Origin: Candidatus Thioglobus autotrophicus
Lineage (GTDB): Bacteria; Pseudomonadota; Gammaproteobacteria; PS1; Pseudothioglobaceae
Length of the DNA stretch: 64,000 nt
Reading direction: 5' to 3'
Assembly: GCF_001293165.1 (NCBI RefSeq)
Contig: NZ_CP010552.1
Span: 620,001 to 684,000 of the forward strand
Shown here: in pieces, positions 1 through 64,000 of the stretch
How the letters are laid out: the number at the start of each line of letters is the position of its first letter
Numbering within the stretch: position 1 is the stretch's first letter
The notes under the pieces: model-generated
Databases searched by the model: none
Told to the model about the DNA's origin: nothing
Seen by the model: the letters and a program-made list of their open reading frames with translations, nothing else
Position numbers and translations under genes: made by a program

Positions 1-1688
1 CATAATTCTTCTAAAGATTCGGTATCAAAAGCATGCAGCATGCCGTCATTAGCAGCTGCATAAATCACCTCTTTTCTACTTACATTGGCAGCAATAAAAT
101 CAGAATATGGCTTAGTTCTGGTTTTTTTATAATATGCTCTAGACTTCTCAGAGGTGCTTGTATCAGAATTACTAGGCGGTATGGAAAGCACTAAATTTGC
201 ATGATAAATATCGGCTAACTTCCAGTCTCGTTCTTCTGTAAAGTTAGCATCTCCATCTTCATCATAAGAATCATGCCCTCTTATAAAATTAACGATATCA
301 TCCACTTCATCATCAACTGCTATTTCGGTATCTCTATATAAGGCAGTTTTAAGAACACTACGATTAGTTGTTGTAAAATTGTCATTACCTTTTGTAGAGG
401 TTAGCACTCCATTTGTTGCTGTCCAAATATTTCTTTTAGAGGGTTTTTTATCTCTTAATAAAACACCCGCATCAATCGCAATAGATGTTGATACATCGCC
501 TTTATTATCGCCATCAGTAATTAAATCTCTTCTATATAAGTGTCCCTTCCACTGCTGATCTTTTCTGTATTCAAAAGTTGTGTTATACAACCTATCCTTA
601 TAAGCTAAAATTTTTCCAGTCGCTTGCACTCTATCCAGGCTTGGCAAAGTTGCAGCCTTTGGTGGTAAATCGGTAGCCAGCTTAACGCCGCTCACCCCTT
701 TAAATGCAAAAATAAAGGTAATTCCATCTCTTGAAGCTCTAGATGCTCCTAATGAATAAAGATCAGCACCAACGGCCTTAATAGCTTCTAGTGCTTTCAC
801 TCGTGTATTAGCCACACCGTAATACATCATAAATGAAACAGACTCACCACACTTTAAATCAGGAAATTGAAAGGTAAAAGAAGATCCATGATCTTGAGGT
901 CCATTATGATCAAAATCAACATTCTTTGTGCTTCCTCTCCATGATAAATTTCTACATCCTCGTAACGGATCAGGGGTCTCAAAACCATTATCACATGACT
1001 CAATTAGCTTTGGAAAGCTTGAAGCTGCTATAGATTTACTAACACCGCCATGACTTACATACTCCCGAAACTCCGTAGGTGGAATATCCCAGTCCATGGT
1101 TCTTCTATAACGGACATTGTTTACCACCCCATCTGAGATATTGCTAATGGTAACTAGCCCTTGAAAAAGCGTATGTTGTGCTTCTGGTGCAGGCCCATAA
1201 TCATGAGTGATTTGTAATATTTCACTGTCTTTAATAGGCGTTGACCCATATCCAGTCGGGCCCATCTTAGTTACCGATTTAATATTAGCGATACTAGGCT
1301 CAAATGAATCAAGCGTTAAGCCGTAAATACCACCCGTATCAACAGCCGCTCTCCCGACATAACCATTGCCGCTTACGCCCCAGCCTTCGCACAAACAGCC
1401 AGGAGAGGTGGCATCTTGCCAACTACCCACTGCCCTGCTTTTTCCACTTGGCCATTTATACGCCAACCCTGTTGCACCGGCATTAGAGACTATATTTCCA
1501 GTTCGTGTATTTAGATGGCCATGCTTATTAACGCCCAAAGCTATTGTTCGACTTTCAGAAACAACAGAGTTGTAAATAATTGCTCCTGTGGTTACATCAG
1601 AATATCGATGCCACGAATAAGTTTGCATTGATAGTAACAACAAAGACACTAATAAAATTATATTTTGATAAATTTTAAAATTTTTCAT
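1..1688 (-). CDS. pilY1: PilY1-like type IV pilus protein (3' end beyond window)
   Basis: The open frame starts at an ATG (1686-1688) preceded by an AGAAAGG ribosome site and runs off the left edge, so about 562 codons are visible. The first ~25 residues are a signal peptide (MKNFKIYQNIILLVSLLLLS). The next ~300 residues form an exported domain I do not recognise, with a conserved-looking YRRTMDWDIPPTEF stretch. The last visible residues, AANDGMLHAFD, are the hallmark of the PilY1 C-terminal propeller domain. PilY1 proteins are pilus-tip or surface proteins that aid pilus assembly and adhesion. The gene is last in the minor-pilin cluster, 13 bp after pilX. The N-terminal part lacks an obvious von Willebrand A domain, so it is a variant PilY1. 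Polarity from the IS in pilW could reduce its expression. Confidence 0.85.
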   Translation of the reverse strand, partial: MKNFKIYQNIILLVSLLLLSMQTYSWHRYSDVTTGAIIYNSVVSESRTIALGVNKHGHLNTRTGNIVSNAGATGLAYKWPSGKSRAVGSWQDATSPGCLCEGWGVSGNGYVGRAAVDTGGIYGLTLDSFEPSIANIKSVTKMGPTGYGSTPIKDSEILQITHDYGPAPEAQHTLFQGLVTISNISDGVVNNVRYRRTMDWDIPPTEFREYVSHGGVSKSIAASSFPKLIESCDNGFETPDPLRGCRNLSWRGSTKNVDFDHNGPQDHGSSFTFQFPDLKCGESVSFMMYYGVANTRVKALEAIKAVGADLYSLGASRASRDGITFIFAFKGVSGVKLATDLPPKAATLPSLDRVQATGKILAYKDRLYNTTFEYRKDQQWKGHLYRRDLITDGDNKGDVSTSIAIDAGVLLRDKKPSKRNIWTATNGVLTSTKGNDNFTTTNRSVLKTALYRDTEIAVDDEVDDIVNFIRGHDSYDEDGDANFTEERDWKLADIYHANLVLSIPPSNSDTSTSEKSRAYYKKTRTKPYSDFIAANVSRKEVIYAAANDGMLHAFDTESLEEL

Positions 1689-1701
1689 AATAATTACCTT
1701 T

Positions 1702-2292
1702 CTAATTAATTTTAACTATTTCTTCAACAATGGTTACATTTGGGTTATCTGAGTCACAACTACTCGAACTAGTCACACATGCTTTTGATCGAATCTTGTA
1801 ATAAGAAATGTTAGAAATTATCACTCCTGTTCCAGCATCATCACTAACATCGTACCCCTCCTCTCCGTCGCCTGAGCCACTACCACTAACACTACCGCCT
1901 TCAGTCTCAGTTGAAACTGTACTTAAGCGAATAACTTCACACCGATAATAATGGGTACTCAATCGACTATCACTCGTCACGCTACTATCTATTCGTATTG
2001 GAGAATCGCCCATATATTTTTCACCAATAACCTTACAGACTGAACCTTCTGCAAAGCCCTCACAAGGGGTGCGAATTTCTTTTTCCGCGTTCAACCAGCG
2101 CTTAGCTTCAGCAATACAAGACTCTGCCGAATAAAGTGTTTCGCTGTTGCTGTTGTTCGACCTTACTTGATTTGCTGTTTTTTTTGTTTCATAAAATAAC
2201 CCAATCCCCATAGTCGTCATCACCAGCAGTAACACCAGTGTAATAATGATAACAAAGCCTTCTCGTGATGAATGTTGAACTATAGGTTTCAT
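1702..2292 (-). CDS. pilX: Type IV pilus minor pilin PilX-like
   Basis: The protein has 196 residues. Near the N-terminus SREGFVIIITLVLLLVMTTM is a short basic stretch followed by a long hydrophobic helix, as in PilX proteins, which join the tip complex that primes pilus assembly. YSAESCIAEAKRW matches the second half of the PilX N-terminal region. The C-terminal part is low in recognisable motifs, has a Gly/Ser/Glu-rich linker near residues 130-150, and contains several Cys that may form disulfides. Its ATG overlaps the pilW stop (ATGA), indicating translational coupling, and the PilY1-like gene follows. Assignment rests on N-terminal pattern and gene order. Confidence 0.8.
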   Translation of the reverse strand: MKPIVQHSSREGFVIIITLVLLLVMTTMGIGLFYETKKTANQVRSNNSNSETLYSAESCIAEAKRWLNAEKEIRTPCEGFAEGSVCKVIGEKYMGDSPIRIDSSVTSDSRLSTHYYRCEVIRLSTVSTETEGGSVSGSGSGDGEEGYDVSDDAGTGVIISNISYYKIRSKACVTSSSSCDSDNPNVTIVEEIVKIN

Positions 2293-3650
2293 AAAAGAAT
2301 ATTCCTAACTGCAACCGTTGAGAAAAAAACGTTGCGTTTATACTTGTCATTAAACTCAAAGTTGTAATTGCCAATATGATGCTCTTCATCTGTCACTTTG
2401 GTATAGGGTTTATTATCAGAATGAAGCTTATTTTTTGACCTGAGAGTAAGCTTAATATTGACCAATGATTCTTTGCCAGTTCTATTATTTTTAAACGCTA
2501 ATGCGCGTACACCAATCACCGTTCCTCTAGTATTTCTATTTGTCTCTTGAATGCCCCATTCACCTGTGGATGGATTGTATACCCGTATAATGCCGCCAAT
2601 TGATGCGCCTGTATAAAGGAGGCCATCAGGTCCAAATGCCAATGCGGTTACATCAATCACCGTTCCTCTAGTATTTCTATTTATCTCTTGAATGCCCCAT
2701 TCACCTGTGACCGGGTTATATGCTCTTATAATGCCTGTATTTGATCCTGTATAAAGTAAACCATCAGATCCAAACGCTAATGCGCGTACACCAATCACCG
2801 TTCCTCTAGTATTTCTATTTGTCTCTTGAATGCCCCATTCACCTGTGGATGGATTGTATACCCGTATAATGCCGCCAATTGATGCGCCTGTATAAAGGAG
2901 GCCATCAGGTCCAAATGCCAATGCGGTTACATCAATCACCGTTCCTCTAGTATTTCTATTTATCTCTTGAATGCCCCATTCACCTGTGACCGGGTTATAT
3001 GCTCTTATAATGCCTGTATTTGATCCTGTATAAAGGAGGCCATCAGGTCCAAATGCCAATGCGGTTACACCAATCACCGTTCCTCTAGTATTTCTATTTG
3101 TCTCTTGAATGCCCCATTCACCTGTGGATGGATTGTATACCCGTATAATGCCGCCAATTGATGCGCCTGTATAAAGGAGGCCATCAGGTCCAAATGCCAA
3201 TGCGGTTACATCAATCACCGTTCCTCTAGTATTTCTATTTATCTCTTGAATGCCCCATTCACCTGTGACCGGGTTATATGCTCTTATAATGCCTGTATTT
3301 GATCCTGTATATAAATTATAAATATTAGTAATATTAGAAAACTGTAAATCCTCAACAAAATCAGCTAACACTTGTTCAGTGCCACTTTCTTCTGTTGCAA
3401 GTATTGTTCCATCTCTTCCAAGTACGTCAATTTTTTTATACAAACGATAACGAGTGGTGTCACTATCTAAAAGCTCATAATCAACCTTCTCTTTGCCTGG
3501 AAACTCTCTTACTGAATAAGCGATTCTTTTACGCTCTACACCATCTTCTGCATCTGTGGAATGATCATAAATAACACTTACACCGTCACAACAAACGTTA
3601 TTACTTTCACTTAATACTAGTTGACTGGTAATACCGGTAGAAAAAATCTT
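2289..3650 (-). pseudogene. pilW: pilW 3' part, separated from its start by an IS and carrying six propeller-like repeats
   Basis: This is the downstream piece of pilW. The frame is open from the IS edge to the stop. Removing the IS and one 8-bp duplication joins it in frame to the 5' part at 4391-4623, giving a 528-residue protein. No ATG starts this fragment: a TTG at 3441-3443 is the first plausible start, and the transposase TGA sits just upstream in the same frame. Around the repeats the sequence looks like an ordinary PilW C-terminal domain (VLADFVEDLQFSN before, VNIKLTLRSKNK after). Between them are 274 residues of repeats. Without the repeats the protein would be about 254 residues, a normal PilW size. 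The gene is probably inactive unless the IS excises. Confidence 0.85.
2490..3311 (-). repeat. Three 279-bp tandem units encoding six propeller-like repeats inside PilW
   Basis: Six repeats alternate between a 46-residue form (YTGSNTGIIRAYNPVTGEWG, then INRNTRG and ALAFGPDGLL) and a 47-residue form (YTGASIGGIIRVYNPSTGEW, then TNRNTRG and ALAFGPDGLL). Each pair is 279 bp, a multiple of three, so copy-number change keeps the frame. Matching landmarks recur at 2512, 2791 and 3070, exactly 279 bp apart. DNA identity is nearly complete, so the expansion is recent or homogenised. One junction repeat shares variants (RALAF, and FGSDGLL) that partly match the terminal repeat, suggesting recombination between units. 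The GPDGLLYTG and YNPxTGEW pattern resembles blades of WD40/NHL/Kelch-type propellers; the fold is inferred. Confidence 0.85.
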
Positions 3651-4390
3651 GGGTCATGACAACTTAAGCGACTCTTTTCTAAACATTCCAAGCAAAACTT
3701 TATAAATATTTTGCTTGCGATTATTAAATCTAAATTCGCATTCTTTTAAGTGTAAATTAAACATACTTTTATCCATTCCTTTAAACTTTACCAATCTATT
3801 TTTAGCATAACCCCAGAATGATTCAATTCCATTAATATGTGAATTACCTCTGGCAAATTCATTCTTACTATGATGCACTCTAAAGTGCTTCTTATAATCA
3901 AAATCTACAAGCCCATTATACCCGCGCCATCCATCTGAATGAATAACGCTATCAATACTAGTCTTACCCTTGATAATCCTTTGCAGGGTGGCGCTACTAC
4001 AGTCTGGAACTATTTCAGTGTACACTTGATCGCCACGTTTCAATAAACCAAATACTATTGTTTTACCCCTGGCACCACGGCCGCGTTTTCCGCGGACGCG
4101 CCGTGCGCCAAAATAACTTTCGTCAACTTCAATCTGACCCACTAAAGGATCAGATTGAAGCAAAGATAACTCTAAAATTCTAAGTCTAATAGCAGTTAAA
4201 TATTTGTTAATTGTTTGCCTGCTTAAACTTGTTAAATGAGAGATTTGAGTTGCACTCGAATCCTCAGAAAACAACAAAATTATTTGCCTAAATTTGGCCT
4301 CTGAAATACGTGAACGAATCACATACTTGTTTTTTACTTTCATGACGGTACTTTAACAGGTTTTTAAACATGCTTAAGTTGTCATGACCC
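3651..4390 (-). mobile_element. IS1595-family (IS1016-type) insertion sequence, copy 1, in pilW
   Basis: The element is 740 bp. Its 19-bp terminal inverted repeats are perfect: GGGTCATGACAACTTAAGC at the left end and its complement at the right end. It is flanked by an exact 8-bp target duplication, AAAATCTT (3643-3650 and 4391-4398); 8-bp duplications are typical of the IS1595 family. It carries one transposase gene. It differs from copy 2 by one base (T at 4044, C at 27854), which is synonymous. Intact ends, intact duplication and near identity show recent transposition. Confidence 0.97.
3654..4343 (-). CDS. IS1595-family transposase (IS1016 group)
   Basis: The 229-residue protein begins with a helix-turn-helix-like region (residues ~25-55, ATQISHLTSLSRQTINKYL). 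The DDE-type catalytic domain follows, with VDESYFGARRVRGKRGRGAR, HSDGWRGY and HINGIESFWGYAKN as the acidic and Asn/Glu landmarks of the ISXO2-like transposase domain. The short length without an N-terminal zinc ribbon fits the IS1016 subgroup. The stop codon TGA lies inside the terminal inverted repeat. It appears intact, with no frameshift, and its protein is identical to that of copy 2. Confidence 0.95.
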   Translation of the reverse strand: MKVKNKYVIRSRISEAKFRQIILLFSEDSSATQISHLTSLSRQTINKYLTAIRLRILELSLLQSDPLVGQIEVDESYFGARRVRGKRGRGARGKTIVFGLLKRGDQVYTEIVPDCSSATLQRIIKGKTSIDSVIHSDGWRGYNGLVDFDYKKHFRVHHSKNEFARGNSHINGIESFWGYAKNRLVKFKGMDKSMFNLHLKECEFRFNNRKQNIYKVLLGMFRKESLKLS

Positions 4391-4623
4391 AAAATCTTAT
4401 TTCCTGAAGAGTCTCGATGCTCATACCCTGCCATACGAATATCGCGCTCAATAATTCGCATAATAGCTCTACCCGAGGTATGCATATCAGCAATGCCAAT
4501 GTTCTTTTCATATTGGGTTTTCACCATATCGTATGAGGCATAAGCAGCAATAATAACGATTGAACTAACAGCAAGTGCCACTAGCATTTCAACCAAAGTA
4601 AAGGCTTTTCTATTCAGCAACAT
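4288..4623 (-). pseudogene. pilW: pilW 5' part, truncated by the IS
   Basis: Genuine pilW sequence spans 4391-4623 and encodes about 77 residues. KAFTLVEMLVALAVSSIVII is a classic class III signal and pilin helix with the conserved Glu5 after the processing site. RAIMRIIERDIRMAGYEH is the PilW landmark that follows. After residue 77 the frame enters the IS and stops at 4288, adding about 33 foreign residues, for a 111-residue product. PilW joins PilV and PilX in the minor-pilin priming complex. The start overlaps the pilV end by 14 nt. The truncated product would keep the membrane helix but lose the globular head. Confidence 0.88.
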
Positions 4624-5065
4624 TGAACACCCTCTTAATTACAACCGTATTTTTATCACGCTTACCACTTAATTTTATCAGCACGACATAAACATCTTTT
4701 CCATCAATTGTTTTTCTAACAACACGAATTTTTCTATCACCCGTGGTTCTTTCACCCATTTTTTTGCACCAACTTTTTAATCGGTTAAGATGATCTTCGG
4801 TTGATGCTGTTAGTGTCATATCATCACACCTAGTAACAAGATCTTTACCTTCATAAAAGCTAGCAACAGTAGATAAGTCTTTCTTTTCACTGTGTAGTGT
4901 TTCAATAATTTCACTGGCGTGGTAATTAGATTTTTCTTTATCAATAGAATCGTTCATTACTCGATTAGAAGTAGCAACTAGAGAATACACTCCCGCAAAT
5001 CCAATGGCCAGAATAACCACTGAAACCAGTACCTCAACGAGTGTAAATGCTGACTTATTGTTCAT
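4610..5065 (-). CDS. pilV: Type IV pilus minor pilin PilV
   Basis: The 151-residue protein starts NNKSAFTLVEVLVSVVILAI, a prepilin leader cut by PilD before Phe, with Glu5 and a hydrophobic helix. GFAGVYSLVATSNRV and the later hydrophilic domain fit PilV, which works in the minor-pilin tip complex with FimT/FimU, PilW and PilX. Two to three Cys residues in the head domain could form a disulfide. The gene lies between fimT and pilW on the same strand and overlaps pilW by 14 nt, so the cluster is probably one operon. Name is from the leader pattern, length and order. Confidence 0.85.
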   Translation of the reverse strand: MNNKSAFTLVEVLVSVVILAIGFAGVYSLVATSNRVMNDSIDKEKSNYHASEIIETLHSEKKDLSTVASFYEGKDLVTRCDDMTLTASTEDHLNRLKSWCKKMGERTTGDRKIRVVRKTIDGKDVYVVLIKLSGKRDKNTVVIKRVFNVAE

Positions 5066-5077
5066 ATTTAAATAATC

Positions 5078-5635
5078 CTACATTTCCTGCCATGGCAGAC
5101 TAGCGCTTTCAGAGATTTTCACTCTTTTAAACTCTTGAATAAAGCCTGTTGCACCAAAGATATTATTTTTATATTCATATTTTTTTCCACCATTGTCAAA
5201 CTCTCCACCACATTGACGAGTAATAGTATAGCTTGCAGTAGTTGCACTACCATCCGCATGGAAGCACGTATTAATTGTGGAATCTGTTAAAGAGCTTTTG
5301 CCAATATCAGTAGTAAATGTATCGATAATACCCACTCCTGTAATGTCAGCTCCGCAACTACTTTTTATACCTTGTGGTCCCACCTTGACAGATACCAAAG
5401 CATTAACACCACTTCTATCAACAACAGCCATAATGGAGCTATTACGATTGACAGCTTCTGAGCGAAGCGTAGATAAAAAACCATTCAACTTAGAAAAATC
5501 ATTTTTGACATCTTGACGGCAATACCAGCCATTTAAATTAGGGGCTGCCACCCCTGCTAAAATACCTAACACAGCGATCACTACTAATAATTCAATTAGT
5601 GTAAATGAAAGTCGATCACCCTTAATGGGCGCCAT
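5078..5635 (-). CDS. fimT: GspH/FimT-family minor pilin
   Basis: SFTLIELLVVIAVLGILAGV near the start is a prepilin leader plus helix, and the rest fits the GspH/FimT pseudopilin domain (FSKLNGFLSTLRSEAVNRNS is the characteristic segment). I chose the ATG at 5633-5635; an upstream TTG at 5638 is also possible. The start overlaps the pilT end by 14 nt, suggesting coupling. The product would be 185 residues and act as a minor pilin near the pilus tip. Four Cys in the head could form disulfides. FimT of some bacteria binds DNA during natural transformation; nothing here shows whether this one does. Confidence 0.85.
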   Translation of the reverse strand: MAPIKGDRLSFTLIELLVVIAVLGILAGVAAPNLNGWYCRQDVKNDFSKLNGFLSTLRSEAVNRNSSIMAVVDRSGVNALVSVKVGPQGIKSSCGADITGVGIIDTFTTDIGKSSLTDSTINTCFHADGSATTASYTITRQCGGEFDNGGKKYEYKNNIFGATGFIQEFKRVKISESASLPWQEM

Positions 5636-6635
5636 CAACGCCTTCCTGGGTTACCTGTCCACTTGCTATTAATTGCTCGATAGCATGATCCATTGTCACC
5701 ATGCCTTCGCCTCGGGCTGTTTGCATAATAGATTCAATTTGGAAAATCTTGCCTTCACGAATAAGGTTTCTAACTGCATGATTACACACCATAATTTCAA
5801 AGGCTGCTGCGCGTCCTTGTCCATCTGCAGTTTTAAATAAGCGCTGTGTCGCCACCATTTGCAAAGATTGTGAAAGTTGCGCCCGAACTTGACCTTGTTG
5901 TTCAGCGGGAAATACATCGATAATTCGGTTAATGGTATTTGGCGCGCCAGAAGTATGCAATGTGCCAAATACTAAATGCCCCGTTTCAGCGGCGGTAAGC
6001 GCCAGCTGAATGGTTTCACGATCACGCATTTCACCTACTAAAATTACATCAGGATCTTCACGCAATGATGCACGAAGTGCACTTGCAAATGATTGCGCAT
6101 CACGCCCCACTTCACGTTGAGATACTGTACATTCTTTAGAATGATGGATGTATTCGATTGGATCTTCTACAGTAAGAATATGACCTTTACGTGTTGCATT
6201 GATCTCACCAATAATAGCAGCAAGAGAAGTGGACTTACCCGAGCCTGTTGGCCCAGTAACCAAGATTAAGCCATTGGGCTTTTCAGCCATTTCTTGCATA
6301 ATGAATGGTAATTTAAGCGATTCCATGGTGGGGATTTCAGTTTCAATTTTTCTGAGTACGGCTGAAAGGCCATCAGAGGTGTAGAAGAAATTGACACGAA
6401 AACGATAATTTCCAACTTCAATGGCTAAATCGACATCGCGAATTTCATCAAGGTGAGTTTTTTGATCTTCTGTGAGCACGTTATTAGCGAACTCCTTAAG
6501 TGCTTGTGCAGATATGATATCTTCACTCGGTTTAGTCATCTCGCCATTAATACGCAGAATTAACGGCTGATCCTCCTTAAGATGAATATCAGAAAATTTA
6601 TATTCATTAGCATATCGCTCTATAACATCAAACAT
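5622..6635 (-). CDS. pilT: Type IV pilus retraction ATPase PilT
   Basis: The protein is about 337 residues, near the usual PilT length. It has an N-terminal PAS-like region beginning with SDIHL, Walker A GPTGSGKST near residue 120, an Asp box around VEDPIEY, Walker B DVILVGEMRD, and the C-terminal VRNLIREGK motif of PilT (AIRNLIRE in relatives), which separates it from PilU. It is a cytoplasmic hexameric ATPase that depolymerises pili. The ATG at 6633-6635 has a GGGGA ribosome site five bases away and is preferred over a TTG four codons upstream. It leads the minor-pilin cluster; pilD diverges from it. Confidence 0.93.
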   Translation of the reverse strand: MFDVIERYANEYKFSDIHLKEDQPLILRINGEMTKPSEDIISAQALKEFANNVLTEDQKTHLDEIRDVDLAIEVGNYRFRVNFFYTSDGLSAVLRKIETEIPTMESLKLPFIMQEMAEKPNGLILVTGPTGSGKSTSLAAIIGEINATRKGHILTVEDPIEYIHHSKECTVSQREVGRDAQSFASALRASLREDPDVILVGEMRDRETIQLALTAAETGHLVFGTLHTSGAPNTINRIIDVFPAEQQGQVRAQLSQSLQMVATQRLFKTADGQGRAAAFEIMVCNHAVRNLIREGKIFQIESIMQTARGEGMVTMDHAIEQLIASGQVTQEGVDGAH

Positions 6636-6712
6636 CACATTCCCCAAAAAAAATGACTTACTATTTATATGAATTTTTATTGTAGCATTAAACTGAGCAT
6701 TATTCAGCTAAA

Positions 6713-7480
6713 ATGGCTCATATGGGCATCTATTTAATTGCATTTGCAGTCGGACTAATTTTTGGTTCATTCTTAAATATGCTGATTCACCGACTTCCTC
6801 TAGGTGTTTCTCTGTTTGATCCTATTGGTTCTGAATGCCCACACTGTCATTATCAAATTAAGTGGTATGAAAATATCCCTGTTATTTCTTATTTGTTTTT
6901 AAAAGGAAAGTGCTCTAGTTGCTCTGGACAGATATCTATTGTTTATCCTATTGTTGAGCTAATTACTGGTGTAGTCACTGTATTACTTTACCAACATCAA
7001 TGGTTTGATGTAGATCTGATATTAACTATTGTGCTGTTCTACACACTGATTGTACTTTCATTCATTGATTTTAAATATAAAGCTGTGCCTGATTATTTAC
7101 TCATCATCGTACTACTACTCACTTTGATTGTTGGCGATTGGAAAAATACCTTAATCTTTATGGGTGGCTTTGTTTTATTAGAACTCATTCTAACTTTCTA
7201 TATTCAAACCATCAAGGCAAAAATTACCAAAAACAAGGAGCTAGAAAATCAAAGGGCACTCGGTGAAGGTGATATGCCCATTGCTGGAGTAATTGGTGGC
7301 TTACTAGGAGTTCACTTAGGAATTTCTGCCATATTCCTCGCCACTATACTTGCGCTTATTCCTGCTATTTATGGACTGATAGTCAAGAAAGAAATAGAAA
7401 CCCCATTTATTCCTTTTTTATCTTTAGGCTTACTCATCACTCTAATAACTGGGTTTAATTTGTTCACCTTATTCATCTAA
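6713..7480 (+). CDS. pilD: Prepilin peptidase/N-methyltransferase PilD
   Basis: This 255-residue inner-membrane protein cleaves leaders of type IV prepilins and methylates the new N-terminus. It has the GSFLNMLIHRLP start, two CxxC pairs (C42/C45 and C67/C70) of the cytosolic zinc-binding loop, and the two catalytic Asp residues in FIDFKYKAVPD (D119) and GEGD (D187). About seven or eight hydrophobic segments are visible. The usual second motif is GxGDxK; here Met-Pro-Ile follows the Asp. No strong ribosome site precedes the ATG at 6713; the in-frame ATG at 6722 is an alternative. It diverges from the pilT cluster, whose products are its substrates. Confidence 0.92.
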   Translation: MAHMGIYLIAFAVGLIFGSFLNMLIHRLPLGVSLFDPIGSECPHCHYQIKWYENIPVISYLFLKGKCSSCSGQISIVYPIVELITGVVTVLLYQHQWFDVDLILTIVLFYTLIVLSFIDFKYKAVPDYLLIIVLLLTLIVGDWKNTLIFMGGFVLLELILTFYIQTIKAKITKNKELENQRALGEGDMPIAGVIGGLLGVHLGISAIFLATILALIPAIYGLIVKKEIETPFIPFLSLGLLITLITGFNLFTLFI

Positions 7481-7705
7481 AAATCGATGACAACATTTTG
7501 ACAACATGCATTCCAAATCATACCAAAACACGCCAAGTTGAATTTTAAAAATACTTTAGTGGCAGTGTATACTGGGATATAGCATTATACAAGTCAGGTT
7601 CGAGCCCCGTTTCTCGATTTCTTGACAGATCTTTTTATCAAGAGCTATTTTCACTATAAAATTCGATAAAAAGTTTCACTACATTTTCACTACATCTATC
7701 ATAAA

Positions 7706-7767
7706 CATAGTTAAATACAGGCAATAACAATTTCAAAAACCCTTATACAGCGCTGTATTTAACTGTG
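7706..7767. repeat. Long inverted repeat
   Basis: CATAGTTAAATACAG (7706-7720) and CTGTATTTAACTGTG (7753-7767) pair over 15 positions with one G-T type mismatch, separated by 32 bases. It lies between the two tRNA 3'-end-like pieces and could be a recombinase or protein binding site or a hairpin. No T-run follows, so it is not a standard terminator. Confidence 0.6.
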
Positions 7768-7780
7768 CAATACATTGAAA

Positions 7781-7809
7781 ACAGGATTCAAATCCCTGTC
7801 CCTCCACCA
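7781..7809 (+). other. tRNA 3'-end-like fragment (possible attachment-site remnant)
   Basis: The sequence has a T-loop-like GATTCAAATCC, a partial stem and the terminal CCTCCACCA expected of a tRNA or tmRNA 3' end. The T-stem has a mismatch, and no D-arm or anticodon arm lies upstream, so it is not a functional tRNA. Integrating elements commonly recombine into tRNA 3' ends and leave such pieces. Confidence 0.5.
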
Positions 7810-8050
7810 TATTATTGCTTTTATACATTGAGAGTATTAACTCCCAATAATCTCTTTATCAGCAACCCAGAAACTCTGGCTTATCGCCTTCACTGTTTAA
7901 ACTGAAAATACCAACTGTTTCTTGATTTTCAAGTGATGAAATAATGCTTGGGCGTTTTTTCTCATTAAGAAATTTTTTAGCTTATACTGTCATTAAAAAC
8001 TGGGGCACACCCCCTTATATTCTGATCATTGTCTTTTTCTGGGGAGTTAG

Positions 8051-8326
8051 ATGACAACCACTCGATACACTATATCTGGTATGACTCAAAGCGGTCAAAA
8101 ATTTAGACCGAGTGATTGGACTGAGCGATTAGTTTGTACCCAACCCGAACAGTTAAAACGCTATAGCGGGCACTTAAAAATTCGACGAATTAACGGTATT
8201 AAATCTATCGTTTTTGATGATCAACTAAAATACGCTTGTGCTTTTACATTTGAGCGTCTTGTGTCTTTTGCCAAAACCAATCATTTAGTCTTTACCGAAG
8301 AAACTATTGAAGGTGGGACGCCTTAA
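8051..8326 (+). CDS. DUF3579 family protein
   Basis: This 91-residue protein matches the DUF3579 pattern: an N-terminal strand followed by SGQKFRPSDWTERL, then a central IRRINGIKSIVFDDQL and a C-terminal helix (TFERLVSFAKTNHL). The family is short, cytosolic and of unknown function, known mainly from beta- and gammaproteobacteria. The ATG has a strong GGGGAG ribosome site and an upstream TATACT -10-like box. It converges with the pirin gene and overlaps its end by 4 bp. Confidence 0.8.
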   Translation: MTTTRYTISGMTQSGQKFRPSDWTERLVCTQPEQLKRYSGHLKIRRINGIKSIVFDDQLKYACAFTFERLVSFAKTNHLVFTEETIEGGTP

Positions 8327-9054
8327 TCAACATAAGGCCCGTGTTGGTAAATAGGCTCCTTATGTGGCAGCCCGCTACAAAACATAAATTCACTATCTGT
8401 TGTTGCTTTAATCAATAAATCTTGCTGTGTTTCAGCATCAATTAATAGCGCCTGAGTGGCTTCAATTGTATGCTCGCCAAGCAGTAAGCTACCTGATAGA
8501 ACATAAATTATTGCTTGCAAACCCTGATCAAGCGGTAGTTGATAATGATGATCCTTTAATAGATTAAAATGCTGATAGTTAATAGCAGTATGTAATGTAA
8601 TCTTAGATTCTGTATTAACAATCGTTCGATAGCTGCCACCCTGAAAAGTGGTAACAGCAAGATCTTTGGCTAAAACTTCCTGATAACTTGGGTCAATATT
8701 TTTTAAACGTTTAGGTAGATTGATCCACAATTGAATGCCTGCATTTAGCTCTTTTTCTGCAGGCATTTCTGAGTGCACTATTCCCTTTCCTGCACAAAAA
8801 ACTTGCGCACCGCCTGTACTGACAAAGGAATTGTTACCTAAATTATCTTGATGGCGCATACCGCCTTCCAACATGTAAGTAATGGCCTCAAAGCCTCGAT
8901 GAGGGTGATCAGGAAAGCCTTGGCCGGTGGCAATATTAAAGTTATCCCATAATACAAATGGGTCACAGTTCATGCGCCCACTGATAGGAAACAAGCGATT
9001 AACGACAACACCCTCACCCTCGAGCGCTTCTTGTGCGTTGATTTTGATGATCAT
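8323..9054 (-). CDS. Pirin family protein
   Basis: The 243-residue protein is a two-cupin pirin. The N-terminal cupin shows PDHPHRGFEAITYMLEG with the metal-binding His pair, then a later His in GKGIVHSEMP; a Glu expected as fourth ligand is not pinned down here. The C-terminal cupin (residues ~150-240) lacks clear metal ligands, as in the family. Pirins bind iron; some are quercetin 2,3-dioxygenases and others act as redox-sensitive co-regulators. The sequence does not tell which. The gene stands alone on its strand, converging with the DUF3579 gene. Confidence 0.88.
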   Translation of the reverse strand: MIIKINAQEALEGEGVVVNRLFPISGRMNCDPFVLWDNFNIATGQGFPDHPHRGFEAITYMLEGGMRHQDNLGNNSFVSTGGAQVFCAGKGIVHSEMPAEKELNAGIQLWINLPKRLKNIDPSYQEVLAKDLAVTTFQGGSYRTIVNTESKITLHTAINYQHFNLLKDHHYQLPLDQGLQAIIYVLSGSLLLGEHTIEATQALLIDAETQQDLLIKATTDSEFMFCSGLPHKEPIYQHGPYVD

Positions 9055-9182
9055 GCCAAACTCCTATAACACGACATTCCAATGCAATACTAGCATGGTT
9101 ATAGAAATCTTACAAGAAACAACATCAACGAATGTCGCTTTTTCTTAGCCTTTACAGCAAGCTTAAAATATGGTTTTGTTAA

Positions 9183-9821
9183 CTAAACACCATATTGACT
9201 TCGATAAGCCTCAATACGCTCAATTAACACTTCATCGTCGCCTTGCTTTAGGTAATCAATTAAGTGACCTAGGTTAATAATACTCAGTACTGCTATACCG
9301 AAGTTTTCTTCCACCTCTTGAATGGCTGACTTATCATCCTTACCTTTTTCCTGACGGTCAACTGCCACAATCACACCTTTGGCAGTTGCACCATTGGCAG
9401 TAATAATATCCATCGCTTCACGAATGGCAGTGCCTGCAGTAATCACATCATCAATGATTAAAATATCACCCTCAAGTGCATGACCAACAATATCGCCACC
9501 CTCGCCATGAGTCTTAGCCTCTTTGCGATTAAAACTATAAGGCACATTCATCCCGAATGAATCATTAAGCGCCATAGCCGCAGCGGTTGCTAGTGGGATG
9601 CCTTTATAAGCCGGGCCAAACAATACATCAAATTCTAGCGCACTTGCTTGAATAGCTTGGGCATAAAATTTACCCAACTTTGATAAATGCTCGCCCGTGT
9701 TAAAAGCGCCAGCGTTAAAAAAGTAAGGGCTTACCCTGCCTGATTTCAGGGTAAATTCACCAAACTTGAGTGCGCCGATTTCCAACATAAAATCTACAAA
9801 GTCTTTTTGATACTGTTCCAT
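9183..9821 (-). CDS. pyrE: Orotate phosphoribosyltransferase
   Basis: PyrE joins orotate to PRPP to form OMP in pyrimidine synthesis. The 213-residue protein has the N-terminal [19 protein letters not shown], the [10 protein letters not shown] segment, the [12 protein letters not shown] catalytic loop and the PRPP-binding [12 protein letters not shown]. The start is the ATG at 9819-9821, which has an AGAGGA ribosome site; the frame is open upstream to 10013, but that extension lies inside the coding region of the divergent xthA and is not expected. Length and motifs are normal. Only about 30 bp separate it from xthA. Confidence 0.95.
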
Positions 9822-9851
9822 ACATTCCTCTAAATCATTAAAATATTTCCA

Positions 9852-10619
9852 ATGAAGAGAATTATAACGGCTAATGTCAACGGCATTCGTGCAGCTGAAC
9901 GAAAAGGTTTTTTTGCCTGGATGAAAACTCAAGACGCTGATGTGGTTTGTGTGCAGGAAATTAAAGCGCAAGAAGACCAATTGGATGAGCGTTTTTATCC
10001 TGAAAATATTCACACCTACTACAAGCCAGCTGAGCGCAAAGGCTACAGTGGCACAGGCTTATATTGCAAGCAAAAACCCGATCGAGTTATTTTCAGCCCT
10101 TGGGAAGATTTTGATTTTGAAGGACGCTTTATTCAAGCCGATTTTGGCAATCTGAGTGTTATCTCAATTTACATCCCCTCTGGCTCGGCCAAGCAAGAGC
10201 GTCAAGATTACAAAATGGATTTTATGACAGAGCGCTTTTTACCTTATCTTCAAGATTTACAAAAAGATGGGCGCCAGTATATGATTTGTGGCGATATCAA
10301 TATTGTGCATAAAGAGATCGATATCAAAAATTTCAAAGGTAATAAAAATCGTTCTGGCTGTTTGCCTGAGGAACGCCACTTTATGGATCAACTCTTTACG
10401 CAAGAAAAATTTGTGGATGCATTTCGAGAAGTAAACCAAGAAGCCGAGCAATACACTTGGTGGTCAAACCGAGGACAAGCTTGGGCCAATAACACCGGCT
10501 GGCGCATTGATTATCAAATACTCAGTAACAATTTACAAGGCTGCGTTCAGAATGCCAGTGTATACAAAAGCGAGCGCTTTTCAGACCATTCCCCCCTAAT
10601 TATTGATTACGATTTATGA
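9852..10619 (+). CDS. xthA: Exodeoxyribonuclease III (AP endonuclease)
   Basis: The 255-residue protein belongs to the ExoIII branch of the endonuclease/exonuclease/phosphatase fold. It carries [11 protein letters not shown], the metal-binding Glu in VQEIKAQ, the catalytic YIPSGSA segment, [11 protein letters not shown] with the Asp/Asn pair, and the C-terminal [12 protein letters not shown] His. It cleaves DNA at abasic sites and removes blocked 3' ends in base-excision repair. Its stop overlaps the trmB start by 4 bp (ATGA), so xthA, trmB, fxsA and folC may be co-translated. A Crc-like relative is possible, but the catalytic residues are all present. Confidence 0.92.
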
Positions 10620-11314
10620 GTTTAGATAATAATAAAACCATTAGAAAAATTCAAAGTTTCGTTAAGCGCTCTGGCAGATTAACTGAAGGGCAAAAATATG
10701 GCCTTAATGATCTTTGGCCAAAATACGGCCTTGATCCAATAGCTGATCAGATTATTGATTTTCAAACGGTATTTGCAAAACGCCAAGATGTTATCTTAGA
10801 AATTGGCTTTGGCAATGGCGATTCATTATTGCAAATGGCCATCAACGAGCCTGAGCATAATTTTTTAGGTATTGAGGTTTATGAAGCGGGCGTTGGGCGT
10901 TTGATTAATGAAGCACATAAACATAATTTAACCAACCTAAAAGTTATCAAGGAAGATGCGGTAGAAATATTAAAAAACAACATTGCTGATGATAGCTTGT
11001 CTGGATTTCAGCTATATTTTGCAGACCCTTGGCATAAGAAAAAGCATCATAAGCGCCGTATTGTGCAAGCTGAATTTATGGATATTATCTCTAGTAAGTT
11101 GATAAACGGTGGATTTGTCCACATGGCAACTGATTGGGAGAATTATGCCGAACACATGATGGAAGTGCTCGAAGTGCACCCGCACTTTAAAAACACACTG
11201 AGCGCCCATACCTATTCATTAAGACCTGAACGTCGTCCAATTACAAAGTTTGAAAGGCGTGGCGAGCGATTAGGGCACGGTGTTTGGGATTTAATTTTTG
11301 ACTGCGAGAAATAA
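10616..11314 (+). CDS. trmB: tRNA (guanine-N7-)-methyltransferase
   Basis: TrmB methylates G46 of tRNA using SAM. The 232-residue protein has the SAM loop EIGFGNGDSLLQMA, the FLGIEVYEAGVGRL segment, and FADPWHKKKHHKRRIVQ, which is diagnostic of TrmB. The C-terminal TKFERRGERLGHGVWDL is also typical. It overlaps xthA by 4 bp at the start, and the fxsA ATG follows its TAA by one base. Length is normal for the family. Confidence 0.95.
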   Translation: MSLDNNKTIRKIQSFVKRSGRLTEGQKYGLNDLWPKYGLDPIADQIIDFQTVFAKRQDVILEIGFGNGDSLLQMAINEPEHNFLGIEVYEAGVGRLINEAHKHNLTNLKVIKEDAVEILKNNIADDSLSGFQLYFADPWHKKKHHKRRIVQAEFMDIISSKLINGGFVHMATDWENYAEHMMEVLEVHPHFKNTLSAHTYSLRPERRPITKFERRGERLGHGVWDLIFDCEK

Positions 11315-11315
11315 T

Positions 11316-11768
11316 ATGATCTTTCCTTTATTTGTAATCATGACTTTGCTTGAAATTTATGTACTGGTTTCAGTGGGCGAATCCATCGGCGGACTGTCAA
11401 CCGTTTTACTAGTCGTTGTCACGGCACTGATCGGCTCAATTCTACTCAAACAACAAGGTTGGTCAACCATGGCCAAAGCACAAAGTGCCATGGCCAATGG
11501 TCAAACACCAGCATTTGAAATGCTAGAAGGTGTAGTCATACTTATTTCAGGCGTCTTGCTATTAACCCCTGGGTTTATCACTGACGCCATTGGTCTATTG
11601 GGATTAATACCTTTTTCTAGGGCTTATTTTATTGATAATCTATTAAAGAAAAACGCTCAAAAGATATTTACAAAAAATAGTGCCTCGTTTGTACATAAAT
11701 CGCCAGCAGATAAACAGTCAAATACTCAAAAAAATAAAACCCTTGAGGGTGAATTTTGGGAGGATTAA
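11316..11768 (+). CDS. fxsA: FxsA family membrane protein
   Basis: The protein is about 150 residues with three or four hydrophobic segments: FPLFVIMTLLEIYVLVSVG at the N-terminus, VLLVVVTALIGSILL, and VVILISGVLLLTPGFITD. The LLTPGFITDAIGLLGLIP motif is the FxsA signature. E. coli FxsA is an inner-membrane protein whose overproduction relieves F exclusion of phage T7; its normal job is unknown. I chose the ATG at 11316; a TTG at 11298 would extend it into trmB. The C-terminal tail is hydrophilic and Lys/Asn-rich. It overlaps folC. Confidence 0.88.
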   Translation: MIFPLFVIMTLLEIYVLVSVGESIGGLSTVLLVVVTALIGSILLKQQGWSTMAKAQSAMANGQTPAFEMLEGVVILISGVLLLTPGFITDAIGLLGLIPFSRAYFIDNLLKKNAQKIFTKNSASFVHKSPADKQSNTQKNKTLEGEFWED

Positions 11769-12946
11769 AAACTCTTGAGCAATGGCTTGCTTGGCAAGAA
11801 TCTCTACATTCTCAAGAAATAGATCTCGGTTTAGAGCGTATTCAAAGCGTCTACTCAAGACTCTTTCCCGAGGGCGTTCCCTTTACCACTATTACGGTAG
11901 CTGGCACCAATGGCAAGGGCTCGACCATTGCTTTGATTGAAAGTATTTATCAACAAAGTATTTTTACAGTGGCCAAATTTACCTCGCCACATATCCTAAG
12001 CTATAACGAGCGCTTTGTTATGAATGGCATACAAGCAACGGATGATCAAATTTGTACAGCCTTTGAGGCAATAGAACAGGTTCGTAATAACACCTCGCTA
12101 ACCTATTTTGAGTTTTCAACCTTAGCTGCGCTACTTATTTTTGCCGAGCAAAAAATTGATGTTGCTATTTTAGAAGTTGGCTTGGGTGGACGCTTAGACT
12201 CAACCAATGTGGTTGATACCGACATGGCCGTTATTACCAATATCGCCATTGACCATGTAGATTATTTAGGTGCTACGCGCGAGCTCATTGGCCATGAAAA
12301 ATCAGGCATTATGCGTGCCAATATACCTTGTATTTGTGGTGACACCAACCCACCAGAGTCTCTCGCTAAACACGCCAATACCGTTGGCGCCTTATTGGAA
12401 TTTGTACAGCAGCCTTATGCTGGCGAATTATTACTTACTGGTGATCATCAGCGACAAAACGCCGCTTTGGCTGCACTATGCGTCCATAAACTTCAGGCAA
12501 AGTTTAGCATTGATAATCAGGCACTCTCCCAAGGTCTTAAATCTGCTCAAATCGAAGGGCGTTTTCAAACTCAAACAATCAATAACAAGTTGGTCATTTT
12601 TGATGTTGCGCACAATGAAGCGGCCGTTCAAGCCTTGGCCCGAGAGCTAGCCAAAGACCAGCAGCCAACACTGGCCATATTTGCAGCCCTTAAAGATAAA
12701 AATATTGCGCATATGATTAATGCCATCTCACCTCAGATTGAGCAATGGCTACTTGTGCCTTTGGAAGTGCATAGGGCAACTGACATGAATTTTTTACTCA
12801 ATCAGTTCTCACTTAAAGAAACTGCCCGTGCTTGTAGCAGTATGAGTGCAGCTATTGAGCGCGCATTGCAACAGCACTCTTGTCAACGTATTGTTATTTT
12901 TGGCTCTTTTCACGTTGTATCAGCTGCATTAAAAATACTTAAGTGA
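11756..12946 (+). CDS. folC: Dihydrofolate synthase/folylpolyglutamate synthase
   Basis: FolC adds glutamate to dihydropteroate and then further glutamates to folates. The 396-residue protein has the ATP loop AGTNGKGST (residues ~49-57), the KFTSPHILSYNERF segment, EVGLGGRLDSTN, ITNIAIDHVDYLG and the C-terminal domain with VIFDVAHNEAA. The start is unusual: the only in-frame candidate near the family start is TTG at 11756, which overlaps the end of fxsA, while the GGGAGGA ribosome-like sequence lies over codons 1-3. Translational coupling with fxsA is likely. The neighbourhood folC-cvpA-purF-metZ is conserved in Pseudomonas. Confidence 0.93.
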   Translation: MGGLKTLEQWLAWQESLHSQEIDLGLERIQSVYSRLFPEGVPFTTITVAGTNGKGSTIALIESIYQQSIFTVAKFTSPHILSYNERFVMNGIQATDDQICTAFEAIEQVRNNTSLTYFEFSTLAALLIFAEQKIDVAILEVGLGGRLDSTNVVDTDMAVITNIAIDHVDYLGATRELIGHEKSGIMRANIPCICGDTNPPESLAKHANTVGALLEFVQQPYAGELLLTGDHQRQNAALAALCVHKLQAKFSIDNQALSQGLKSAQIEGRFQTQTINNKLVIFDVAHNEAAVQALARELAKDQQPTLAIFAALKDKNIAHMINAISPQIEQWLLVPLEVHRATDMNFLLNQFSLKETARACSSMSAAIERALQQHSCQRIVIFGSFHVVSAALKILK

Positions 12947-13008
12947 TGCTTGATTGTAAAATCTTGTAAAATTGGCGCATATCACAAAGTGTTCTCCGGA
13001 GAGAGTCG

Positions 13009-13857
13009 ATGAATGAGTTTTTTACCAGTATTTGGAATGTAATTGATCTATTGGTTTGGTCTGATTGGGCAACGCTCGCTATTTTAATCACATTCTTAGT
13101 ATTAGGCTTTAAGCGAGGCATGGCCAAAGAGTTAATTAATCTTGCTTTTTTGTTACTGGCAATTGTGCTTGCTTGGTTGTTTTACCAGCCTTTAGCGACA
13201 AGTAAAGCCGTCACCTGGCTGCTACTTTCTCACCAATCACATATGGCCATTGCCTTTGGCATTCTTTTTGTTGGCGTACTACTTATTAAAAAATCTCTTT
13301 ATAAACTCACCAACATCTCCTCTCAAATTAGCAATCCTTGTGCTTTAAATAAGCTTTTTGCCTATTTTGTATTCCTAAGTATTACAGCAACACTCAGTTG
13401 GTATTATTTAGATATTATTGCAAATCTAGGCATTATGGAGATTGTCGTCACCAATAGCTCAACACGAGTCGGCCTAGCTTTTACCATTACTTTTGCCATT
13501 ATTATTGGCGCCTGCGTCGGTCTGTCTAACATGCTTAATATTTCGATTGACTCCTCAAAGCCTTGTGTCTTATCAACCTTATTTAAAAAAATTCTTGATA
13601 CGCTACATGCTCTTGACCGCTTGTTAAATGCTAAAAATATTAGTGGCAATAGTAATAATTTTGGCGGTCTGCTGGTGGGTTTGATTAAGGGTAGTTTGGC
13701 CATTCTAATCATGGTGCTCGTCTTTCAAAGCATTGACAGTATTTCGCAACAACACTATTGGATTGAAGCAAACGGTGCATTAAGGTTTTTTCAAGATATC
13801 GCCTCAGATATTAAGCCTGCTTTATCAGAACACTTACTATTTATCGTAAACGAATAA
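13009..13857 (+). CDS. cvpA: CvpA family membrane protein (long form)
   Basis: The first ~170 residues fit CvpA: a hydrophobic helix before [20 protein letters not shown], then several membrane helices. The family is linked to colicin V export and envelope stress, but its molecular role is unclear. At 282 residues it is far longer than E. coli CvpA (162), with extra predicted helices in the C-terminal half ([21 protein letters not shown] resembles a displaced CvpA C-terminal motif). Residues ~120-210 may be an insertion. It directly precedes purF, as in E. coli. Confidence 0.82.
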
Positions 13858-13867
13858 GGAAAACTCT

Positions 13868-15385
13868 ATGTGCGGCATTGTTGGCATTCTTTCTACTACT
13901 AAAAAAGACACGGCAGTTTATATCTATGACGCCTTAACCATTCTCCAGCATCGTGGCCAAGATGCTGCAGGCATTGTGACCGCACACAAAGGTCGATTCT
14001 ACATGCGTAAATCCAATGGCCTGGTTAAAAATACTTTCAGAACCAAGCATATGGCTTTTTTGTTAGGTGATATGGGTATTGGTCATGTACGCTATCCGAC
14101 AGCGGGCAGTTCAAGTGGTGCAGAAGCACAGCCTTTTTATGTTAACTCTCCCTACGGCATTGCCTTTGCTCACAATGGCAATCTAACTAACACCAAAGAG
14201 TTGGCCAAAGAATTATTCGAACAAGACCGAAGACATATTAACACCAATTCTGATTCTGAAATTTTACTAAACATCTTTGCCAGTGAACTTGACAAGCAAA
14301 AAAAGCAGCACATAAACGAACAAGATATTTTTGCTTCGGTAAAAAAAGTTCACCAGCGTGTTCGTGGCGCTTATGCCACCATCGGCATTATTCCAGGATT
14401 TGGTATTTTCGGCTTTAGAGATCCAAATGGCATTCGCCCACTTATTCTTGGAAAGCGTACCACTAAAGGCGGTACAAAACATATGCTTGCCTCAGAAAGT
14501 GTTGCATTAACAGCGCTTGGGTACGAAATAACCCAAGATATAAAGCCTGGGGAGGCGGTGGTTATTGATCGAGAAGGTAATATTATGGTGCAGCAATGTG
14601 CGCAACAACCAAAATATTCGCCTTGTATCTTTGAGTTTGTCTACTTTGCCAGACCTGACTCGGTCATTGACGATATTTCTGTTTACAAGGCCAGACTGAG
14701 AATGGGTGAACGCTTAGCAGCCAAAATCCATAAAGAATGGGATGGTGAAAAAATTGATGTTGTCATCCCTATTCCTGATACTTCGCGTGTTTCAGCATTG
14801 CAGCTTGCTAGCGAACTTAAGATTAAATACTCTGAGGGTTTAATTAAAAATCGCTATATTGCCCGAACATTTATCATGCCTGGACAGAAGCTACGTAAAA
14901 AATCTGTCAGACAAAAACTCAGTGCTATTGAACTTGAGTTTAAAGGCAAAAATGTCCTTCTAGTAGATGATTCAATCGTGCGCGGAACTACCAGTGAACA
15001 AATTGTAAAAATGGCTCGAGATGCTGGCGCTAAAAAAGTCTTTTTTGCCTCTGCCGCTCCCGCTGTTCGCCATCCTAATGTTTACGGCATTGACATGGCC
15101 AGCGAAAAAGAGTTTATTGCCCACAACAAAACCACGGAAGAAATCTGCCAAGCTATTGGCGCTGATCGCTTGATTTATCAAGACTTAGATGACTTAATTT
15201 GGTGTGTTCAACAAGGTAATAAAAAAATTACCCAGTTTGATTGCTCTTGCTTTAATGGGGAATACGTCACCGGTGATATCAACCAAAAATACTTAGACAA
15301 CATTGAAGCCATTAGAGCGGACACTGTGAAAGAAAAAAACCACACCAACGAAAGCTCTGAACTCATCTGCAATGATGTAGAATGA
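13868..15385 (+). CDS. purF: Amidophosphoribosyltransferase
   Basis: PurF makes 5-phosphoribosylamine from PRPP and glutamine, the first committed step of purine synthesis. The 505-residue protein begins MCGIVGI, where Cys2 is the glutaminase nucleophile. HRGQDAAGI and the FAHNGNLTN segment are the class II amidotransferase marks. The C-terminal phosphoribosyltransferase part shows VIPIPDTSR and the PRPP loop [13 protein letters not shown]. No propeptide is present. It sits between cvpA (10 bp gap) and metZ (27 bp gap), a conserved order. Confidence 0.97.
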
Positions 15386-15412
15386 ATCTTATTTGTTAAA
15401 TTTTTAAATCTA

Positions 15413-16576
15413 ATGACAACTCTAAACTTCGATACTAAAGCAATTCGAGAGGGCTATCGGACAACGGGCGAACAAGAGCATTCTGAAGCCATATTTATGA
15501 CTTCAAGCTTTGTGTTTAACTCAGCGGAACAAGCGGCCAATCGATTTTCTAAAGAAGAGCCTGGCAATATCTATGCGCGCTTTACCAACCCAACTGTCGA
15601 TGCTTTTGAGAGAAAACTAGCAGCACTAGAGGGTGCTCAAGCTTGTGTGGCCACCGCTTCTGGCATGGCTGCTATTTTTGCCACACTTATGGCGCTCTTA
15701 AAATCAGGCGACCATATTATTGCCTCTCGCAACATGTTTGGCACAACCATTGTCTTATTAAATACCATTGTTACAAAATTCAACATCAGTATCAGTTATG
15801 TCGATCTATCAGATCTGTCTGCTTGGGAGGCAGCGATTAATGACAAGACAAAACTTTTCTTATTAGAAACACCCTCTAATCCCTTGGGGCAAGTAGTTGA
15901 TATGAGCGCCCTTAGTAAAATCTCTAAAGCGCACGATATCTTATTGGCGGTTGACAATGCTGTCCTCACACCTGCACTGCAAAAGCCACTCGATCTGGGC
16001 GCGGATATTGTTATTCACTCTGCCACTAAGTATATTGACGGCCAAGGCCGTTGTTTAGCGGGCGCGGTATTAGCCACTGAAGATATTATTGAACAAGTGC
16101 ATGGCTTTGTACGTGCCACAGGCCCGAGTTTAAGTGCCTTTAACGCCTGGATTGTACTTAAAGGCCTGGATACACTAAGCTTAAGAATGAAGGCACACTC
16201 AGATAATGCCATGAAATTAGCAACTTGGTTAGAGCAACAGACAACTGTAGAAAAAGTTCATTACTTAGGCTTGGAGTCACATGCACATCACCAGCTGGCC
16301 AAACACCAACAATCTGGCTTTGGCGGTATTGTTTCGTTTGAAATTAAAGGTGGCCGTGAAGCGGCATTTAAACTTGTCAATGCTACAGAAATTTTTTCTA
16401 TCACTGCTAACTTAGGTGATACAAAATCTACTATTACACATCCATCAAGCACAACACACGGTCGCTTAACAGATGAAGAAAAATCAAGTGCTAATATTTC
16501 CGAAGGGTTGATCAGACTTTCTATTGGACTTGAAGATGTCAACGACTTGATAGCAGATATAAACAAAGGACTTTGA
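15413..16576 (+). CDS. metZ: O-succinylhomoserine sulfhydrylase
   Basis: MetZ converts O-succinylhomoserine and sulfide to homocysteine in methionine synthesis by direct sulfhydrylation. The 387-residue protein has the Cys/Met-metabolism PLP fold: YARFTNPTVDAFE, the cofactor-stacking segment SGMAAIFAT, and the PLP lysine in HSATKYIDGQG. The HPSSTTHGRL segment near residue 345 is the usual family end motif. Assignment to MetZ rather than MetB or MetC is supported by the purF-metZ neighbourhood found in Pseudomonas. Direct sulfide use would suit a sulfur-rich habitat. Confidence 0.9.
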   Translation: MTTLNFDTKAIREGYRTTGEQEHSEAIFMTSSFVFNSAEQAANRFSKEEPGNIYARFTNPTVDAFERKLAALEGAQACVATASGMAAIFATLMALLKSGDHIIASRNMFGTTIVLLNTIVTKFNISISYVDLSDLSAWEAAINDKTKLFLLETPSNPLGQVVDMSALSKISKAHDILLAVDNAVLTPALQKPLDLGADIVIHSATKYIDGQGRCLAGAVLATEDIIEQVHGFVRATGPSLSAFNAWIVLKGLDTLSLRMKAHSDNAMKLATWLEQQTTVEKVHYLGLESHAHHQLAKHQQSGFGGIVSFEIKGGREAAFKLVNATEIFSITANLGDTKSTITHPSSTTHGRLTDEEKSSANISEGLIRLSIGLEDVNDLIADINKGL

Positions 16577-16612
16577 TGTATAATTTCATCAAAAATGACA
16601 TAAGGTAGATCT

Positions 16613-17119
16613 ATGCAAAACTCATATTCATACGAAGAATTAATTCAATGCGGTAATGGCGAATTATTTGGCCCAGGCAATGCCCAATTACCACAACCAC
16701 CGATGCTGATGTTTGATAGAGTCACTCACATCTCAGATGAGGGCGGAGAGCATGGCAAAGGTGAGATTATCGCAGAATTAGATGTCCATCCTGATTTGTG
16801 GTTTTTTGGTTGTCACTTTAACGATGATCCAGTCATGCCGGGCTGCTTGGGATTAGATGCTATGTGGCAGTTAATCGGCTTCCATTTGGGTTGGTTAGGT
16901 GGCCCTGGGCGCGGACGTGCACTGGGTGGTAGTATTAAATTTACTGGCCAAGTTTTGCCAACGGCTAAAAAAGTTACTTACCGTATTAACCTTAAACGTG
17001 TCATTGCTCGTAAACTTTACATGGGTATTGGCGACGCTGTCATGGAAGTAGATGGCAAGGTGATTTATGAAGCCAAAGATTTAAAAGTAGGCTTGTTCAC
17101 TGATACGAGTGCTTTCTAA
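16613..17119 (+). CDS. fabA: 3-hydroxydecanoyl-ACP dehydratase/isomerase
   Basis: FabA dehydrates 3-hydroxydecanoyl-ACP and isomerises trans-2 to cis-3-decenoyl-ACP, starting anaerobic-type unsaturated fatty acid synthesis. The 168-residue protein has the active-site His in [17 protein letters not shown] (H68) and Asp in LDAMWQ (D82), matching H70 and D84 of E. coli. PNAQLPQPP-like N-terminal sequence and [12 protein letters not shown] are typical. The stop overlaps the fabB ATG by one base, so the two are coupled. Confidence 0.96.
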
Positions 17120-18336
17120 TGAATAGAGTAGTCATCACCGGAATGGGAATTGTTTCTAGCTTGGGCGCAAATTGCAATGAAGTTTTAGAATCTTTAAAAA
17201 CAGCAAAATCTGGCATTAAGTTTGATGAAAAACAAGCTGAAATGGGACTTAGATCACATGTCTCTGGACAAGTGGCTGAAGTCAATCCTAGTGAAATTAT
17301 TGACCGAAAGATGATGCGCTTTATGGCAGATGCTGCTATCTACAATGCTATTGCATTGGATCAAGCCATCAAACAATCTGGCCTAACTGAAGAACAAGTT
17401 TCAAACCCACGTACCGGCCTTATTATGGGATCTGGTGGCGCCTCTAACCAAAATGTAGTTGAAGCAGCAGATATTTTAAGAGAGAAAGGTATTAAACGTG
17501 TTGGACCTTATCGTGTTCCACGCACCATGGGTTCAACAACTTCAGCTTGCTTATCAACCATGTTCAAAATTAAAGGCATTAATTACTCAATCAGCTCGGC
17601 TTGTTCTACTTCTGCCCACTGTATTGGTAATGCGATGGAACAAATCCAAATGGGTAAGCAAGATATCGTATTTGCGGGTGGCGGTGAAGAGCTAGATTGG
17701 TCGCTTACAATGTTATTTGACGCCATGGGCGCACTATCTTCTAAATACAATGAAACGCCTGAAAAAGCATCGCGTGCTTACGATGCTGATCGTGACGGCT
17801 TTGTAATTTCTGGCGGTGGTGGCGCATTGGTTCTTGAATCATTAGAACATGCTCAGGCACGTGGTGCGACTATTTTAGCCGAGTTGACTGGTTATGGCGC
17901 CACCTCCGATGGCTTTGACATGGTTGCACCATCAGGTGAAGGTGCAAAGCGCTGTATGGAGCTTGCTATTTCTACTGTTAATGGTCCAATTGATTATATC
18001 AATGCACATGGTACCTCGACACCAGTTGGTGATACGAAAGAGCTTGGTGCTATCAAGGAAGTCTTTGGCGATAATATTCCGAATGTTGGCTCAACCAAAT
18101 CTTTATCGGGCCATGCACTAGGTGCAGCTGGCGTTAACGAAGCTATTTATTCATTACTAATGATGCAAAATAGCTTTATGGCTGAATCTGTTAACATTGA
18201 AAACCTTGATGAAGCTGCTGAAGGTGTTCCTATTGTTCAGTCAACTACCATTCAATCAATTAATCGAGTGATGTCGAATAGTTTTGGCTTTGGAGGCACA
18301 AATGCTTGCTTAGTATTTGAAAAATTCAAAGCATAA
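17119..18336 (+). CDS. fabB: 3-oxoacyl-ACP synthase I
   Basis: FabB elongates cis-3-decenoyl-ACP made by FabA. The 405-residue thiolase-fold protein has the nucleophile Cys in [13 protein letters not shown] and the two catalytic His in [12 protein letters not shown] and [25 protein letters not shown] closes the fold. Its pairing with fabA and its length favour FabB over FabF. A stem-loop terminator follows at 18359-18386. Confidence 0.96.
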
Positions 18337-18358
18337 ATCAATCTAACTAAATAGATAA

Positions 18359-18386
18359 AAAAGGCCGCTTAATTTGCGGCCTTTTT
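18359..18386. terminator. Bidirectional terminator between fabB and secF
   Basis: GGCCGC (18363-18368), a 7-base loop and GCGGCC (18376-18381), flanked by A-run and T-run, give a strong intrinsic terminator usable in both directions for the converging fabAB and secDF transcripts. Confidence 0.9.
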
Positions 18387-18411
18387 AATAGATGGAATAC
18401 CAGTTAACAAA

Positions 18412-19338
18412 CTAAGGCCTAGTGTCAACCTCTTGTTTTTCCTTCTCAGAAGGAAGCATATCCTCTTTTGTAATACCCATAGCAAGAATCATTGAGCTAG
18501 CAACGTAGATCGAAGAATAAGTACCAATAAGTACGCCAATTAATAGCGCCATTGCAAAGCTATGAATAATCTCACCACCCAAAAAGAACAAGGCTACTAG
18601 CACTAACAAAGTCGTTAATGACGTCATAATTGTTCTAGATAAAGTTTGATTAAGCGCACCATTAATAATAGTTGCTGGATCTACATGGCGAGTCGAAAGA
18701 AAGTTTTCGCGAATTCGGTCAAACACCACAATCGTATCATTAAGAGAGTAGCCGATCACCGCCAAAATTGCCGCCAAAACCGTTAAATCAAATTCAAATT
18801 GAAATAGCGAAAAGAAGCCCAGCGTGATAATAACATCATGAATAAGGGCAGAAATAGAGCCCAGTGCAAAACGATATTCAAAGCGAAATGCGACATAAAT
18901 TAAGATACCTATCAATGCATATAGCATTGCCAAGCCGCCATCATTGGTCAACTCCTCTCCAACCTTAGGGCCAACAAATTCAACACGTCGAATATCTACA
19001 TCACTACCTAGTAATTGAATGATCTTAGTACTTAGCTTAGCACTTGAAATTGACTGCGGCTCAAGACGTATTAATATTTCATTGGTAGAACCAAAGTACT
19101 GAACATTAGCCCTATTAAAGCCAGCCTCAGCCATTGTCGCTCTAACTTCAGATAGATCTACACCTTGTTTGTAGCCAACCTCGATTAAAGTTCCACCCGT
19201 AAAGTCGATACCTAGTTTTAGGCCATTGGTGGTTAATGTAAAAATACTAAGCACAACCAGCATCGCTGAAAAAATAATAGCATAGGTACGCTTGCCAACA
19301 AAATCAATGCTTGGAACATTTAAAGCTTTTAGGCTCAT
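18412..19338 (-). CDS. secF: Protein translocase subunit SecF
   Basis: SecF, with SecD, uses the proton gradient to help SecYEG finish protein export. The 308-residue protein has an N-terminal helix, the LGIDFTGGTLIEVGY segment, a periplasmic domain, then five helices with VIGYSLNDTIVVFDRIRE, the signature of RND-like SecF. NQTLSRTIMTSLTTLLVLVALF is the second signature. It overlaps secD by 4 bp. Confidence 0.96.
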   Translation of the reverse strand: MSLKALNVPSIDFVGKRTYAIIFSAMLVVLSIFTLTTNGLKLGIDFTGGTLIEVGYKQGVDLSEVRATMAEAGFNRANVQYFGSTNEILIRLEPQSISSAKLSTKIIQLLGSDVDIRRVEFVGPKVGEELTNDGGLAMLYALIGILIYVAFRFEYRFALGSISALIHDVIITLGFFSLFQFEFDLTVLAAILAVIGYSLNDTIVVFDRIRENFLSTRHVDPATIINGALNQTLSRTIMTSLTTLLVLVALFFLGGEIIHSFAMALLIGVLIGTYSSIYVASSMILAMGITKEDMLPSEKEKQEVDTRP

Positions 19339-21188
19339 ATTGATATCTCCTCTAATTTTTTACCGCCATAAATCTTGTTGATGATGGCGCGTGAGACAAT
19401 AATGGCCGTAAACATAGAAGTCACAATACCAATAGACAAAGTAATAGCGAAACCCTTAATTGGGCCTGTACCGAAACTAAACAGCACTAAGGCGGCAATT
19501 AGCGTGGTAATATTAGCATCTGCAATCGTTAACACCGCCTTATCATAACCAGCAGCAATGGCTTTTTGAATATTACCATTTGAGCCCAGCTCTTCTTTAA
19601 TACGCTCAAAAATAAGCACATTCGCATCAACTGCCATACCCACAGTTAGCACAATGCCAGCAATACCTGGCAAGGTTAGCGTTGCTTGCAATAATGACAA
19701 GAAAGCCACAATCATGACCAAATTAAGCGTCAAGGCAATGTTTGCTACCAAGCCAAAAACACGGTAACGCATTGCCATAAAGATCAATACCAAAATAAAA
19801 CCAACAATCACACTCATCACACCTTTGGCAATATTATCTGCACCCAGACTTGGGCCAATAGTGCGCTCTTCAATAATTTCAATTGGCGCTGAAAGTGAGC
19901 CCGCTCTTAATAAAAGTGCCAAGTTTCTGGCCTCACGTGCGCTATCAATACCGGTAATTTGAAAACGTGATGAAAAGGTGCCTTGAATAGTAGCGGCATT
20001 AATAATATCCTGTGTTTTCGAACGATTTTTAACCAACTTGCCATTCTTCAACACCGTCTCAACTTTGTTTTCAATAAAGACTACCGCCATGCGATGATGT
20101 AAATATCTTTTGGTTGTATCTAGCATGGCTCGACCACCTGCACTATCTAGTGTGATATTAACCATAGGCGTGGCATTCTCTGAATCCACACCAGAAGCAG
20201 CGCCTGTAATATTCTCACCTGTTGCAATAACACGTGTTTTTAACAGTAGCGGGCGTCCGTCTCTAAAATAATAAAGCTTAGAGCCAATTGGTGCTCGGCC
20301 AGATTGAATGGCGGTTTGTGGATCATTTTTTTCATCAACTAGACGAAACTCTAATGTGGCTACCGCACCCAAAATCTCTTTTGCACGCGCTGTATCTTGC
20401 ACACCTGGAAGCTGAACAACAATACGCTCTAGGCCTTGTTGCTGAATAATAGGCTCCGCCACACCCAGCTCGTTCACTCGATTTCTTAATGTGGTAATAT
20501 TTTGCTTCAGCGCATGACTCTTGGCCTCAGCCAAAGCACTATCACTAATACCAATACTTACATATAAGTCATCTTCATGAGCAATATCCAAAACCAGCAA
20601 ATCATCTAATTCAGATTTGATTAAATCTAGTCCCGCTGCTTTTGTTGTTGGCGTTTTAAAATGCACCAATAGCGCGCTGCCTTCTTTCTTGATACTTTTA
20701 TAGAGTCGATCTTGTCGCAATAATGTACGCAATTCATTGTAAGATTTATCAAGCGACGTATTTGCCACTGCTTGCATATCAACTTCTAGAAGAAAATGCA
20801 CGCCACCACGAAGATCCAAGCCAAGCGACATTGCCTTGCCGCCAAGGCCTGATAGCCATGATGGAACAGATGGTGCCAAATTAAGAGCCGTTACGTAGTT
20901 ACGCCCCAAATCCTGCTTTAGAATCTCTTTAGCGCTGAGCTGGGATTTGCTATCCTCAAACCTTGCCAACACTCGACGCCCAACCAACTCAAGTGATTTA
21001 TAATTCACTTTTTGGCTATCAAGTATCGTTTTAACTTTGTCTAAGTCAGATTCAACAACAGCCGCGTCACCCGCAGCAGAGATTTGCACCGCTAAGTCTG
21101 ATCCAAAAACATTCGGCAGGGCGTATAACGCTGACAACAATAAAAAGAATGCGATTAACGTATTCTTAAGTGCAGAAAATTGATTCAT
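19335..21188 (-). CDS. secD: Protein translocase subunit SecD
   Basis: The 617-residue protein has an N-terminal helix, a long periplasmic P1 domain, GLDLRGGVHFLLEVD near residue 125, and six C-terminal helices containing GMAVDANVLIFERIKEEL and ADANITTLIAALVLF, the conserved membrane motifs used for proton transfer. Length is the usual ~615. It lies in the classic yajC-secD-secF operon. Confidence 0.96.
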   Translation of the reverse strand: MNQFSALKNTLIAFFLLLSALYALPNVFGSDLAVQISAAGDAAVVESDLDKVKTILDSQKVNYKSLELVGRRVLARFEDSKSQLSAKEILKQDLGRNYVTALNLAPSVPSWLSGLGGKAMSLGLDLRGGVHFLLEVDMQAVANTSLDKSYNELRTLLRQDRLYKSIKKEGSALLVHFKTPTTKAAGLDLIKSELDDLLVLDIAHEDDLYVSIGISDSALAEAKSHALKQNITTLRNRVNELGVAEPIIQQQGLERIVVQLPGVQDTARAKEILGAVATLEFRLVDEKNDPQTAIQSGRAPIGSKLYYFRDGRPLLLKTRVIATGENITGAASGVDSENATPMVNITLDSAGGRAMLDTTKRYLHHRMAVVFIENKVETVLKNGKLVKNRSKTQDIINAATIQGTFSSRFQITGIDSAREARNLALLLRAGSLSAPIEIIEERTIGPSLGADNIAKGVMSVIVGFILVLIFMAMRYRVFGLVANIALTLNLVMIVAFLSLLQATLTLPGIAGIVLTVGMAVDANVLIFERIKEELGSNGNIQKAIAAGYDKAVLTIADANITTLIAALVLFSFGTGPIKGFAITLSIGIVTSMFTAIIVSRAIINKIYGGKKLEEISI

Positions 21189-21205
21189 GAAAAGCCTTTG
21201 ATTAA

Positions 21206-21541
21206 TTAAATTTTGGCACTACCCTTAGGTAACTTTTGATTAATGCCTTGCTTTTGCACTTTAACCACGACATTTTGAGCAATTTCCAAAGTTGCAAAAG
21301 ATTCATCAACCGACATAACTTTTCCGACCACACCGCCATTAGTGACCACTTCATCGCCCGCTTTTAAAGCGCCCAATAAAGTTTTGTGCTCTTTTGCACG
21401 CTTTTGTTGAGGTCTGATGAGTAAAAAATACATCAGCACAAACATGATAATCAAAAATGGTAGGCCACCCATTGGATCGCCTAAACCAGTAGTCGCTTCT
21501 TCTGCAAAGGCAGGGGTAATAATCAAGTCTAATAAATTCAT
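21206..21541 (-). CDS. yajC: Preprotein translocase accessory protein YajC
   Basis: The 111-residue protein has one membrane helix (GLPFLIIMFVLMYFLLIRPQ) followed by the YajC motif RPQQKRAKEHK and a basic cytosolic tail with GDEVVTNGGVVGKV. YajC associates with SecDF. It is 17 bp upstream of secD and 11 bp from serS on the same strand. Confidence 0.94.
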   Translation of the reverse strand: MNLLDLIITPAFAEEATTGLGDPMGGLPFLIIMFVLMYFLLIRPQQKRAKEHKTLLGALKAGDEVVTNGGVVGKVMSVDESFATLEIAQNVVVKVQKQGINQKLPKGSAKI

Positions 21542-21552
21542 TTTTTCTCCTA

Positions 21553-22860
<1,308 letters not shown>

Positions 22861-22925
22861 TTATATTGGTTTGAAATTCTTTTAGACCTAAGATTTCAAA
22901 TAAAATTTATTACGGAAATTATACT

Positions 22926-23213
22926 ATGTTTAACTCTTTTTCAGCTGCTGATGCATGCAAACTATTGGCCAACGGCGCACAACTTGTAGACGTTCGCACC
23001 ACCGCAGAATTTTCTCGTGGCGCCCTGCCTAACGCAATCAGCCTGCCACTTCAAGGCATCATGAATGCTAAGAATGTCATCGACAAAGACAAGACAATTA
23101 TCTTATATTGTTTAAGTGGTGCGCGCTCAGCCACAGCTAAAAACTATCTGACGCAAATGGGTTTTGCAGAAGTCCACGACCTCGGCTCTTTTAAAAACTA
23201 CAACTGCGAATAA
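22926..23213 (+). CDS. Single-domain rhodanese-like protein
   Basis: The 95-residue protein is one rhodanese domain: LVDVRTTAEFSRGALPNAISLPL and the active-site loop CLSGARSA with the sulfur-carrying Cys. No signal peptide is seen, so it is cytosolic. Such proteins move sulfane sulfur. The specific acceptor cannot be told. It diverges from serS. Confidence 0.88.
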   Translation: MFNSFSAADACKLLANGAQLVDVRTTAEFSRGALPNAISLPLQGIMNAKNVIDKDKTIILYCLSGARSATAKNYLTQMGFAEVHDLGSFKNYNCE

Positions 23214-23291
23214 TTTCCCTTTGTAATTACAAGCAATTACCTCGACATTGCTTGTTAAAATTCTCTTATTCAGAATCAGTAATAATGCTAA

Positions 23292-23957
23292 ATGAGAGTT
23301 AAAAGCACCTGGCACAAAACCCAAGTAAAAACCATTGACGATATCGCTGGTGCACTCGCATTTAATGCTTGGCGCATCACTAAAAATCAACTGACTGATT
23401 TAATCAATGAGGCCTATGTAATTGAAAAAGAACAAGTGTTTAATGTCATTCAAGAATATTTGTGCTATTTAATCCAATGTGTCGATAGATTAACCTTTGA
23501 CATCCTTGATGCGAAAAAACGCCAAGAGTTAATCATTGCACTCGCCAAACAATCTGCTGATTATTATCATGAAAATAAAGGCGAGCGTATTGGCCCGGGC
23601 GACCATTGGCAGGAGTTTATCCAAACCTACAACTCACGCTCTCAAGATTATAGCGATTACGGCTTTCAAGATGGCGAACCTAATTATTTGTTCATGCGCT
23701 ATTTTGGCGAAAAAATCCAACAGGCTATGACAGCAGCAGATGACAAATGGATTATTCAGCAAATGGTTGAAATTCAAGCGCCCAAAGCTTTTAAAGCTAT
23801 CCAAAAAAGCGTCAATGATTTGGTGGCCGTCAAACAGATTATCTCAAAAGAAGAGAAAGTGGCGCAAAAAAAGAACAAAGTCCCGCGCTCTAAACGTGAA
23901 TCTACTCGTCAAGATATCGCCTATAACAACAAATCTTCCAGCGATCATATCGTTTAG
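23292..23957 (+). CDS. Conserved-looking protein of unknown function
   Basis: I do not recognise this 221-residue protein. It is largely helical and soluble, with no signal peptide or membrane segment. The first ~170 residues are acidic to neutral with aromatic residues (YNSRSQDYSDYGFQDGEPNY) and the last ~45 are strongly basic (KKNKVPRSKRESTR), which could bind nucleic acid. An ATG start without a clear ribosome site is at 23292. It lies between a rhodanese and trxC, but spacing gives no firm operon link. Confidence 0.7.
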   Translation: MRVKSTWHKTQVKTIDDIAGALAFNAWRITKNQLTDLINEAYVIEKEQVFNVIQEYLCYLIQCVDRLTFDILDAKKRQELIIALAKQSADYYHENKGERIGPGDHWQEFIQTYNSRSQDYSDYGFQDGEPNYLFMRYFGEKIQQAMTAADDKWIIQQMVEIQAPKAFKAIQKSVNDLVAVKQIISKEEKVAQKKNKVPRSKRESTRQDIAYNNKSSSDHIV

Positions 23958-24020
23958 CTTGCAATCTCACCTAGTCGCCCCTAGATATTAACCATAGTTC
24001 ATAAAAATTAGGAAGTGCGA

Positions 24021-24443
24021 ATGATTACCATGTGTACACATTGTGGCGGACTCAACAACATACCGCTTGACAAACTTAACAACAATCCAAATTGTGGCAA
24101 ATGTAAAAATCCACTATATACAGGCGAGCCAATTTCAATGACAGGCACACAACTCACCCGTGCTATTGAAAAAACAGACGAGCTTCTGGTTGTTGACTTT
24201 TGGGCAACTTGGTGTGGCCCATGCCAACAGTTCGCCCCAACTTTTAAACAGGCTGCCAATCAGCTAGAGCCAAAAGCACGCTTTATCAAAATTGAAACCG
24301 AAGCTGAACAGGCGATTGCCGCCAAATATTCAATTCGCTCAATCCCTACTTTGGTTCTGTTTAAAAATGGCCAAGAAATTGATCGTGTTTCGGGCGCACT
24401 AAGTGCACCAGATCTCACTAATTGGATCAATCAACATAGCTAA
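24021..24443 (+). CDS. trxC: Thioredoxin 2 (zinc-type)
   Basis: The 140-residue protein has an N-terminal zinc site of two CxxC pairs (C5/C8 and C25/C28) followed by a thioredoxin domain with the active site WCGPC (C65/C68), as in TrxC. It reduces protein disulfides and functions under oxidative stress. The ATG at 24021 is preferred, with an AGGAAG ribosome site; a GTG at 24015 is alternative. Length matches E. coli TrxC (139). Confidence 0.94.
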   Translation: MITMCTHCGGLNNIPLDKLNNNPNCGKCKNPLYTGEPISMTGTQLTRAIEKTDELLVVDFWATWCGPCQQFAPTFKQAANQLEPKARFIKIETEAEQAIAAKYSIRSIPTLVLFKNGQEIDRVSGALSAPDLTNWINQHS

Positions 24444-24583
24444 ACTGGCTATTCTGAAAATTTACGAAATTTATACAAAAGTGGGAATAAACACCTGTTT
24501 TTTAGACAAATATCGTTAAAAAATGGGCATTTTTGGATAATTTAATGGATTTTTAAAGCTAATTTGCATTATTCCCAAAATTT

Positions 24584-24904
24584 TTATACAGTTTGCACCA
24601 AAAACATATAGAAAAAAGTGCCTGTAAATATACTCACCAGAGGATTACCTTTCCACAGGTGAATAGCCGCAGTCATGAAAACCGCAACAATAGTACTAAG
24701 ACCTGTATAAGCCTGAAAATCAACCCCTTTTAAAACATAAATCACCAAGATGCTCATGACCATCGGCGGGGTGTATTTGGCAATCATATCCATCAGTGGA
24801 TGATTGTGTCGCTGATGAAAGAAAATGAAAGGCAGTAAGCGTGTGGCGAAAGTTGCTAGCGCCATAACCACAATCACCAATAGTATGTAGCTTATGTCAT
24901 TCAT
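24584..24904 (-). CDS. azlD: AzlD family branched-chain amino acid exporter subunit
   Basis: The 106-residue protein has four hydrophobic segments and fits AzlD: ATFATRLLPFIFF near residue 20 and a YTPPMVMSILVIYVLK segment. AzlD works with AzlC to export branched-chain amino acids or analogues. It overlaps azlC by 8 bp. Confidence 0.85.
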   Translation of the reverse strand: MNDISYILLVIVVMALATFATRLLPFIFFHQRHNHPLMDMIAKYTPPMVMSILVIYVLKGVDFQAYTGLSTIVAVFMTAAIHLWKGNPLVSIFTGTFFYMFLVQTV

Positions 24905-25571
24905 AAGTGTCTTTTTGGCTTAGCTTGATTGTTATTAATAACGCAATAGATAAAACAATTGAGAGTAGCAGCATTTGCTCTGAAAAAAAATAAATCGCTA
25001 AAAGTGAAGAAAAAATCGCAACAATAAATGGCAAAGGCTCTTTTATTTTTTTCCATTGTTCTATCAGTAAAACAACAAATAAAGCGGTAAGCGCAAAATC
25101 CATGCCTTGGGTGTTAATTTGAATACTGGCGCCAATCCAAGCGCCAAGTGTACAGCCAATAACCCAATAACTATGGTTTAATGCGGTAATGCTAAAATAA
25201 TAATCGATAGGCTGTATACCATGTGGCGACTCTATAGTTGTGACTAGCGAGTAAGTTTCGTCGGTCAATCCAAAAGCTAGGTAGATTTTCTTAAGATTCC
25301 AGTCTCCAAACTTTTTAAGCATCGACAGACCATAAAAAATATGCCTAGAATTTAACAAAAAAGTAGCAATAAAAATTTCAAACAAACCGGCACCAGCTGC
25401 CAATAAGCCAATCACCATAAACTGTGCGGCACCTGCGTAAACAAAAACCGCCATCAGTGTGGCAAAATACCAGGCGTAGCCCAGGTCGTTAAATAAAATA
25501 CCAAAAGCCACGCCTAGTGGCATATAGCCAAACAAAACTGGCAGGCTACTTTTAAAAATTTGTTGGTTCAC
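24897..25571 (-). CDS. azlC: AzlC family permease
   Basis: The 224-residue protein has five to six membrane helices and the AzlC signatures LPVLFGYMPLGVAFGILF at the N-terminus and NSRHIFYGLSM near residue 75. It forms a two-part exporter with AzlD; the substrate in this organism is unknown. The start is a GTG (25569-25571). It follows the phosphoribosyltransferase gene by only 6 bp on the same strand. Confidence 0.87.
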   Translation of the reverse strand: MNQQIFKSSLPVLFGYMPLGVAFGILFNDLGYAWYFATLMAVFVYAGAAQFMVIGLLAAGAGLFEIFIATFLLNSRHIFYGLSMLKKFGDWNLKKIYLAFGLTDETYSLVTTIESPHGIQPIDYYFSITALNHSYWVIGCTLGAWIGASIQINTQGMDFALTALFVVLLIEQWKKIKEPLPFIVAIFSSLLAIYFFSEQMLLLSIVLSIALLITIKLSQKDTYE

Positions 25572-25577
25572 AGTATA

Positions 25578-26141
25578 TTAATTAAGCGTCGCTAAGATAG
25601 CTTTTAACCCGGGCTTGTTAGCAAAAATCTCTTCCTTGCTCAAACCGTCCATCTCGTGTGGAAAAATAAGCCAATCATTAGTTTGATACATGAAGTATTC
25701 AGGCGTTATCTCTGTTTTGTTATTATCTGGCTTATACCACGGCACTGCAATGCGAATATCATCAGGGGTATTTTTTCGAGATTTTTCACGTAGCGTCTCA
25801 ATAATGGCTTGAATACTTCGCCCAGAGTCAAACACATCATCAACCAACAGCAGTTTATCTTCAGCATTAATATGACGAATTAAATAATCCAAACCATGCA
25901 CTTGAACTTGGTCTTTTTGATTATTAATACCCTCATAAGAGGAAGTGCGAATAGCGATATGATCCGTATCATTGCCAAGATAAGCTAATATTTCTTGAAT
26001 GGCAATTCCCACAGGCGTTCCGCCTCGCCAAACACCAACAATAAAATCTGGGCGAAAGCCGCTATTATGAATCGCAACGCCCAATCTAAATGAATCTAGC
26101 AGCAATTCATCAGCGGAGATGTAGGTTTTCTCAATAGACAT
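25578..26141 (-). CDS. Purine-type phosphoribosyltransferase
   Basis: The 187-residue protein has the PRPP-binding loop LLLVDDVFDSGRS and a type I phosphoribosyltransferase fold with VGVWRGGTPVGIAI. It resembles xanthine/hypoxanthine phosphoribosyltransferases that salvage purine bases into nucleotides. WLIFPHEMDG near the C-terminus is also seen in that group. The nucleobase permease gene immediately upstream on the same strand (3 bp gap) supports a base uptake-and-salvage role. Base specificity is unresolved. Confidence 0.85.
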   Translation of the reverse strand: MSIEKTYISADELLLDSFRLGVAIHNSGFRPDFIVGVWRGGTPVGIAIQEILAYLGNDTDHIAIRTSSYEGINNQKDQVQVHGLDYLIRHINAEDKLLLVDDVFDSGRSIQAIIETLREKSRKNTPDDIRIAVPWYKPDNNKTEITPEYFMYQTNDWLIFPHEMDGLSKEEIFANKPGLKAILATLN

Positions 26142-26144
26142 TTT

Positions 26145-27434
26145 TTATAAAAATATAAACTTAGCAATAAATAAGGCACTCACCACATACATGCCAGAAC
26201 TTAAAGCGTCCGCTTTTCCTGTGAATAGTTTCATCACCACATAACTAATAAAACCAAAAGCAATACCCTGAACAATTGAAAAAGTAAACGGCATTATTAG
26301 TACGGTTACTAGCACTGGAACGGCTTCTGTTAAATCAGCCCAGTCAATTTTAGCTAGACCAGCAGACATTAATACCGCCACAAATAATAGTGCAGGTGCT
26401 GTTGCATACGAAGGCACGATAGAAACCAGTGGTGCAAAAAATAAAGCAACAAAGAATAAGCCCGCTGCCACAACAGCCGTGAGGCCGGTACGTCCGCCAG
26501 CACTAATGCCTGAACCAGATTCAATAAAGCTGGTGGTGGTTGAAGTGCCTAAACCTGCACCAACAATAGTTGCAACACTATCGGCAGTCATGGCTTTTTT
26601 CATGTTCGGCAGCTTTCCATCTTTATCAAGCATATTGCCTTGATGCGCAACTGCAATTAAGGTGCCTGATGTATCAAAAAGATCAACAAAAAGAAAGGCA
26701 AAAATAACACCAATCATTGCTATGTCAAAGGCGCCGGCAACATCAAGCTTCATATAAGTTGGCTCAAGTGATGGTGGCATAGAAACAAACCCAGAAAACT
26801 CAACCATACCCATCATTAAAGCCACAATAGTAATGGCGATAATAGTAATCATTACCGCGCCAATGACTTTTCTATAAGCCAAGATAGCAATCATTAATAA
26901 GCCAAATAACGTTAACAATGATTCCGGTCTAGTGACATCACCTAGTGTCACAAAAGTGGCTGGATGATCAACCACCAGTCCTGAATTTTTCAAAGCAATG
27001 AGTGCTAAGAAAAATCCAATACCAGCAGCGATCGCATAGCGCAATGTCATTGGGATACTTTCAACAACCCACTGTCTTAGCTTAAAGATACTAATCAAAA
27101 AGAAGATGATTCCAGAAAACAGTACGGCGCCTAAAGCAATTTCCCAAGTGTAGCCCATTCCCATAACAACACCAAAGGTAAAAAAGGCACTTAGTCCAAC
27201 ACCAGGTGCTAGAACAACTGGATAGTTTGCATACAAGCCCATAATTAACGAACCTACAATAGCGGCAATAATAGTCGCTGTAAACACAGCGCCTTTATCC
27301 ATTCCCGCCATGCTTAACACGTCTGGATTTAAGACAATAATATAAGACATGGTTAAAAAAGTTGTAATGCCGGCAATAATTTCGGTTTTAATCGTACTGC
27401 CACGATTGACAATATCAAAGTATTTGTTGAGCAT
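26145..27434 (-). CDS. NCS2-type purine/nucleobase permease (AzgA-like)
   Basis: This inner-membrane transporter of about 429 residues has some 12 hydrophobic helices. It belongs to the AzgA/GhxP-like branch of NCS2: EIIAGITTFLTMSYIIVLNP near the start, NYPVVLAPGVGLSAFF, and LFVDLFDTSGTLIAVA. SGSGISAGGRTGLTAV is the family's second signature. It imports a purine base by proton symport. I chose the ATG at 27432-27434, matching family starts. The frame is open upstream to an ATG in the IS end (27465-27467), giving an optional 11-residue extension created by the insertion. Confidence 0.9.
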   Translation of the reverse strand: MLNKYFDIVNRGSTIKTEIIAGITTFLTMSYIIVLNPDVLSMAGMDKGAVFTATIIAAIVGSLIMGLYANYPVVLAPGVGLSAFFTFGVVMGMGYTWEIALGAVLFSGIIFFLISIFKLRQWVVESIPMTLRYAIAAGIGFFLALIALKNSGLVVDHPATFVTLGDVTRPESLLTLFGLLMIAILAYRKVIGAVMITIIAITIVALMMGMVEFSGFVSMPPSLEPTYMKLDVAGAFDIAMIGVIFAFLFVDLFDTSGTLIAVAHQGNMLDKDGKLPNMKKAMTADSVATIVGAGLGTSTTTSFIESGSGISAGGRTGLTAVVAAGLFFVALFFAPLVSIVPSYATAPALLFVAVLMSAGLAKIDWADLTEAVPVLVTVLIMPFTFSIVQGIAFGFISYVVMKLFTGKADALSSGMYVVSALFIAKFIFL

Positions 27435-27460
27435 GGTTTTGTTTTCCCAATATTTATTTA

Positions 27461-28200
27461 GGGTCATGACAACTTAAGCGACTCTTTTCTAAACATTCCA
27501 AGCAAAACTTTATAAATATTTTGCTTGCGATTATTAAATCTAAATTCGCATTCTTTTAAGTGTAAATTAAACATACTTTTATCCATTCCTTTAAACTTTA
27601 CCAATCTATTTTTAGCATAACCCCAGAATGATTCAATTCCATTAATATGTGAATTACCTCTGGCAAATTCATTCTTACTATGATGCACTCTAAAGTGCTT
27701 CTTATAATCAAAATCTACAAGCCCATTATACCCGCGCCATCCATCTGAATGAATAACGCTATCAATACTAGTCTTACCCTTGATAATCCTTTGCAGGGTG
27801 GCGCTACTACAGTCTGGAACTATTTCAGTGTACACTTGATCGCCACGTTTCAACAAACCAAATACTATTGTTTTACCCCTGGCACCACGGCCGCGTTTTC
27901 CGCGGACGCGCCGTGCGCCAAAATAACTTTCGTCAACTTCAATCTGACCCACTAAAGGATCAGATTGAAGCAAAGATAACTCTAAAATTCTAAGTCTAAT
28001 AGCAGTTAAATATTTGTTAATTGTTTGCCTGCTTAAACTTGTTAAATGAGAGATTTGAGTTGCACTCGAATCCTCAGAAAACAACAAAATTATTTGCCTA
28101 AATTTGGCCTCTGAAATACGTGAACGAATCACATACTTGTTTTTTACTTTCATGACGGTACTTTAACAGGTTTTTAAACATGCTTAAGTTGTCATGACCC
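27461..28200 (-). mobile_element. IS1595-family (IS1016-type) insertion sequence, copy 2, upstream of the permease
   Basis: The same 740-bp element as copy 1, with perfect 19-bp terminal inverted repeats and an 8-bp target duplication TTTATTTA (27453-27460 and 28201-28208). It lies between the rRNA terminator and the permease start, 26 bp from that start, and so separates the permease from whatever promoter it used. It is oriented with its transposase toward the permease. Confidence 0.97.
27464..28153 (-). CDS. IS1595-family transposase, second copy
   Basis: The protein is identical to the copy at 3654-4343; the one base difference (27854) is a silent Leu codon change. Catalytic landmarks VDESYFGA, HSDGWRGY and NGIESFWG are intact, so it should be active. 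Its stop is inside the terminal repeat. Confidence 0.95.
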   Translation of the reverse strand: MKVKNKYVIRSRISEAKFRQIILLFSEDSSATQISHLTSLSRQTINKYLTAIRLRILELSLLQSDPLVGQIEVDESYFGARRVRGKRGRGARGKTIVFGLLKRGDQVYTEIVPDCSSATLQRIIKGKTSIDSVIHSDGWRGYNGLVDFDYKKHFRVHHSKNEFARGNSHINGIESFWGYAKNRLVKFKGMDKSMFNLHLKECEFRFNNRKQNIYKVLLGMFRKESLKLS

Positions 28201-28260
28201 TTTATTTAAATTCTGGATAGTTATATCCTAAATCAAGGATAAGGTGTAAAAAAAGTAAAA

Positions 28261-28296
28261 AAAAACCCCAGAATCATAACGATTCTGGGGTTTTTT
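28261..28296 (-). terminator. rRNA operon terminator
   Basis: A perfect 10-bp stem CCCCAGAATC (28266-28275) with GATTCTGGGG (28281-28290) and loop ATAAC is flanked by A-runs on the left and T-runs on the right. On the minus strand it follows the 5S gene by about 14 bases and is followed by a long T-run, a strong intrinsic terminator. Confidence 0.95.
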
Positions 28297-28303
28297 AGAA
28301 TTA

Positions 28304-28423
28304 AAGCCTAGCAATGTCCTACTCTCACATGGGGAGACCCCACACTACCATCGGCGCTAAGTGGTTTCACTTCTGAGTTCGGAATGGGATCAGGTGGGTC
28401 ACACTTGCTATTGTCACTAAGCA
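28304..28423 (-). rRNA. rrf: 5S ribosomal RNA
   Basis: The minus-strand sequence carries the conserved CCGAACTCAGAAGTGAAAC and GGGTCTCCCCATG segments. The ends TGCTTAG and TAGGCTT pair, giving a molecule of about 120 nt. It lies last in the operon, before a strong terminator. Ends are estimated by analogy with E. coli. Confidence 0.95.
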
Positions 28424-28544
28424 AACTGGTTGCAACACTGTAATAAATACAGTATTTGCGAATTTAAAAGTTTTTATATCTTGATTAAAAAATCAATCTG
28501 AGATATAACAATTAATACATTTATAAAGTTTGAACACTTACTCA

Positions 28545-28561
28545 GTGTATTGCATGACACA
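28545..28561 (-). other. 3' arm of the 23S precursor processing stem
   Basis: GTGTATTGCATGACACA on the plus strand is complementary, with one bulge, to 31653-31670 on the far side of the 23S gene. The two arms would pair in the precursor RNA to form a long stem of the type cut by RNase III. A second, inner pairing (TATATGG) directly abuts the 23S ends. Confidence 0.75.
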
Positions 28562-28616
28562 TCAACACAAAAATTATGGATTGAACAGTAACTGCTCAAA
28601 TAATTTGGGTGTTATA

Positions 28617-31507
<2,891 letters not shown>

Positions 31508-31839
31508 ATATAACCCCAAAGTATCTGAGTTACATGGTTCTTATTCACCAAGAAGTCACAAATTGTGATAAATCACAATCGGTGAATTCTATATTTATTT
31601 ATCAAAGAGAGAAATTAATCTCTCAATGAGAATCCATTTTTTTTGAAATTGTTGTGTCAATGCAATACACCAATGATAACTGTCATCACAACAGTTATCG
31701 CGTTGTTATATTGTATATTTACAAACTTTACTTCATGTATTAAATTGTTAAAGAGCTCCAAACCCGAGGGCTTGGTATAAAAACTTAAACAAAGTAACAG
31801 TAACGTTAACTTGTTTAAGTTTTTAAACTTTAGATTAAG
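31508..31839 (-). other. tRNA-Ala to 23S spacer
   Basis: This 332-base spacer contains no gene. It holds the 5' arm of the 23S processing stem (31653-31670), a perfect 9-bp hairpin (31675-31683 with 31691-31699) and a boxA element (31745-31756). Confidence 0.75.
31745..31756 (-). promoter_or_regulatory. Spacer boxA antitermination element
   Basis: The minus strand reads GCTCTTTAACAA, the classical boxA sequence bound by NusB/NusE to keep RNA polymerase elongating through the rRNA operon. Its position ahead of the 23S gene is usual. Confidence 0.85.
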
Positions 31840-31915
31840 TGGTGGAGCCAGGGAGGATCGAACTCCCGACCTCTTGCGTGCAAGGCAAGCGCTCTCCCAG
31901 CTGAGCTATGGCCCC
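31840..31915 (-). tRNA. tRNA-Ala(TGC)
   Basis: The minus strand gives a 76-nt cloverleaf: acceptor GGGGCCA pairs with TGGCTCC, D-arm AGCTCAGCTGGGAGAGC, anticodon loop CTTGCAC with anticodon TGC, T-arm GGGAGTTCGATCCTCCC, and an encoded CCA. It lies in the 16S-23S spacer as in many gammaproteobacteria. Confidence 0.97.
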
Positions 31916-31941
31916 AAATAAGTTATGATAATATCATAAAA

Positions 31942-32018
<77 letters not shown>

Positions 32019-32108
32019 TGAAAAAACGTAAATACGTTTCTAGGGAACACTTAGTCTATCTTCTTTAAATTTTATCAAATAACTTGTTGTGGACACTCAT
32101 ACTTTTCT

Positions 32109-33654
<1,546 letters not shown>

Positions 33655-33796
33655 ATTCTAACTATTTAGAACATTGGCAACATTTATAAATAAATGCGCT
33701 TTGCGTTCAATTTTTTTAAAAGCTTAATTGCTTTAGTTTTTTATGTGCACTTGCACAATTTAATGTACGAGTGCCCACACAAGTTATTTGATAGTT

Positions 33797-33807
33797 TTTT
33801 AAAGAGC
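33797..33807 (-). promoter_or_regulatory. Leader boxA antitermination element
   Basis: The minus strand reads GCTCTTTAAAA, a boxA match in the rRNA leader, about 40 bases after the second promoter's -10 box and about 145 bases before the 16S start. Confidence 0.8.
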
Positions 33808-33848
33808 TACTGCAAAAAAATGTAATTGTTATGCAGTGAAAGATGGAA

Positions 33849-33876
33849 ATTATACAGCGTTAAATCTTCTTGTCAA
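33849..33876 (-). promoter_or_regulatory. rRNA promoter P2
   Basis: The minus strand has TTGACA (33871-33876), a 16-bp spacer and TATAAT (33849-33854). Both boxes are perfect sigma70 consensus. It is followed by CTTTCACTGCA, also seen after P1. Confidence 0.92.
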
Positions 33877-33938
33877 CACTTATTTTCAACTTTCTTTGCA
33901 ATAAACTTTTTACTGTTTTGGTGCAGTGAAAGCGCAGA

Positions 33939-33966
33939 ATTATACTAAGTATTTCCCTGTGGTCAA
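33939..33966 (-). promoter_or_regulatory. rRNA promoter P1
   Basis: The minus strand has TTGACC (33961-33966), a 16-bp spacer and TATAAT (33939-33944), 90 bp upstream of P2. The spacer length and downstream CTTTCACTGCA match P2, indicating duplication. Confidence 0.88.
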
Positions 33967-33995
33967 GTGTTATTTGATTTATTTCTTAAATTAAT

Positions 33996-34463
33996 TTATT
34001 GAGGCGACAGTTTATCCTTTGAAACCGCTCTATTAAGCCATTCATCGGCCTCATCAATATCAACAATATTTTGTTGTGCGTCAATCATTTCCATGTCATT
34101 ATCGTTCCAACCCTTGATACCCATTTTTAATGAACGCACATTTTCAAACCCCATTGTTTGCATTGTTTGCGCTGCTAGGGCACTTCTATTGCCAGATCGA
34201 CAAATAACCACGACATTTTGGTCGCGTGCTTTAGCCAGCTTTGGCACAGTATCGTCATAATTCCAAACACAGGCACCTTCGAGTACGCCTCTAGGAATAT
34301 GCAATGAATTCTTAATGTGCATTTTCTGAAATTCGTCTGCTTCTCTAATATCTAACAAGATAAGTTCTGGCGTGCTTTCAATTTCCTCTTCTAAGTCCCA
34401 AGGAAAAACCTCATCGACTGTTGTTAATGCTGTTTCAACTAACTGCTGGTATTGATCCGTCAT
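33996..34463 (-). CDS. Rhodanese domain protein
   Basis: The 155-residue protein has one rhodanese domain in the middle: LILLDIREADEFQKMHIKNS and the active-site loop CRSGNRS with the catalytic Cys. The N-terminal ~25 residues and the acidic C-terminal tail lie outside the domain. No signal peptide is present. It ends 30 bp before the rRNA P1 promoter and follows a NarL-like regulator on the same strand. Confidence 0.88.
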   Translation of the reverse strand: MTDQYQQLVETALTTVDEVFPWDLEEEIESTPELILLDIREADEFQKMHIKNSLHIPRGVLEGACVWNYDDTVPKLAKARDQNVVVICRSGNRSALAAQTMQTMGFENVRSLKMGIKGWNDNDMEMIDAQQNIVDIDEADEWLNRAVSKDKLSPQ

Positions 34464-34471
34464 ATTCTACT

Positions 34472-35101
34472 TTATTTGCAATAACCCTTTTCAGTCACCA
34501 TAACTGCCACCTCGACTCGCGAGGATAGAGAAAGCTTCTTTAAAATTGATTTAACATGTAATTTGACCGTACCATCTGAAATGCCTAATTCTCTAGCGAT
34601 GACTTTGTTACTATGGCCAATTGATACCTGGCAGGCAACTTCCTTTTCACGATTGGTTAAAACTTCAAATGAGGTTTCGCTCTCAGTTAGCTCATTGCGT
34701 AGGACTTTGGCCAGAATATGCGTCATATCTTGTGCCACAACAATTGAACCTTTGGCGATTTCATTCAGTGCTTCAACGAGCTCATCAGGGTCCATGTCTT
34801 TTAGTAAATAGCCTTGGGCACCGTATTTAAGACAATCTCGTAAATCCGTCTCTTCGGTACTGGTTGTGAGCATAACCACTGGCGCTGAAATCTGGCGCTC
34901 TTTTAAGATCTTCAAAACCTCAATACCTGACATTTGTGGCATACGTAGATCTAGCAAAATAATATCCACCTCTAGCGATGCAATCTCTTCTAAACCTTGC
35001 GTAGGCGATGAAGCGGCACTAGCCAAGATATCCTTTGACTCCAATAAAGCAATCAAACCATTTCTAAATAGAGCATGGTCATCGATAATATATATATTCA
35101 T
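34472..35101 (-). CDS. NarL/FixJ-family response regulator
   Basis: The 209-residue protein has an N-terminal receiver domain with acidic D7/D8, phospho-acceptor D51 (LLDLRMPQMSG) and the Lys in YLLKDMD (K101). The C-terminal LuxR-type helix-turn-helix (residues ~145-205) reads LTNREKEVACQVSIGHSNKV then HVKSILKKL. It should bind DNA when phosphorylated by the adjacent sensor kinase (6-bp gap). NarL-like regulators often respond to nitrate or nitrite; the targets here are not shown. Confidence 0.92.
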   Translation of the reverse strand: MNIYIIDDHALFRNGLIALLESKDILASAASSPTQGLEEIASLEVDIILLDLRMPQMSGIEVLKILKERQISAPVVMLTTSTEETDLRDCLKYGAQGYLLKDMDPDELVEALNEIAKGSIVVAQDMTHILAKVLRNELTESETSFEVLTNREKEVACQVSIGHSNKVIARELGISDGTVKLHVKSILKKLSLSSRVEVAVMVTEKGYCK

Positions 35102-35107
35102 AGTCTT

Positions 35108-36586
35108 TTACTTAGAAAAATTAACAGTAATTCGGGTGCCTTCATCAACCTCGGACTCAACCTCGATCTTAGCGCCAATTCTCTGGGCGCGCTCTTTCAT
35201 AATATTCATACCAATATTATTCCCCATTATTTCACTAGCGCCTTGGTCTTTTACAAAACCAATGCCATCATCCTCGATAAGCAACTGACAATTTGGTTTG
35301 GCGGTTAGTAAAATTCTCACATTGCGAGCACCAGCATGCTTGCGGATATTAGACAAAGCCTCTTGAGTAATACGCATGATCTGCATCTCTACTTCAGGAT
35401 CAACCTTAATCTTGCCTTTAATTTGCAAGAATGTTGCAATACCTTCTTCTGATTTAAAACGATTCACCAGATTCTCTAATGAAACTTCAATGCCTTTAGG
35501 ATCTAGTGGCACTCGAAAATTACACATCAACTCTCTTAACTCTTGATTTGCTTGGGTAATATTAGTTTGTAAAGCTTCAATCTGATGATGTGCATCTAAC
35601 TGTTTCGCCTGCTTTAAGGAATTACCCAATACACTAACCTGCAGCTTAAGACTATAAATGGTTTGCGCCAAAGAATCATGAATTTCTTGCGATAAGAACA
35701 GTCGCTCTTGTGACAGCTCCATGCGTTTAGTTTGCTCATTTAAAGTAGATTTGTCTAACGCAATGGCAATATTTTCAGCAATAGACTCTAACAATGCCCT
35801 TTCATCAAAAGAAAGTGAAGGCTCACTATCAAAGAATAAATTAAATATACCCAGTGTTTTCCCGTGATGACGTAACGGAATAAAAATGGTACCAACATCG
35901 GCCACCTTTCTAGACTCCTGACCCACACATTTGGCACAAGAATGTACACTAAACTGCACACCTGCTTCTTTAGCCATGGCCACCTCACCACAAAAACAAT
36001 CACTGCTTAATACTTGCAGCTCCTGGCCTTGTGGATCAATCACTCCATGCTGGGCAACTAGATACAACTCTCCATCTTCTGCCAAACTTCTGGCGGCACC
36101 AGAGCTGGCGCCGGTCATGCTGACAAACATGCCTAAAAAATACTCAAACAACTCGTCAGTCGAATGCAGTTGATTAAGCTTTGATGACACACTATAAAGT
36201 GTTTCCAGAGAGGCTGACTTATGACTAAGACGCTGAATTTGCTTCTTAAGGATATTTTCCATGTCATCATAAAGATGCTGATTTTCATCAATCAAATGAT
36301 TAATAGCGGTTGCTACTGGTTGAAACGTTGTATCGTGATCTTCGTCCAAGCGCATGCTTTGATTGGCTTTAAAGCCTGAAACCCAGGCTTGTAAATTGGA
36401 AAAAGGCAATAGAAAATCTTTACGAATTGAGAGGTATAAACCAAGATAGACAAACAAAATCAAAGCTACCAAAAGTGCGTCAATCATATTTTTAGTCGCA
36501 TAAAGCAGCGTAATTTCAGTCAGTAGAAATGGTGACAATAGCGCCGTCACCATAAAATAAAGATAAAATTTATACTGAATTTTCAT
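35108..36586 (-). CDS. NarX-like sensor histidine kinase with GAF domain
   Basis: The 492-residue protein has two N-terminal membrane helices (residues ~8-55) with almost no periplasmic loop between them, a linker with coiled-coil character (~90-150), a GAF-like domain (~150-285), a HisKA_3 dimerisation helix with the phospho-acceptor in SQEIHDSLAQ (H303), and a HATPase domain ending in GTRITVNF. Four Cys in the GAF domain, C197, C199, C217 and C220, could bind a metal or iron-sulfur cluster. The start is the ATG at 36584-36586; the frame extends upstream into mnmE, which is not expected. The missing periplasmic sensor points to cytosolic sensing. Confidence 0.9.
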   Translation of the reverse strand: MKIQYKFYLYFMVTALLSPFLLTEITLLYATKNMIDALLVALILFVYLGLYLSIRKDFLLPFSNLQAWVSGFKANQSMRLDEDHDTTFQPVATAINHLIDENQHLYDDMENILKKQIQRLSHKSASLETLYSVSSKLNQLHSTDELFEYFLGMFVSMTGASSGAARSLAEDGELYLVAQHGVIDPQGQELQVLSSDCFCGEVAMAKEAGVQFSVHSCAKCVGQESRKVADVGTIFIPLRHHGKTLGIFNLFFDSEPSLSFDERALLESIAENIAIALDKSTLNEQTKRMELSQERLFLSQEIHDSLAQTIYSLKLQVSVLGNSLKQAKQLDAHHQIEALQTNITQANQELRELMCNFRVPLDPKGIEVSLENLVNRFKSEEGIATFLQIKGKIKVDPEVEMQIMRITQEALSNIRKHAGARNVRILLTAKPNCQLLIEDDGIGFVKDQGASEIMGNNIGMNIMKERAQRIGAKIEVESEVDEGTRITVNFSK

Positions 36587-36590
36587 GATC

Positions 36591-37934
36591 TTATTTACCA
36601 ATACAAAAAGAGGAAAAAATTTCACCCAATAAATCGTCTGAGGAGAACTCGCCGGTAATGCTAGCCATGGCTTGACCAGCATGACGAAGATCCTCTGCCA
36701 TCAGCTCTATAGCACCGCCATCAAGTTGGATTAGAGCGTTATCAATTGCATTTAACGATTCTTCAAGTGCGATAATATGGCGCTTACGGGCCAATACCAC
36801 ACCCTCTGCACCACTATCAAAACCGGCCATATCTGCTAATTCTTGCCTTAACAAATCAATACCTTGTATATCTTTAGTACAAATAGATAGCTGGGTTTTA
36901 TTCTGTTCAACCTGTCTTTCAACCGCTTCGCCCGTCAGATCAATTTTATTCTTAATAATCAGTAGTTTTTTCGCATCGATAGCATCGGGCAATATCGAAA
37001 AATCAGGACTTTGATCTTGCGCGTCATACATTAATAGCACGACATCCGCCTGAGCAATCGCATCGCGTGCTCTTTTAATGCCTTCTTTCTCCACCACATC
37101 CTCACTCTCATGCAATCCTGCAGTATCGATAATATTAAGTGGCATACCATTAATATGTATGGTTTCGCGCAGCACGTCTCTGGTGGTGCCGGCAATATCT
37201 GTCACAATAGCGCTGGAACGTTGAGTAAGTGCATTCAATAAAGAGGATTTGCCCGCATTGGGTTTACCTGCAATAGCGACATTGAGACCTTCACGCAAAA
37301 TAGCGCCTTGCGTAGCGGCGTGTAAAATTTGTTGAATTTCAGCTTTAATGGCTTGAGTTTTTACTTGCACTTGCTCAGATTGCAAAAAATCAATCTCTTC
37401 GTCTGAAAAATCAATCGTCGCTTCTACAAAAATACGTAGATTAATGATGGATTGAGTTAGGGCGTTTACTTGCTTTGAAAACACCCCCGATAAAGACCTG
37501 AGTGCAGAGCGAGAAGCCTGCTCAGAATTAGCATCAATAATATCTGCCACGGCTTCGGCCTGCACCAAATCCATTTTTCCATTTAAAAAAGCGCGCTTGG
37601 AAAACTCGCCTGGCTCGGCCGGCTTAGCACCCAAAGCAATACTAGCTTCGATTAAAGAACGCATGACACTCAAGCCACCATGGCCTTGAAATTCAAGCAC
37701 ATCTTCACCAGTAAAAGAGTTTGGCCCTGGGAAAAATAATGCAATACCTTGATCAACTTCCACATGGTTGTTGTCAAAAAATGACCCGTAATGTGCATAA
37801 CGAGGCTTGGGTACAAACCCCAACATTTTTTGAGCAATGGCTTGACTAAGTGGGCCAGAAACACGCACGACGCCAATACCGCCCTTGCCAATACTACTGG
37901 CCAATGCACAAATGGTTGACTCGTTACTATCCAT
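36591..37934 (-). CDS. mnmE: tRNA modification GTPase MnmE
   Basis: MnmE works with MnmG to add the 5-carboxymethylaminomethyl group to U34 of certain tRNAs. The 447-residue protein has the N-terminal formyl-THF-binding domain, the G domain with GKPNAGKSSL, DIAGTTRD and DTAGLHE, and the C-terminal CIGK motif whose Cys is required. The ATG at 37932-37934 comes just after the gshA TGA; an upstream TTG overlaps gshA. The sensor kinase start follows its stop by 4 bases. Confidence 0.96.
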   Translation of the reverse strand: MDSNESTICALASSIGKGGIGVVRVSGPLSQAIAQKMLGFVPKPRYAHYGSFFDNNHVEVDQGIALFFPGPNSFTGEDVLEFQGHGGLSVMRSLIEASIALGAKPAEPGEFSKRAFLNGKMDLVQAEAVADIIDANSEQASRSALRSLSGVFSKQVNALTQSIINLRIFVEATIDFSDEEIDFLQSEQVQVKTQAIKAEIQQILHAATQGAILREGLNVAIAGKPNAGKSSLLNALTQRSSAIVTDIAGTTRDVLRETIHINGMPLNIIDTAGLHESEDVVEKEGIKRARDAIAQADVVLLMYDAQDQSPDFSILPDAIDAKKLLIIKNKIDLTGEAVERQVEQNKTQLSICTKDIQGIDLLRQELADMAGFDSGAEGVVLARKRHIIALEESLNAIDNALIQLDGGAIELMAEDLRHAGQAMASITGEFSSDDLLGEIFSSFCIGK

Positions 37935-37936
37935 AC

Positions 37937-39478
37937 TCAAACCTGATTAAAGTATTGCGCTAAATATTGATCGAAACTCAAGGTATCTGCCACTTCTATT
38001 TCACGCTGTTGCTGGCAAGATGTCTGCGCTTGTCCGTCTAAATAATCAAAATGCGCCTGATTAACATCCTGAACTAAAAAATCTTGACGATATTGCTTAG
38101 CATACTGATTAATATAATCAAAAAATCCCTGATTTTGGCTTTTCATGTTGTTGAGTGTTTGTGCAGAAGGAGTTAGCTCCGGATCGTCAAAACGTTTCAC
38201 AATATCACTTACTGCTTGGACGTATGGCGCACCAAACAACGTAGCACACAGACTCAAATCTACAGCAAGTTGTTCGCCAAATTCAGCAATTGAAATCTCT
38301 TTAGCCTGATGTTTAAGCTTTATATTTGGCTTGCGACCTTCGTGCGCAATCAGCTGATCATTACTGTCAATTTCAAATTGTTCCCTGGTGGAAATAGCAG
38401 GAGAATCTTTTAAGAGACAAAATAGTAAAAATACTTCCAAGAAATGAATTTGCGTCTCGTCGATGCCCATTGGCAATGCAGGATTAATATCTAGCGATCT
38501 TAACTCAACATAAGCAATACCTTTAGCGCTCAAACTATCCAGTGGTTTTTTGCCAGACTCTATTAGAGGCTTGGGCCTAACAGAAGCATAATATTCGTTT
38601 TCAATTTGCAGTGTATTAGCGTTCAGCTGTTGATACTCTCCATCAGCCTTAAGGCCAAACTTCTCATAATCACTGCATGGGGTTGCCATACCTGCTTTAA
38701 GTGAATTTACATAGTGGCTTAATGAATTATAGTTGGCTTTTACGCCCGCCTCATCTTCGCGCAAATTTTGATAGCCAATATCACCCATACGCAAGGAAGT
38801 TGCATAAGGCTTATATAAAGTTGAGTCATTAAACTCTACCAAAGAATGCTGATGATAACCCTTTAAAAATGATTTACAAACAGCCGGCGAAGCGCCAAAT
38901 AAATAAGGCACAATCCAGCCATAGCGTACCACGTTTCGAGTGAGCGCCATATAGGCCCCATCTTTATTTTGGTCATTTTCTGATAGTGCACAGAATTTTT
39001 CAATAAATTCTTCAGAAAATGAGTAATTAAAATGAATGCCAGCAATCACCTGCATCACGCTACCATAGCGATTCGCCAAACCCTGGCGGTAAACCGTTTT
39101 CATCTTGCCGCGATTACTCGAGCCGTACTGAGCAATAGGGATATAAGTCTTGCCACGCATCACACACGGCATGCTCGCCGGCCAAAAACTTTGATCTTTA
39201 GGCAAGCGACAATACAAATAATGCTGAGTATCTTGCAAAAAATCCAGCACAGAGCGTGCACTGGATAACGGTGGCGTGACTAATTCTAACAAAGACTCAG
39301 AAAAATCCGTGGTGATATTCGGGTGCGTTAGTGCGCAACCCAAAGCGCTCGGGTGTGGCGCTTGCGACAGCCCGCCTTTTTTAGAGACGCGCAAACCTTC
39401 TTTTTCGATACCCATTAAATTACCCGAAAGTAATTGCGCATGAGGCTTGAGTAATTGAATTTTTTGCTCTATGTTCAA
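37937..39478 (-). CDS. gshA: Glutamate-cysteine ligase
   Basis: GshA makes gamma-glutamylcysteine, the first step of glutathione synthesis. The 513-residue protein fits the gammaproteobacterial GshA family: GIEKEGLRVSKKG at the N-terminus, DFSESLLELVTPP (Glu-rich metal and ATP site) and the YVELRSLDINPALPMG segment. The start is TTG at 39476-39478; no ATG lies nearby. E. coli gshA also starts with TTG, so this is a shared trait. No strong ribosome site is seen. gshB is not in the window. Confidence 0.93.
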   Translation of the reverse strand: MNIEQKIQLLKPHAQLLSGNLMGIEKEGLRVSKKGGLSQAPHPSALGCALTHPNITTDFSESLLELVTPPLSSARSVLDFLQDTQHYLYCRLPKDQSFWPASMPCVMRGKTYIPIAQYGSSNRGKMKTVYRQGLANRYGSVMQVIAGIHFNYSFSEEFIEKFCALSENDQNKDGAYMALTRNVVRYGWIVPYLFGASPAVCKSFLKGYHQHSLVEFNDSTLYKPYATSLRMGDIGYQNLREDEAGVKANYNSLSHYVNSLKAGMATPCSDYEKFGLKADGEYQQLNANTLQIENEYYASVRPKPLIESGKKPLDSLSAKGIAYVELRSLDINPALPMGIDETQIHFLEVFLLFCLLKDSPAISTREQFEIDSNDQLIAHEGRKPNIKLKHQAKEISIAEFGEQLAVDLSLCATLFGAPYVQAVSDIVKRFDDPELTPSAQTLNNMKSQNQGFFDYINQYAKQYRQDFLVQDVNQAHFDYLDGQAQTSCQQQREIEVADTLSFDQYLAQYFNQV

Positions 39479-39526
39479 AGGACTTACAAATTAAAATAAA
39501 GCTTATTTTACCATTAGCTGATTTAA

Positions 39527-40450
39527 ATGAAGACAATCAAGGCCGTCGTCGGTGTACTGCAAAATTCTGCCAACGAAATACTCATTGCCAAGCGTCAAGC
39601 ACATCAATTTATGTCTGGATTTTGGGAGCTCCCCGGCGGAAAAATTGAGCCCAACGAGTCTGAACAACAAGCCATTATTAGAGAGTTAAAAGAAGAATTG
39701 GGCATTATCGTTACGGATTTATCGATCCACCAAACCATGGTTTATCAATACACGGATAGAATAGTGGAATTAAGCATTTACACTATTAATCAATATCAAA
39801 ACACCCCTGAAGGCATTGAGGGTCAAGAAATAGTTTGGACAAACATTAAAGACCTGTCTCAATACAAATTATTACCAACCATGACAGCCTTTATTAACTC
39901 TATCACTCTGCCTAACAAATATTGGATCACTCCATCAAGCAATCATCAAAGCGAAGCATGGACGAGAAAATTTGACGAAAAACTTAAACAAGGCATTGGC
40001 CTTATTCAACTTAGAAGCAAAGTTGATATAAATAGCAACTTTATCGCAGAACTTTACAACAAATGCACGCAAAATAACGTCAAATTACTCCTAAATATTC
40101 CAAACAAAACCTTCAATGAGTCCTATTGTGACGGCTGGCATCTCACCACCGGTGAAATGCTTAAAATACATAATAGACCTTGTGCTAACGATAAAATACT
40201 TGGGGTTTCAACACACGATTTAACAGAAGCCTTAAAAGCTCAAGAAATCGGTGCAGATTTTGTGGTTATCTCACCCGTTCAAGCCACTCAAACTCACCCA
40301 GATACCTCCCCAATAGGCTGGGAAGCTGCTGGAGAAGTCATCAAAAAACTCAACATTCCTGTGTACTTTCTCGGTGGTATGACGATTAACGATTTAAATA
40401 AAACTCTAAAACTGGGTGCCCAAGGTATAGCTGGGGTAAGTGCTTTTTAA
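39527..40450 (+). CDS. mutT: Nudix hydrolase (MutT-like) fused to a TenI/ThiE-like domain
   Basis: Residues ~1-130 form a MutT-type Nudix domain with a full GX5EX7REUXEEXGU box (GKIEPNES then RELKEELGI), the 8-oxo-dGTP-cleaning type. Residues ~145-305 resemble the TenI/thiamine-phosphate-synthase barrel: GIGLIQLRSK near its start, ADFVVISPVQATQTHP, and a C-terminal GGMTINDLNK. The fusion is common in gammaproteobacteria; the barrel role is unknown. It diverges from gshA. Confidence 0.9.
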   Translation: MKTIKAVVGVLQNSANEILIAKRQAHQFMSGFWELPGGKIEPNESEQQAIIRELKEELGIIVTDLSIHQTMVYQYTDRIVELSIYTINQYQNTPEGIEGQEIVWTNIKDLSQYKLLPTMTAFINSITLPNKYWITPSSNHQSEAWTRKFDEKLKQGIGLIQLRSKVDINSNFIAELYNKCTQNNVKLLLNIPNKTFNESYCDGWHLTTGEMLKIHNRPCANDKILGVSTHDLTEALKAQEIGADFVVISPVQATQTHPDTSPIGWEAAGEVIKKLNIPVYFLGGMTINDLNKTLKLGAQGIAGVSAF

Positions 40451-40463
40451 TCTTTGTATCAAG

Positions 40464-41150
40464 TTAGGCTCTAGCCAAAGTGAGTACATCACAAGATTTA
40501 ACGCCTGCTTTAAGTACAGTTTTTGCCAGTTCATTCAGGCTTGATCCGGTGGTCATGACGTCATCAACCAACAAGACTTTTTTATAGTTTAGCAGCTTTG
40601 CGCTAAAGGCATTTTTAATTTCACTTTGTCGCTCTTGAAGGTCTAGCGTGGATAAGGCTCGAGTTGCCTTGGTTCGTTTTACGCTTTTTTGATCAATCAA
40701 AATATTGGATTTTTTAGCAATAATTCTTAATAGCTCATGCGTTTGATTGTAGCCCCTTTCACGCAAGCGCTGTTTGCTGAGTGGTAGCGGAATAATGGCG
40801 TCATAATCACCTTGTTGACGAATAATGCTCAAGTATTTATTGTGCAATTTATGCGCAAAAAAATCACCAATACACAGTTGATGATCAAACTTGAAGCGTT
40901 TGATAAGTGTTGTGCAACTGCTCGCATAATCATAAACAGTATAGGCTTTGGAGAAAAGGGGTGCTTGTGCCAAACAAGTAGTGCAAAAATGCAGCTGAGT
41001 ATTTATTGGTGTGGCGCAAGACTGGCATCGGTACTTAGCACTCACTAAGCTTTGCTCGCACTCTGTGCACACGCAAAAATCTGAATATTGCATACACAAC
41101 ATGCAAGTCTGCTTAGGAATAAAGGGCTTTATCCGCGTGTAAATACCCAT
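40464..41150 (-). CDS. comF: ComF family phosphoribosyltransferase-like protein
   Basis: The 228-residue protein has an N-terminal zinc-finger-like region with several CxxC pairs (residues ~16-62) and a C-terminal phosphoribosyltransferase domain with LPLSKQRLRERGYNQ and LLVDDVMTTGSSLNE. ComF proteins are needed for DNA uptake in several bacteria, which fits the type IV pilus and DNA-uptake potential of this genome. Its start overlaps the yaaA end by 22 bp. Confidence 0.92.
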   Translation of the reverse strand: MGIYTRIKPFIPKQTCMLCMQYSDFCVCTECEQSLVSAKYRCQSCATPINTQLHFCTTCLAQAPLFSKAYTVYDYASSCTTLIKRFKFDHQLCIGDFFAHKLHNKYLSIIRQQGDYDAIIPLPLSKQRLRERGYNQTHELLRIIAKKSNILIDQKSVKRTKATRALSTLDLQERQSEIKNAFSAKLLNYKKVLLVDDVMTTGSSLNELAKTVLKAGVKSCDVLTLARA

Positions 41151-41881
41151 GTTGTATCATCTGACATGTCTTGTTGAAAACGATAATCTTCCAGACTAAA
41201 AGCTTTGAGATCTTGTGGATTTTCAATGCGATTTTTAACCATATACTGCACCATCAAGCCACGAGCTCGCTTGGCATAAATGCCGATAATCTTATACTTA
41301 TCACCTTTAAACTCTTTAAAAACGATATTAATAATTTGTGCTTTTAGGGACTTTTGATCAATGCCTTTAAAATACTCATTGGAAGCTAAATTAATAATCA
41401 CTTCTGACTCGTCTTCATTGAGTAATTCGGAGATTTTACTACCCCAAAACTCATACAAATTTTTGCCTTTGGGGTTTTTGAGCTTGGTACCCATTTCTAG
41501 CCGATAAGGTGCAATCAAATCTAGTGGTCTAATCACGCCATACAAGCCTGATAGCATGCGCAAATGATCTTGTGCAAATTCTAGGTCTTTTTTTGATAAA
41601 TTAGGCACATCAATACCCGTATAAACATCGCCCTTAAAGGCTAAAAGTGCCTGCTTGGCATTGCTAAAATCAAATGGCGTGGAGAAGTCTTGAAAGCGTG
41701 TGTAATTTAAGTGGGCCAATTTTTCACTAATAGACATCAGCTTAGAAAGCTCTTCCCGGGTTTTCTGTTTAAGGATTTTAACCAATACCTCTGATTCGTC
41801 TAATTGACGTGTTAAGGTACGATCTTGTATATCAGGCGTGGAAAAATCTTGAGTTTTAGAGGGGGAGATAACCGCTAACAT
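41129..41881 (-). CDS. yaaA: YaaA family peroxide-stress protein
   Basis: The 250-residue protein matches YaaA/DUF328: MLAVISPSKTQDF at the start, LSGLYGVIRPLDLIAPYRLEMGT in the middle and ASNEYFKGI. E. coli YaaA lowers free iron and protects DNA from hydrogen peroxide. Here it leads comF on the same strand with overlap and diverges from gltB. Confidence 0.92.
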   Translation of the reverse strand: MLAVISPSKTQDFSTPDIQDRTLTRQLDESEVLVKILKQKTREELSKLMSISEKLAHLNYTRFQDFSTPFDFSNAKQALLAFKGDVYTGIDVPNLSKKDLEFAQDHLRMLSGLYGVIRPLDLIAPYRLEMGTKLKNPKGKNLYEFWGSKISELLNEDESEVIINLASNEYFKGIDQKSLKAQIINIVFKEFKGDKYKIIGIYAKRARGLMVQYMVKNRIENPQDLKAFSLEDYRFQQDMSDDTTWVFTRG

Positions 41882-42036
41882 GGCTGTATTTTTTTTGATC
41901 CATAATAGGTAAATATTCTACCTGATAACGCCAAGCAAATGCACTTTGACACTAGGGGATTTCAGGCGAAATGAATAGCTGTTTTAGGTTATAATTATGA
42001 GGTTTTTTTGATTTTTTATTTTGTAAATTTATACCT

Positions 42037-45000
42037 ATGAAAACCCCATTATTACACTTGCCAAAAGCTCACGGTCTTTACTCACCTAACAATGAAAAGG
42101 AGAACTGTGGCGTTGGCTTTATTGCCCATGTTAAGGGTCAGCCTTCACACCAGATTACGCTAGATGCACTAGAAATGCTCAGCAGAATGGATCACCGTGG
42201 TGGTTGTGGTTGTGAAGCAAATACAGGCGATGGCGCGGGTATCTTAACTAACATCCCACATGATTTCTTTACGGCCGAAATCCAAACTTTATTTGGCCAG
42301 ACTGTTGCACAAGGTGACTATGGCGTGGGTAACATATTTTTGCCACAAGATAGCACACAACGCGCTCATTGCATGAGCCTAATGGAAGCTGCTATTAGCA
42401 ATGAAGGACAAGTATTTATTGGCTGGAGAGATGTACCTGTTGATACTCAAAAGGCTGATGTTGGCGATATTGCTCGAGAGTCTCAACCGATTATTAAACA
42501 ATTGATTATTGGTAAAGCCAAAGGTATCGATACCAAAGCCTTTGAGCGTGCTTTATTTATTATTAGAAAACAAACATCGCATACCATTCGTACTGACGAG
42601 ACACTGACTGAAGCCATGCTGTTTTATGTATGTAGCTTATCAACTAGTATTATTATCTATAAAGGTATGTTAATGGGTTCGCAGGTTCTGGATTTTTATT
42701 CAGATTTATCGAATCCTGAATATTCAACTTATCTGGCCATGGTGCATTCAAGATTCTCAACCAATACTTTCCCATCGTGGGATCGCGCACAACCGTGTCG
42801 CTACATGTCTCATAATGGTGAAATCAACACACGCCAAGGAAATTTCAACTGGATGCGTGCTCGTGAAGGCACACTTGAGAGTGAATTTTTTGCAGATAAT
42901 TTAGAAAAAACACTACCTGTTATTGAAACAGAAGTGTCTGATTCGGGTAGTTTTGATAACGTCTTAGAATTTTTAATGATGAATGGGCGCACTTTGCAAG
43001 AAGCGGTGCTAATGATGGTGCCTGAAGCTTGGCAAAATGACGCTAACATGAGTGATGAAAAGAAGGCGTTTTACGAATATTTCTCCAACGTTATGGAGCC
43101 GTGGGATGGTCCTGCTTCAATCGCCTTTACTGATGGTCATCAAATTGGTGCGGTATTGGATCGTAATGGCCTGCGCCCTTCACGCTACTACCTAACCCAT
43201 GATGATCGTGTCATTATGGCATCAGAAGTGGGCGTGGTTGATGTAGCAACAGACAATGTCAAAACCAAAGGCAGATTGCGCCCGGGTAAAATGTTCTTGG
43301 TTGATTTTGACAAAGGTGTGCTGATTGATGATGAAGCCATTAAGGCCGACTTTGCTGCTAAAAACCCCTACCGAGAATGGCTCAACGCTCAACAAATTCA
43401 CTTGTCAGACTTAGGCTGTGAAAAAGAGGCTCATGGATTTCATCCCGATTCTTTAATTCACCGTCTACAAGCATTTGGCTATAGCACTGAAACCTTGCAA
43501 TTTATGCTATTGCCACTGGTCAATGAACTGCGCGATCCAGTTGGCTCCATGGGTAACGACTCAGCGCTTGCTTGCTTATCTGACCAGTCACGTATTATCT
43601 ATGATTACTTTAAGCAATTATTTGCTCAAGTAACTAACCCAGCTATTGATTCCATTCGTGAAGAGGTTGTAATGTCACTGCGCTGCTCCATTGGACCTGA
43701 AGGCAATCTTTTAGCCAACAATCCAAAAAATGCGCACCGTTTAGTGGTAGACCACCCCATCCTTACCAATGAAGAAACAGCAGCACTTAGACATTGCAAT
43801 CATTTAGGTTGGACCAGTAAAACTATTGATATTACTTACGATATTAACAGTGGCAAGAAAATCTCCACATTGCTTGATGAGATCTGTGCCAAAGGCTCGA
43901 AAGCTATTAAAGACGGACATAGTTTAATTATCCTATCAGATCGCAATATTGGCAGTAATCGCGTCGCCATTTCGAGTCTTTTAGCCTCTTCAGCGCTTCA
44001 TCGTCATCTAGTCTCTAGCTCTGAGCGTACTCAAGTAGGAATCATTGTAGAAACGGGCGAAGCTCGTGAAGTGCATCATTTTTGTCTAATGACTGGTTTT
44101 GGTGCAGATGCAATCAATCCATATCTAGCTTTTGAAGCGCTTTGGCAAGCACGTCGTGACAACATGATCGATGCTGATAGTGACGACGCTATCATTGCCT
44201 CATATCGCAAAGGTGTTGCCAAAGGCATGCTAAAAGTCATGGCTAAAATGGGTATCTCTACTTTAGAGTCTTACAAAGGGGCGCAAATTTTTGAAGCAGT
44301 GGGTTTGGCACCTGAAATCATGGATAAGTGTTTCTTTGAAACCGCATCACGTATCGATGGTGTCGGTTTTGACATTCTGCAAGCAGAGGGTGAAAAACGC
44401 CATCAGCACGCTTATAAAGCTATTTCTTTGGATAACAAAGGCCAATATCACTGGCGTAGTGGCGGTGAACAACATATGTGGGATCCAAAAACCATCTCTA
44501 ATTTACAGCTAGCTGCTCGAAATAATGACGAGTCAGCTTATTGGGCTTTTGCCAAACACGCCAATGAAGAAGGTACGCGCAATTCAACTCTGCGTGGACT
44601 CATGTCATTTAAGCAAGGAAAATCAATTTCTATTGATGAGGTTGAGCCTGCTCAAGAAATTGTCAAACGCTTTGCCACAGGAGCGATGAGCTTTGGCTCA
44701 ATTTCTGCTGAATCTCATGAATCGCTTGCGATTGCCATGAATCGCTTAGGGGGTAAATCCAATACTGGTGAGGGTGGTGAAGACGCAAAACGTTGGACGC
44801 CTGATGCCAATGGTGATTCGCGCCGTAGCGCCATCAAACAAGTTGCTTCAGGGCGTTTTGGTGTCACCATTGATTATCTAAATAATGCAGACGAAATCCA
44901 AATTAAAGTCTCGCAAGGTGCTAAACCTGGTGAGGGTGGTGAGCTACCTGGATCAAAAGTAGACGAAGGTATTGCTGCTATTCGTCACTCAACACCAGGT

Positions 45001-46539
45001 GTGGGTTTAATCTCCCCGCCACCGCATCACGATATTTACTCTATTGAAGATCTATCGCAATTAATCTTTGATCTTAAACGTTCTAATCCAGAGGCGCGTA
45101 TTAGTGTGAAGCTGGTGGCAGAAGTGGGCGTAGGTACGATTGCAGCTGGCGTGACTAAAGCAAAATCTGACCACATTGTGATTGCTGGCCATGATGGCGG
45201 TACTGGTGCATCACCGCTAACGAGTATTAAGCATGCGGGCTTGCCATGGGAATTAGGCCTAGCAGAAACTCACCAAACTCTAGTCATGAATGATCTTCGC
45301 TCGCGCGTGGTGATTCAAACAGACGGCCAACTGAAAACAGGTCGTGACGTAGCCATCGGTGTATTATTGGGCGCAGAAGAGTTTGGCTTTTCAACCGCGC
45401 CACTGATTACTATGGGTTGTATTATGATGCGTAAATGCCATCTTAATACTTGTCCAGTAGGCATTGCAACACAAGACAAAGCATTGCGCAAGAAATTTAC
45501 TGGCAAGCCAGAACATGTTGTGAACTACCTCTTTATGGTGGCACAAGAGCTACGCCTTATTATGGCTGATCTTGGCTTTAAAACCGTCAATGAGATGATT
45601 GGTCGCGTAGATATGTTGGAGATGAATCAAGCAATCGAGCACTGGAAACAAGGCACGATTAATTTAGATGCCTTATTAACGCCGGCACAAAAGCCGCATG
45701 CGAATACCAGTACCTACCAAACTGAAGTTCAAGATCACCAATTAGAACTACATCTTGATAACACACTATTTGAACAATCTAAAGCAGTGATTGATGGTAC
45801 TAAGGCCGTGAAAATTACCAGCAAAATTACCAACGTCGATCGTGCTGTTGGCGCTATGTTATCGTCACGCTTAGTAAAAGCTCGTGGTGGAAACACACTA
45901 GCAGATGACAGCGTACAGGTTAAGTTTACTGGCTCTGCTGGTCAATCACTTGGTGCATTCACTGCTAAAGGTATCACGCTTGAAGTAGAGGGTGATGCCA
46001 ATGATTATGTCGGTAAAGGCTTGTCAGGCGGTAAAGTTATTGTTTATCCTCCTAAAAATTCAACCTTTAACGCTGAAGATGAAATCATTGCCGGTAATGT
46101 ATGTGGCTACGGCGCAACAGGCGGTGAAATCTACTTATCAGGCTGTGTATCAGAACGTTTCTGTGTGCGTAACTCAGGTGTAACAGCCGTGGTTGAAGGT
46201 ATTGGTGATCATGGTTGTGAATATATGACTGGTGGGCGTGTGGCTATTTTAGGAGAAGTTGGTCGTAATTTTGGTGCAGGTATGAGTGGCGGTATTGCTT
46301 ATGTTTACAATCCACACGATACTTTCAAAGATATGGTCAACCCGATCATGATCGACCTAGATTCAATGGATGCTGAAGCTCAAACCGAGCTAAAAAGCTT
46401 TATCTCTAATCATGCTCAATACACGGGCTCAAAAGTAGCCCAACGTATTCTTGATCATTGGGATGAGGAGATTCAGCATTTCATTAAAGTTATGCCTAAG
46501 GACTACAAACGAGTGCTGGCTGAAAATGCTGAGAAATAG
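42037..46539 (+). CDS. gltB: Glutamate synthase large subunit
   Basis: The 1,500-residue protein has a short propeptide (residues 1-23) before the glutaminase nucleophile C24 (CGVGFIAH). The class II amidotransferase domain runs to ~residue 410, a central domain follows, and the FMN-binding synthase barrel (~840-1190) contains GEGGED, PGEGGELPG and AGHDGGTGASPL. The 3Fe-4S cysteines are in CIMMRKCHLNTCPVG. The C-terminal beta-helix GXGXG domain ends the protein. It makes glutamate from glutamine and 2-oxoglutarate. No gltD small subunit lies next to it here. Confidence 0.97.
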   Translation: MKTPLLHLPKAHGLYSPNNEKENCGVGFIAHVKGQPSHQITLDALEMLSRMDHRGGCGCEANTGDGAGILTNIPHDFFTAEIQTLFGQTVAQGDYGVGNIFLPQDSTQRAHCMSLMEAAISNEGQVFIGWRDVPVDTQKADVGDIARESQPIIKQLIIGKAKGIDTKAFERALFIIRKQTSHTIRTDETLTEAMLFYVCSLSTSIIIYKGMLMGSQVLDFYSDLSNPEYSTYLAMVHSRFSTNTFPSWDRAQPCRYMSHNGEINTRQGNFNWMRAREGTLESEFFADNLEKTLPVIETEVSDSGSFDNVLEFLMMNGRTLQEAVLMMVPEAWQNDANMSDEKKAFYEYFSNVMEPWDGPASIAFTDGHQIGAVLDRNGLRPSRYYLTHDDRVIMASEVGVVDVATDNVKTKGRLRPGKMFLVDFDKGVLIDDEAIKADFAAKNPYREWLNAQQIHLSDLGCEKEAHGFHPDSLIHRLQAFGYSTETLQFMLLPLVNELRDPVGSMGNDSALACLSDQSRIIYDYFKQLFAQVTNPAIDSIREEVVMSLRCSIGPEGNLLANNPKNAHRLVVDHPILTNEETAALRHCNHLGWTSKTIDITYDINSGKKISTLLDEICAKGSKAIKDGHSLIILSDRNIGSNRVAISSLLASSALHRHLVSSSERTQVGIIVETGEAREVHHFCLMTGFGADAINPYLAFEALWQARRDNMIDADSDDAIIASYRKGVAKGMLKVMAKMGISTLESYKGAQIFEAVGLAPEIMDKCFFETASRIDGVGFDILQAEGEKRHQHAYKAISLDNKGQYHWRSGGEQHMWDPKTISNLQLAARNNDESAYWAFAKHANEEGTRNSTLRGLMSFKQGKSISIDEVEPAQEIVKRFATGAMSFGSISAESHESLAIAMNRLGGKSNTGEGGEDAKRWTPDANGDSRRSAIKQVASGRFGVTIDYLNNADEIQIKVSQGAKPGEGGELPGSKVDEGIAAIRHSTPGVGLISPPPHHDIYSIEDLSQLIFDLKRSNPEARISVKLVAEVGVGTIAAGVTKAKSDHIVIAGHDGGTGASPLTSIKHAGLPWELGLAETHQTLVMNDLRSRVVIQTDGQLKTGRDVAIGVLLGAEEFGFSTAPLITMGCIMMRKCHLNTCPVGIATQDKALRKKFTGKPEHVVNYLFMVAQELRLIMADLGFKTVNEMIGRVDMLEMNQAIEHWKQGTINLDALLTPAQKPHANTSTYQTEVQDHQLELHLDNTLFEQSKAVIDGTKAVKITSKITNVDRAVGAMLSSRLVKARGGNTLADDSVQVKFTGSAGQSLGAFTAKGITLEVEGDANDYVGKGLSGGKVIVYPPKNSTFNAEDEIIAGNVCGYGATGGEIYLSGCVSERFCVRNSGVTAVVEGIGDHGCEYMTGGRVAILGEVGRNFGAGMSGGIAYVYNPHDTFKDMVNPIMIDLDSMDAEAQTELKSFISNHAQYTGSKVAQRILDHWDEEIQHFIKVMPKDYKRVLAENAEK

Positions 46540-46549
46540 CTAAAACAAA

Positions 46550-46580
46550 AAAGGGCTACTAGATAAGTAGCCCTTTTTTA
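46550..46580 (+). terminator. Intrinsic terminator after gltB
   Basis: AAAGGGCTACT (46550-46560), loop AGATA and AGTAGCCCTTT (46566-46576) form an 11-bp perfect stem followed by a T-run, 10 bp after the gltB stop. The A-run on its left could also serve the converging small gene. Confidence 0.93.
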
Positions 46581-46595
46581 TTGTTAAAATTTTTA

Positions 46596-46781
46596 CTAAA
46601 TCGGTATCGTGTCAATCACATCAGCCGCTTCATCAATAGCCTCGTCAATACTCTCACCCACCACTGGGATAATAGAAATCACCGCGCCACCGACGCGCAT
46701 AGGCACAGTAACGACTTTGGTTAGTACGCAGCTTGATAGCATCAGAGCTGATAACAATAAAGCGAATGTTTTAAATAGCAT
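46596..46781 (-). CDS. Small lipoprotein
   Basis: The 61-residue protein has a lipoprotein signal: hydrophobic stretch then lipobox LSSC with C18 as the lipidated residue. After it come TKVVTVPMRVGGAVISIIPVVG and an Asp/Glu-rich ESIDEAIDEAADVID tail. The arrangement resembles a family of very small proteobacterial lipoproteins of unknown role (DUF6726-like, from memory). Its ATG overlaps the folA stop (TAATG), so it is coupled to folA. Confidence 0.75.
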   Translation of the reverse strand: MLFKTFALLLSALMLSSCVLTKVVTVPMRVGGAVISIIPVVGESIDEAIDEAADVIDTIPI

Positions 46782-47266
46782 TACTTTCTATCCAGAATTG
46801 TAAAATGATAAGTATGCTGATTTTTTTCATCTGGCTGATGCGACTCTCTAAAACTTTCCACAAAATTACTACGATCAAACTTAGGGAAATAGGCGTCGCC
46901 CTGATAAGAGCCTGCGATTTGAGTAATATACAAACGATCAACACTCGGCAACATCTGCTCATAAAAAGAAGCGCCGCCCATAATCATCACTTCCTCATCA
47001 CCTTTGGCCAGATCAAGTGCGCGCTCAATACTATCTACCACTTCACACCCCTCAGCACTAAAACCAGCATTGCGACTAACAATGACATTGCGACGATTAG
47101 GCAAGGCAAAGCCAATGGATTCATAAGTTTTACGCCCCATAAGTACGGTTTTACCGGTGGTGGTTTTTTTAAAATAACCTAAATCAGCTGGCAAATGCCA
47201 GGGCAAGGCATTATCCTTACCAATCAACTGATTATCATCCATTGCCACAATAATTGATAAGCGCAT
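46781..47266 (-). CDS. folA: Dihydrofolate reductase
   Basis: FolA reduces dihydrofolate to tetrahydrofolate with NADPH. The 161-residue protein begins MRLSIIVAMDDNQLIGKDN, then ALPWHLPADLGYFKKTT carrying the catalytic Asp, and VLMGRKTYESIG. EEVMIMGGASFYEQMLP is the NADPH-site Gly motif. Length is standard. It diverges from the maf gene. Confidence 0.96.
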   Translation of the reverse strand: MRLSIIVAMDDNQLIGKDNALPWHLPADLGYFKKTTTGKTVLMGRKTYESIGFALPNRRNVIVSRNAGFSAEGCEVVDSIERALDLAKGDEEVMIMGGASFYEQMLPSVDRLYITQIAGSYQGDAYFPKFDRSNFVESFRESHQPDEKNQHTYHFTILDRK

Positions 47267-47322
47267 GAAAAAGCCTTAAATAACGTAAAATAACCTCTAT
47301 TTTACAAACACCGGAAACACTC

Positions 47323-47925
47323 GTGGCATTAATTCTCGCTTCATCTTCTCCTTTTCGTCAAACACTACTTAATAAGCTAGGTCTTGAATTTTCAGTCGTG
47401 TCTCCCAATGTAGATGAATCCAGAAAACCAGAGGAGACACCAGAGCAATTAGTTTATCGATTGGCACAGGACAAGGCTCGCGAAGTGGCTAAATCTCATG
47501 ACGGGCTCATTATTGCCTCTGATCAAGTGGCCACGTTGCCCGGTGCCTTGGCGACAGATGAGAAAATACTGGGTAAGCCCCATACCCATGAAAATGCCAT
47601 TAAACAGTTAAGTTCTTGTTCTGGTAATATCGTGACTTTTAGAACTAGTTTATGTCTTTTAAATACAAATAGCGGAAATATACAAACCCTTGTTGAAAAC
47701 TTTAAAGTTGTTTTTAAAGATTTAAGCAGTGCACAAATCGACAATTATCTTAAAAAAGAACAGCCTTATAATTGTGCGGGCAGCTTCAAATCAGAGGGCT
47801 TGGGTATTGGTTTGTTTAGTCGTCTAGAGGGCAACGATCCCAATACTTTAATTGGTCTGCCGCTCATTCAGCTCATTAAATTCTTGGAAAATGAAGGCAT
47901 CGATATTCTTAGCTCAAAAGCCTAG
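47323..47925 (+). CDS. yceF: Maf-type nucleotide pyrophosphatase (YceF-like)
   Basis: Maf proteins hydrolyse modified or non-canonical nucleoside triphosphates. The 200-residue protein has LILASSSPFRQTLL at its start, the DESRKPEETPEQLVYRLA segment and ASDQVATLPG. The Gln in SDQV and YNCAGSFKSEGLG point to the YceF subgroup (7-methyl-GTP pyrophosphatase in E. coli). The start is GTG at 47323. mfd begins five bases after its stop. Confidence 0.88.
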   Translation: MALILASSSPFRQTLLNKLGLEFSVVSPNVDESRKPEETPEQLVYRLAQDKAREVAKSHDGLIIASDQVATLPGALATDEKILGKPHTHENAIKQLSSCSGNIVTFRTSLCLLNTNSGNIQTLVENFKVVFKDLSSAQIDNYLKKEQPYNCAGSFKSEGLGIGLFSRLEGNDPNTLIGLPLIQLIKFLENEGIDILSSKA

Positions 47926-47930
47926 CATCA

Positions 47931-50900
47931 ATGCCCTACTTATATCCTAATAATGCCAGCCCTTTAAATTCTGGCCTGAAAACCTATTGGGGCTCTTTGT
48001 ATGGCAGTGCCGATGCGCTGGCTTTAATCGAGTATGCTCAGCAACAGTCTCAGGTTGTCTTGCTTATCGCCAATGATATTGCTCACCTTGACACACTATA
48101 CCAATCTCTAAATTTTTACAATGATACGTTGAAGATTCTCAAATTTGATAACTGGGAAGTATTGCCGTATGATCAATTTTCACCACATCCAGATATCACC
48201 TCAAACCGTCTTGCTACTCTATCTAAACTTAGGCAACTAAAACACGGCATTGTGCTCACCACATTGGAGACTCTATTTTCCCATTTGTGTCCAATTGAGT
48301 TTAGTGAAAAGTACAGCTTCGATCTGAAAATAGGTGACAACATAGATCCTGTTTCACTCAGCGAAAAACTGCTAAAAATTGGCTATAACCGTGTCACAAC
48401 TGTGATGGAACATGGTGAATTTAATATTCGTGGCTCATTAATTGACTTGTACCCAATGGGCGCAAGCAAACCTTATCGACTCGATCTATTTGACCAAGAA
48501 GTAGAAACCATACGCACCTTTGACACCTCAACCCAGCGTAGTGAATCACAGGTGGACGCAATTGCACTATTGCCAGCAAGAGAATTTGCCACGGATGAAT
48601 CAAGTATTGAATTATTCAAGCACAACTACAATCAAGCTTTTAGTAAACAAGGCTTTATCTATACCGAAATTAGCGAAGGTCGACTGCCTGGCGGAATTGA
48701 GTTTTATTTACCGCTATTTTTTAATGCCACCAATACACTGTTTGACTATCTACCCAGCACGCTCACCATTGCCACCACTGCTGGATTTTCGACATTGGTA
48801 GATCAGACTTTTGCTGATATCCAATCCCGATTTGATCATGCCAAACAAGATTTAGATCGTCCTCCTCTAGCTATTAATCGTGTATTTTTAAGTAAAGAGC
48901 GTCTATTTTCTGCCATCAAGCAACACCCACAACTGATTATCAGCCCTTCAAAACTCGAAGACAAGGCTGGGAATCTGAATTTTTCCTCAAAACTTTTACC
49001 GCCACTACGCATTGACCCGCAGGCTAAAAATCCGCTGGCCAAATTAGCTAGCTTTACAGCACGCTTTAAACAAAAAATACTCATCGTTTGCGAATCTCAA
49101 GGTAGGCAAAGTGTCTTAGAAGAGTTGCTAAAAAATCATCATCTTGAGGCGCACCAAACCCAAGACTGGCAACATTTTTTAGCCAGTGATGAATTACTTA
49201 ATATTACCCATCAAGCACTTTCTCAAGGGTTGTTAAGTCCTGAACTGGCCGTCATTACCGAGGACAATTTATTTGGCCAAGAAGTAGTACAACAACAACG
49301 CAGGCGCCGTGCTAAACATAAAGATTTTGACGAGGCAATTAAAAGTCTAGTCGAGATTAAAACGGGCGACCCAATCGTGCATGAAAACTACGGGGTGGGA
49401 CGTTATTTAGGCTTAAAAACACAAACTTATGACGGTCAATCTCAAGATTTTTTACAACTTGAGTACGCTGGCGGTGCCAAGCTGATGGTGCCCATGACCT
49501 CACTAAATCTTATTTCCCGTTATTCCGGCGCATCGCCAGAAAGCGCACCCTTGCACAAACTCGGCACGCCGCAATGGAGCAAGGCCAAACAAAAAGCCGG
49601 CGAAGCCTTGCACGATGTGGCCGCCGAATTGCTAGAGATTTATGCTAAACGTGAGTCACAAACTGGCTTTGCTTTTCCAGAGCCAAATGATGCTTATTCT
49701 TCTTTTGTATCGAGTTTTGCTTTTGAAGAAACGCCTGACCAACTTAAAACTATGGGCGAGGTTTTGGCAGATATGCGCTCACACAAGCCGATGGATCGTT
49801 TGGTATGTGGCGATGTAGGCTTTGGCAAAACAGAAATTGCCATGCGCGCTGCATTCTTAGCTGTGGAAGCCGGTAAGCAAGTAGCCATTCTTGTGCCCAC
49901 CACATTACTAGCCAATCAACACTATCAATCATTTGTTGATCGATTTAGCGACTACCCAGTAGAAATTGCCGCACTCTCACGCTTTCAAACGCCAAAAGAG
50001 CAAAAACTCATTATTGAAAAGCTCAACACGGGTCAAGTGGATATTGTCATTGGCACCCATAAGATTATCCAAGGCAGTATTAAATACAAAGATCTTGGAC
50101 TGATCATTATCGATGAAGAGCATCGCTTTGGTGTTAAGCAAAAAGAAGCTTTGAAGAAACTTCGTGGACAGAGTGATATCCTCACCATGACGGCCACACC
50201 GATTCCGCGTACTTTAAATATGGCACTTGGTTCACTCAGAGAATTATCCATTATTGCTACGCCGCCTGCCAAGCGTAGTGCTATTCAAACCTTTGTGCAA
50301 GAGTGGCAGGATGATAATATCAAAGAAGCTATCAGCCGTGAGTTGCACCGTGGTGGGCAAATTTTTGTTTTACATAATGATATTGACTCGATTGACAACA
50401 TGGCGCAAAGTTTGTCAGAACTCATGCCAAATGTACACGTTCGAATCGCCCATGGGCAAATGCCAACGCGTGAACTTGAGCACATCATGAGTGATTTTTA
50501 TCATGCGCGTTTCCAAATTTTGGTGTGTACCACCATCATTGAAACCGGTATTGATATCCCTAATGCCAATACCATCATCATTAATAATGCCCAAAATTTT
50601 GGCCTCGCACAATTGCACCAATTGCGCGGGCGTGTGGGACGCTCACATCACAGGGCCTATGCCTACTTGATTATTAAATCGCATCAATCACTCTCTAAAG
50701 ATGCCAAAAAACGCCTTGCTGCCATTGAATCTTTAGAAGAGCTGGGCGCTGGGTTTATGCTTGCTAATCATGATTTGGAGATTCGTGGCGCAGGCGATTT
50801 GCTCGGCGACAATCAATCAGGGAAAATTAGCGAAATTGGTTTTAATCTTTACCACGATTTACTCAAGCGTACGATTGAGGCAATGCGTGCAGGGCGAAAG

Positions 50901-51359
50901 ATTAACCTGGATGATCCGATTAATCATGAAATCCAAATAGACTGTGGATTGCCTTCCATTATTCCTCAGAGTTATCTGGAAGATGTGCATGAACGCTTAG
51001 TTTTATATAAGCGCATCGCCGGTTGTAAGACTAATAACGAACTAAAAGAATTACAAATTGAGATGATTGATCGTTTTGGATTATTGCCAGACTCTACCAA
51101 GCATTTATTTGCCAATACACGACTCAAACTTTTTTGCGAAAAAATCGGAATTGATGAAATTAATCTTTATGATGACAAGGCCATCATCACTTTTGGTACT
51201 AAAAACACCATAGAGCCAATCAAAATCATTCAATTGATCCAAAAACAGCCTAAAAATTACCAACTCAAGGGTCAAAACCAGTTAATTGTGAAAGAAAGCA
51301 TGCCTGAAGATATCAGGCGTATCGAGCTAGTAGAAAATTTGTTAAAAAAGCTAAATTAG
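47931..51359 (+). CDS. mfd: Transcription-repair coupling factor
   Basis: Mfd removes stalled RNA polymerase and recruits UvrA. The 1,142-residue protein has UvrB-like domains (~1-330), the RNA polymerase-interacting CarD-like domain (GDPIVHENYGVGRYLGL), helicase motifs GDVGFGKTE, DEEHRFGVKQKE, TATPIPRTL and QLRGRVGRSHHRAYAYL, and a C-terminal TRCF domain. It converges with the membrane protein gene at 51351, overlapping by 9 bp. Confidence 0.96.
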   Translation: MPYLYPNNASPLNSGLKTYWGSLYGSADALALIEYAQQQSQVVLLIANDIAHLDTLYQSLNFYNDTLKILKFDNWEVLPYDQFSPHPDITSNRLATLSKLRQLKHGIVLTTLETLFSHLCPIEFSEKYSFDLKIGDNIDPVSLSEKLLKIGYNRVTTVMEHGEFNIRGSLIDLYPMGASKPYRLDLFDQEVETIRTFDTSTQRSESQVDAIALLPAREFATDESSIELFKHNYNQAFSKQGFIYTEISEGRLPGGIEFYLPLFFNATNTLFDYLPSTLTIATTAGFSTLVDQTFADIQSRFDHAKQDLDRPPLAINRVFLSKERLFSAIKQHPQLIISPSKLEDKAGNLNFSSKLLPPLRIDPQAKNPLAKLASFTARFKQKILIVCESQGRQSVLEELLKNHHLEAHQTQDWQHFLASDELLNITHQALSQGLLSPELAVITEDNLFGQEVVQQQRRRRAKHKDFDEAIKSLVEIKTGDPIVHENYGVGRYLGLKTQTYDGQSQDFLQLEYAGGAKLMVPMTSLNLISRYSGASPESAPLHKLGTPQWSKAKQKAGEALHDVAAELLEIYAKRESQTGFAFPEPNDAYSSFVSSFAFEETPDQLKTMGEVLADMRSHKPMDRLVCGDVGFGKTEIAMRAAFLAVEAGKQVAILVPTTLLANQHYQSFVDRFSDYPVEIAALSRFQTPKEQKLIIEKLNTGQVDIVIGTHKIIQGSIKYKDLGLIIIDEEHRFGVKQKEALKKLRGQSDILTMTATPIPRTLNMALGSLRELSIIATPPAKRSAIQTFVQEWQDDNIKEAISRELHRGGQIFVLHNDIDSIDNMAQSLSELMPNVHVRIAHGQMPTRELEHIMSDFYHARFQILVCTTIIETGIDIPNANTIIINNAQNFGLAQLHQLRGRVGRSHHRAYAYLIIKSHQSLSKDAKKRLAAIESLEELGAGFMLANHDLEIRGAGDLLGDNQSGKISEIGFNLYHDLLKRTIEAMRAGRKINLDDPINHEIQIDCGLPSIIPQSYLEDVHERLVLYKRIAGCKTNNELKELQIEMIDRFGLLPDSTKHLFANTRLKLFCEKIGIDEINLYDDKAIITFGTKNTIEPIKIIQLIQKQPKNYQLKGQNQLIVKESMPEDIRRIELVENLLKKLN

Positions 51360-51902
51360 CTTGTTTTTTATCAATTGCGGGGTGAAAAATTTAAATATTA
51401 GGTAGATAAATACAATGCCACCCAAGATATCACTCATTAAGTAGGTTTGGATAAATAACGAGGGATCGGGGATAATTTTGCCATTCATTGGATAAACAAA
51501 CACCTTAGCCACTGTTGCTACAAGCGAGGCCAAAATCACCAAAAACATGACATGCGCGTAGTTAATCTTGCCAGAATCAAAGAAATCTGACAAATGAAAA
51601 AATCGCATCATTAAAATTGAGGCAATCGGTGCGACACTATCAATCAGCTTTCCTAAGTAGCTATAGATATGTATTGCTTCCCAAACGCCGCCTTTACTGA
51701 TAAAAGTGGCTAGAAAATAGCCCACCACCACGCCTGGTAAAGATTTAAAACCAAATAACAAAGGCGCAAGTATAGCCGCGCCCATTGGCAGCCAAATATA
51801 ATTACCGATGGAAATATCCACGTGATCAAAAGGCACAATGATTAATCTGGAGATGAGCACCGCCACAAAGGCAATTAGGTTGTAAGTGAGAAATTGCTTC
51901 AT
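51351..51902 (-). CDS. MASE1-like membrane protein, paralog 3
   Basis: The 183-residue protein has about five or six membrane helices and no soluble domain. YIWLPMGAAILAPLLFG then FKSLPGVVVGYFLA resembles the MASE1 sensor-domain motif (W-P-x-G followed by an LPG segment). A later YLMSDILGGIVFIYLI resembles the second MASE1 motif. NYAHVMFLVI has a His conserved in all three paralogs. It overlaps paralog 2 by 4 bp (ATGA). MASE1 is normally fused to signalling enzymes; none is fused here. Function unknown. Confidence 0.75.
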   Translation of the reverse strand: MKQFLTYNLIAFVAVLISRLIIVPFDHVDISIGNYIWLPMGAAILAPLLFGFKSLPGVVVGYFLATFISKGGVWEAIHIYSYLGKLIDSVAPIASILMMRFFHLSDFFDSGKINYAHVMFLVILASLVATVAKVFVYPMNGKIIPDPSLFIQTYLMSDILGGIVFIYLIFKFFTPQLIKNKLI

Positions 51903-52435
51903 TGTTTAATTAAAAATGTTGATATTCTACTTACCACATAAACAAACACCAAACCACCCAGCATATCTCCTATCAGATAAGTTGAGAAAAATATAGCAGG
52001 ATCTGGAGCAATTGGTAACACACTCATATAGATAAAAAATTTAGATAAGGTATTAATGAAAGCGGTGAGGATAATCAGAAAAACAACGTGGTGAAAATTC
52101 AGCTTTTGGCCATCAAAGAATTTTGATAGATTGAATAGTCTCATCATTAACATGGCAACTATTGGCGCCAAAGAGCCAACTACCACATGACCTGTAAACC
52201 CTGGAAAACCTAAGCCAGACCAACTGTCCCAAAAGAAATATCCGAACAAAGTGTTGGCGATTGCTATCCCGGGCAGAACGCCAAAACCAAACAACAGGTA
52301 AGAAAAAATACTCGCACCTATCGGTAAAAATAGCAAATTGCCACTGGCAAAGCTGTCATTCGCCAAACCCTCTACCATTAATAAAGAGGTAAGAGACAAG
52401 GTAAGGGCGACTAGATTGTACTTAAAAATTAACAC
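51899..52435 (-). CDS. MASE1-like membrane protein, paralog 2
   Basis: The 178-residue protein shares the pattern of its neighbours: FLPIGASIFSYLLFGFGVLP, NFHHVVFLII and YLIGDMLGGLVFVYV. It is all membrane, with an estimated five or six helices and a very short C-terminal tail. The start appears to be a GTG (52433-52435). It overlaps paralog 3 and lies 43 bp after paralog 1. Confidence 0.72.
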   Translation of the reverse strand: MLIFKYNLVALTLSLTSLLMVEGLANDSFASGNLLFLPIGASIFSYLLFGFGVLPGIAIANTLFGYFFWDSWSGLGFPGFTGHVVVGSLAPIVAMLMMRLFNLSKFFDGQKLNFHHVVFLIILTAFINTLSKFFIYMSVLPIAPDPAIFFSTYLIGDMLGGLVFVYVVSRISTFLIKQ

Positions 52436-52478
52436 ACATGGAACCTAAGGATAATATGGCTCAAATTATACTAGAAAA

Positions 52479-53060
52479 TTAGATTGATTTTTGTGGGAAA
52501 AACCCTTTAAGTATTGGCACTATAACATGCAAAGTTAAGTAAATAACCACCAGGCCACCCAGAGCGTCACCCGTAATATAATGGGTGATAAAGGTCACAG
52601 CGTTAATATTGAGGGTGAGATCTTGTGTATAAGCAAAAAACTTTAATAAAGCGCTAATCACTGATGTAAATGCAATTAAGAACAGCACATGTCGAAAATC
52701 AACTTGGCCTAAATTGGAAAAATTACTCACCCGAGTTTGTTTCATGATACACATAGCCACAATTGGAGCAATTGCACCCGCACAAGCTGACAGCATGCCA
52801 ATGAAGAAGTGGCCATTCCAAGAATTCATTAAAACAACGCCGCCAACAAAACAAGCGGCGATAACACCTGGAAATACACGATAGCCAAATAGCAAATACA
52901 TCAATATTTTTGCACCGAGTGGTAAATACAAATAATGACTCAATACAATTTCACCACTGTTTTCAAACGTACCAGCCCACGTCATCACATACGCCATTGA
53001 AAAAACACTCATAAAGGCTATGAGGTTTTCAATAAAGTAGTTTTGAAATTTTTCAGTCAT
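52479..53060 (-). CDS. MASE1-like membrane protein, paralog 1
   Basis: The 193-residue protein has YLPLGAKILMYLLFGYRVFP, DFRHVLFLIAFTS and YITGDALGGLVVIYLTL, the same three blocks as paralogs 2 and 3. It begins with ATG at 53058-53060, against one arm of an 11-bp inverted repeat. It is the first of the three in transcription order, 72 bp after the winged-helix regulator. Divergence between the paralogs is substantial, so duplication is old. Confidence 0.75.
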   Translation of the reverse strand: MTEKFQNYFIENLIAFMSVFSMAYVMTWAGTFENSGEIVLSHYLYLPLGAKILMYLLFGYRVFPGVIAACFVGGVVLMNSWNGHFFIGMLSACAGAIAPIVAMCIMKQTRVSNFSNLGQVDFRHVLFLIAFTSVISALLKFFAYTQDLTLNINAVTFITHYITGDALGGLVVIYLTLHVIVPILKGFFPQKSI

Positions 53061-53120
53061 GGTGAGAATGATACCTGTTTAACGCCAATTTTACAATTTT
53101 GGGAAATGGCATTCTCACCA
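53060..53120 (-). promoter_or_regulatory. Inverted repeat at the start of the membrane-protein genes
   Basis: TGGTGAGAATG (53060-53070) and CATTCTCACCA (53110-53120) are an exact 11-bp inverted repeat with a 39-base gap. In the RNA the 3' arm ends on the A of the start codon of paralog 1, so folding could limit translation. It might instead be a DNA operator. Confidence 0.65.
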
Positions 53121-53132
53121 AAGAAGTGTAGA

Positions 53133-53414
53133 TTACTTATTGTAAGTTAGGATCATTGAGCGCTTATCAAGGCTAGATTGTGTCGCAGTAATAATATTTT
53201 CACTCAGTAAAACACCCACAGCTCTCTTGATTGTAGAGAGTGAATACTTAAAAAAGTATGCGTCTTTGGTAATTCTAGTGATGTTAGCATCCTTAGAATG
53301 CACCACAAACTCTAATACGGATTTTTCTACTTCTGACAATTTGTCAAAACCCATTTCACGCTCGTAAGTATCTAGTGAACGTCTTAATTCAAATAATTTT
53401 TCTAATGCTTTCAT
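53133..53414 (-). CDS. Small winged-helix (MarR-like) regulator
   Basis: The 93-residue protein is a small DNA-binding domain: LSEVEKSVLEFVVHSKDANI, then a recognition helix around YSLSTIKRAVGVLLSENIIT and a wing with SLDKRSMILTY. It resembles a MarR-type or similar winged helix without an effector domain. The start is the ATG at 53412-53414, with a GAGGTGG ribosome site; an upstream in-frame start at 53450 is less likely. It leads the three MASE1-like genes and may regulate them. Direct repeats at its promoter suggest autoregulation. Confidence 0.75.
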   Translation of the reverse strand: MKALEKLFELRRSLDTYEREMGFDKLSEVEKSVLEFVVHSKDANITRITKDAYFFKYSLSTIKRAVGVLLSENIITATQSSLDKRSMILTYNK

Positions 53415-53457
53415 TTTTTTTCCACCTCTCCTCAAAGGATCTAATAACAAAGGGTAT

Positions 53458-53494
53458 TATAACCTATTATTTTTTTCGTATAACCTATTATTTT
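53458..53494. promoter_or_regulatory. Tandem operator-like repeats at the regulator promoter
   Basis: TATAACCTATTATTTT occurs at 53458-53473 and again at 53479-53494, exactly 21 bp apart, about two helical turns. On the minus strand the downstream copy overlaps a TATAAT -10-like box. Same-face spacing suits binding by two protein dimers. Confidence 0.65.
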
Positions 53495-53522
53495 ACTATG
53501 TTATTAAAACTGGCTAAATTCC

Positions 53523-54467
53523 TTATGGTAACAGCACTTCACCATAATTATCCTGATAAAGTTTCTCGATATCTGCCAAGGTAAAGGTGTGATTTTGAGT
53601 ACCAAGGTGTGCAACCTTGATCGCGCCCAAAAGCCCTGCCAACTGTCCGGTGGCTTTCCAGCTTAGGTCATTCATAATACCGTATAACAAACCAGCTCGA
53701 TAGGCATCGCCACAGCCCGTTGGATCTTGAGTAGCAGCCGCTTTAGCAGGTGCGATTTGTGTGAGCTTATTATTGGCGTGAATCTCGCTACCCTGGCTAC
53801 CTTTGGTGATAATCAAAGCTTCTACTTTTGCAGCAATGGCGCTCAAACTAAGCCCGGTTTTATCTTGCAACATCTGCGATTCATAATCATTAACTGCCAC
53901 ATAAGTTGCTTGCTCAATAAATTTAATCAGCTCTTCACCGGAGAACATTGGCATGCCTTGGCCTGGATCAAAAATAAAAGGCACTTGTGCCTCTGCAAAT
54001 TGTTGGGCATGTTCGATCATACCGTCACGCCCATCTGGAGAAACAATACCAATATCTGCCACACTCACATCACTGACTTTATTCTCATGCGAATTGCTCA
54101 TGGCGCCCGGGTGAAAGGCGGTAATTTGATTATCATCCATATCCGTTGTGATAAAAGCTTGGCCAGTATAACTACCCTCAATCACTTTCATATGTGTGGT
54201 GTTCATATGGTGTTTTTCCATCCAATTCATATAAGGGGTGAAATCTTCACCCACCGTTGCCATAGGAATAGAATTAGCACCGAGTAAATGTAAGTTGTAG
54301 GCAATATTGCCACCACAACCACCAAACTCTTTGCGCATGGTAGGCACTAAAAACGAGACGTTCAGCATATGCACCTTATCCGGCAGAATATGATTTTTAA
54401 ATTGATCGTGAAAGACCATGATTGAATCAAAGGCGTATGACCCACAAATAAGTGCTGTTTTTTCCAT
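53523..54467 (-). CDS. PfkB-family carbohydrate kinase (adenosine kinase-like)
   Basis: The 314-residue protein has the PfkB signatures GGCGGNIAYNLHLLGA near the N-terminus and DPTGCGDAYRAGLLYG near the C-terminus with the catalytic Asp. The overall pattern is of the bacterial adenosine kinase-like group, which converts adenosine to AMP. Substrate is inferred; ribokinase-like sugars remain possible. It stands 51 bp upstream of no obvious partner; ispH lies upstream on the same strand. Confidence 0.85.
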   Translation of the reverse strand: MEKTALICGSYAFDSIMVFHDQFKNHILPDKVHMLNVSFLVPTMRKEFGGCGGNIAYNLHLLGANSIPMATVGEDFTPYMNWMEKHHMNTTHMKVIEGSYTGQAFITTDMDDNQITAFHPGAMSNSHENKVSDVSVADIGIVSPDGRDGMIEHAQQFAEAQVPFIFDPGQGMPMFSGEELIKFIEQATYVAVNDYESQMLQDKTGLSLSAIAAKVEALIITKGSQGSEIHANNKLTQIAPAKAAATQDPTGCGDAYRAGLLYGIMNDLSWKATGQLAGLLGAIKVAHLGTQNHTFTLADIEKLYQDNYGEVLLP

Positions 54468-54518
54468 GTTTTTATTTCCTTTTTTTTATTTCTCAGTAGG
54501 ATTTAACCTGTTATTTTT

Positions 54519-55445
54519 TTATCTTAACGCTTCTGGCACTGGAAAGTGTACGTTTTCTTGTGCGCCACTGACTTCTTGCAATTCATCTGCACCGTGATCA
54601 TATAAATAGTTAACCACTTCTTGCACTAACACCTCTGGCGCCGAAGCACCCGCTGTTACCCCTACAATATTGGCATTTTTTATCCAATCTTTCTCAATTT
54701 CATTCGCCCCATCAATCAGATGAGCAGGGATACTCATTTTATCGGCAATCTCACGCAATCGATTTGAATTAGAAGAATTGCTAGATCCCAATACCAACAA
54801 GACGTCGGCTGAACGCATTAAGGATTTAACCGCATCTTGCCTGTTTTGCGTTGCATAGCAAATATCATCCTTTTTAGGGGCACGAATATGAGGGAATTTA
54901 CCCTTTAGGTGGTCAACAATATGCTGGGTATCATCCACCGATAAAGTGGTTTGCGTCGTATAAGAAATATCGCTATTTTTTGCAATCGTTAATTGATCAA
55001 TATCAGCTGTATTTTCCACCAAAGCCACTTGCTGACCTGCGCTTGATTGACCTAAAGTTCCCTCCACTTCAGGATGGCCTTTATGTCCAATTAAGATAAC
55101 TTGATGATTTTGTTTTTGTTTGCGCGCTACCTCTTTGTGCACCTTGGTGACTAGAGGGCAAGTAGCGTCATAAATAGTTGCCTCAATATTCTGGGCTTGC
55201 ATGCGTACCATCTGAGAGACCCCATGCGCACTAAAAATAACCACCTGCTGTTCAGGCACTTCACTAATCTCTTTAACAAAAATAGCGCCCTTGGCTTTGA
55301 GATCATTAACGACGAATTTATTATGCACAACTTCATTGCGCACATATACTGGCTTGCCATGCAGGCTCAATGCTCGTTCCACAATTTCAATAGCGCGATC
55401 CACGCCCGCGCAAAATCCACGTGGATTAGCTAACAGGATTTTCAC
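54519..55445 (-). CDS. ispH: 4-hydroxy-3-methylbut-2-enyl diphosphate reductase
   Basis: IspH is the last enzyme of the MEP isoprenoid pathway and holds an iron-sulfur cluster. The 308-residue protein has the three cluster Cys in GFCAGVDRA (C12), DATCPLV and DICYATQNRQ, plus FSAHGVS and SSNSSNSNRL. The start is GTG at 55443-55445, overlapping the fkpB stop by 4 bp. The fkpB-ispH pair is as in E. coli. Confidence 0.95.
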   Translation of the reverse strand: MKILLANPRGFCAGVDRAIEIVERALSLHGKPVYVRNEVVHNKFVVNDLKAKGAIFVKEISEVPEQQVVIFSAHGVSQMVRMQAQNIEATIYDATCPLVTKVHKEVARKQKQNHQVILIGHKGHPEVEGTLGQSSAGQQVALVENTADIDQLTIAKNSDISYTTQTTLSVDDTQHIVDHLKGKFPHIRAPKKDDICYATQNRQDAVKSLMRSADVLLVLGSSNSSNSNRLREIADKMSIPAHLIDGANEIEKDWIKNANIVGVTAGASAPEVLVQEVVNYLYDHGADELQEVSGAQENVHFPVPEALR

Positions 55446-55852
55446 GAGGCTATATCAAGAATTTTGACCTGGAACGACACATCGGCGCCTGCAAGTGGAT
55501 GATTAAAATTAACTCGCACTTGCCCATCTTCAATTTGATCAATACAGCCAACATAAGCATCGCCTGCAGGCGTTTGGAATTCAACTGCTGCATCTAGCTC
55601 AAAATTAAAATCTGACGGGAAATCGTCACGCGACATAAACTGGAAAGCTTCATCATAACGCTCACCAAATGCCTCAGAAGCGCTAAGCAAAAAAGTTTGT
55701 AATTCGCCCAATTTGGCATCAAGCACACATTTTTCTAGACAAGGATCAAGCTGCCCATCACCCACCTCGAATACTAAAGGCTCATCCCAAGCCTCATCGA
55801 CCAAAGCGCCATTTGCATGACTGAGTTTGTAGTGAATGGTGTAATTAGCCAT
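55442..55852 (-). CDS. fkpB: FKBP-type peptidyl-prolyl isomerase (SlpA/FkpB)
   Basis: The 136-residue protein has an FKBP domain interrupted by an inserted flap, as in Slp[20 protein letters not shown], then [18 protein letters not shown] and [19 protein letters not shown]. It speeds proline isomerisation and acts as a chaperone. It overlaps accD by 8 bp and ispH by 4 bp. Confidence 0.93.
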
Positions 55853-56693
55853 TATTAAACGTCATGGCGCTTAATAGAGTGTGTACTTGTTGGCGTAATT
55901 CATGGCGATGAACAATGAGATCAATAGCGCCTTTTTCTAATAAAAATTCACTGCGCTGAAAACCCTCAGGAAGCTCTTCGCGCACAGTTTGCTCCACCAC
56001 TCTAGGGCCAGCAAAACCAATTAAAGCATTCGGTTCAGCAATATGGACATCGCCCAACATCGCAAAACTGGCTGAAACGCCGCCCATAGTTGGGTCAGTT
56101 AAGATGGAAATAAAGGGTACTTTTTGGTCATTTAATAGCTTAACCATCAAAGAAGTTTTGCTCATTTGCATTAGCGAGAACAAACCCTCTTGCATGCGTG
56201 CACCACCAGAGGCAGAAAAACAAATTAAAGGTGCTTTGGTTTTAATACTTTCTTGAGCGGCGCGCACAAACTTCTCACCCACCACAGAGCCCATTGAACC
56301 GCCCATAAATTTAAACTCAAAGGCAGCGACAACAACAGGCAGGCCATTTAAAGTGCCTTTTTTAACTACTAAAGCGTCTTTTTCATTGGTAGCCTTTTGC
56401 GCTTGCAAGTAACGATCTTTGTATTTTTTCTGATCTTTAAACTTTAATGGATCAACAGCAACTAAATTAGGCGCGATTTCTTCTTGACCTTTTTTATCCA
56501 AAAAGCTCTCAAGTCGAACTCGAGCCGAGATACGCATATGGTAGTCACATTTTGGGCAAACATAGGTCGCTTCTTTTAGCTCTTCAACGTAAAGCGTTGC
56601 CTCACATTTTGGACACTTACTCCACAAACCTTCTGGAATATTCTTTTTAACAACATTAGTGATTGAGGGTAAGATTTTTTCTAGCCAGCTCAT
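55845..56693 (-). CDS. accD: Acetyl-CoA carboxylase carboxyltransferase subunit beta
   Basis: AccD with AccA moves the carboxyl group from biotin to acetyl-CoA. The 282-residue protein has the N-terminal zinc finger with two CxxC pairs (CPKC and CPKCDYHM), then [20 protein letters not shown] and [18 protein letters not shown], the crotonase-fold oxyanion segments. Length is normal. trpA lies 19 bp upstream. Confidence 0.96.
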
Positions 56694-56712
56694 GTCTAAA
56701 TCCTTGTTCTAA

Positions 56713-57537
56713 TTATTTAATGGCACAGGAAATTTCATTTGCTAAATTTCCAACACTTTCTAACATTTTAGCCTTATCGTCTGCATATTGTTCAACAAAT
56801 GCAACCAATGACGATCCAACAATTACCGCATCGGCATTTTCAGAAATAGCTTTGGCCGTTTTCGCATCTTTAATACCAAAACCTACGCCCACAGGTAAAT
56901 TAATATATTGTCTAATTCTAGAGAGGTTATTTTTAACCACGTCAATATCCAAATGCCCAGCGCCTGTTACGCCTTTGAGCGATACAAAATACACAAAACC
57001 AGAAGCGATTGTTGCTAAAAATTCAATGCGTGCATCGGTTGTGGTTGGTGCTACCAAGAAAATAAAATCAACACCTGTCGCATCAAGACTCTGCTTAAGA
57101 TCGTGCGCCTCTTCCGGCGGCATATCCACCACCAGCACGCCATCTACACCACTTGCGCTTGCATCCGTGGCAAATGCTTGATAGCCACTTTTTTCTGCGT
57201 TGCTGTGCGCAGCATAGACTTCAATTGGATTAAGATAGCCCATCAACACCACCGCTGTGGTGTTATCAACAGCTCTAAATTTTTTAACCAATGCCAATAC
57301 ATCCCTTAAGCTAACTCCTGCTGCAACCGCACGTTCATGCGATTTGGCAATCATCGGCCCATCTGCCATGGGATCAGAAAACGGCACACCAAGTTCAATA
57401 ACATTAGCGCCGTTGGCCACCAAAGTCAACATTAGCTCATAGGTATTATCCAGGCCACTATCCCCTGCGGTAATAAAAGGAATAAAAGCTTTATGACCTT
57501 GAGGTAGATTGGCAAATACTGAGGCTAATCTTGACAT
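56713..57537 (-). CDS. trpA: Tryptophan synthase alpha chain
   Basis: TrpA cleaves indole-3-glycerol phosphate to indole. The 274-residue barrel has the catalytic Glu in NVIELGVPFSDPMADGP and Asp in DGVLVVDMPPEEA. GVGFGIKDAKTAK and DAVIVGSSLV bind the phosphate. trpB is not in the window. hemE precedes it by 2 bp on the same strand. Confidence 0.96.
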   Translation of the reverse strand: MSRLASVFANLPQGHKAFIPFITAGDSGLDNTYELMLTLVANGANVIELGVPFSDPMADGPMIAKSHERAVAAGVSLRDVLALVKKFRAVDNTTAVVLMGYLNPIEVYAAHSNAEKSGYQAFATDASASGVDGVLVVDMPPEEAHDLKQSLDATGVDFIFLVAPTTTDARIEFLATIASGFVYFVSLKGVTGAGHLDIDVVKNNLSRIRQYINLPVGVGFGIKDAKTAKAISENADAVIVGSSLVAFVEQYADDKAKMLESVGNLANEISCAIK

Positions 57538-57539
57538 GA

Positions 57540-58574
57540 TTATTTGGCACTAAATTCGTGCACGGCGTCAACAAGAACTTTCATATTTTCCGGATCAACA
57601 TCTGGCGTAATACCGTGACCTAGATTAAAAATATGGCCTGTATCTCCTTTAAATTGGTCTAACACTTTTTTCACTTCTGCTCTAATAATCTCAGGTGTTG
57701 CGTACATAACAGCCGGATCCAAGTTACCCTGAATAGCCACCTTATCGCCAATTTGGCGCTCAACATCACCCAACTCTACTGTCCAGTCAATGCCAACACC
57801 ATCACAACCTGTCGCTGAAATTTCGCCTAAGTGTTTGCCGCCATTTTTACTAAACAAAGTGATTGGCGTATTAGGATGTTTGGCCTTAACACCGCTCACA
57901 ATTTTTTGCATATAGTCCAACGAAAAGTCTAGATAATTTTGCTTGGATAAAACCCCGCCCCAAGTGTCAAACACCATTAGGCTATCGGCGCCACTTTGTA
58001 CTTGCTGATCCAGATAAGCAATCACGCTGTTGGCGAGTTTATCCAGCAATAAATGCAGCATTTGTGGCTCGTTAAAAAGCATGGCCTTAATCTTGGCAAA
58101 AGTCTTACTACTACCGCCTTCAATCATATAAGTGGCCAAAGTCCAAGGACTACCACTAAAGCCAATGAGTGGCGCGCGCGTGCCCAAAGCAGACTTGATA
58201 GTGGAAACGCCGTCAAATACATAAGTCAGATCGTTGTTAACTTCTGCAGGAATAGCCTCAATATCCGCCAAAGTTTGAATTGGTCGTTCGAATTTTGGCC
58301 CTTCACCCTCACTAAAATACAACCCCAATCCCATGGCATCAGGAATGGTGAGAATATCTGAAAATAAAATAGCAGCGTCCAAATCAAAACGATCAATCGG
58401 CTGCATCGTTACTTCACAGGCAAGCTCTGGATTCTTACACAGACTCATAAAATCACCGGCTTGTTTACGCGTTGCTCGATACTCGGGCAAATAACGCCCT
58501 GCTTGACGCATAACCCAAATCGGCGTGCGTGTTGTAGGCTTTTTTAATAAGGCGTTTATATAATCAAATGACAT
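57540..58574 (-). CDS. hemE: Uroporphyrinogen decarboxylase
   Basis: HemE removes four carboxyls from uroporphyrinogen III to make coproporphyrinogen III in haem synthesis. The 344-residue protein has [19 protein letters not shown] near the start, [15 protein letters not shown] with the catalytic Asp, and [17 protein letters not shown]. The C-terminal [16 protein letters not shown] is also diagnostic. Confidence 0.97.
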
Positions 58575-58644
58575 AGAATTAAGGATAAAAATTGAATGCC
58601 ATAATTATAACGATATTTAGCTTTACATCCTATTCAATCGGGCA

Positions 58645-58674
58645 TAAAAAAAGCCACATAAATGTGGCTTTTTG
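58645..58674 (-). terminator. Intrinsic terminator after rpmE
   Basis: AAGCCACAT (58651-58659) and ATGTGGCTT (58662-58670) form a hairpin flanked by A-run and T-run, about 17 bases after the rpmE stop. On the minus strand the hairpin is followed by a long T-run. Confidence 0.88.
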
Positions 58675-58690
58675 TTTAAATCTGTTAGGA

Positions 58691-58903
58691 TTATCGCTTG
58701 AATGCACCAAAACGTGATTTAAACTTCTCGACACGACCAGCACTGTCCATAATTTTTTGCTTACCTGTGTAAAAAGGATGACAGCTTGAACATACATCTA
58801 GGTGTAATTCTTCTTTGCCTACCGTTGAGCGAGTATCGAATGTATTACCGCATGAGCAAACTACTTTAACGGCGTCGTAATTAGGATGAATATCTGTTTT
58901 CAT
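58691..58903 (-). CDS. rpmE: 50S ribosomal protein L31
   Basis: The 70-residue protein is L31 of the zinc-binding (C+) type with Cys at 16, 18, 38 and 41 (CSC and CSSC) and [12 protein letters not shown], a universal L31 stretch. It binds the large ribosomal subunit. A terminator follows, so it is probably a single-gene unit. Confidence 0.96.
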
Positions 58904-58987
58904 GTTTGTATGTAAGTTTAAATCTCAAAAGAGAGCAAATTATATACTATTTGCATCTATAGCGCTTTATTTTTTATCAGTTTGTTT

Positions 58988-61402
58988 TTATTTCTTTCGA
59001 AGACGCGCCGCATTGCCAATCACGATGAGTGAACTAATTGGCATAGCAATAGCGGCAAACAGCGGTGTGACCTTGGCCATCATCGCCAATGGCACCATTA
59101 GTGCGTTATATAATAAAGCAAAAGTAATATTTTGTTTAATGGTTCGACTGGTGCGTTGAGCCAGGGTAATCATGGCCAAAATTGGCGATAAAGTTGATTT
59201 TAACAACACCACGTCAGCATGATTAACTGACACGTCACTACCTGAGCCAATCGCCATACTGGTATCAGCCTGCACTAACGCCGGTGCATCATTCACCCCA
59301 TCGCCAATCATTAATACCTGATGTTGTTGTTGTAATTGCTTAATATAGCTTGCCTTATCCTCGGGTAATGCTTGCGCCACCACATGCTTAATCCCTAAAT
59401 AATCAGCCACTTTTTGTGTCACTACTTGGCTATCACCACTCAGAATACTAACTTGTTTTCCGGTGGCTAACAGTTGGGCAATCGTCGCTTTGGCATCTGC
59501 TTTAATCTGATCAGATAAGGCTACAAACCCCAGCACCTGGTCTTGAGTCGAACACCAAATACAACTAGAGCCTTGCAACTCAATTTGTTGAGAATTTTTT
59601 AGCATGTCAGCGTCCACCTGTTGGCTGCTGTCCACAAACGACAATTTGCCGATTTTATAAGCAACTCCATCAATACTGGCACTAACACCTTGGCCCGGCG
59701 TGGATTGAAAGTCGTTCGTTGTTAACAATGCCTGTTGGTTTTCAACGACGATGGCTTGCGCCAAAGGGTGCTCTGAATATTTTTCAATGCTGGCCATAAT
59801 TTGCATTAAATCAGATTTTTTAGCCTGCTGTTGAGCGGGAGAATAGACAACCTGTTCAACCTTAAACTCGCCCAACGTTAGTGTCCCGGTTTTATCAAAA
59901 ACAACCCAATCAACCTGATTTAGCACCTCTAACGTATCGCTATTTTTAATCAGCATTTTTTCTTTAATAGCCGCACCGCTCGCCACCGCAATACTCATTG
60001 GCGTGGCCAATCCAAAAGCACAAGGGCAGGTAATAATCAGCACGCTAGTCGCGCTTAATAAGGCTAAGTCAAAGTCTTCTGGATACCAATAAACAAAAGT
60101 GGCAAGCGCGAGAAATATAGTCACGCCAACAAAATACGGAATAATTCGATCGATACTACAAACCACAGCACTTTTATTATGTTGAGTGTTTTCAACCAAA
60201 CTCACAATCTTACCCAGCACAGATTGTTTGAGTGTTTGGCTCACCACAATCTCTAAAGCGCCTTGGCCATTCACCGAACCGGCAAATACTTCATCACCTA
60301 TCTTTTTAGCCACAGGCCTAGATTCGCCACTGAGTAGCGATTCATCGGTATCGCTTGCGCCTGAGCGTACATAGCCATCAACTGGAATGCGCTCACCCGG
60401 TCTAATTAACACCTGGTCATTAATATTAATCGCGGCAATTGGAGTGATAATTTCGTCTTTATCTTTAATCACTAACGCGACTTTTGGTTGTAATTGTTGC
60501 AGTGAGCTAGACGCTGAAATAGAGGATTTTTTGGCTGAACTTTCTAGGTAGCGTCCAATCAAAATGACGAAAATAAAATTCACCACCGTATCAAAATACA
60601 CCTCGCCTTTAGCAGAGAAGCCGAGCAGTACATAGACCGAGTAAAAATACGTCGTCAATGCGCCAATGCTAATCGGCACATCCATATTCATCAGGCCGTT
60701 TCTAAGCCCAGTATAAGCACTTTTTAAAAATCCAGAGCCTGAGTAAAACAGCGTAGGTGTCGCCAAGGCAAATCCTAACCACTGAAAATACTGATGATAC
60801 TTACCTTCGCTAGCGCCGGTATACAGGGCAATAGAAATCCACAATAAATTCATCATGGTAAAGGCGGCAAATCCAATCTTATATAGCATGGCTTTGTTCG
60901 ATCTATTGGCGAGCTGCTCCGCTATATTTTGCTCAAATGGCATGGCACTATAGCCCAAATCTGCCAAACGTTGCATAATCTGAGACAGCTGAATATCGCC
61001 CTCATTCCAACTAAGTCGAATGCGTTTGTCGGTTAAATTGGCGCGCACCCAGTTCACACCCGTCAAAGAGTTAAGGGCTTTTTCAATCAGCCATACACAC
61101 GCCGCGCAGTGAATGGTGTCGCTAATTAAGGTGATAATTTTTTCACCCTCGGGTGCAGATTCTAAAAAAGGCTGCTGAAAAGCTGGCGCGTCATAAAACT
61201 CAAGCGGATACTCGAGTGTCACCGCAGGTAACATCGAACTAGTTTGCTGAGAATAAAACGCACCTAAGCCACTTTGATGAATTATTTGACACACACTGGC
61301 GCACCCAGCACAACAAAAATCTTGGGGCGCCTGCTCAATATTTGCCTGAATGCGGTTATGGCTAGTGACTTCCAGTCCGCAATGAAAACACGTGTTACTC
61401 AT
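58988..61402 (-). CDS. ccoI: P1B-type copper ATPase, CcoI/FixI-like
   Basis: The 804-residue protein starts with a Cys-rich region (C5/C8 and FCCAGCASV) that marks the CcoI/FixI group, then a heavy-metal-associated domain with HCAACVWLIEKAL. Eight membrane helices follow, with TCPCAFGLATPMS as the copper-binding helix, DKTGTLT as the phosphorylation site and GDGVNDAPAL. CcoI-type pumps supply copper to cbb3-type cytochrome oxidase. None of ccoNOPQ, ccoG, ccoH or ccoS is adjacent. I chose ATG at 61400-61402 over a TTG three codons upstream. Confidence 0.9.
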   Translation of the reverse strand: MSNTCFHCGLEVTSHNRIQANIEQAPQDFCCAGCASVCQIIHQSGLGAFYSQQTSSMLPAVTLEYPLEFYDAPAFQQPFLESAPEGEKIITLISDTIHCAACVWLIEKALNSLTGVNWVRANLTDKRIRLSWNEGDIQLSQIMQRLADLGYSAMPFEQNIAEQLANRSNKAMLYKIGFAAFTMMNLLWISIALYTGASEGKYHQYFQWLGFALATPTLFYSGSGFLKSAYTGLRNGLMNMDVPISIGALTTYFYSVYVLLGFSAKGEVYFDTVVNFIFVILIGRYLESSAKKSSISASSSLQQLQPKVALVIKDKDEIITPIAAININDQVLIRPGERIPVDGYVRSGASDTDESLLSGESRPVAKKIGDEVFAGSVNGQGALEIVVSQTLKQSVLGKIVSLVENTQHNKSAVVCSIDRIIPYFVGVTIFLALATFVYWYPEDFDLALLSATSVLIITCPCAFGLATPMSIAVASGAAIKEKMLIKNSDTLEVLNQVDWVVFDKTGTLTLGEFKVEQVVYSPAQQQAKKSDLMQIMASIEKYSEHPLAQAIVVENQQALLTTNDFQSTPGQGVSASIDGVAYKIGKLSFVDSSQQVDADMLKNSQQIELQGSSCIWCSTQDQVLGFVALSDQIKADAKATIAQLLATGKQVSILSGDSQVVTQKVADYLGIKHVVAQALPEDKASYIKQLQQQHQVLMIGDGVNDAPALVQADTSMAIGSGSDVSVNHADVVLLKSTLSPILAMITLAQRTSRTIKQNITFALLYNALMVPLAMMAKVTPLFAAIAMPISSLIVIGNAARLRKK

Positions 61403-61474
61403 ACGACGCAATTTTATTGTATTTAAAGGCTTATGCGTTTACAATATGATCCAAGTTAAAACGATTTTTTCTGT

Positions 61475-62134
61475 ATGAAACGCATCCTATTATTAATTCT
61501 ACTTAGCGCCCTTGGCACCTCTAGTATAGCAGGCGAGCAAATTCGACTCTACAAGCAGTACGTGGTAGGCATGCCTAAAGTTTTTTTACAAAAAGCCCAT
61601 CCATTAGAAGACTGCTCTGCTAGGTACGAACAAGGCACCTTGTGCTTAAAAAACCATTCTTTAGCAGGTGAAGAAGCTGAGCTGGCCTTTCGCTTTCTAA
61701 ATGATCGCCTGGTTTCTACCGTATTGATGCTACCGCTAACAGATGTCAGCAAAGTTAAAAAAATGTTCCATGCGCTTAAAACCCAATTTGACTTAGTTTT
61801 AATTGAAGATGGGAAAGAAAAATTCGACATCCTCGAGGTCAGTGCCAATACCTTTAATAAAGATGAATTTACCCAAATGATTGCCGATTTTGAAAATGAG
61901 GCATATCAAAATCATAACATTAAGTACACTTTTATCAGCAAAGAAGAATTTGTAGCACAATCTAGAAAATCTCATAATTTTGCTGATATTTTTAAAAACG
62001 CACCGCTACAAATGCGCGCTGCCACTTACAGCGTTGGACGTAAAGACGGGCAAGTTATCGCCACCATTAGCTTTATTGTGCCGGGTATTACCGAAAGCTA
62101 TCTTGATCAAAATCCAATTGTTGAAGACTTTTAA
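61475..62134 (+). CDS. Exported protein of unknown function
   Basis: I do not recognise this 219-residue protein. It has a Sec signal (MKRILLLILLSALGTSSIAG, cleaved near residue 19). The mature part is soluble, with Cys 47 and 57 placed to form a disulfide. No named domain is seen. Its stop directly abuts the glmU ATG (TAAATG), so the two genes are probably co-transcribed. The neighbour link with cell-wall precursor synthesis is positional only. Confidence 0.7.
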   Translation: MKRILLLILLSALGTSSIAGEQIRLYKQYVVGMPKVFLQKAHPLEDCSARYEQGTLCLKNHSLAGEEAELAFRFLNDRLVSTVLMLPLTDVSKVKKMFHALKTQFDLVLIEDGKEKFDILEVSANTFNKDEFTQMIADFENEAYQNHNIKYTFISKEEFVAQSRKSHNFADIFKNAPLQMRAATYSVGRKDGQVIATISFIVPGITESYLDQNPIVEDF

Positions 62135-63493
62135 ATGACTAATATTCACGCCATTATTCTGGCAGCGGGCAAAGGCACGCGCATGAACTCATCCAAGCCT
62201 AAAGTCTTGCAAACTTTAGCAGATAACACACTCTTGGGTCATGTACTCAAACAAGCCAAATTAATCAGTCAGAAAATCCATGTAGTGTATGGATTTGGCG
62301 GTGCACAAGTTCAGCAAACTATTAATGATAACCATATTAACTGGGTTGAACAAAAACAGCAATTGGGCACAGGACATGCGGTGCAACAAGCAACACCCCA
62401 TATTGAAGATAATTCAATATCGCTCATCTTATATGGCGATGTGCCACTTATTCAACGCGCAACACTGGAGCAGCTAATTAGCGCTTGCAAAACATCGGGT
62501 ATTGCTCTTTTATCCGTGATTTTAGAAAATCCAACAGGATACGGTCGCATCATTCGCGACAACAACATCATTCAAGCCATTGTCGAGCAAAAAGATGCAA
62601 GCGCTGAACAGCTCAAAGTCTGTGAAGTTAATACCGGCATCATGGCAGTTCGAACAACACTGCTTAAAAAATATTTAAATAGTCTAGATACAAACAATGC
62701 CCAAGGCGAACTCTACCTCACTGATATCATTGCATCTGCCGTTAATGATGGCAAAACTATTTCCTCGGTTATTACCACCGACGAGTTTGAGGTGGCTGGC
62801 GTCAATGACAAAACTCAACTCGCCGAACTCGAACGTATCTATCAACAACAAAAAGCCGCTAAATACATGCAGCTTGGCCTGAGTCTAAAAGATCCGTCGC
62901 GCTTTGATTGTCGTGGCGAATTAAGCTTTGGACAAGATTGCGAAATTGACTTTAACACCCTCATTGAAGGTGTAGTCACACTGGGCAATAATACAACAAT
63001 TGCGCCGAACTGCTGTATAAAAAACTCTAAAATCGGTGATAACGTCACAATATTGGCAAATTCAGTGATTGAAGATGCTGTCATTGGCAATGGCGCTTCA
63101 ATCGGCCCATTTGCACGCATTCGCCCGCAAGCTAACATTGGAGAAAACGCTAAAATTGGTAATTTTGTCGAAGTTAAGAAATCTACCATCGGTAAAGGTT
63201 CAAAAGTGTCACACCTTAGCTATGTGGGCGACAGCACAGTTGGCAAAGGCGTTAACATTGGCGCAGGCGTCATTACTTGCAACTATGACGGCGTCAATAA
63301 ACATCAAACCATCATTGGTGACGGTGCCTTTATTGGCTCAGACTCGCAGCTCGTCGCACCTATTAGCATTGGCAAGAACGCCACGATTGGCGCAGGATCA
63401 ACCATCACTTCAAGTGCGCCAGAAGGCCAACTAACCTTAAGCAGATCAAAACAAAGACTTTTTCCAAGCTGGAAAAGACCAGTCAAACAATAA
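62135..63493 (+). CDS. glmU: Bifunctional GlcNAc-1-P uridyltransferase/GlcN-1-P acetyltransferase
   Basis: GlmU makes UDP-N-acetylglucosamine for peptidoglycan and lipopolysaccharide. The 452-residue protein has the nucleotidyltransferase start ILAAGKGTRMNSSKPKVL, then YGDVPLI and NTGIMAV. The C-terminal left-handed beta-helix is a run of hexapeptide repeats (residues ~255-430) with GDNVTILANSVIEDAVIGNG and GAGVITCNYDGVNKH, which holds the acetyltransferase site. Confidence 0.97.
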   Translation: MTNIHAIILAAGKGTRMNSSKPKVLQTLADNTLLGHVLKQAKLISQKIHVVYGFGGAQVQQTINDNHINWVEQKQQLGTGHAVQQATPHIEDNSISLILYGDVPLIQRATLEQLISACKTSGIALLSVILENPTGYGRIIRDNNIIQAIVEQKDASAEQLKVCEVNTGIMAVRTTLLKKYLNSLDTNNAQGELYLTDIIASAVNDGKTISSVITTDEFEVAGVNDKTQLAELERIYQQQKAAKYMQLGLSLKDPSRFDCRGELSFGQDCEIDFNTLIEGVVTLGNNTTIAPNCCIKNSKIGDNVTILANSVIEDAVIGNGASIGPFARIRPQANIGENAKIGNFVEVKKSTIGKGSKVSHLSYVGDSTVGKGVNIGAGVITCNYDGVNKHQTIIGDGAFIGSDSQLVAPISIGKNATIGAGSTITSSAPEGQLTLSRSKQRLFPSWKRPVKQ

Positions 63494-64000
63494 ATGCTAA
63501 CCTTACCTAGAAATGTCTGGCTACTCACAGCCGGACTTGCGCTGTTCATGTCACTGAGTGTCTTTGTGATTTTTCTAGGCGGTATTATTGGTCAAAATTT
63601 AGCACCCATGGATAGCCTGTCAACCTTACCTGTTGCTTTATTAGTGGTTGGCACAGCCAGTGGCATCATCCCTATTAACCGCATTATGTCTATCTTTGGC
63701 AGACGTCGAACTTTTTTAGGTGTTTGTATTTACACCCTAGGCATTATTACACTGGCCATTGTGGCGCTCAATAGTCAGTCTTTTTACTTATTCTGCACAG
63801 CCACTTTTTTATTTGGCATTACCACAGCAACTATGAACCAATTTAGATTTGCTGCGATTGAAAGTGTTGATCGTCACTTGAGCGCGACAGCTACTTCAGC
63901 TGTGCTGATTGGTGGCCTAGTTTCCGCCTATTTGGGGCCAGAGATTGCTCTATTAGGGCAAGACCTATTTAGCATTCAATTTGCTGGCTCTTTCGCTTTA
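63494..64000 (+). CDS. MFS transporter (3' end beyond window)
   Basis: An ATG immediately after the glmU stop opens a frame that stays open to the edge (169 codons). It is strongly hydrophobic with about five membrane helices visible, and FGRRRTFLGVCIYTLG after helix 2 is the MFS loop motif. It lies in an apparent operon with glmU. Substrate cannot be told from this part. Confidence 0.8.
   Translation, partial: MLTLPRNVWLLTAGLALFMSLSVFVIFLGGIIGQNLAPMDSLSTLPVALLVVGTASGIIPINRIMSIFGRRRTFLGVCIYTLGIITLAIVALNSQSFYLFCTATFLFGITTATMNQFRFAAIESVDRHLSATATSAVLIGGLVSAYLGPEIALLGQDLFSIQFAGSFAL

What the first reader, a model, noticed from the sequence alone, without database searches (positions are those of the whole stretch)
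51351..53060. Three tandem stand-alone MASE1-like membrane proteins
All three share a LP-x-GA/K motif followed by LLFG...PG, a conserved His in H-V-x-F-L, and a D-x-LGG block, which resemble the two conserved parts of MASE1 sensor domains. MASE1 is normally the input part of diguanylate cyclases or kinases; here three short proteins end just after the last helix, in one operon. They might sense a ligand as a complex, transport something, or pair with a separate enzyme.
Basis: partly seen in the sequence, partly recalled or inferred. Interest (0 to 1): 0.65.

Follow-up and report, generated by a model that had tools for sequence, protein, structure and literature searches.

The report
Membrane receptor-like proteins paired with regulator
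Three small membrane proteins that look like half of a known bacterial sensor domain sit behind a small DNA-binding protein, and this pairing recurs in distantly related bacteria and on plasmids, which points to an undescribed two-part device for sensing or importing a small molecule.

Summary
In detail: three paralogous membrane proteins share the motifs described, and two of them match the N-terminal half only of MASE1 (positions 7-173 and 10-171 of 299). In 83 family genomes 41 have both genes, 2 only the membrane gene, 1 only the regulator, 39 neither. In a beta-proteobacterial family 74 of 90 fetched half-MASE1 loci have a winged-helix gene in the fetched flank, against none in 400 kb of control DNA. 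Two separate plasmid searches hit the same 8 of 72,556 records, the genes within 300 bases of each other. The predicted membrane fold is that of ECF-transporter S components, but the genome has no EcfT and no GGDEF match. The regulator resembles a MarR protein that stops at the wing. Best reading: a two-protein membrane receptor/transcription-factor module, analogous to LytTR Regulatory Systems. An importer with its own repressor is the close rival. Ligand, operator and direct contact are untested.

The parts
53133..53414 (-). 93-aa winged-helix (truncated MarR-like) protein, first gene of the operon; ATG at 53414 preceded by GAGGAGAGG
   Evidence: ORF (listed there from an upstream TTG at 53450); start set from the orthologue alignment; fold; its Pfam hits are to SarA/Rot and CvfB winged helices, below the cut-offs
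52479..53060 (-). half-MASE1 membrane protein, copy A (193 aa)
   Evidence: (MASE1 31.6 bits, cut-off 29.8); supported clade of 5 rows from several genomes in the tree
51899..52435 (-). half-MASE1 membrane protein, copy B (178 aa, GTG start)
   Evidence: no Pfam hit of its own (queried from one codon inside the start); supported clade of 6 rows in the tree
51351..51902 (-). half-MASE1 membrane protein, copy C (183 aa); overlaps copy B by 4 bases
   Evidence: AlphaFold2 model pLDDT 93.5, pTM 0.91, six helices; S-component fold; supported clade of 4 rows in the tree
53458..53494 (-). exact 16-base direct repeat (two copies, 21 bases start to start) upstream of the regulator gene, running into a TATAAT: candidate operator
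   Evidence: no shuffle of 200 reached it, but of 22 upstream regions tested only 4 had p at or under 0.05, so conservation is not shown

Best explanation
The three proteins are the membrane part of a two-gene module: a small winged-helix DNA-binding protein plus one to five membrane proteins that correspond to the N-terminal half of MASE1 and, as modelled for copy C, fold like ECF-transporter S components with six helices. Shown here: the recurrent pairing in gamma-, beta- and one alphaproteobacterium, the two predicted folds, the absence of EcfT and GGDEF matches in this genome. Inferred: each membrane protein binds a small molecule in the S-component-type pocket, and its cytoplasmic face (loop 99-116 and C-terminus) holds or releases the winged-helix protein, which then controls its own operon and perhaps other genes. 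It would work like a LytTR Regulatory System (membrane inhibitor plus soluble regulator), built from unrelated parts. The ordered paralogues A, B and C would be receptors for different ligands or subunits of one hetero-oligomer.
For: Linkage: 41 both / 2 membrane gene only / 1 regulator only / 39 neither in 83 family genomes; relocated copies L059 and L063 keep the regulator plus two membrane genes; two separate class-wide scans of 369 genomes met at the same loci in G113 and G363; all 8 short-ORF loci inspected from the class and phylum scans (L103, L156-L162) have a winged-helix neighbour, five seen by eye and three found by a profile of those five; 74 of 90 loci of one beta family (71 of 87 without the three genomes that trained the profile) against 0 hits in 400 kb of control DNA; 8 of 8 plasmid records shared by two queries; in an alphaproteobacterium the divergent 93-aa 'hypothetical protein' beside the membrane gene matches the SUP05 regulator profile at 18.6 bits. 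The pairing survives three arrangements: regulator upstream on the same strand, divergent, and downstream on the same strand. The regulator aligns with residues 5-95 of MarR and ends at the wing, so MarR's C-terminal helices, which by general knowledge form its dimer and ligand site, are absent; a sensor elsewhere would make sense of that. It is intact beside a membrane-gene remnant in G071 and without a match in G010, a 77%-complete genome. Basic residues put loop 99-116 and the C-terminus in the cytoplasm (positive-inside rule). Four further loci have a half-MASE1 gene beside a response regulator and kinase. The MASE1 domain of YfgF acts independently of c-di-GMP through a cytoplasmic-loop motif (PMC3718329, abstract; that motif was not aligned with these proteins).
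Against: No contact, ligand or regulated target is shown. The pairing fits a transporter with its repressor as well. 16 of 90 beta loci have no such regulator in the fetched flank; six of these have HU- or RodA-like genes (named by my reading) as neighbours instead. The four kinase-linked loci have no hit to any of the three regulator profiles. The regulators of the SUP05 and beta loci are not shown to be homologous to each other (hhalign probability 2.4%). The SUP05 regulator profile also gives 17 weak hits in other genomes of the phylum (E 1.8e-6 to 9.8e-4, frames of 132-334 aa), which I did not follow and which are probably ordinary winged helices. The module travels on plasmids among IS elements, which suits a self-contained transporter cassette better than a sensor with a chromosomal regulon. 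The regulator is more conserved than copies A and B in most genome pairs compared, but not than copy C in all. The direct repeat in the window is not general in the family.
Confidence: 0.48

Rival explanations
1. Small-molecule importers with a local repressor: solitary S-component-like proteins that carry a vitamin or metabolite across the membrane without an EcfT/EcfA motor, their expression set by the adjacent winged-helix protein.
For: Fold: the 21 best rows of the structural comparison are S components, chains of ECF complexes of that size, or CbiM/NikM-type proteins, Z 12.8 to 8.9. About 180 aa and six helices fit. Divergent arrangement at 60 of 90 beta loci is a usual one for a transporter and its repressor (general knowledge). 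Two-gene cassettes on plasmids. Candidate palindromes lie in the shared intergenic region of related beta loci (24 examined).
Against: No EcfT match in this genome. MASE1 relatives with known roles are sensors (general knowledge; YfgF). The regulator persists where the membrane gene is a remnant or not found. Z under about 13 for a helical protein can be a common arrangement (note).
Confidence: 0.36
2. Accessory subunits of two-component systems: the membrane proteins feed a signal to a separate kinase, as MASE1 does in fused kinases, and the winged-helix protein only sets their amount.
For: Four loci (L047, L048, L056, L067) place a half-MASE1 gene next to a kinase and a response regulator; Pfam confirms a periplasmic-binding-protein histidine kinase in L047, L048 and L056 and a LuxR-type response regulator in L048 and L056, the rest being assigned by clustering only. 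In the tree the own-genome copy is sister to a tandem-array copy while the other three form another clade, so the site seems to have received such a gene twice.
Against: Most loci inspected have no kinase nearby. In the own genome the gene is inverted and has genes that I read as transposases next to it, so its position may be an accident of transposition.
Confidence: 0.1
3. Detached MASE1 input domains for a separate diguanylate cyclase.
For: Sequence resemblance to MASE1.
Against: No GGDEF match in the own genome (completeness 100%), while the control search rings in 8 of 14 genomes.
Confidence: 0.02

Closest known systems
MASE1 (PF05231) sensor domain of kinases, diguanylate cyclases and phosphodiesterases
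   Same: N-terminal half of the profile matches (34 of 57 relatives match at E 0.01 or better); the half-domain profile also aligns with the start of a full MASE1 kinase over 105 columns (probability 94.5%, E 8e-8; the kinase's MASE1 match spans 14-298)
   Different: The C-terminal 120 or so profile positions are absent; no fused output domain; the recurrent partner is a separate winged-helix protein
ECF-transporter S components (ThiT, RibU, BioY, FolT)
   Same: Predicted fold and length (ThiT 4muu: Z 12.8, rmsd 3.4, 163 aligned)
   Different: No sequence match to any solved structure; no EcfT/CbiQ match in the genome; 8-15% identity in the structural alignments of rows 1-21
MarR/SarA-type winged-helix regulators
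   Same: Fold (MarR 3bpv: Z 11.1, rmsd 4.8, 90 aligned); invariant D83 and R85 in the wing, a D-x-R motif that I recall from MarR proteins
   Different: 93 aa, ends at the wing; Pfam cut-offs not reached by the window protein
LytTR Regulatory Systems (PMC6193735; abstract and the section on conserved features read)
   Same: Two genes: soluble regulator encoded upstream of a membrane protein; some linked to ABC transporters; direct repeats mostly 9 bases separated by 12 (window: 21 bases start to start)
   Different: The regulator is not of the LytTR family; membrane proteins are MASE1-half/S-component-like; often divergent; the window repeat runs into the TATAAT instead of lying upstream of a -35 site, and is not general in the family

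Membership tests
MASE1 (PF05231) | Profile score over the curated cut-off | tested here: inconclusive
   Copy A 31.6 bits (over 29.8), copy C 25.6 (under), copy B no hit; in the genome search none of the matches passed the cut-off; 34 of 57 relatives match at E 0.01 or better
MASE1 (PF05231) | Match over the whole domain (299 positions) | tested here: not met
   Matches span positions 7-173 and 10-171 only; a full MASE1 kinase spans 14-298
MASE1 (PF05231) | Fused to a cytoplasmic output domain | tested here: not met
   ORFs of 178-193 aa; in copy C the last predicted helix ends at 179 of 183
ECF S component | Six-helix S-component fold | tested here: met
   Model of copy C pLDDT 93.5; rows 1-21 are S components, ECF-complex chains of that size or CbiM/NikM-type, Z 12.8-8.9, next row Z 8.3; Foldseek prob 0.98-0.99 but E 0.23-0.36 for the two best
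ECF S component | EcfT partner in the genome | tested here: not met
   No match to PF02361 (CbiQ) in the own genome; control rings in 10 of 14
ECF S component | Binds and imports a vitamin or metal | not testable with these tools
   Needs binding or uptake assays
MarR family | Winged-helix DNA-binding fold | tested here: met
   Model pLDDT 93.2; best rows include ZitR, MarR, AdcR and MexR, with other winged helices such as RPA32C among them
MarR family | C-terminal helices after the wing (dimer and ligand site) | tested here: not met
   Protein of 93 residues ends after strand 87-91; aligns with residues 5-95 of the 137-residue MarR chain
LytTR Regulatory System | LytTR-family regulator | tested here: not met
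   Regulator is a winged helix
LytTR Regulatory System | Regulator gene upstream of a membrane inhibitor gene | tested here: met
   Gene order in the window and its relatives; inhibition itself untested, and many beta loci are divergent
LytTR Regulatory System | Conserved direct repeats just upstream of the operon promoter | tested here: inconclusive
   Repeat in the window and in L042; none found in the L036 stretch searched; 4 of 22 upstream regions with p at or under 0.05

The most novel reading that the evidence does not exclude
A new class of transmembrane signalling: S-component-fold receptors, free of any kinase or cyclase, control in trans a MarR-like DNA-binding protein that lacks the usual sensing and dimer helices. 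The MASE1 sensor domain would then contain an S-component-fold receptor that is used either fused to enzymes or, as here, as a separate protein.
Probability: 0.42. Interest if true: 0.8.

Novelty: new variant of a known kind. Interest (0 to 1): 0.62.

Why it matters
It joins orphan 'hypothetical' membrane genes and orphan small regulators into one testable module found in marine sulfur oxidisers of the SUP05 group, in beta-proteobacteria including Cupriavidus metallidurans, and on plasmids. It links MASE1 to the S-component fold, which suggests where a ligand would bind. It offers a small system in which to ask how a membrane receptor can talk to DNA without phosphorylation or a second messenger.

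Tried and rejected
Separate cyclase partner: rejected for this genome. Classical ECF transporter: no EcfT match. Anti-phage defence: five proteins scanned; only weak CARF-protein hits for the window regulator (E 0.0015 and 0.0025), none for the other four. MarR_EPS (TIGR04176): the regulators scanned give no such hit; the Marivivens locus has a separate MarR_EPS gene. Recent tandem amplification: rejected, since A, B and C fall into separate supported groups shared between species. A common operator: TTAGC-N-GCTAA-type palindromes with at most one mismatch in 12 of 24 intergenic regions of related beta loci against 0.67 expected from mononucleotide shuffles, but 41 sites with at most one mismatch (spacers 4-6) lie in 220 kb of control DNA; the direct repeat of the window is not general; both are kept as leads only. 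Greater conservation of the regulator: the alignment means (57%, 29%) are not like for like, because the membrane set mixes paralogues; window-to-relative identities are 76-90% for the regulator, 68-73% for copy A, 53-97% for B, 77-98% for C. Viral contigs with the regulator: no relative. Own-regulator search of plasmids: no match. Papers: searches for MASE1 with 'stand-alone', UhpB, 'S component', MarR, SUP05, BioY, 'winged helix' and 'ECF transporter' listed four papers in all and none by title or abstract start on this pairing; two searches looked for analogous systems. Read: PMC3718329 (abstract), PMC6193735 (abstract and one section); the rest as listings only. One search compared the wrong end of a kinase by my error; one search replaces it.

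Not tested: structures of beta or alpha proteins, any complex, homology between the regulator families beyond.
Full report
What is there. Three minus-strand ORFs at 51351-51902 (C), 51899-52435 (B) and 52479-53060 (A) encode proteins of 183, 178 and 193 aa. Pfam finds MASE1 in A and C, over profile positions 7-173 and 10-171 of 299, and nothing in B; among 57 relatives scanned, 34 match MASE1 at E 0.01 or better. The genome (1,512,449 bases, one contig, completeness 100%) has a fourth copy at C1:1166707-1167246. Copy C is 98% identical to a protein of a 'Candidatus Thioglobus sp.' MAG, so I place the window in the SUP05/Thioglobus group.

The missed gene. Upstream in the same orientation lies a 93-aa ORF with an ATG at 53414 and a purine-rich ribosome-binding stretch. 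In the relatives whose upstream flank is held, its orthologue precedes the membrane genes of the array. The Pfam hits of the window protein are weak, to SarA/Rot and CvfB winged helices; 5 of 16 relatives match MarR. A model from 24 sequences has pLDDT 93.2. The best structural matches include ZitR, MarR and relatives; the MarR match covers residues 5-95 of a 137-residue chain, and the protein ends at the wing.

How tight is the pairing? Family level: 83 genomes were searched with each profile; 41 have both, 2 only the membrane gene (G073, G074), 1 only the regulator (G010), 39 neither. The Fisher p-value of 4e-20 takes no account of shared descent. In four MAGs the contig ends 0-350 bases after the regulator, so pairs split over contigs are not evidence against adjacency. 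Two relocated copies, L059 and L063, sit among other genes and still have the regulator plus two membrane genes. Class level: scans of 369 genomes with the membrane profile gave 13 genomes, with the regulator profile 4, the own genome included in both. Two others (G113, G363) are in both lists, with the genes next to each other. The fourth regulator hit (G271) is in a 154-aa MarR-like ORF, and G271 has no membrane match. Of the other ten membrane-profile genomes, eight have the match in frames of 504-1152 aa, as expected for MASE1 fused to other domains, and two in short frames (G305, G174); G305 (L103) has a divergent winged-helix gene; G174 was not followed beyond a look at its ORFs. In a phylum scan of 398 genomes the regulator profile gave 17 weak hits besides the own one (E 1.8e-6 to 9.8e-4), in frames of 132-334 aa; I did not follow them.

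Beta-proteobacteria and others. A phylum scan of 398 genomes with the membrane profile gave 30 with a match, several in short frames. I inspected eight loci with short frames: L103 and L156-L162. The winged-helix neighbour was seen by eye at L103 and L156-L159; a profile of those five then found one at L160 (divergent), L161 (downstream, same strand) and L162 (upstream, overlapping by a few bases) as well. The profile was also tested on the family of G632, which I take for Burkholderiaceae because contig G1092:C4 has the length of the C. metallidurans CH34 record. There 71 of 279 genomes have a half-MASE1 match, 100 match rows in all. I fetched 90 loci: the 30 given by that call and 60 further stretches; the rows not fetched separately are mostly fragments or second copies. 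74 of 90 loci have a regulator hit: 60 divergent on the 5' side, 13 same strand on the 3' side, 1 antisense inside an over-long ORF; 65 of the 90 have it within 350 bases by the ORF ends as called. Three of the 90 come from genomes that trained the profile; without them it is 71 of 87. Many of the genomes are close relatives, so the loci are not independent. Control: 20 stretches of 20 kb from the same family have no hit. The 16 loci without a hit were listed; six of them have HU- or RodA-like genes as neighbours instead, by my reading of the sequences.

Plasmids and an alphaproteobacterium. A beta membrane protein finds 8 of 72,556 plasmid records, and one from another genus finds the same 8. 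A beta regulator also finds the same 8, within 300 bases of the membrane gene in each. In five annotated records the membrane gene is a 'hypothetical protein' divergent from a gene annotated as a winged-helix protein (three), a transcriptional regulator (one) or a hypothetical protein (Polaromonas); transposase genes are near in four of the five. A membrane protein from G113 found one weak plasmid match (E 5e-3), in Marivivens; that protein matches the membrane profile at 64.3 bits. The 93-aa hypothetical protein divergent from it matches the SUP05 regulator profile at 18.6 bits. I looked there because the pairing predicted it.

Structure of the membrane part. The model of copy C from 57 sequences has pLDDT 93.5 and pTM 0.91, with six helices. 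No solved structure matches by sequence. Foldseek ranks BioY and ThiT first (probability 0.98-0.99, E 0.23-0.36). In the second look, rows 1-21 are S components, chains of ECF complexes of that size, or CbiM/NikM-type proteins, from ThiT 4muu (Z 12.8, rmsd 3.4, 163 aligned) to CbiM (Z 8.9); the next rows are methane monooxygenase subunits at Z 8.3 and below. The best Z is just below the value of about 13 that the tool gives as a caution for helical bundles, but the clean run of one fold and the full coverage speak for it. Pfam, as I recall and from no call, also groups MASE1 with S-component families in one clan. Basic residues are concentrated in loop 99-116 (2.95 K+R on average) and at the C-terminus (1.93), which puts these in the cytoplasm; the conserved F107 lies in that loop, H117 and L121 at its edge. 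The membrane profiles of SUP05 and beta proteins are related (hhalign 98.1%, E 1.3e-13), and the half-MASE1 profile also aligns with the start of a full MASE1 kinase. The two regulator profiles are not significantly alike.

Paralogues. In a 70-row tree, copies A, B and C lie in separate supported groups with members from several genomes. The array is thus an old set of distinct proteins, not a fresh amplification. The fourth copy of this genome sits, inverted, beside a periplasmic-binding-protein histidine kinase and a LuxR-type response regulator, next to genes that I read as transposases. It is sister to the fourth array copy of a close relative, whereas the copies beside the same kinase system in L047, L048 and L067 form another clade. 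No regulator profile has a hit in these four loci.

Mechanism. The linkage is shown; the mechanism is inferred. A regulator without MarR's C-terminal helices needs a signal from elsewhere, and its usual neighbour is a membrane protein with a receptor-type fold. LytTR Regulatory Systems are a documented precedent for a two-gene membrane inhibitor plus regulator (PMC6193735, abstract and one section). In that paper most direct repeats are 9 bases separated by 12, that is 21 start to start; the window has an exact 16-base repeat 21 bases apart upstream of the operon, though most relatives lack one (some of its 22 regions lie inside a neighbouring regulator gene). The regulator gene is intact beside a membrane-gene remnant in G071 and without a detected one in G010, a 77%-complete genome, which hints at targets beyond the operon. 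Against this, a divergent regulator on a mobile two-gene cassette is also what a transporter with its repressor looks like.

Novelty. None of the paper searches made listed a description of this pairing; the library holds only open-licence papers. I rate it a new variant of a known kind, with a categorically new signalling class as the bold reading.

Noticed in passing
L056 2326-8713 (G000:C1 about 1162825-1169212): Fourth half-MASE1 copy lies, inverted, beside a PhnD-like periplasmic-binding-domain histidine kinase and LuxR-type response regulator, with two rhodanese-domain genes and genes that read like IS3-family transposases next to it.
   Followed up: partly
L101 6538-9917: In G113 the regulator, two membrane genes and an ABC transporter ATPase gene follow each other with no gap or small overlaps, then a gene that reads like its permease; the module may act with a transporter there.
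   Followed up: partly
L102 4095-7568: In G363 two genes that read like an ABC transporter and a QueF-like gene precede the regulator and membrane gene.
   Followed up: no
L304 4667-5455 and L300 6439-6801: In G030 the frame with the membrane protein has an extra N-terminal stretch of about 120 aa that resembles a separate small gene beside the lone regulator in G010; no Pfam hit for either.
   Followed up: partly
L036 about 4520-4525: The regulator frame of this Thioglobus MAG begins in undetermined bases, so a 326-aa ORF that joins the PfkB kinase and the regulator is not to be trusted.
   Followed up: partly
Beta loci L182-L208, intergenic region: Two recurrent palindromes, TTAGC-N6-GCTAA and AATTGA-N6-TCAATT-like (the latter in 9 of the 16 regions listed), between the divergent regulator and membrane genes; the second was not tested against a control.
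   Followed up: partly
G063:C62, G033:C1, G031:C61, G070:C16 (L305-L308): Contigs end 0-350 bases after the regulator gene, as if the membrane-gene array were a strain-variable or repeat-like breakpoint.
   Followed up: no
window 51351-51359: Copy C and the convergent ORF 47931-51359, which reads like mfd, overlap by nine bases at their stop codons.
   Followed up: no
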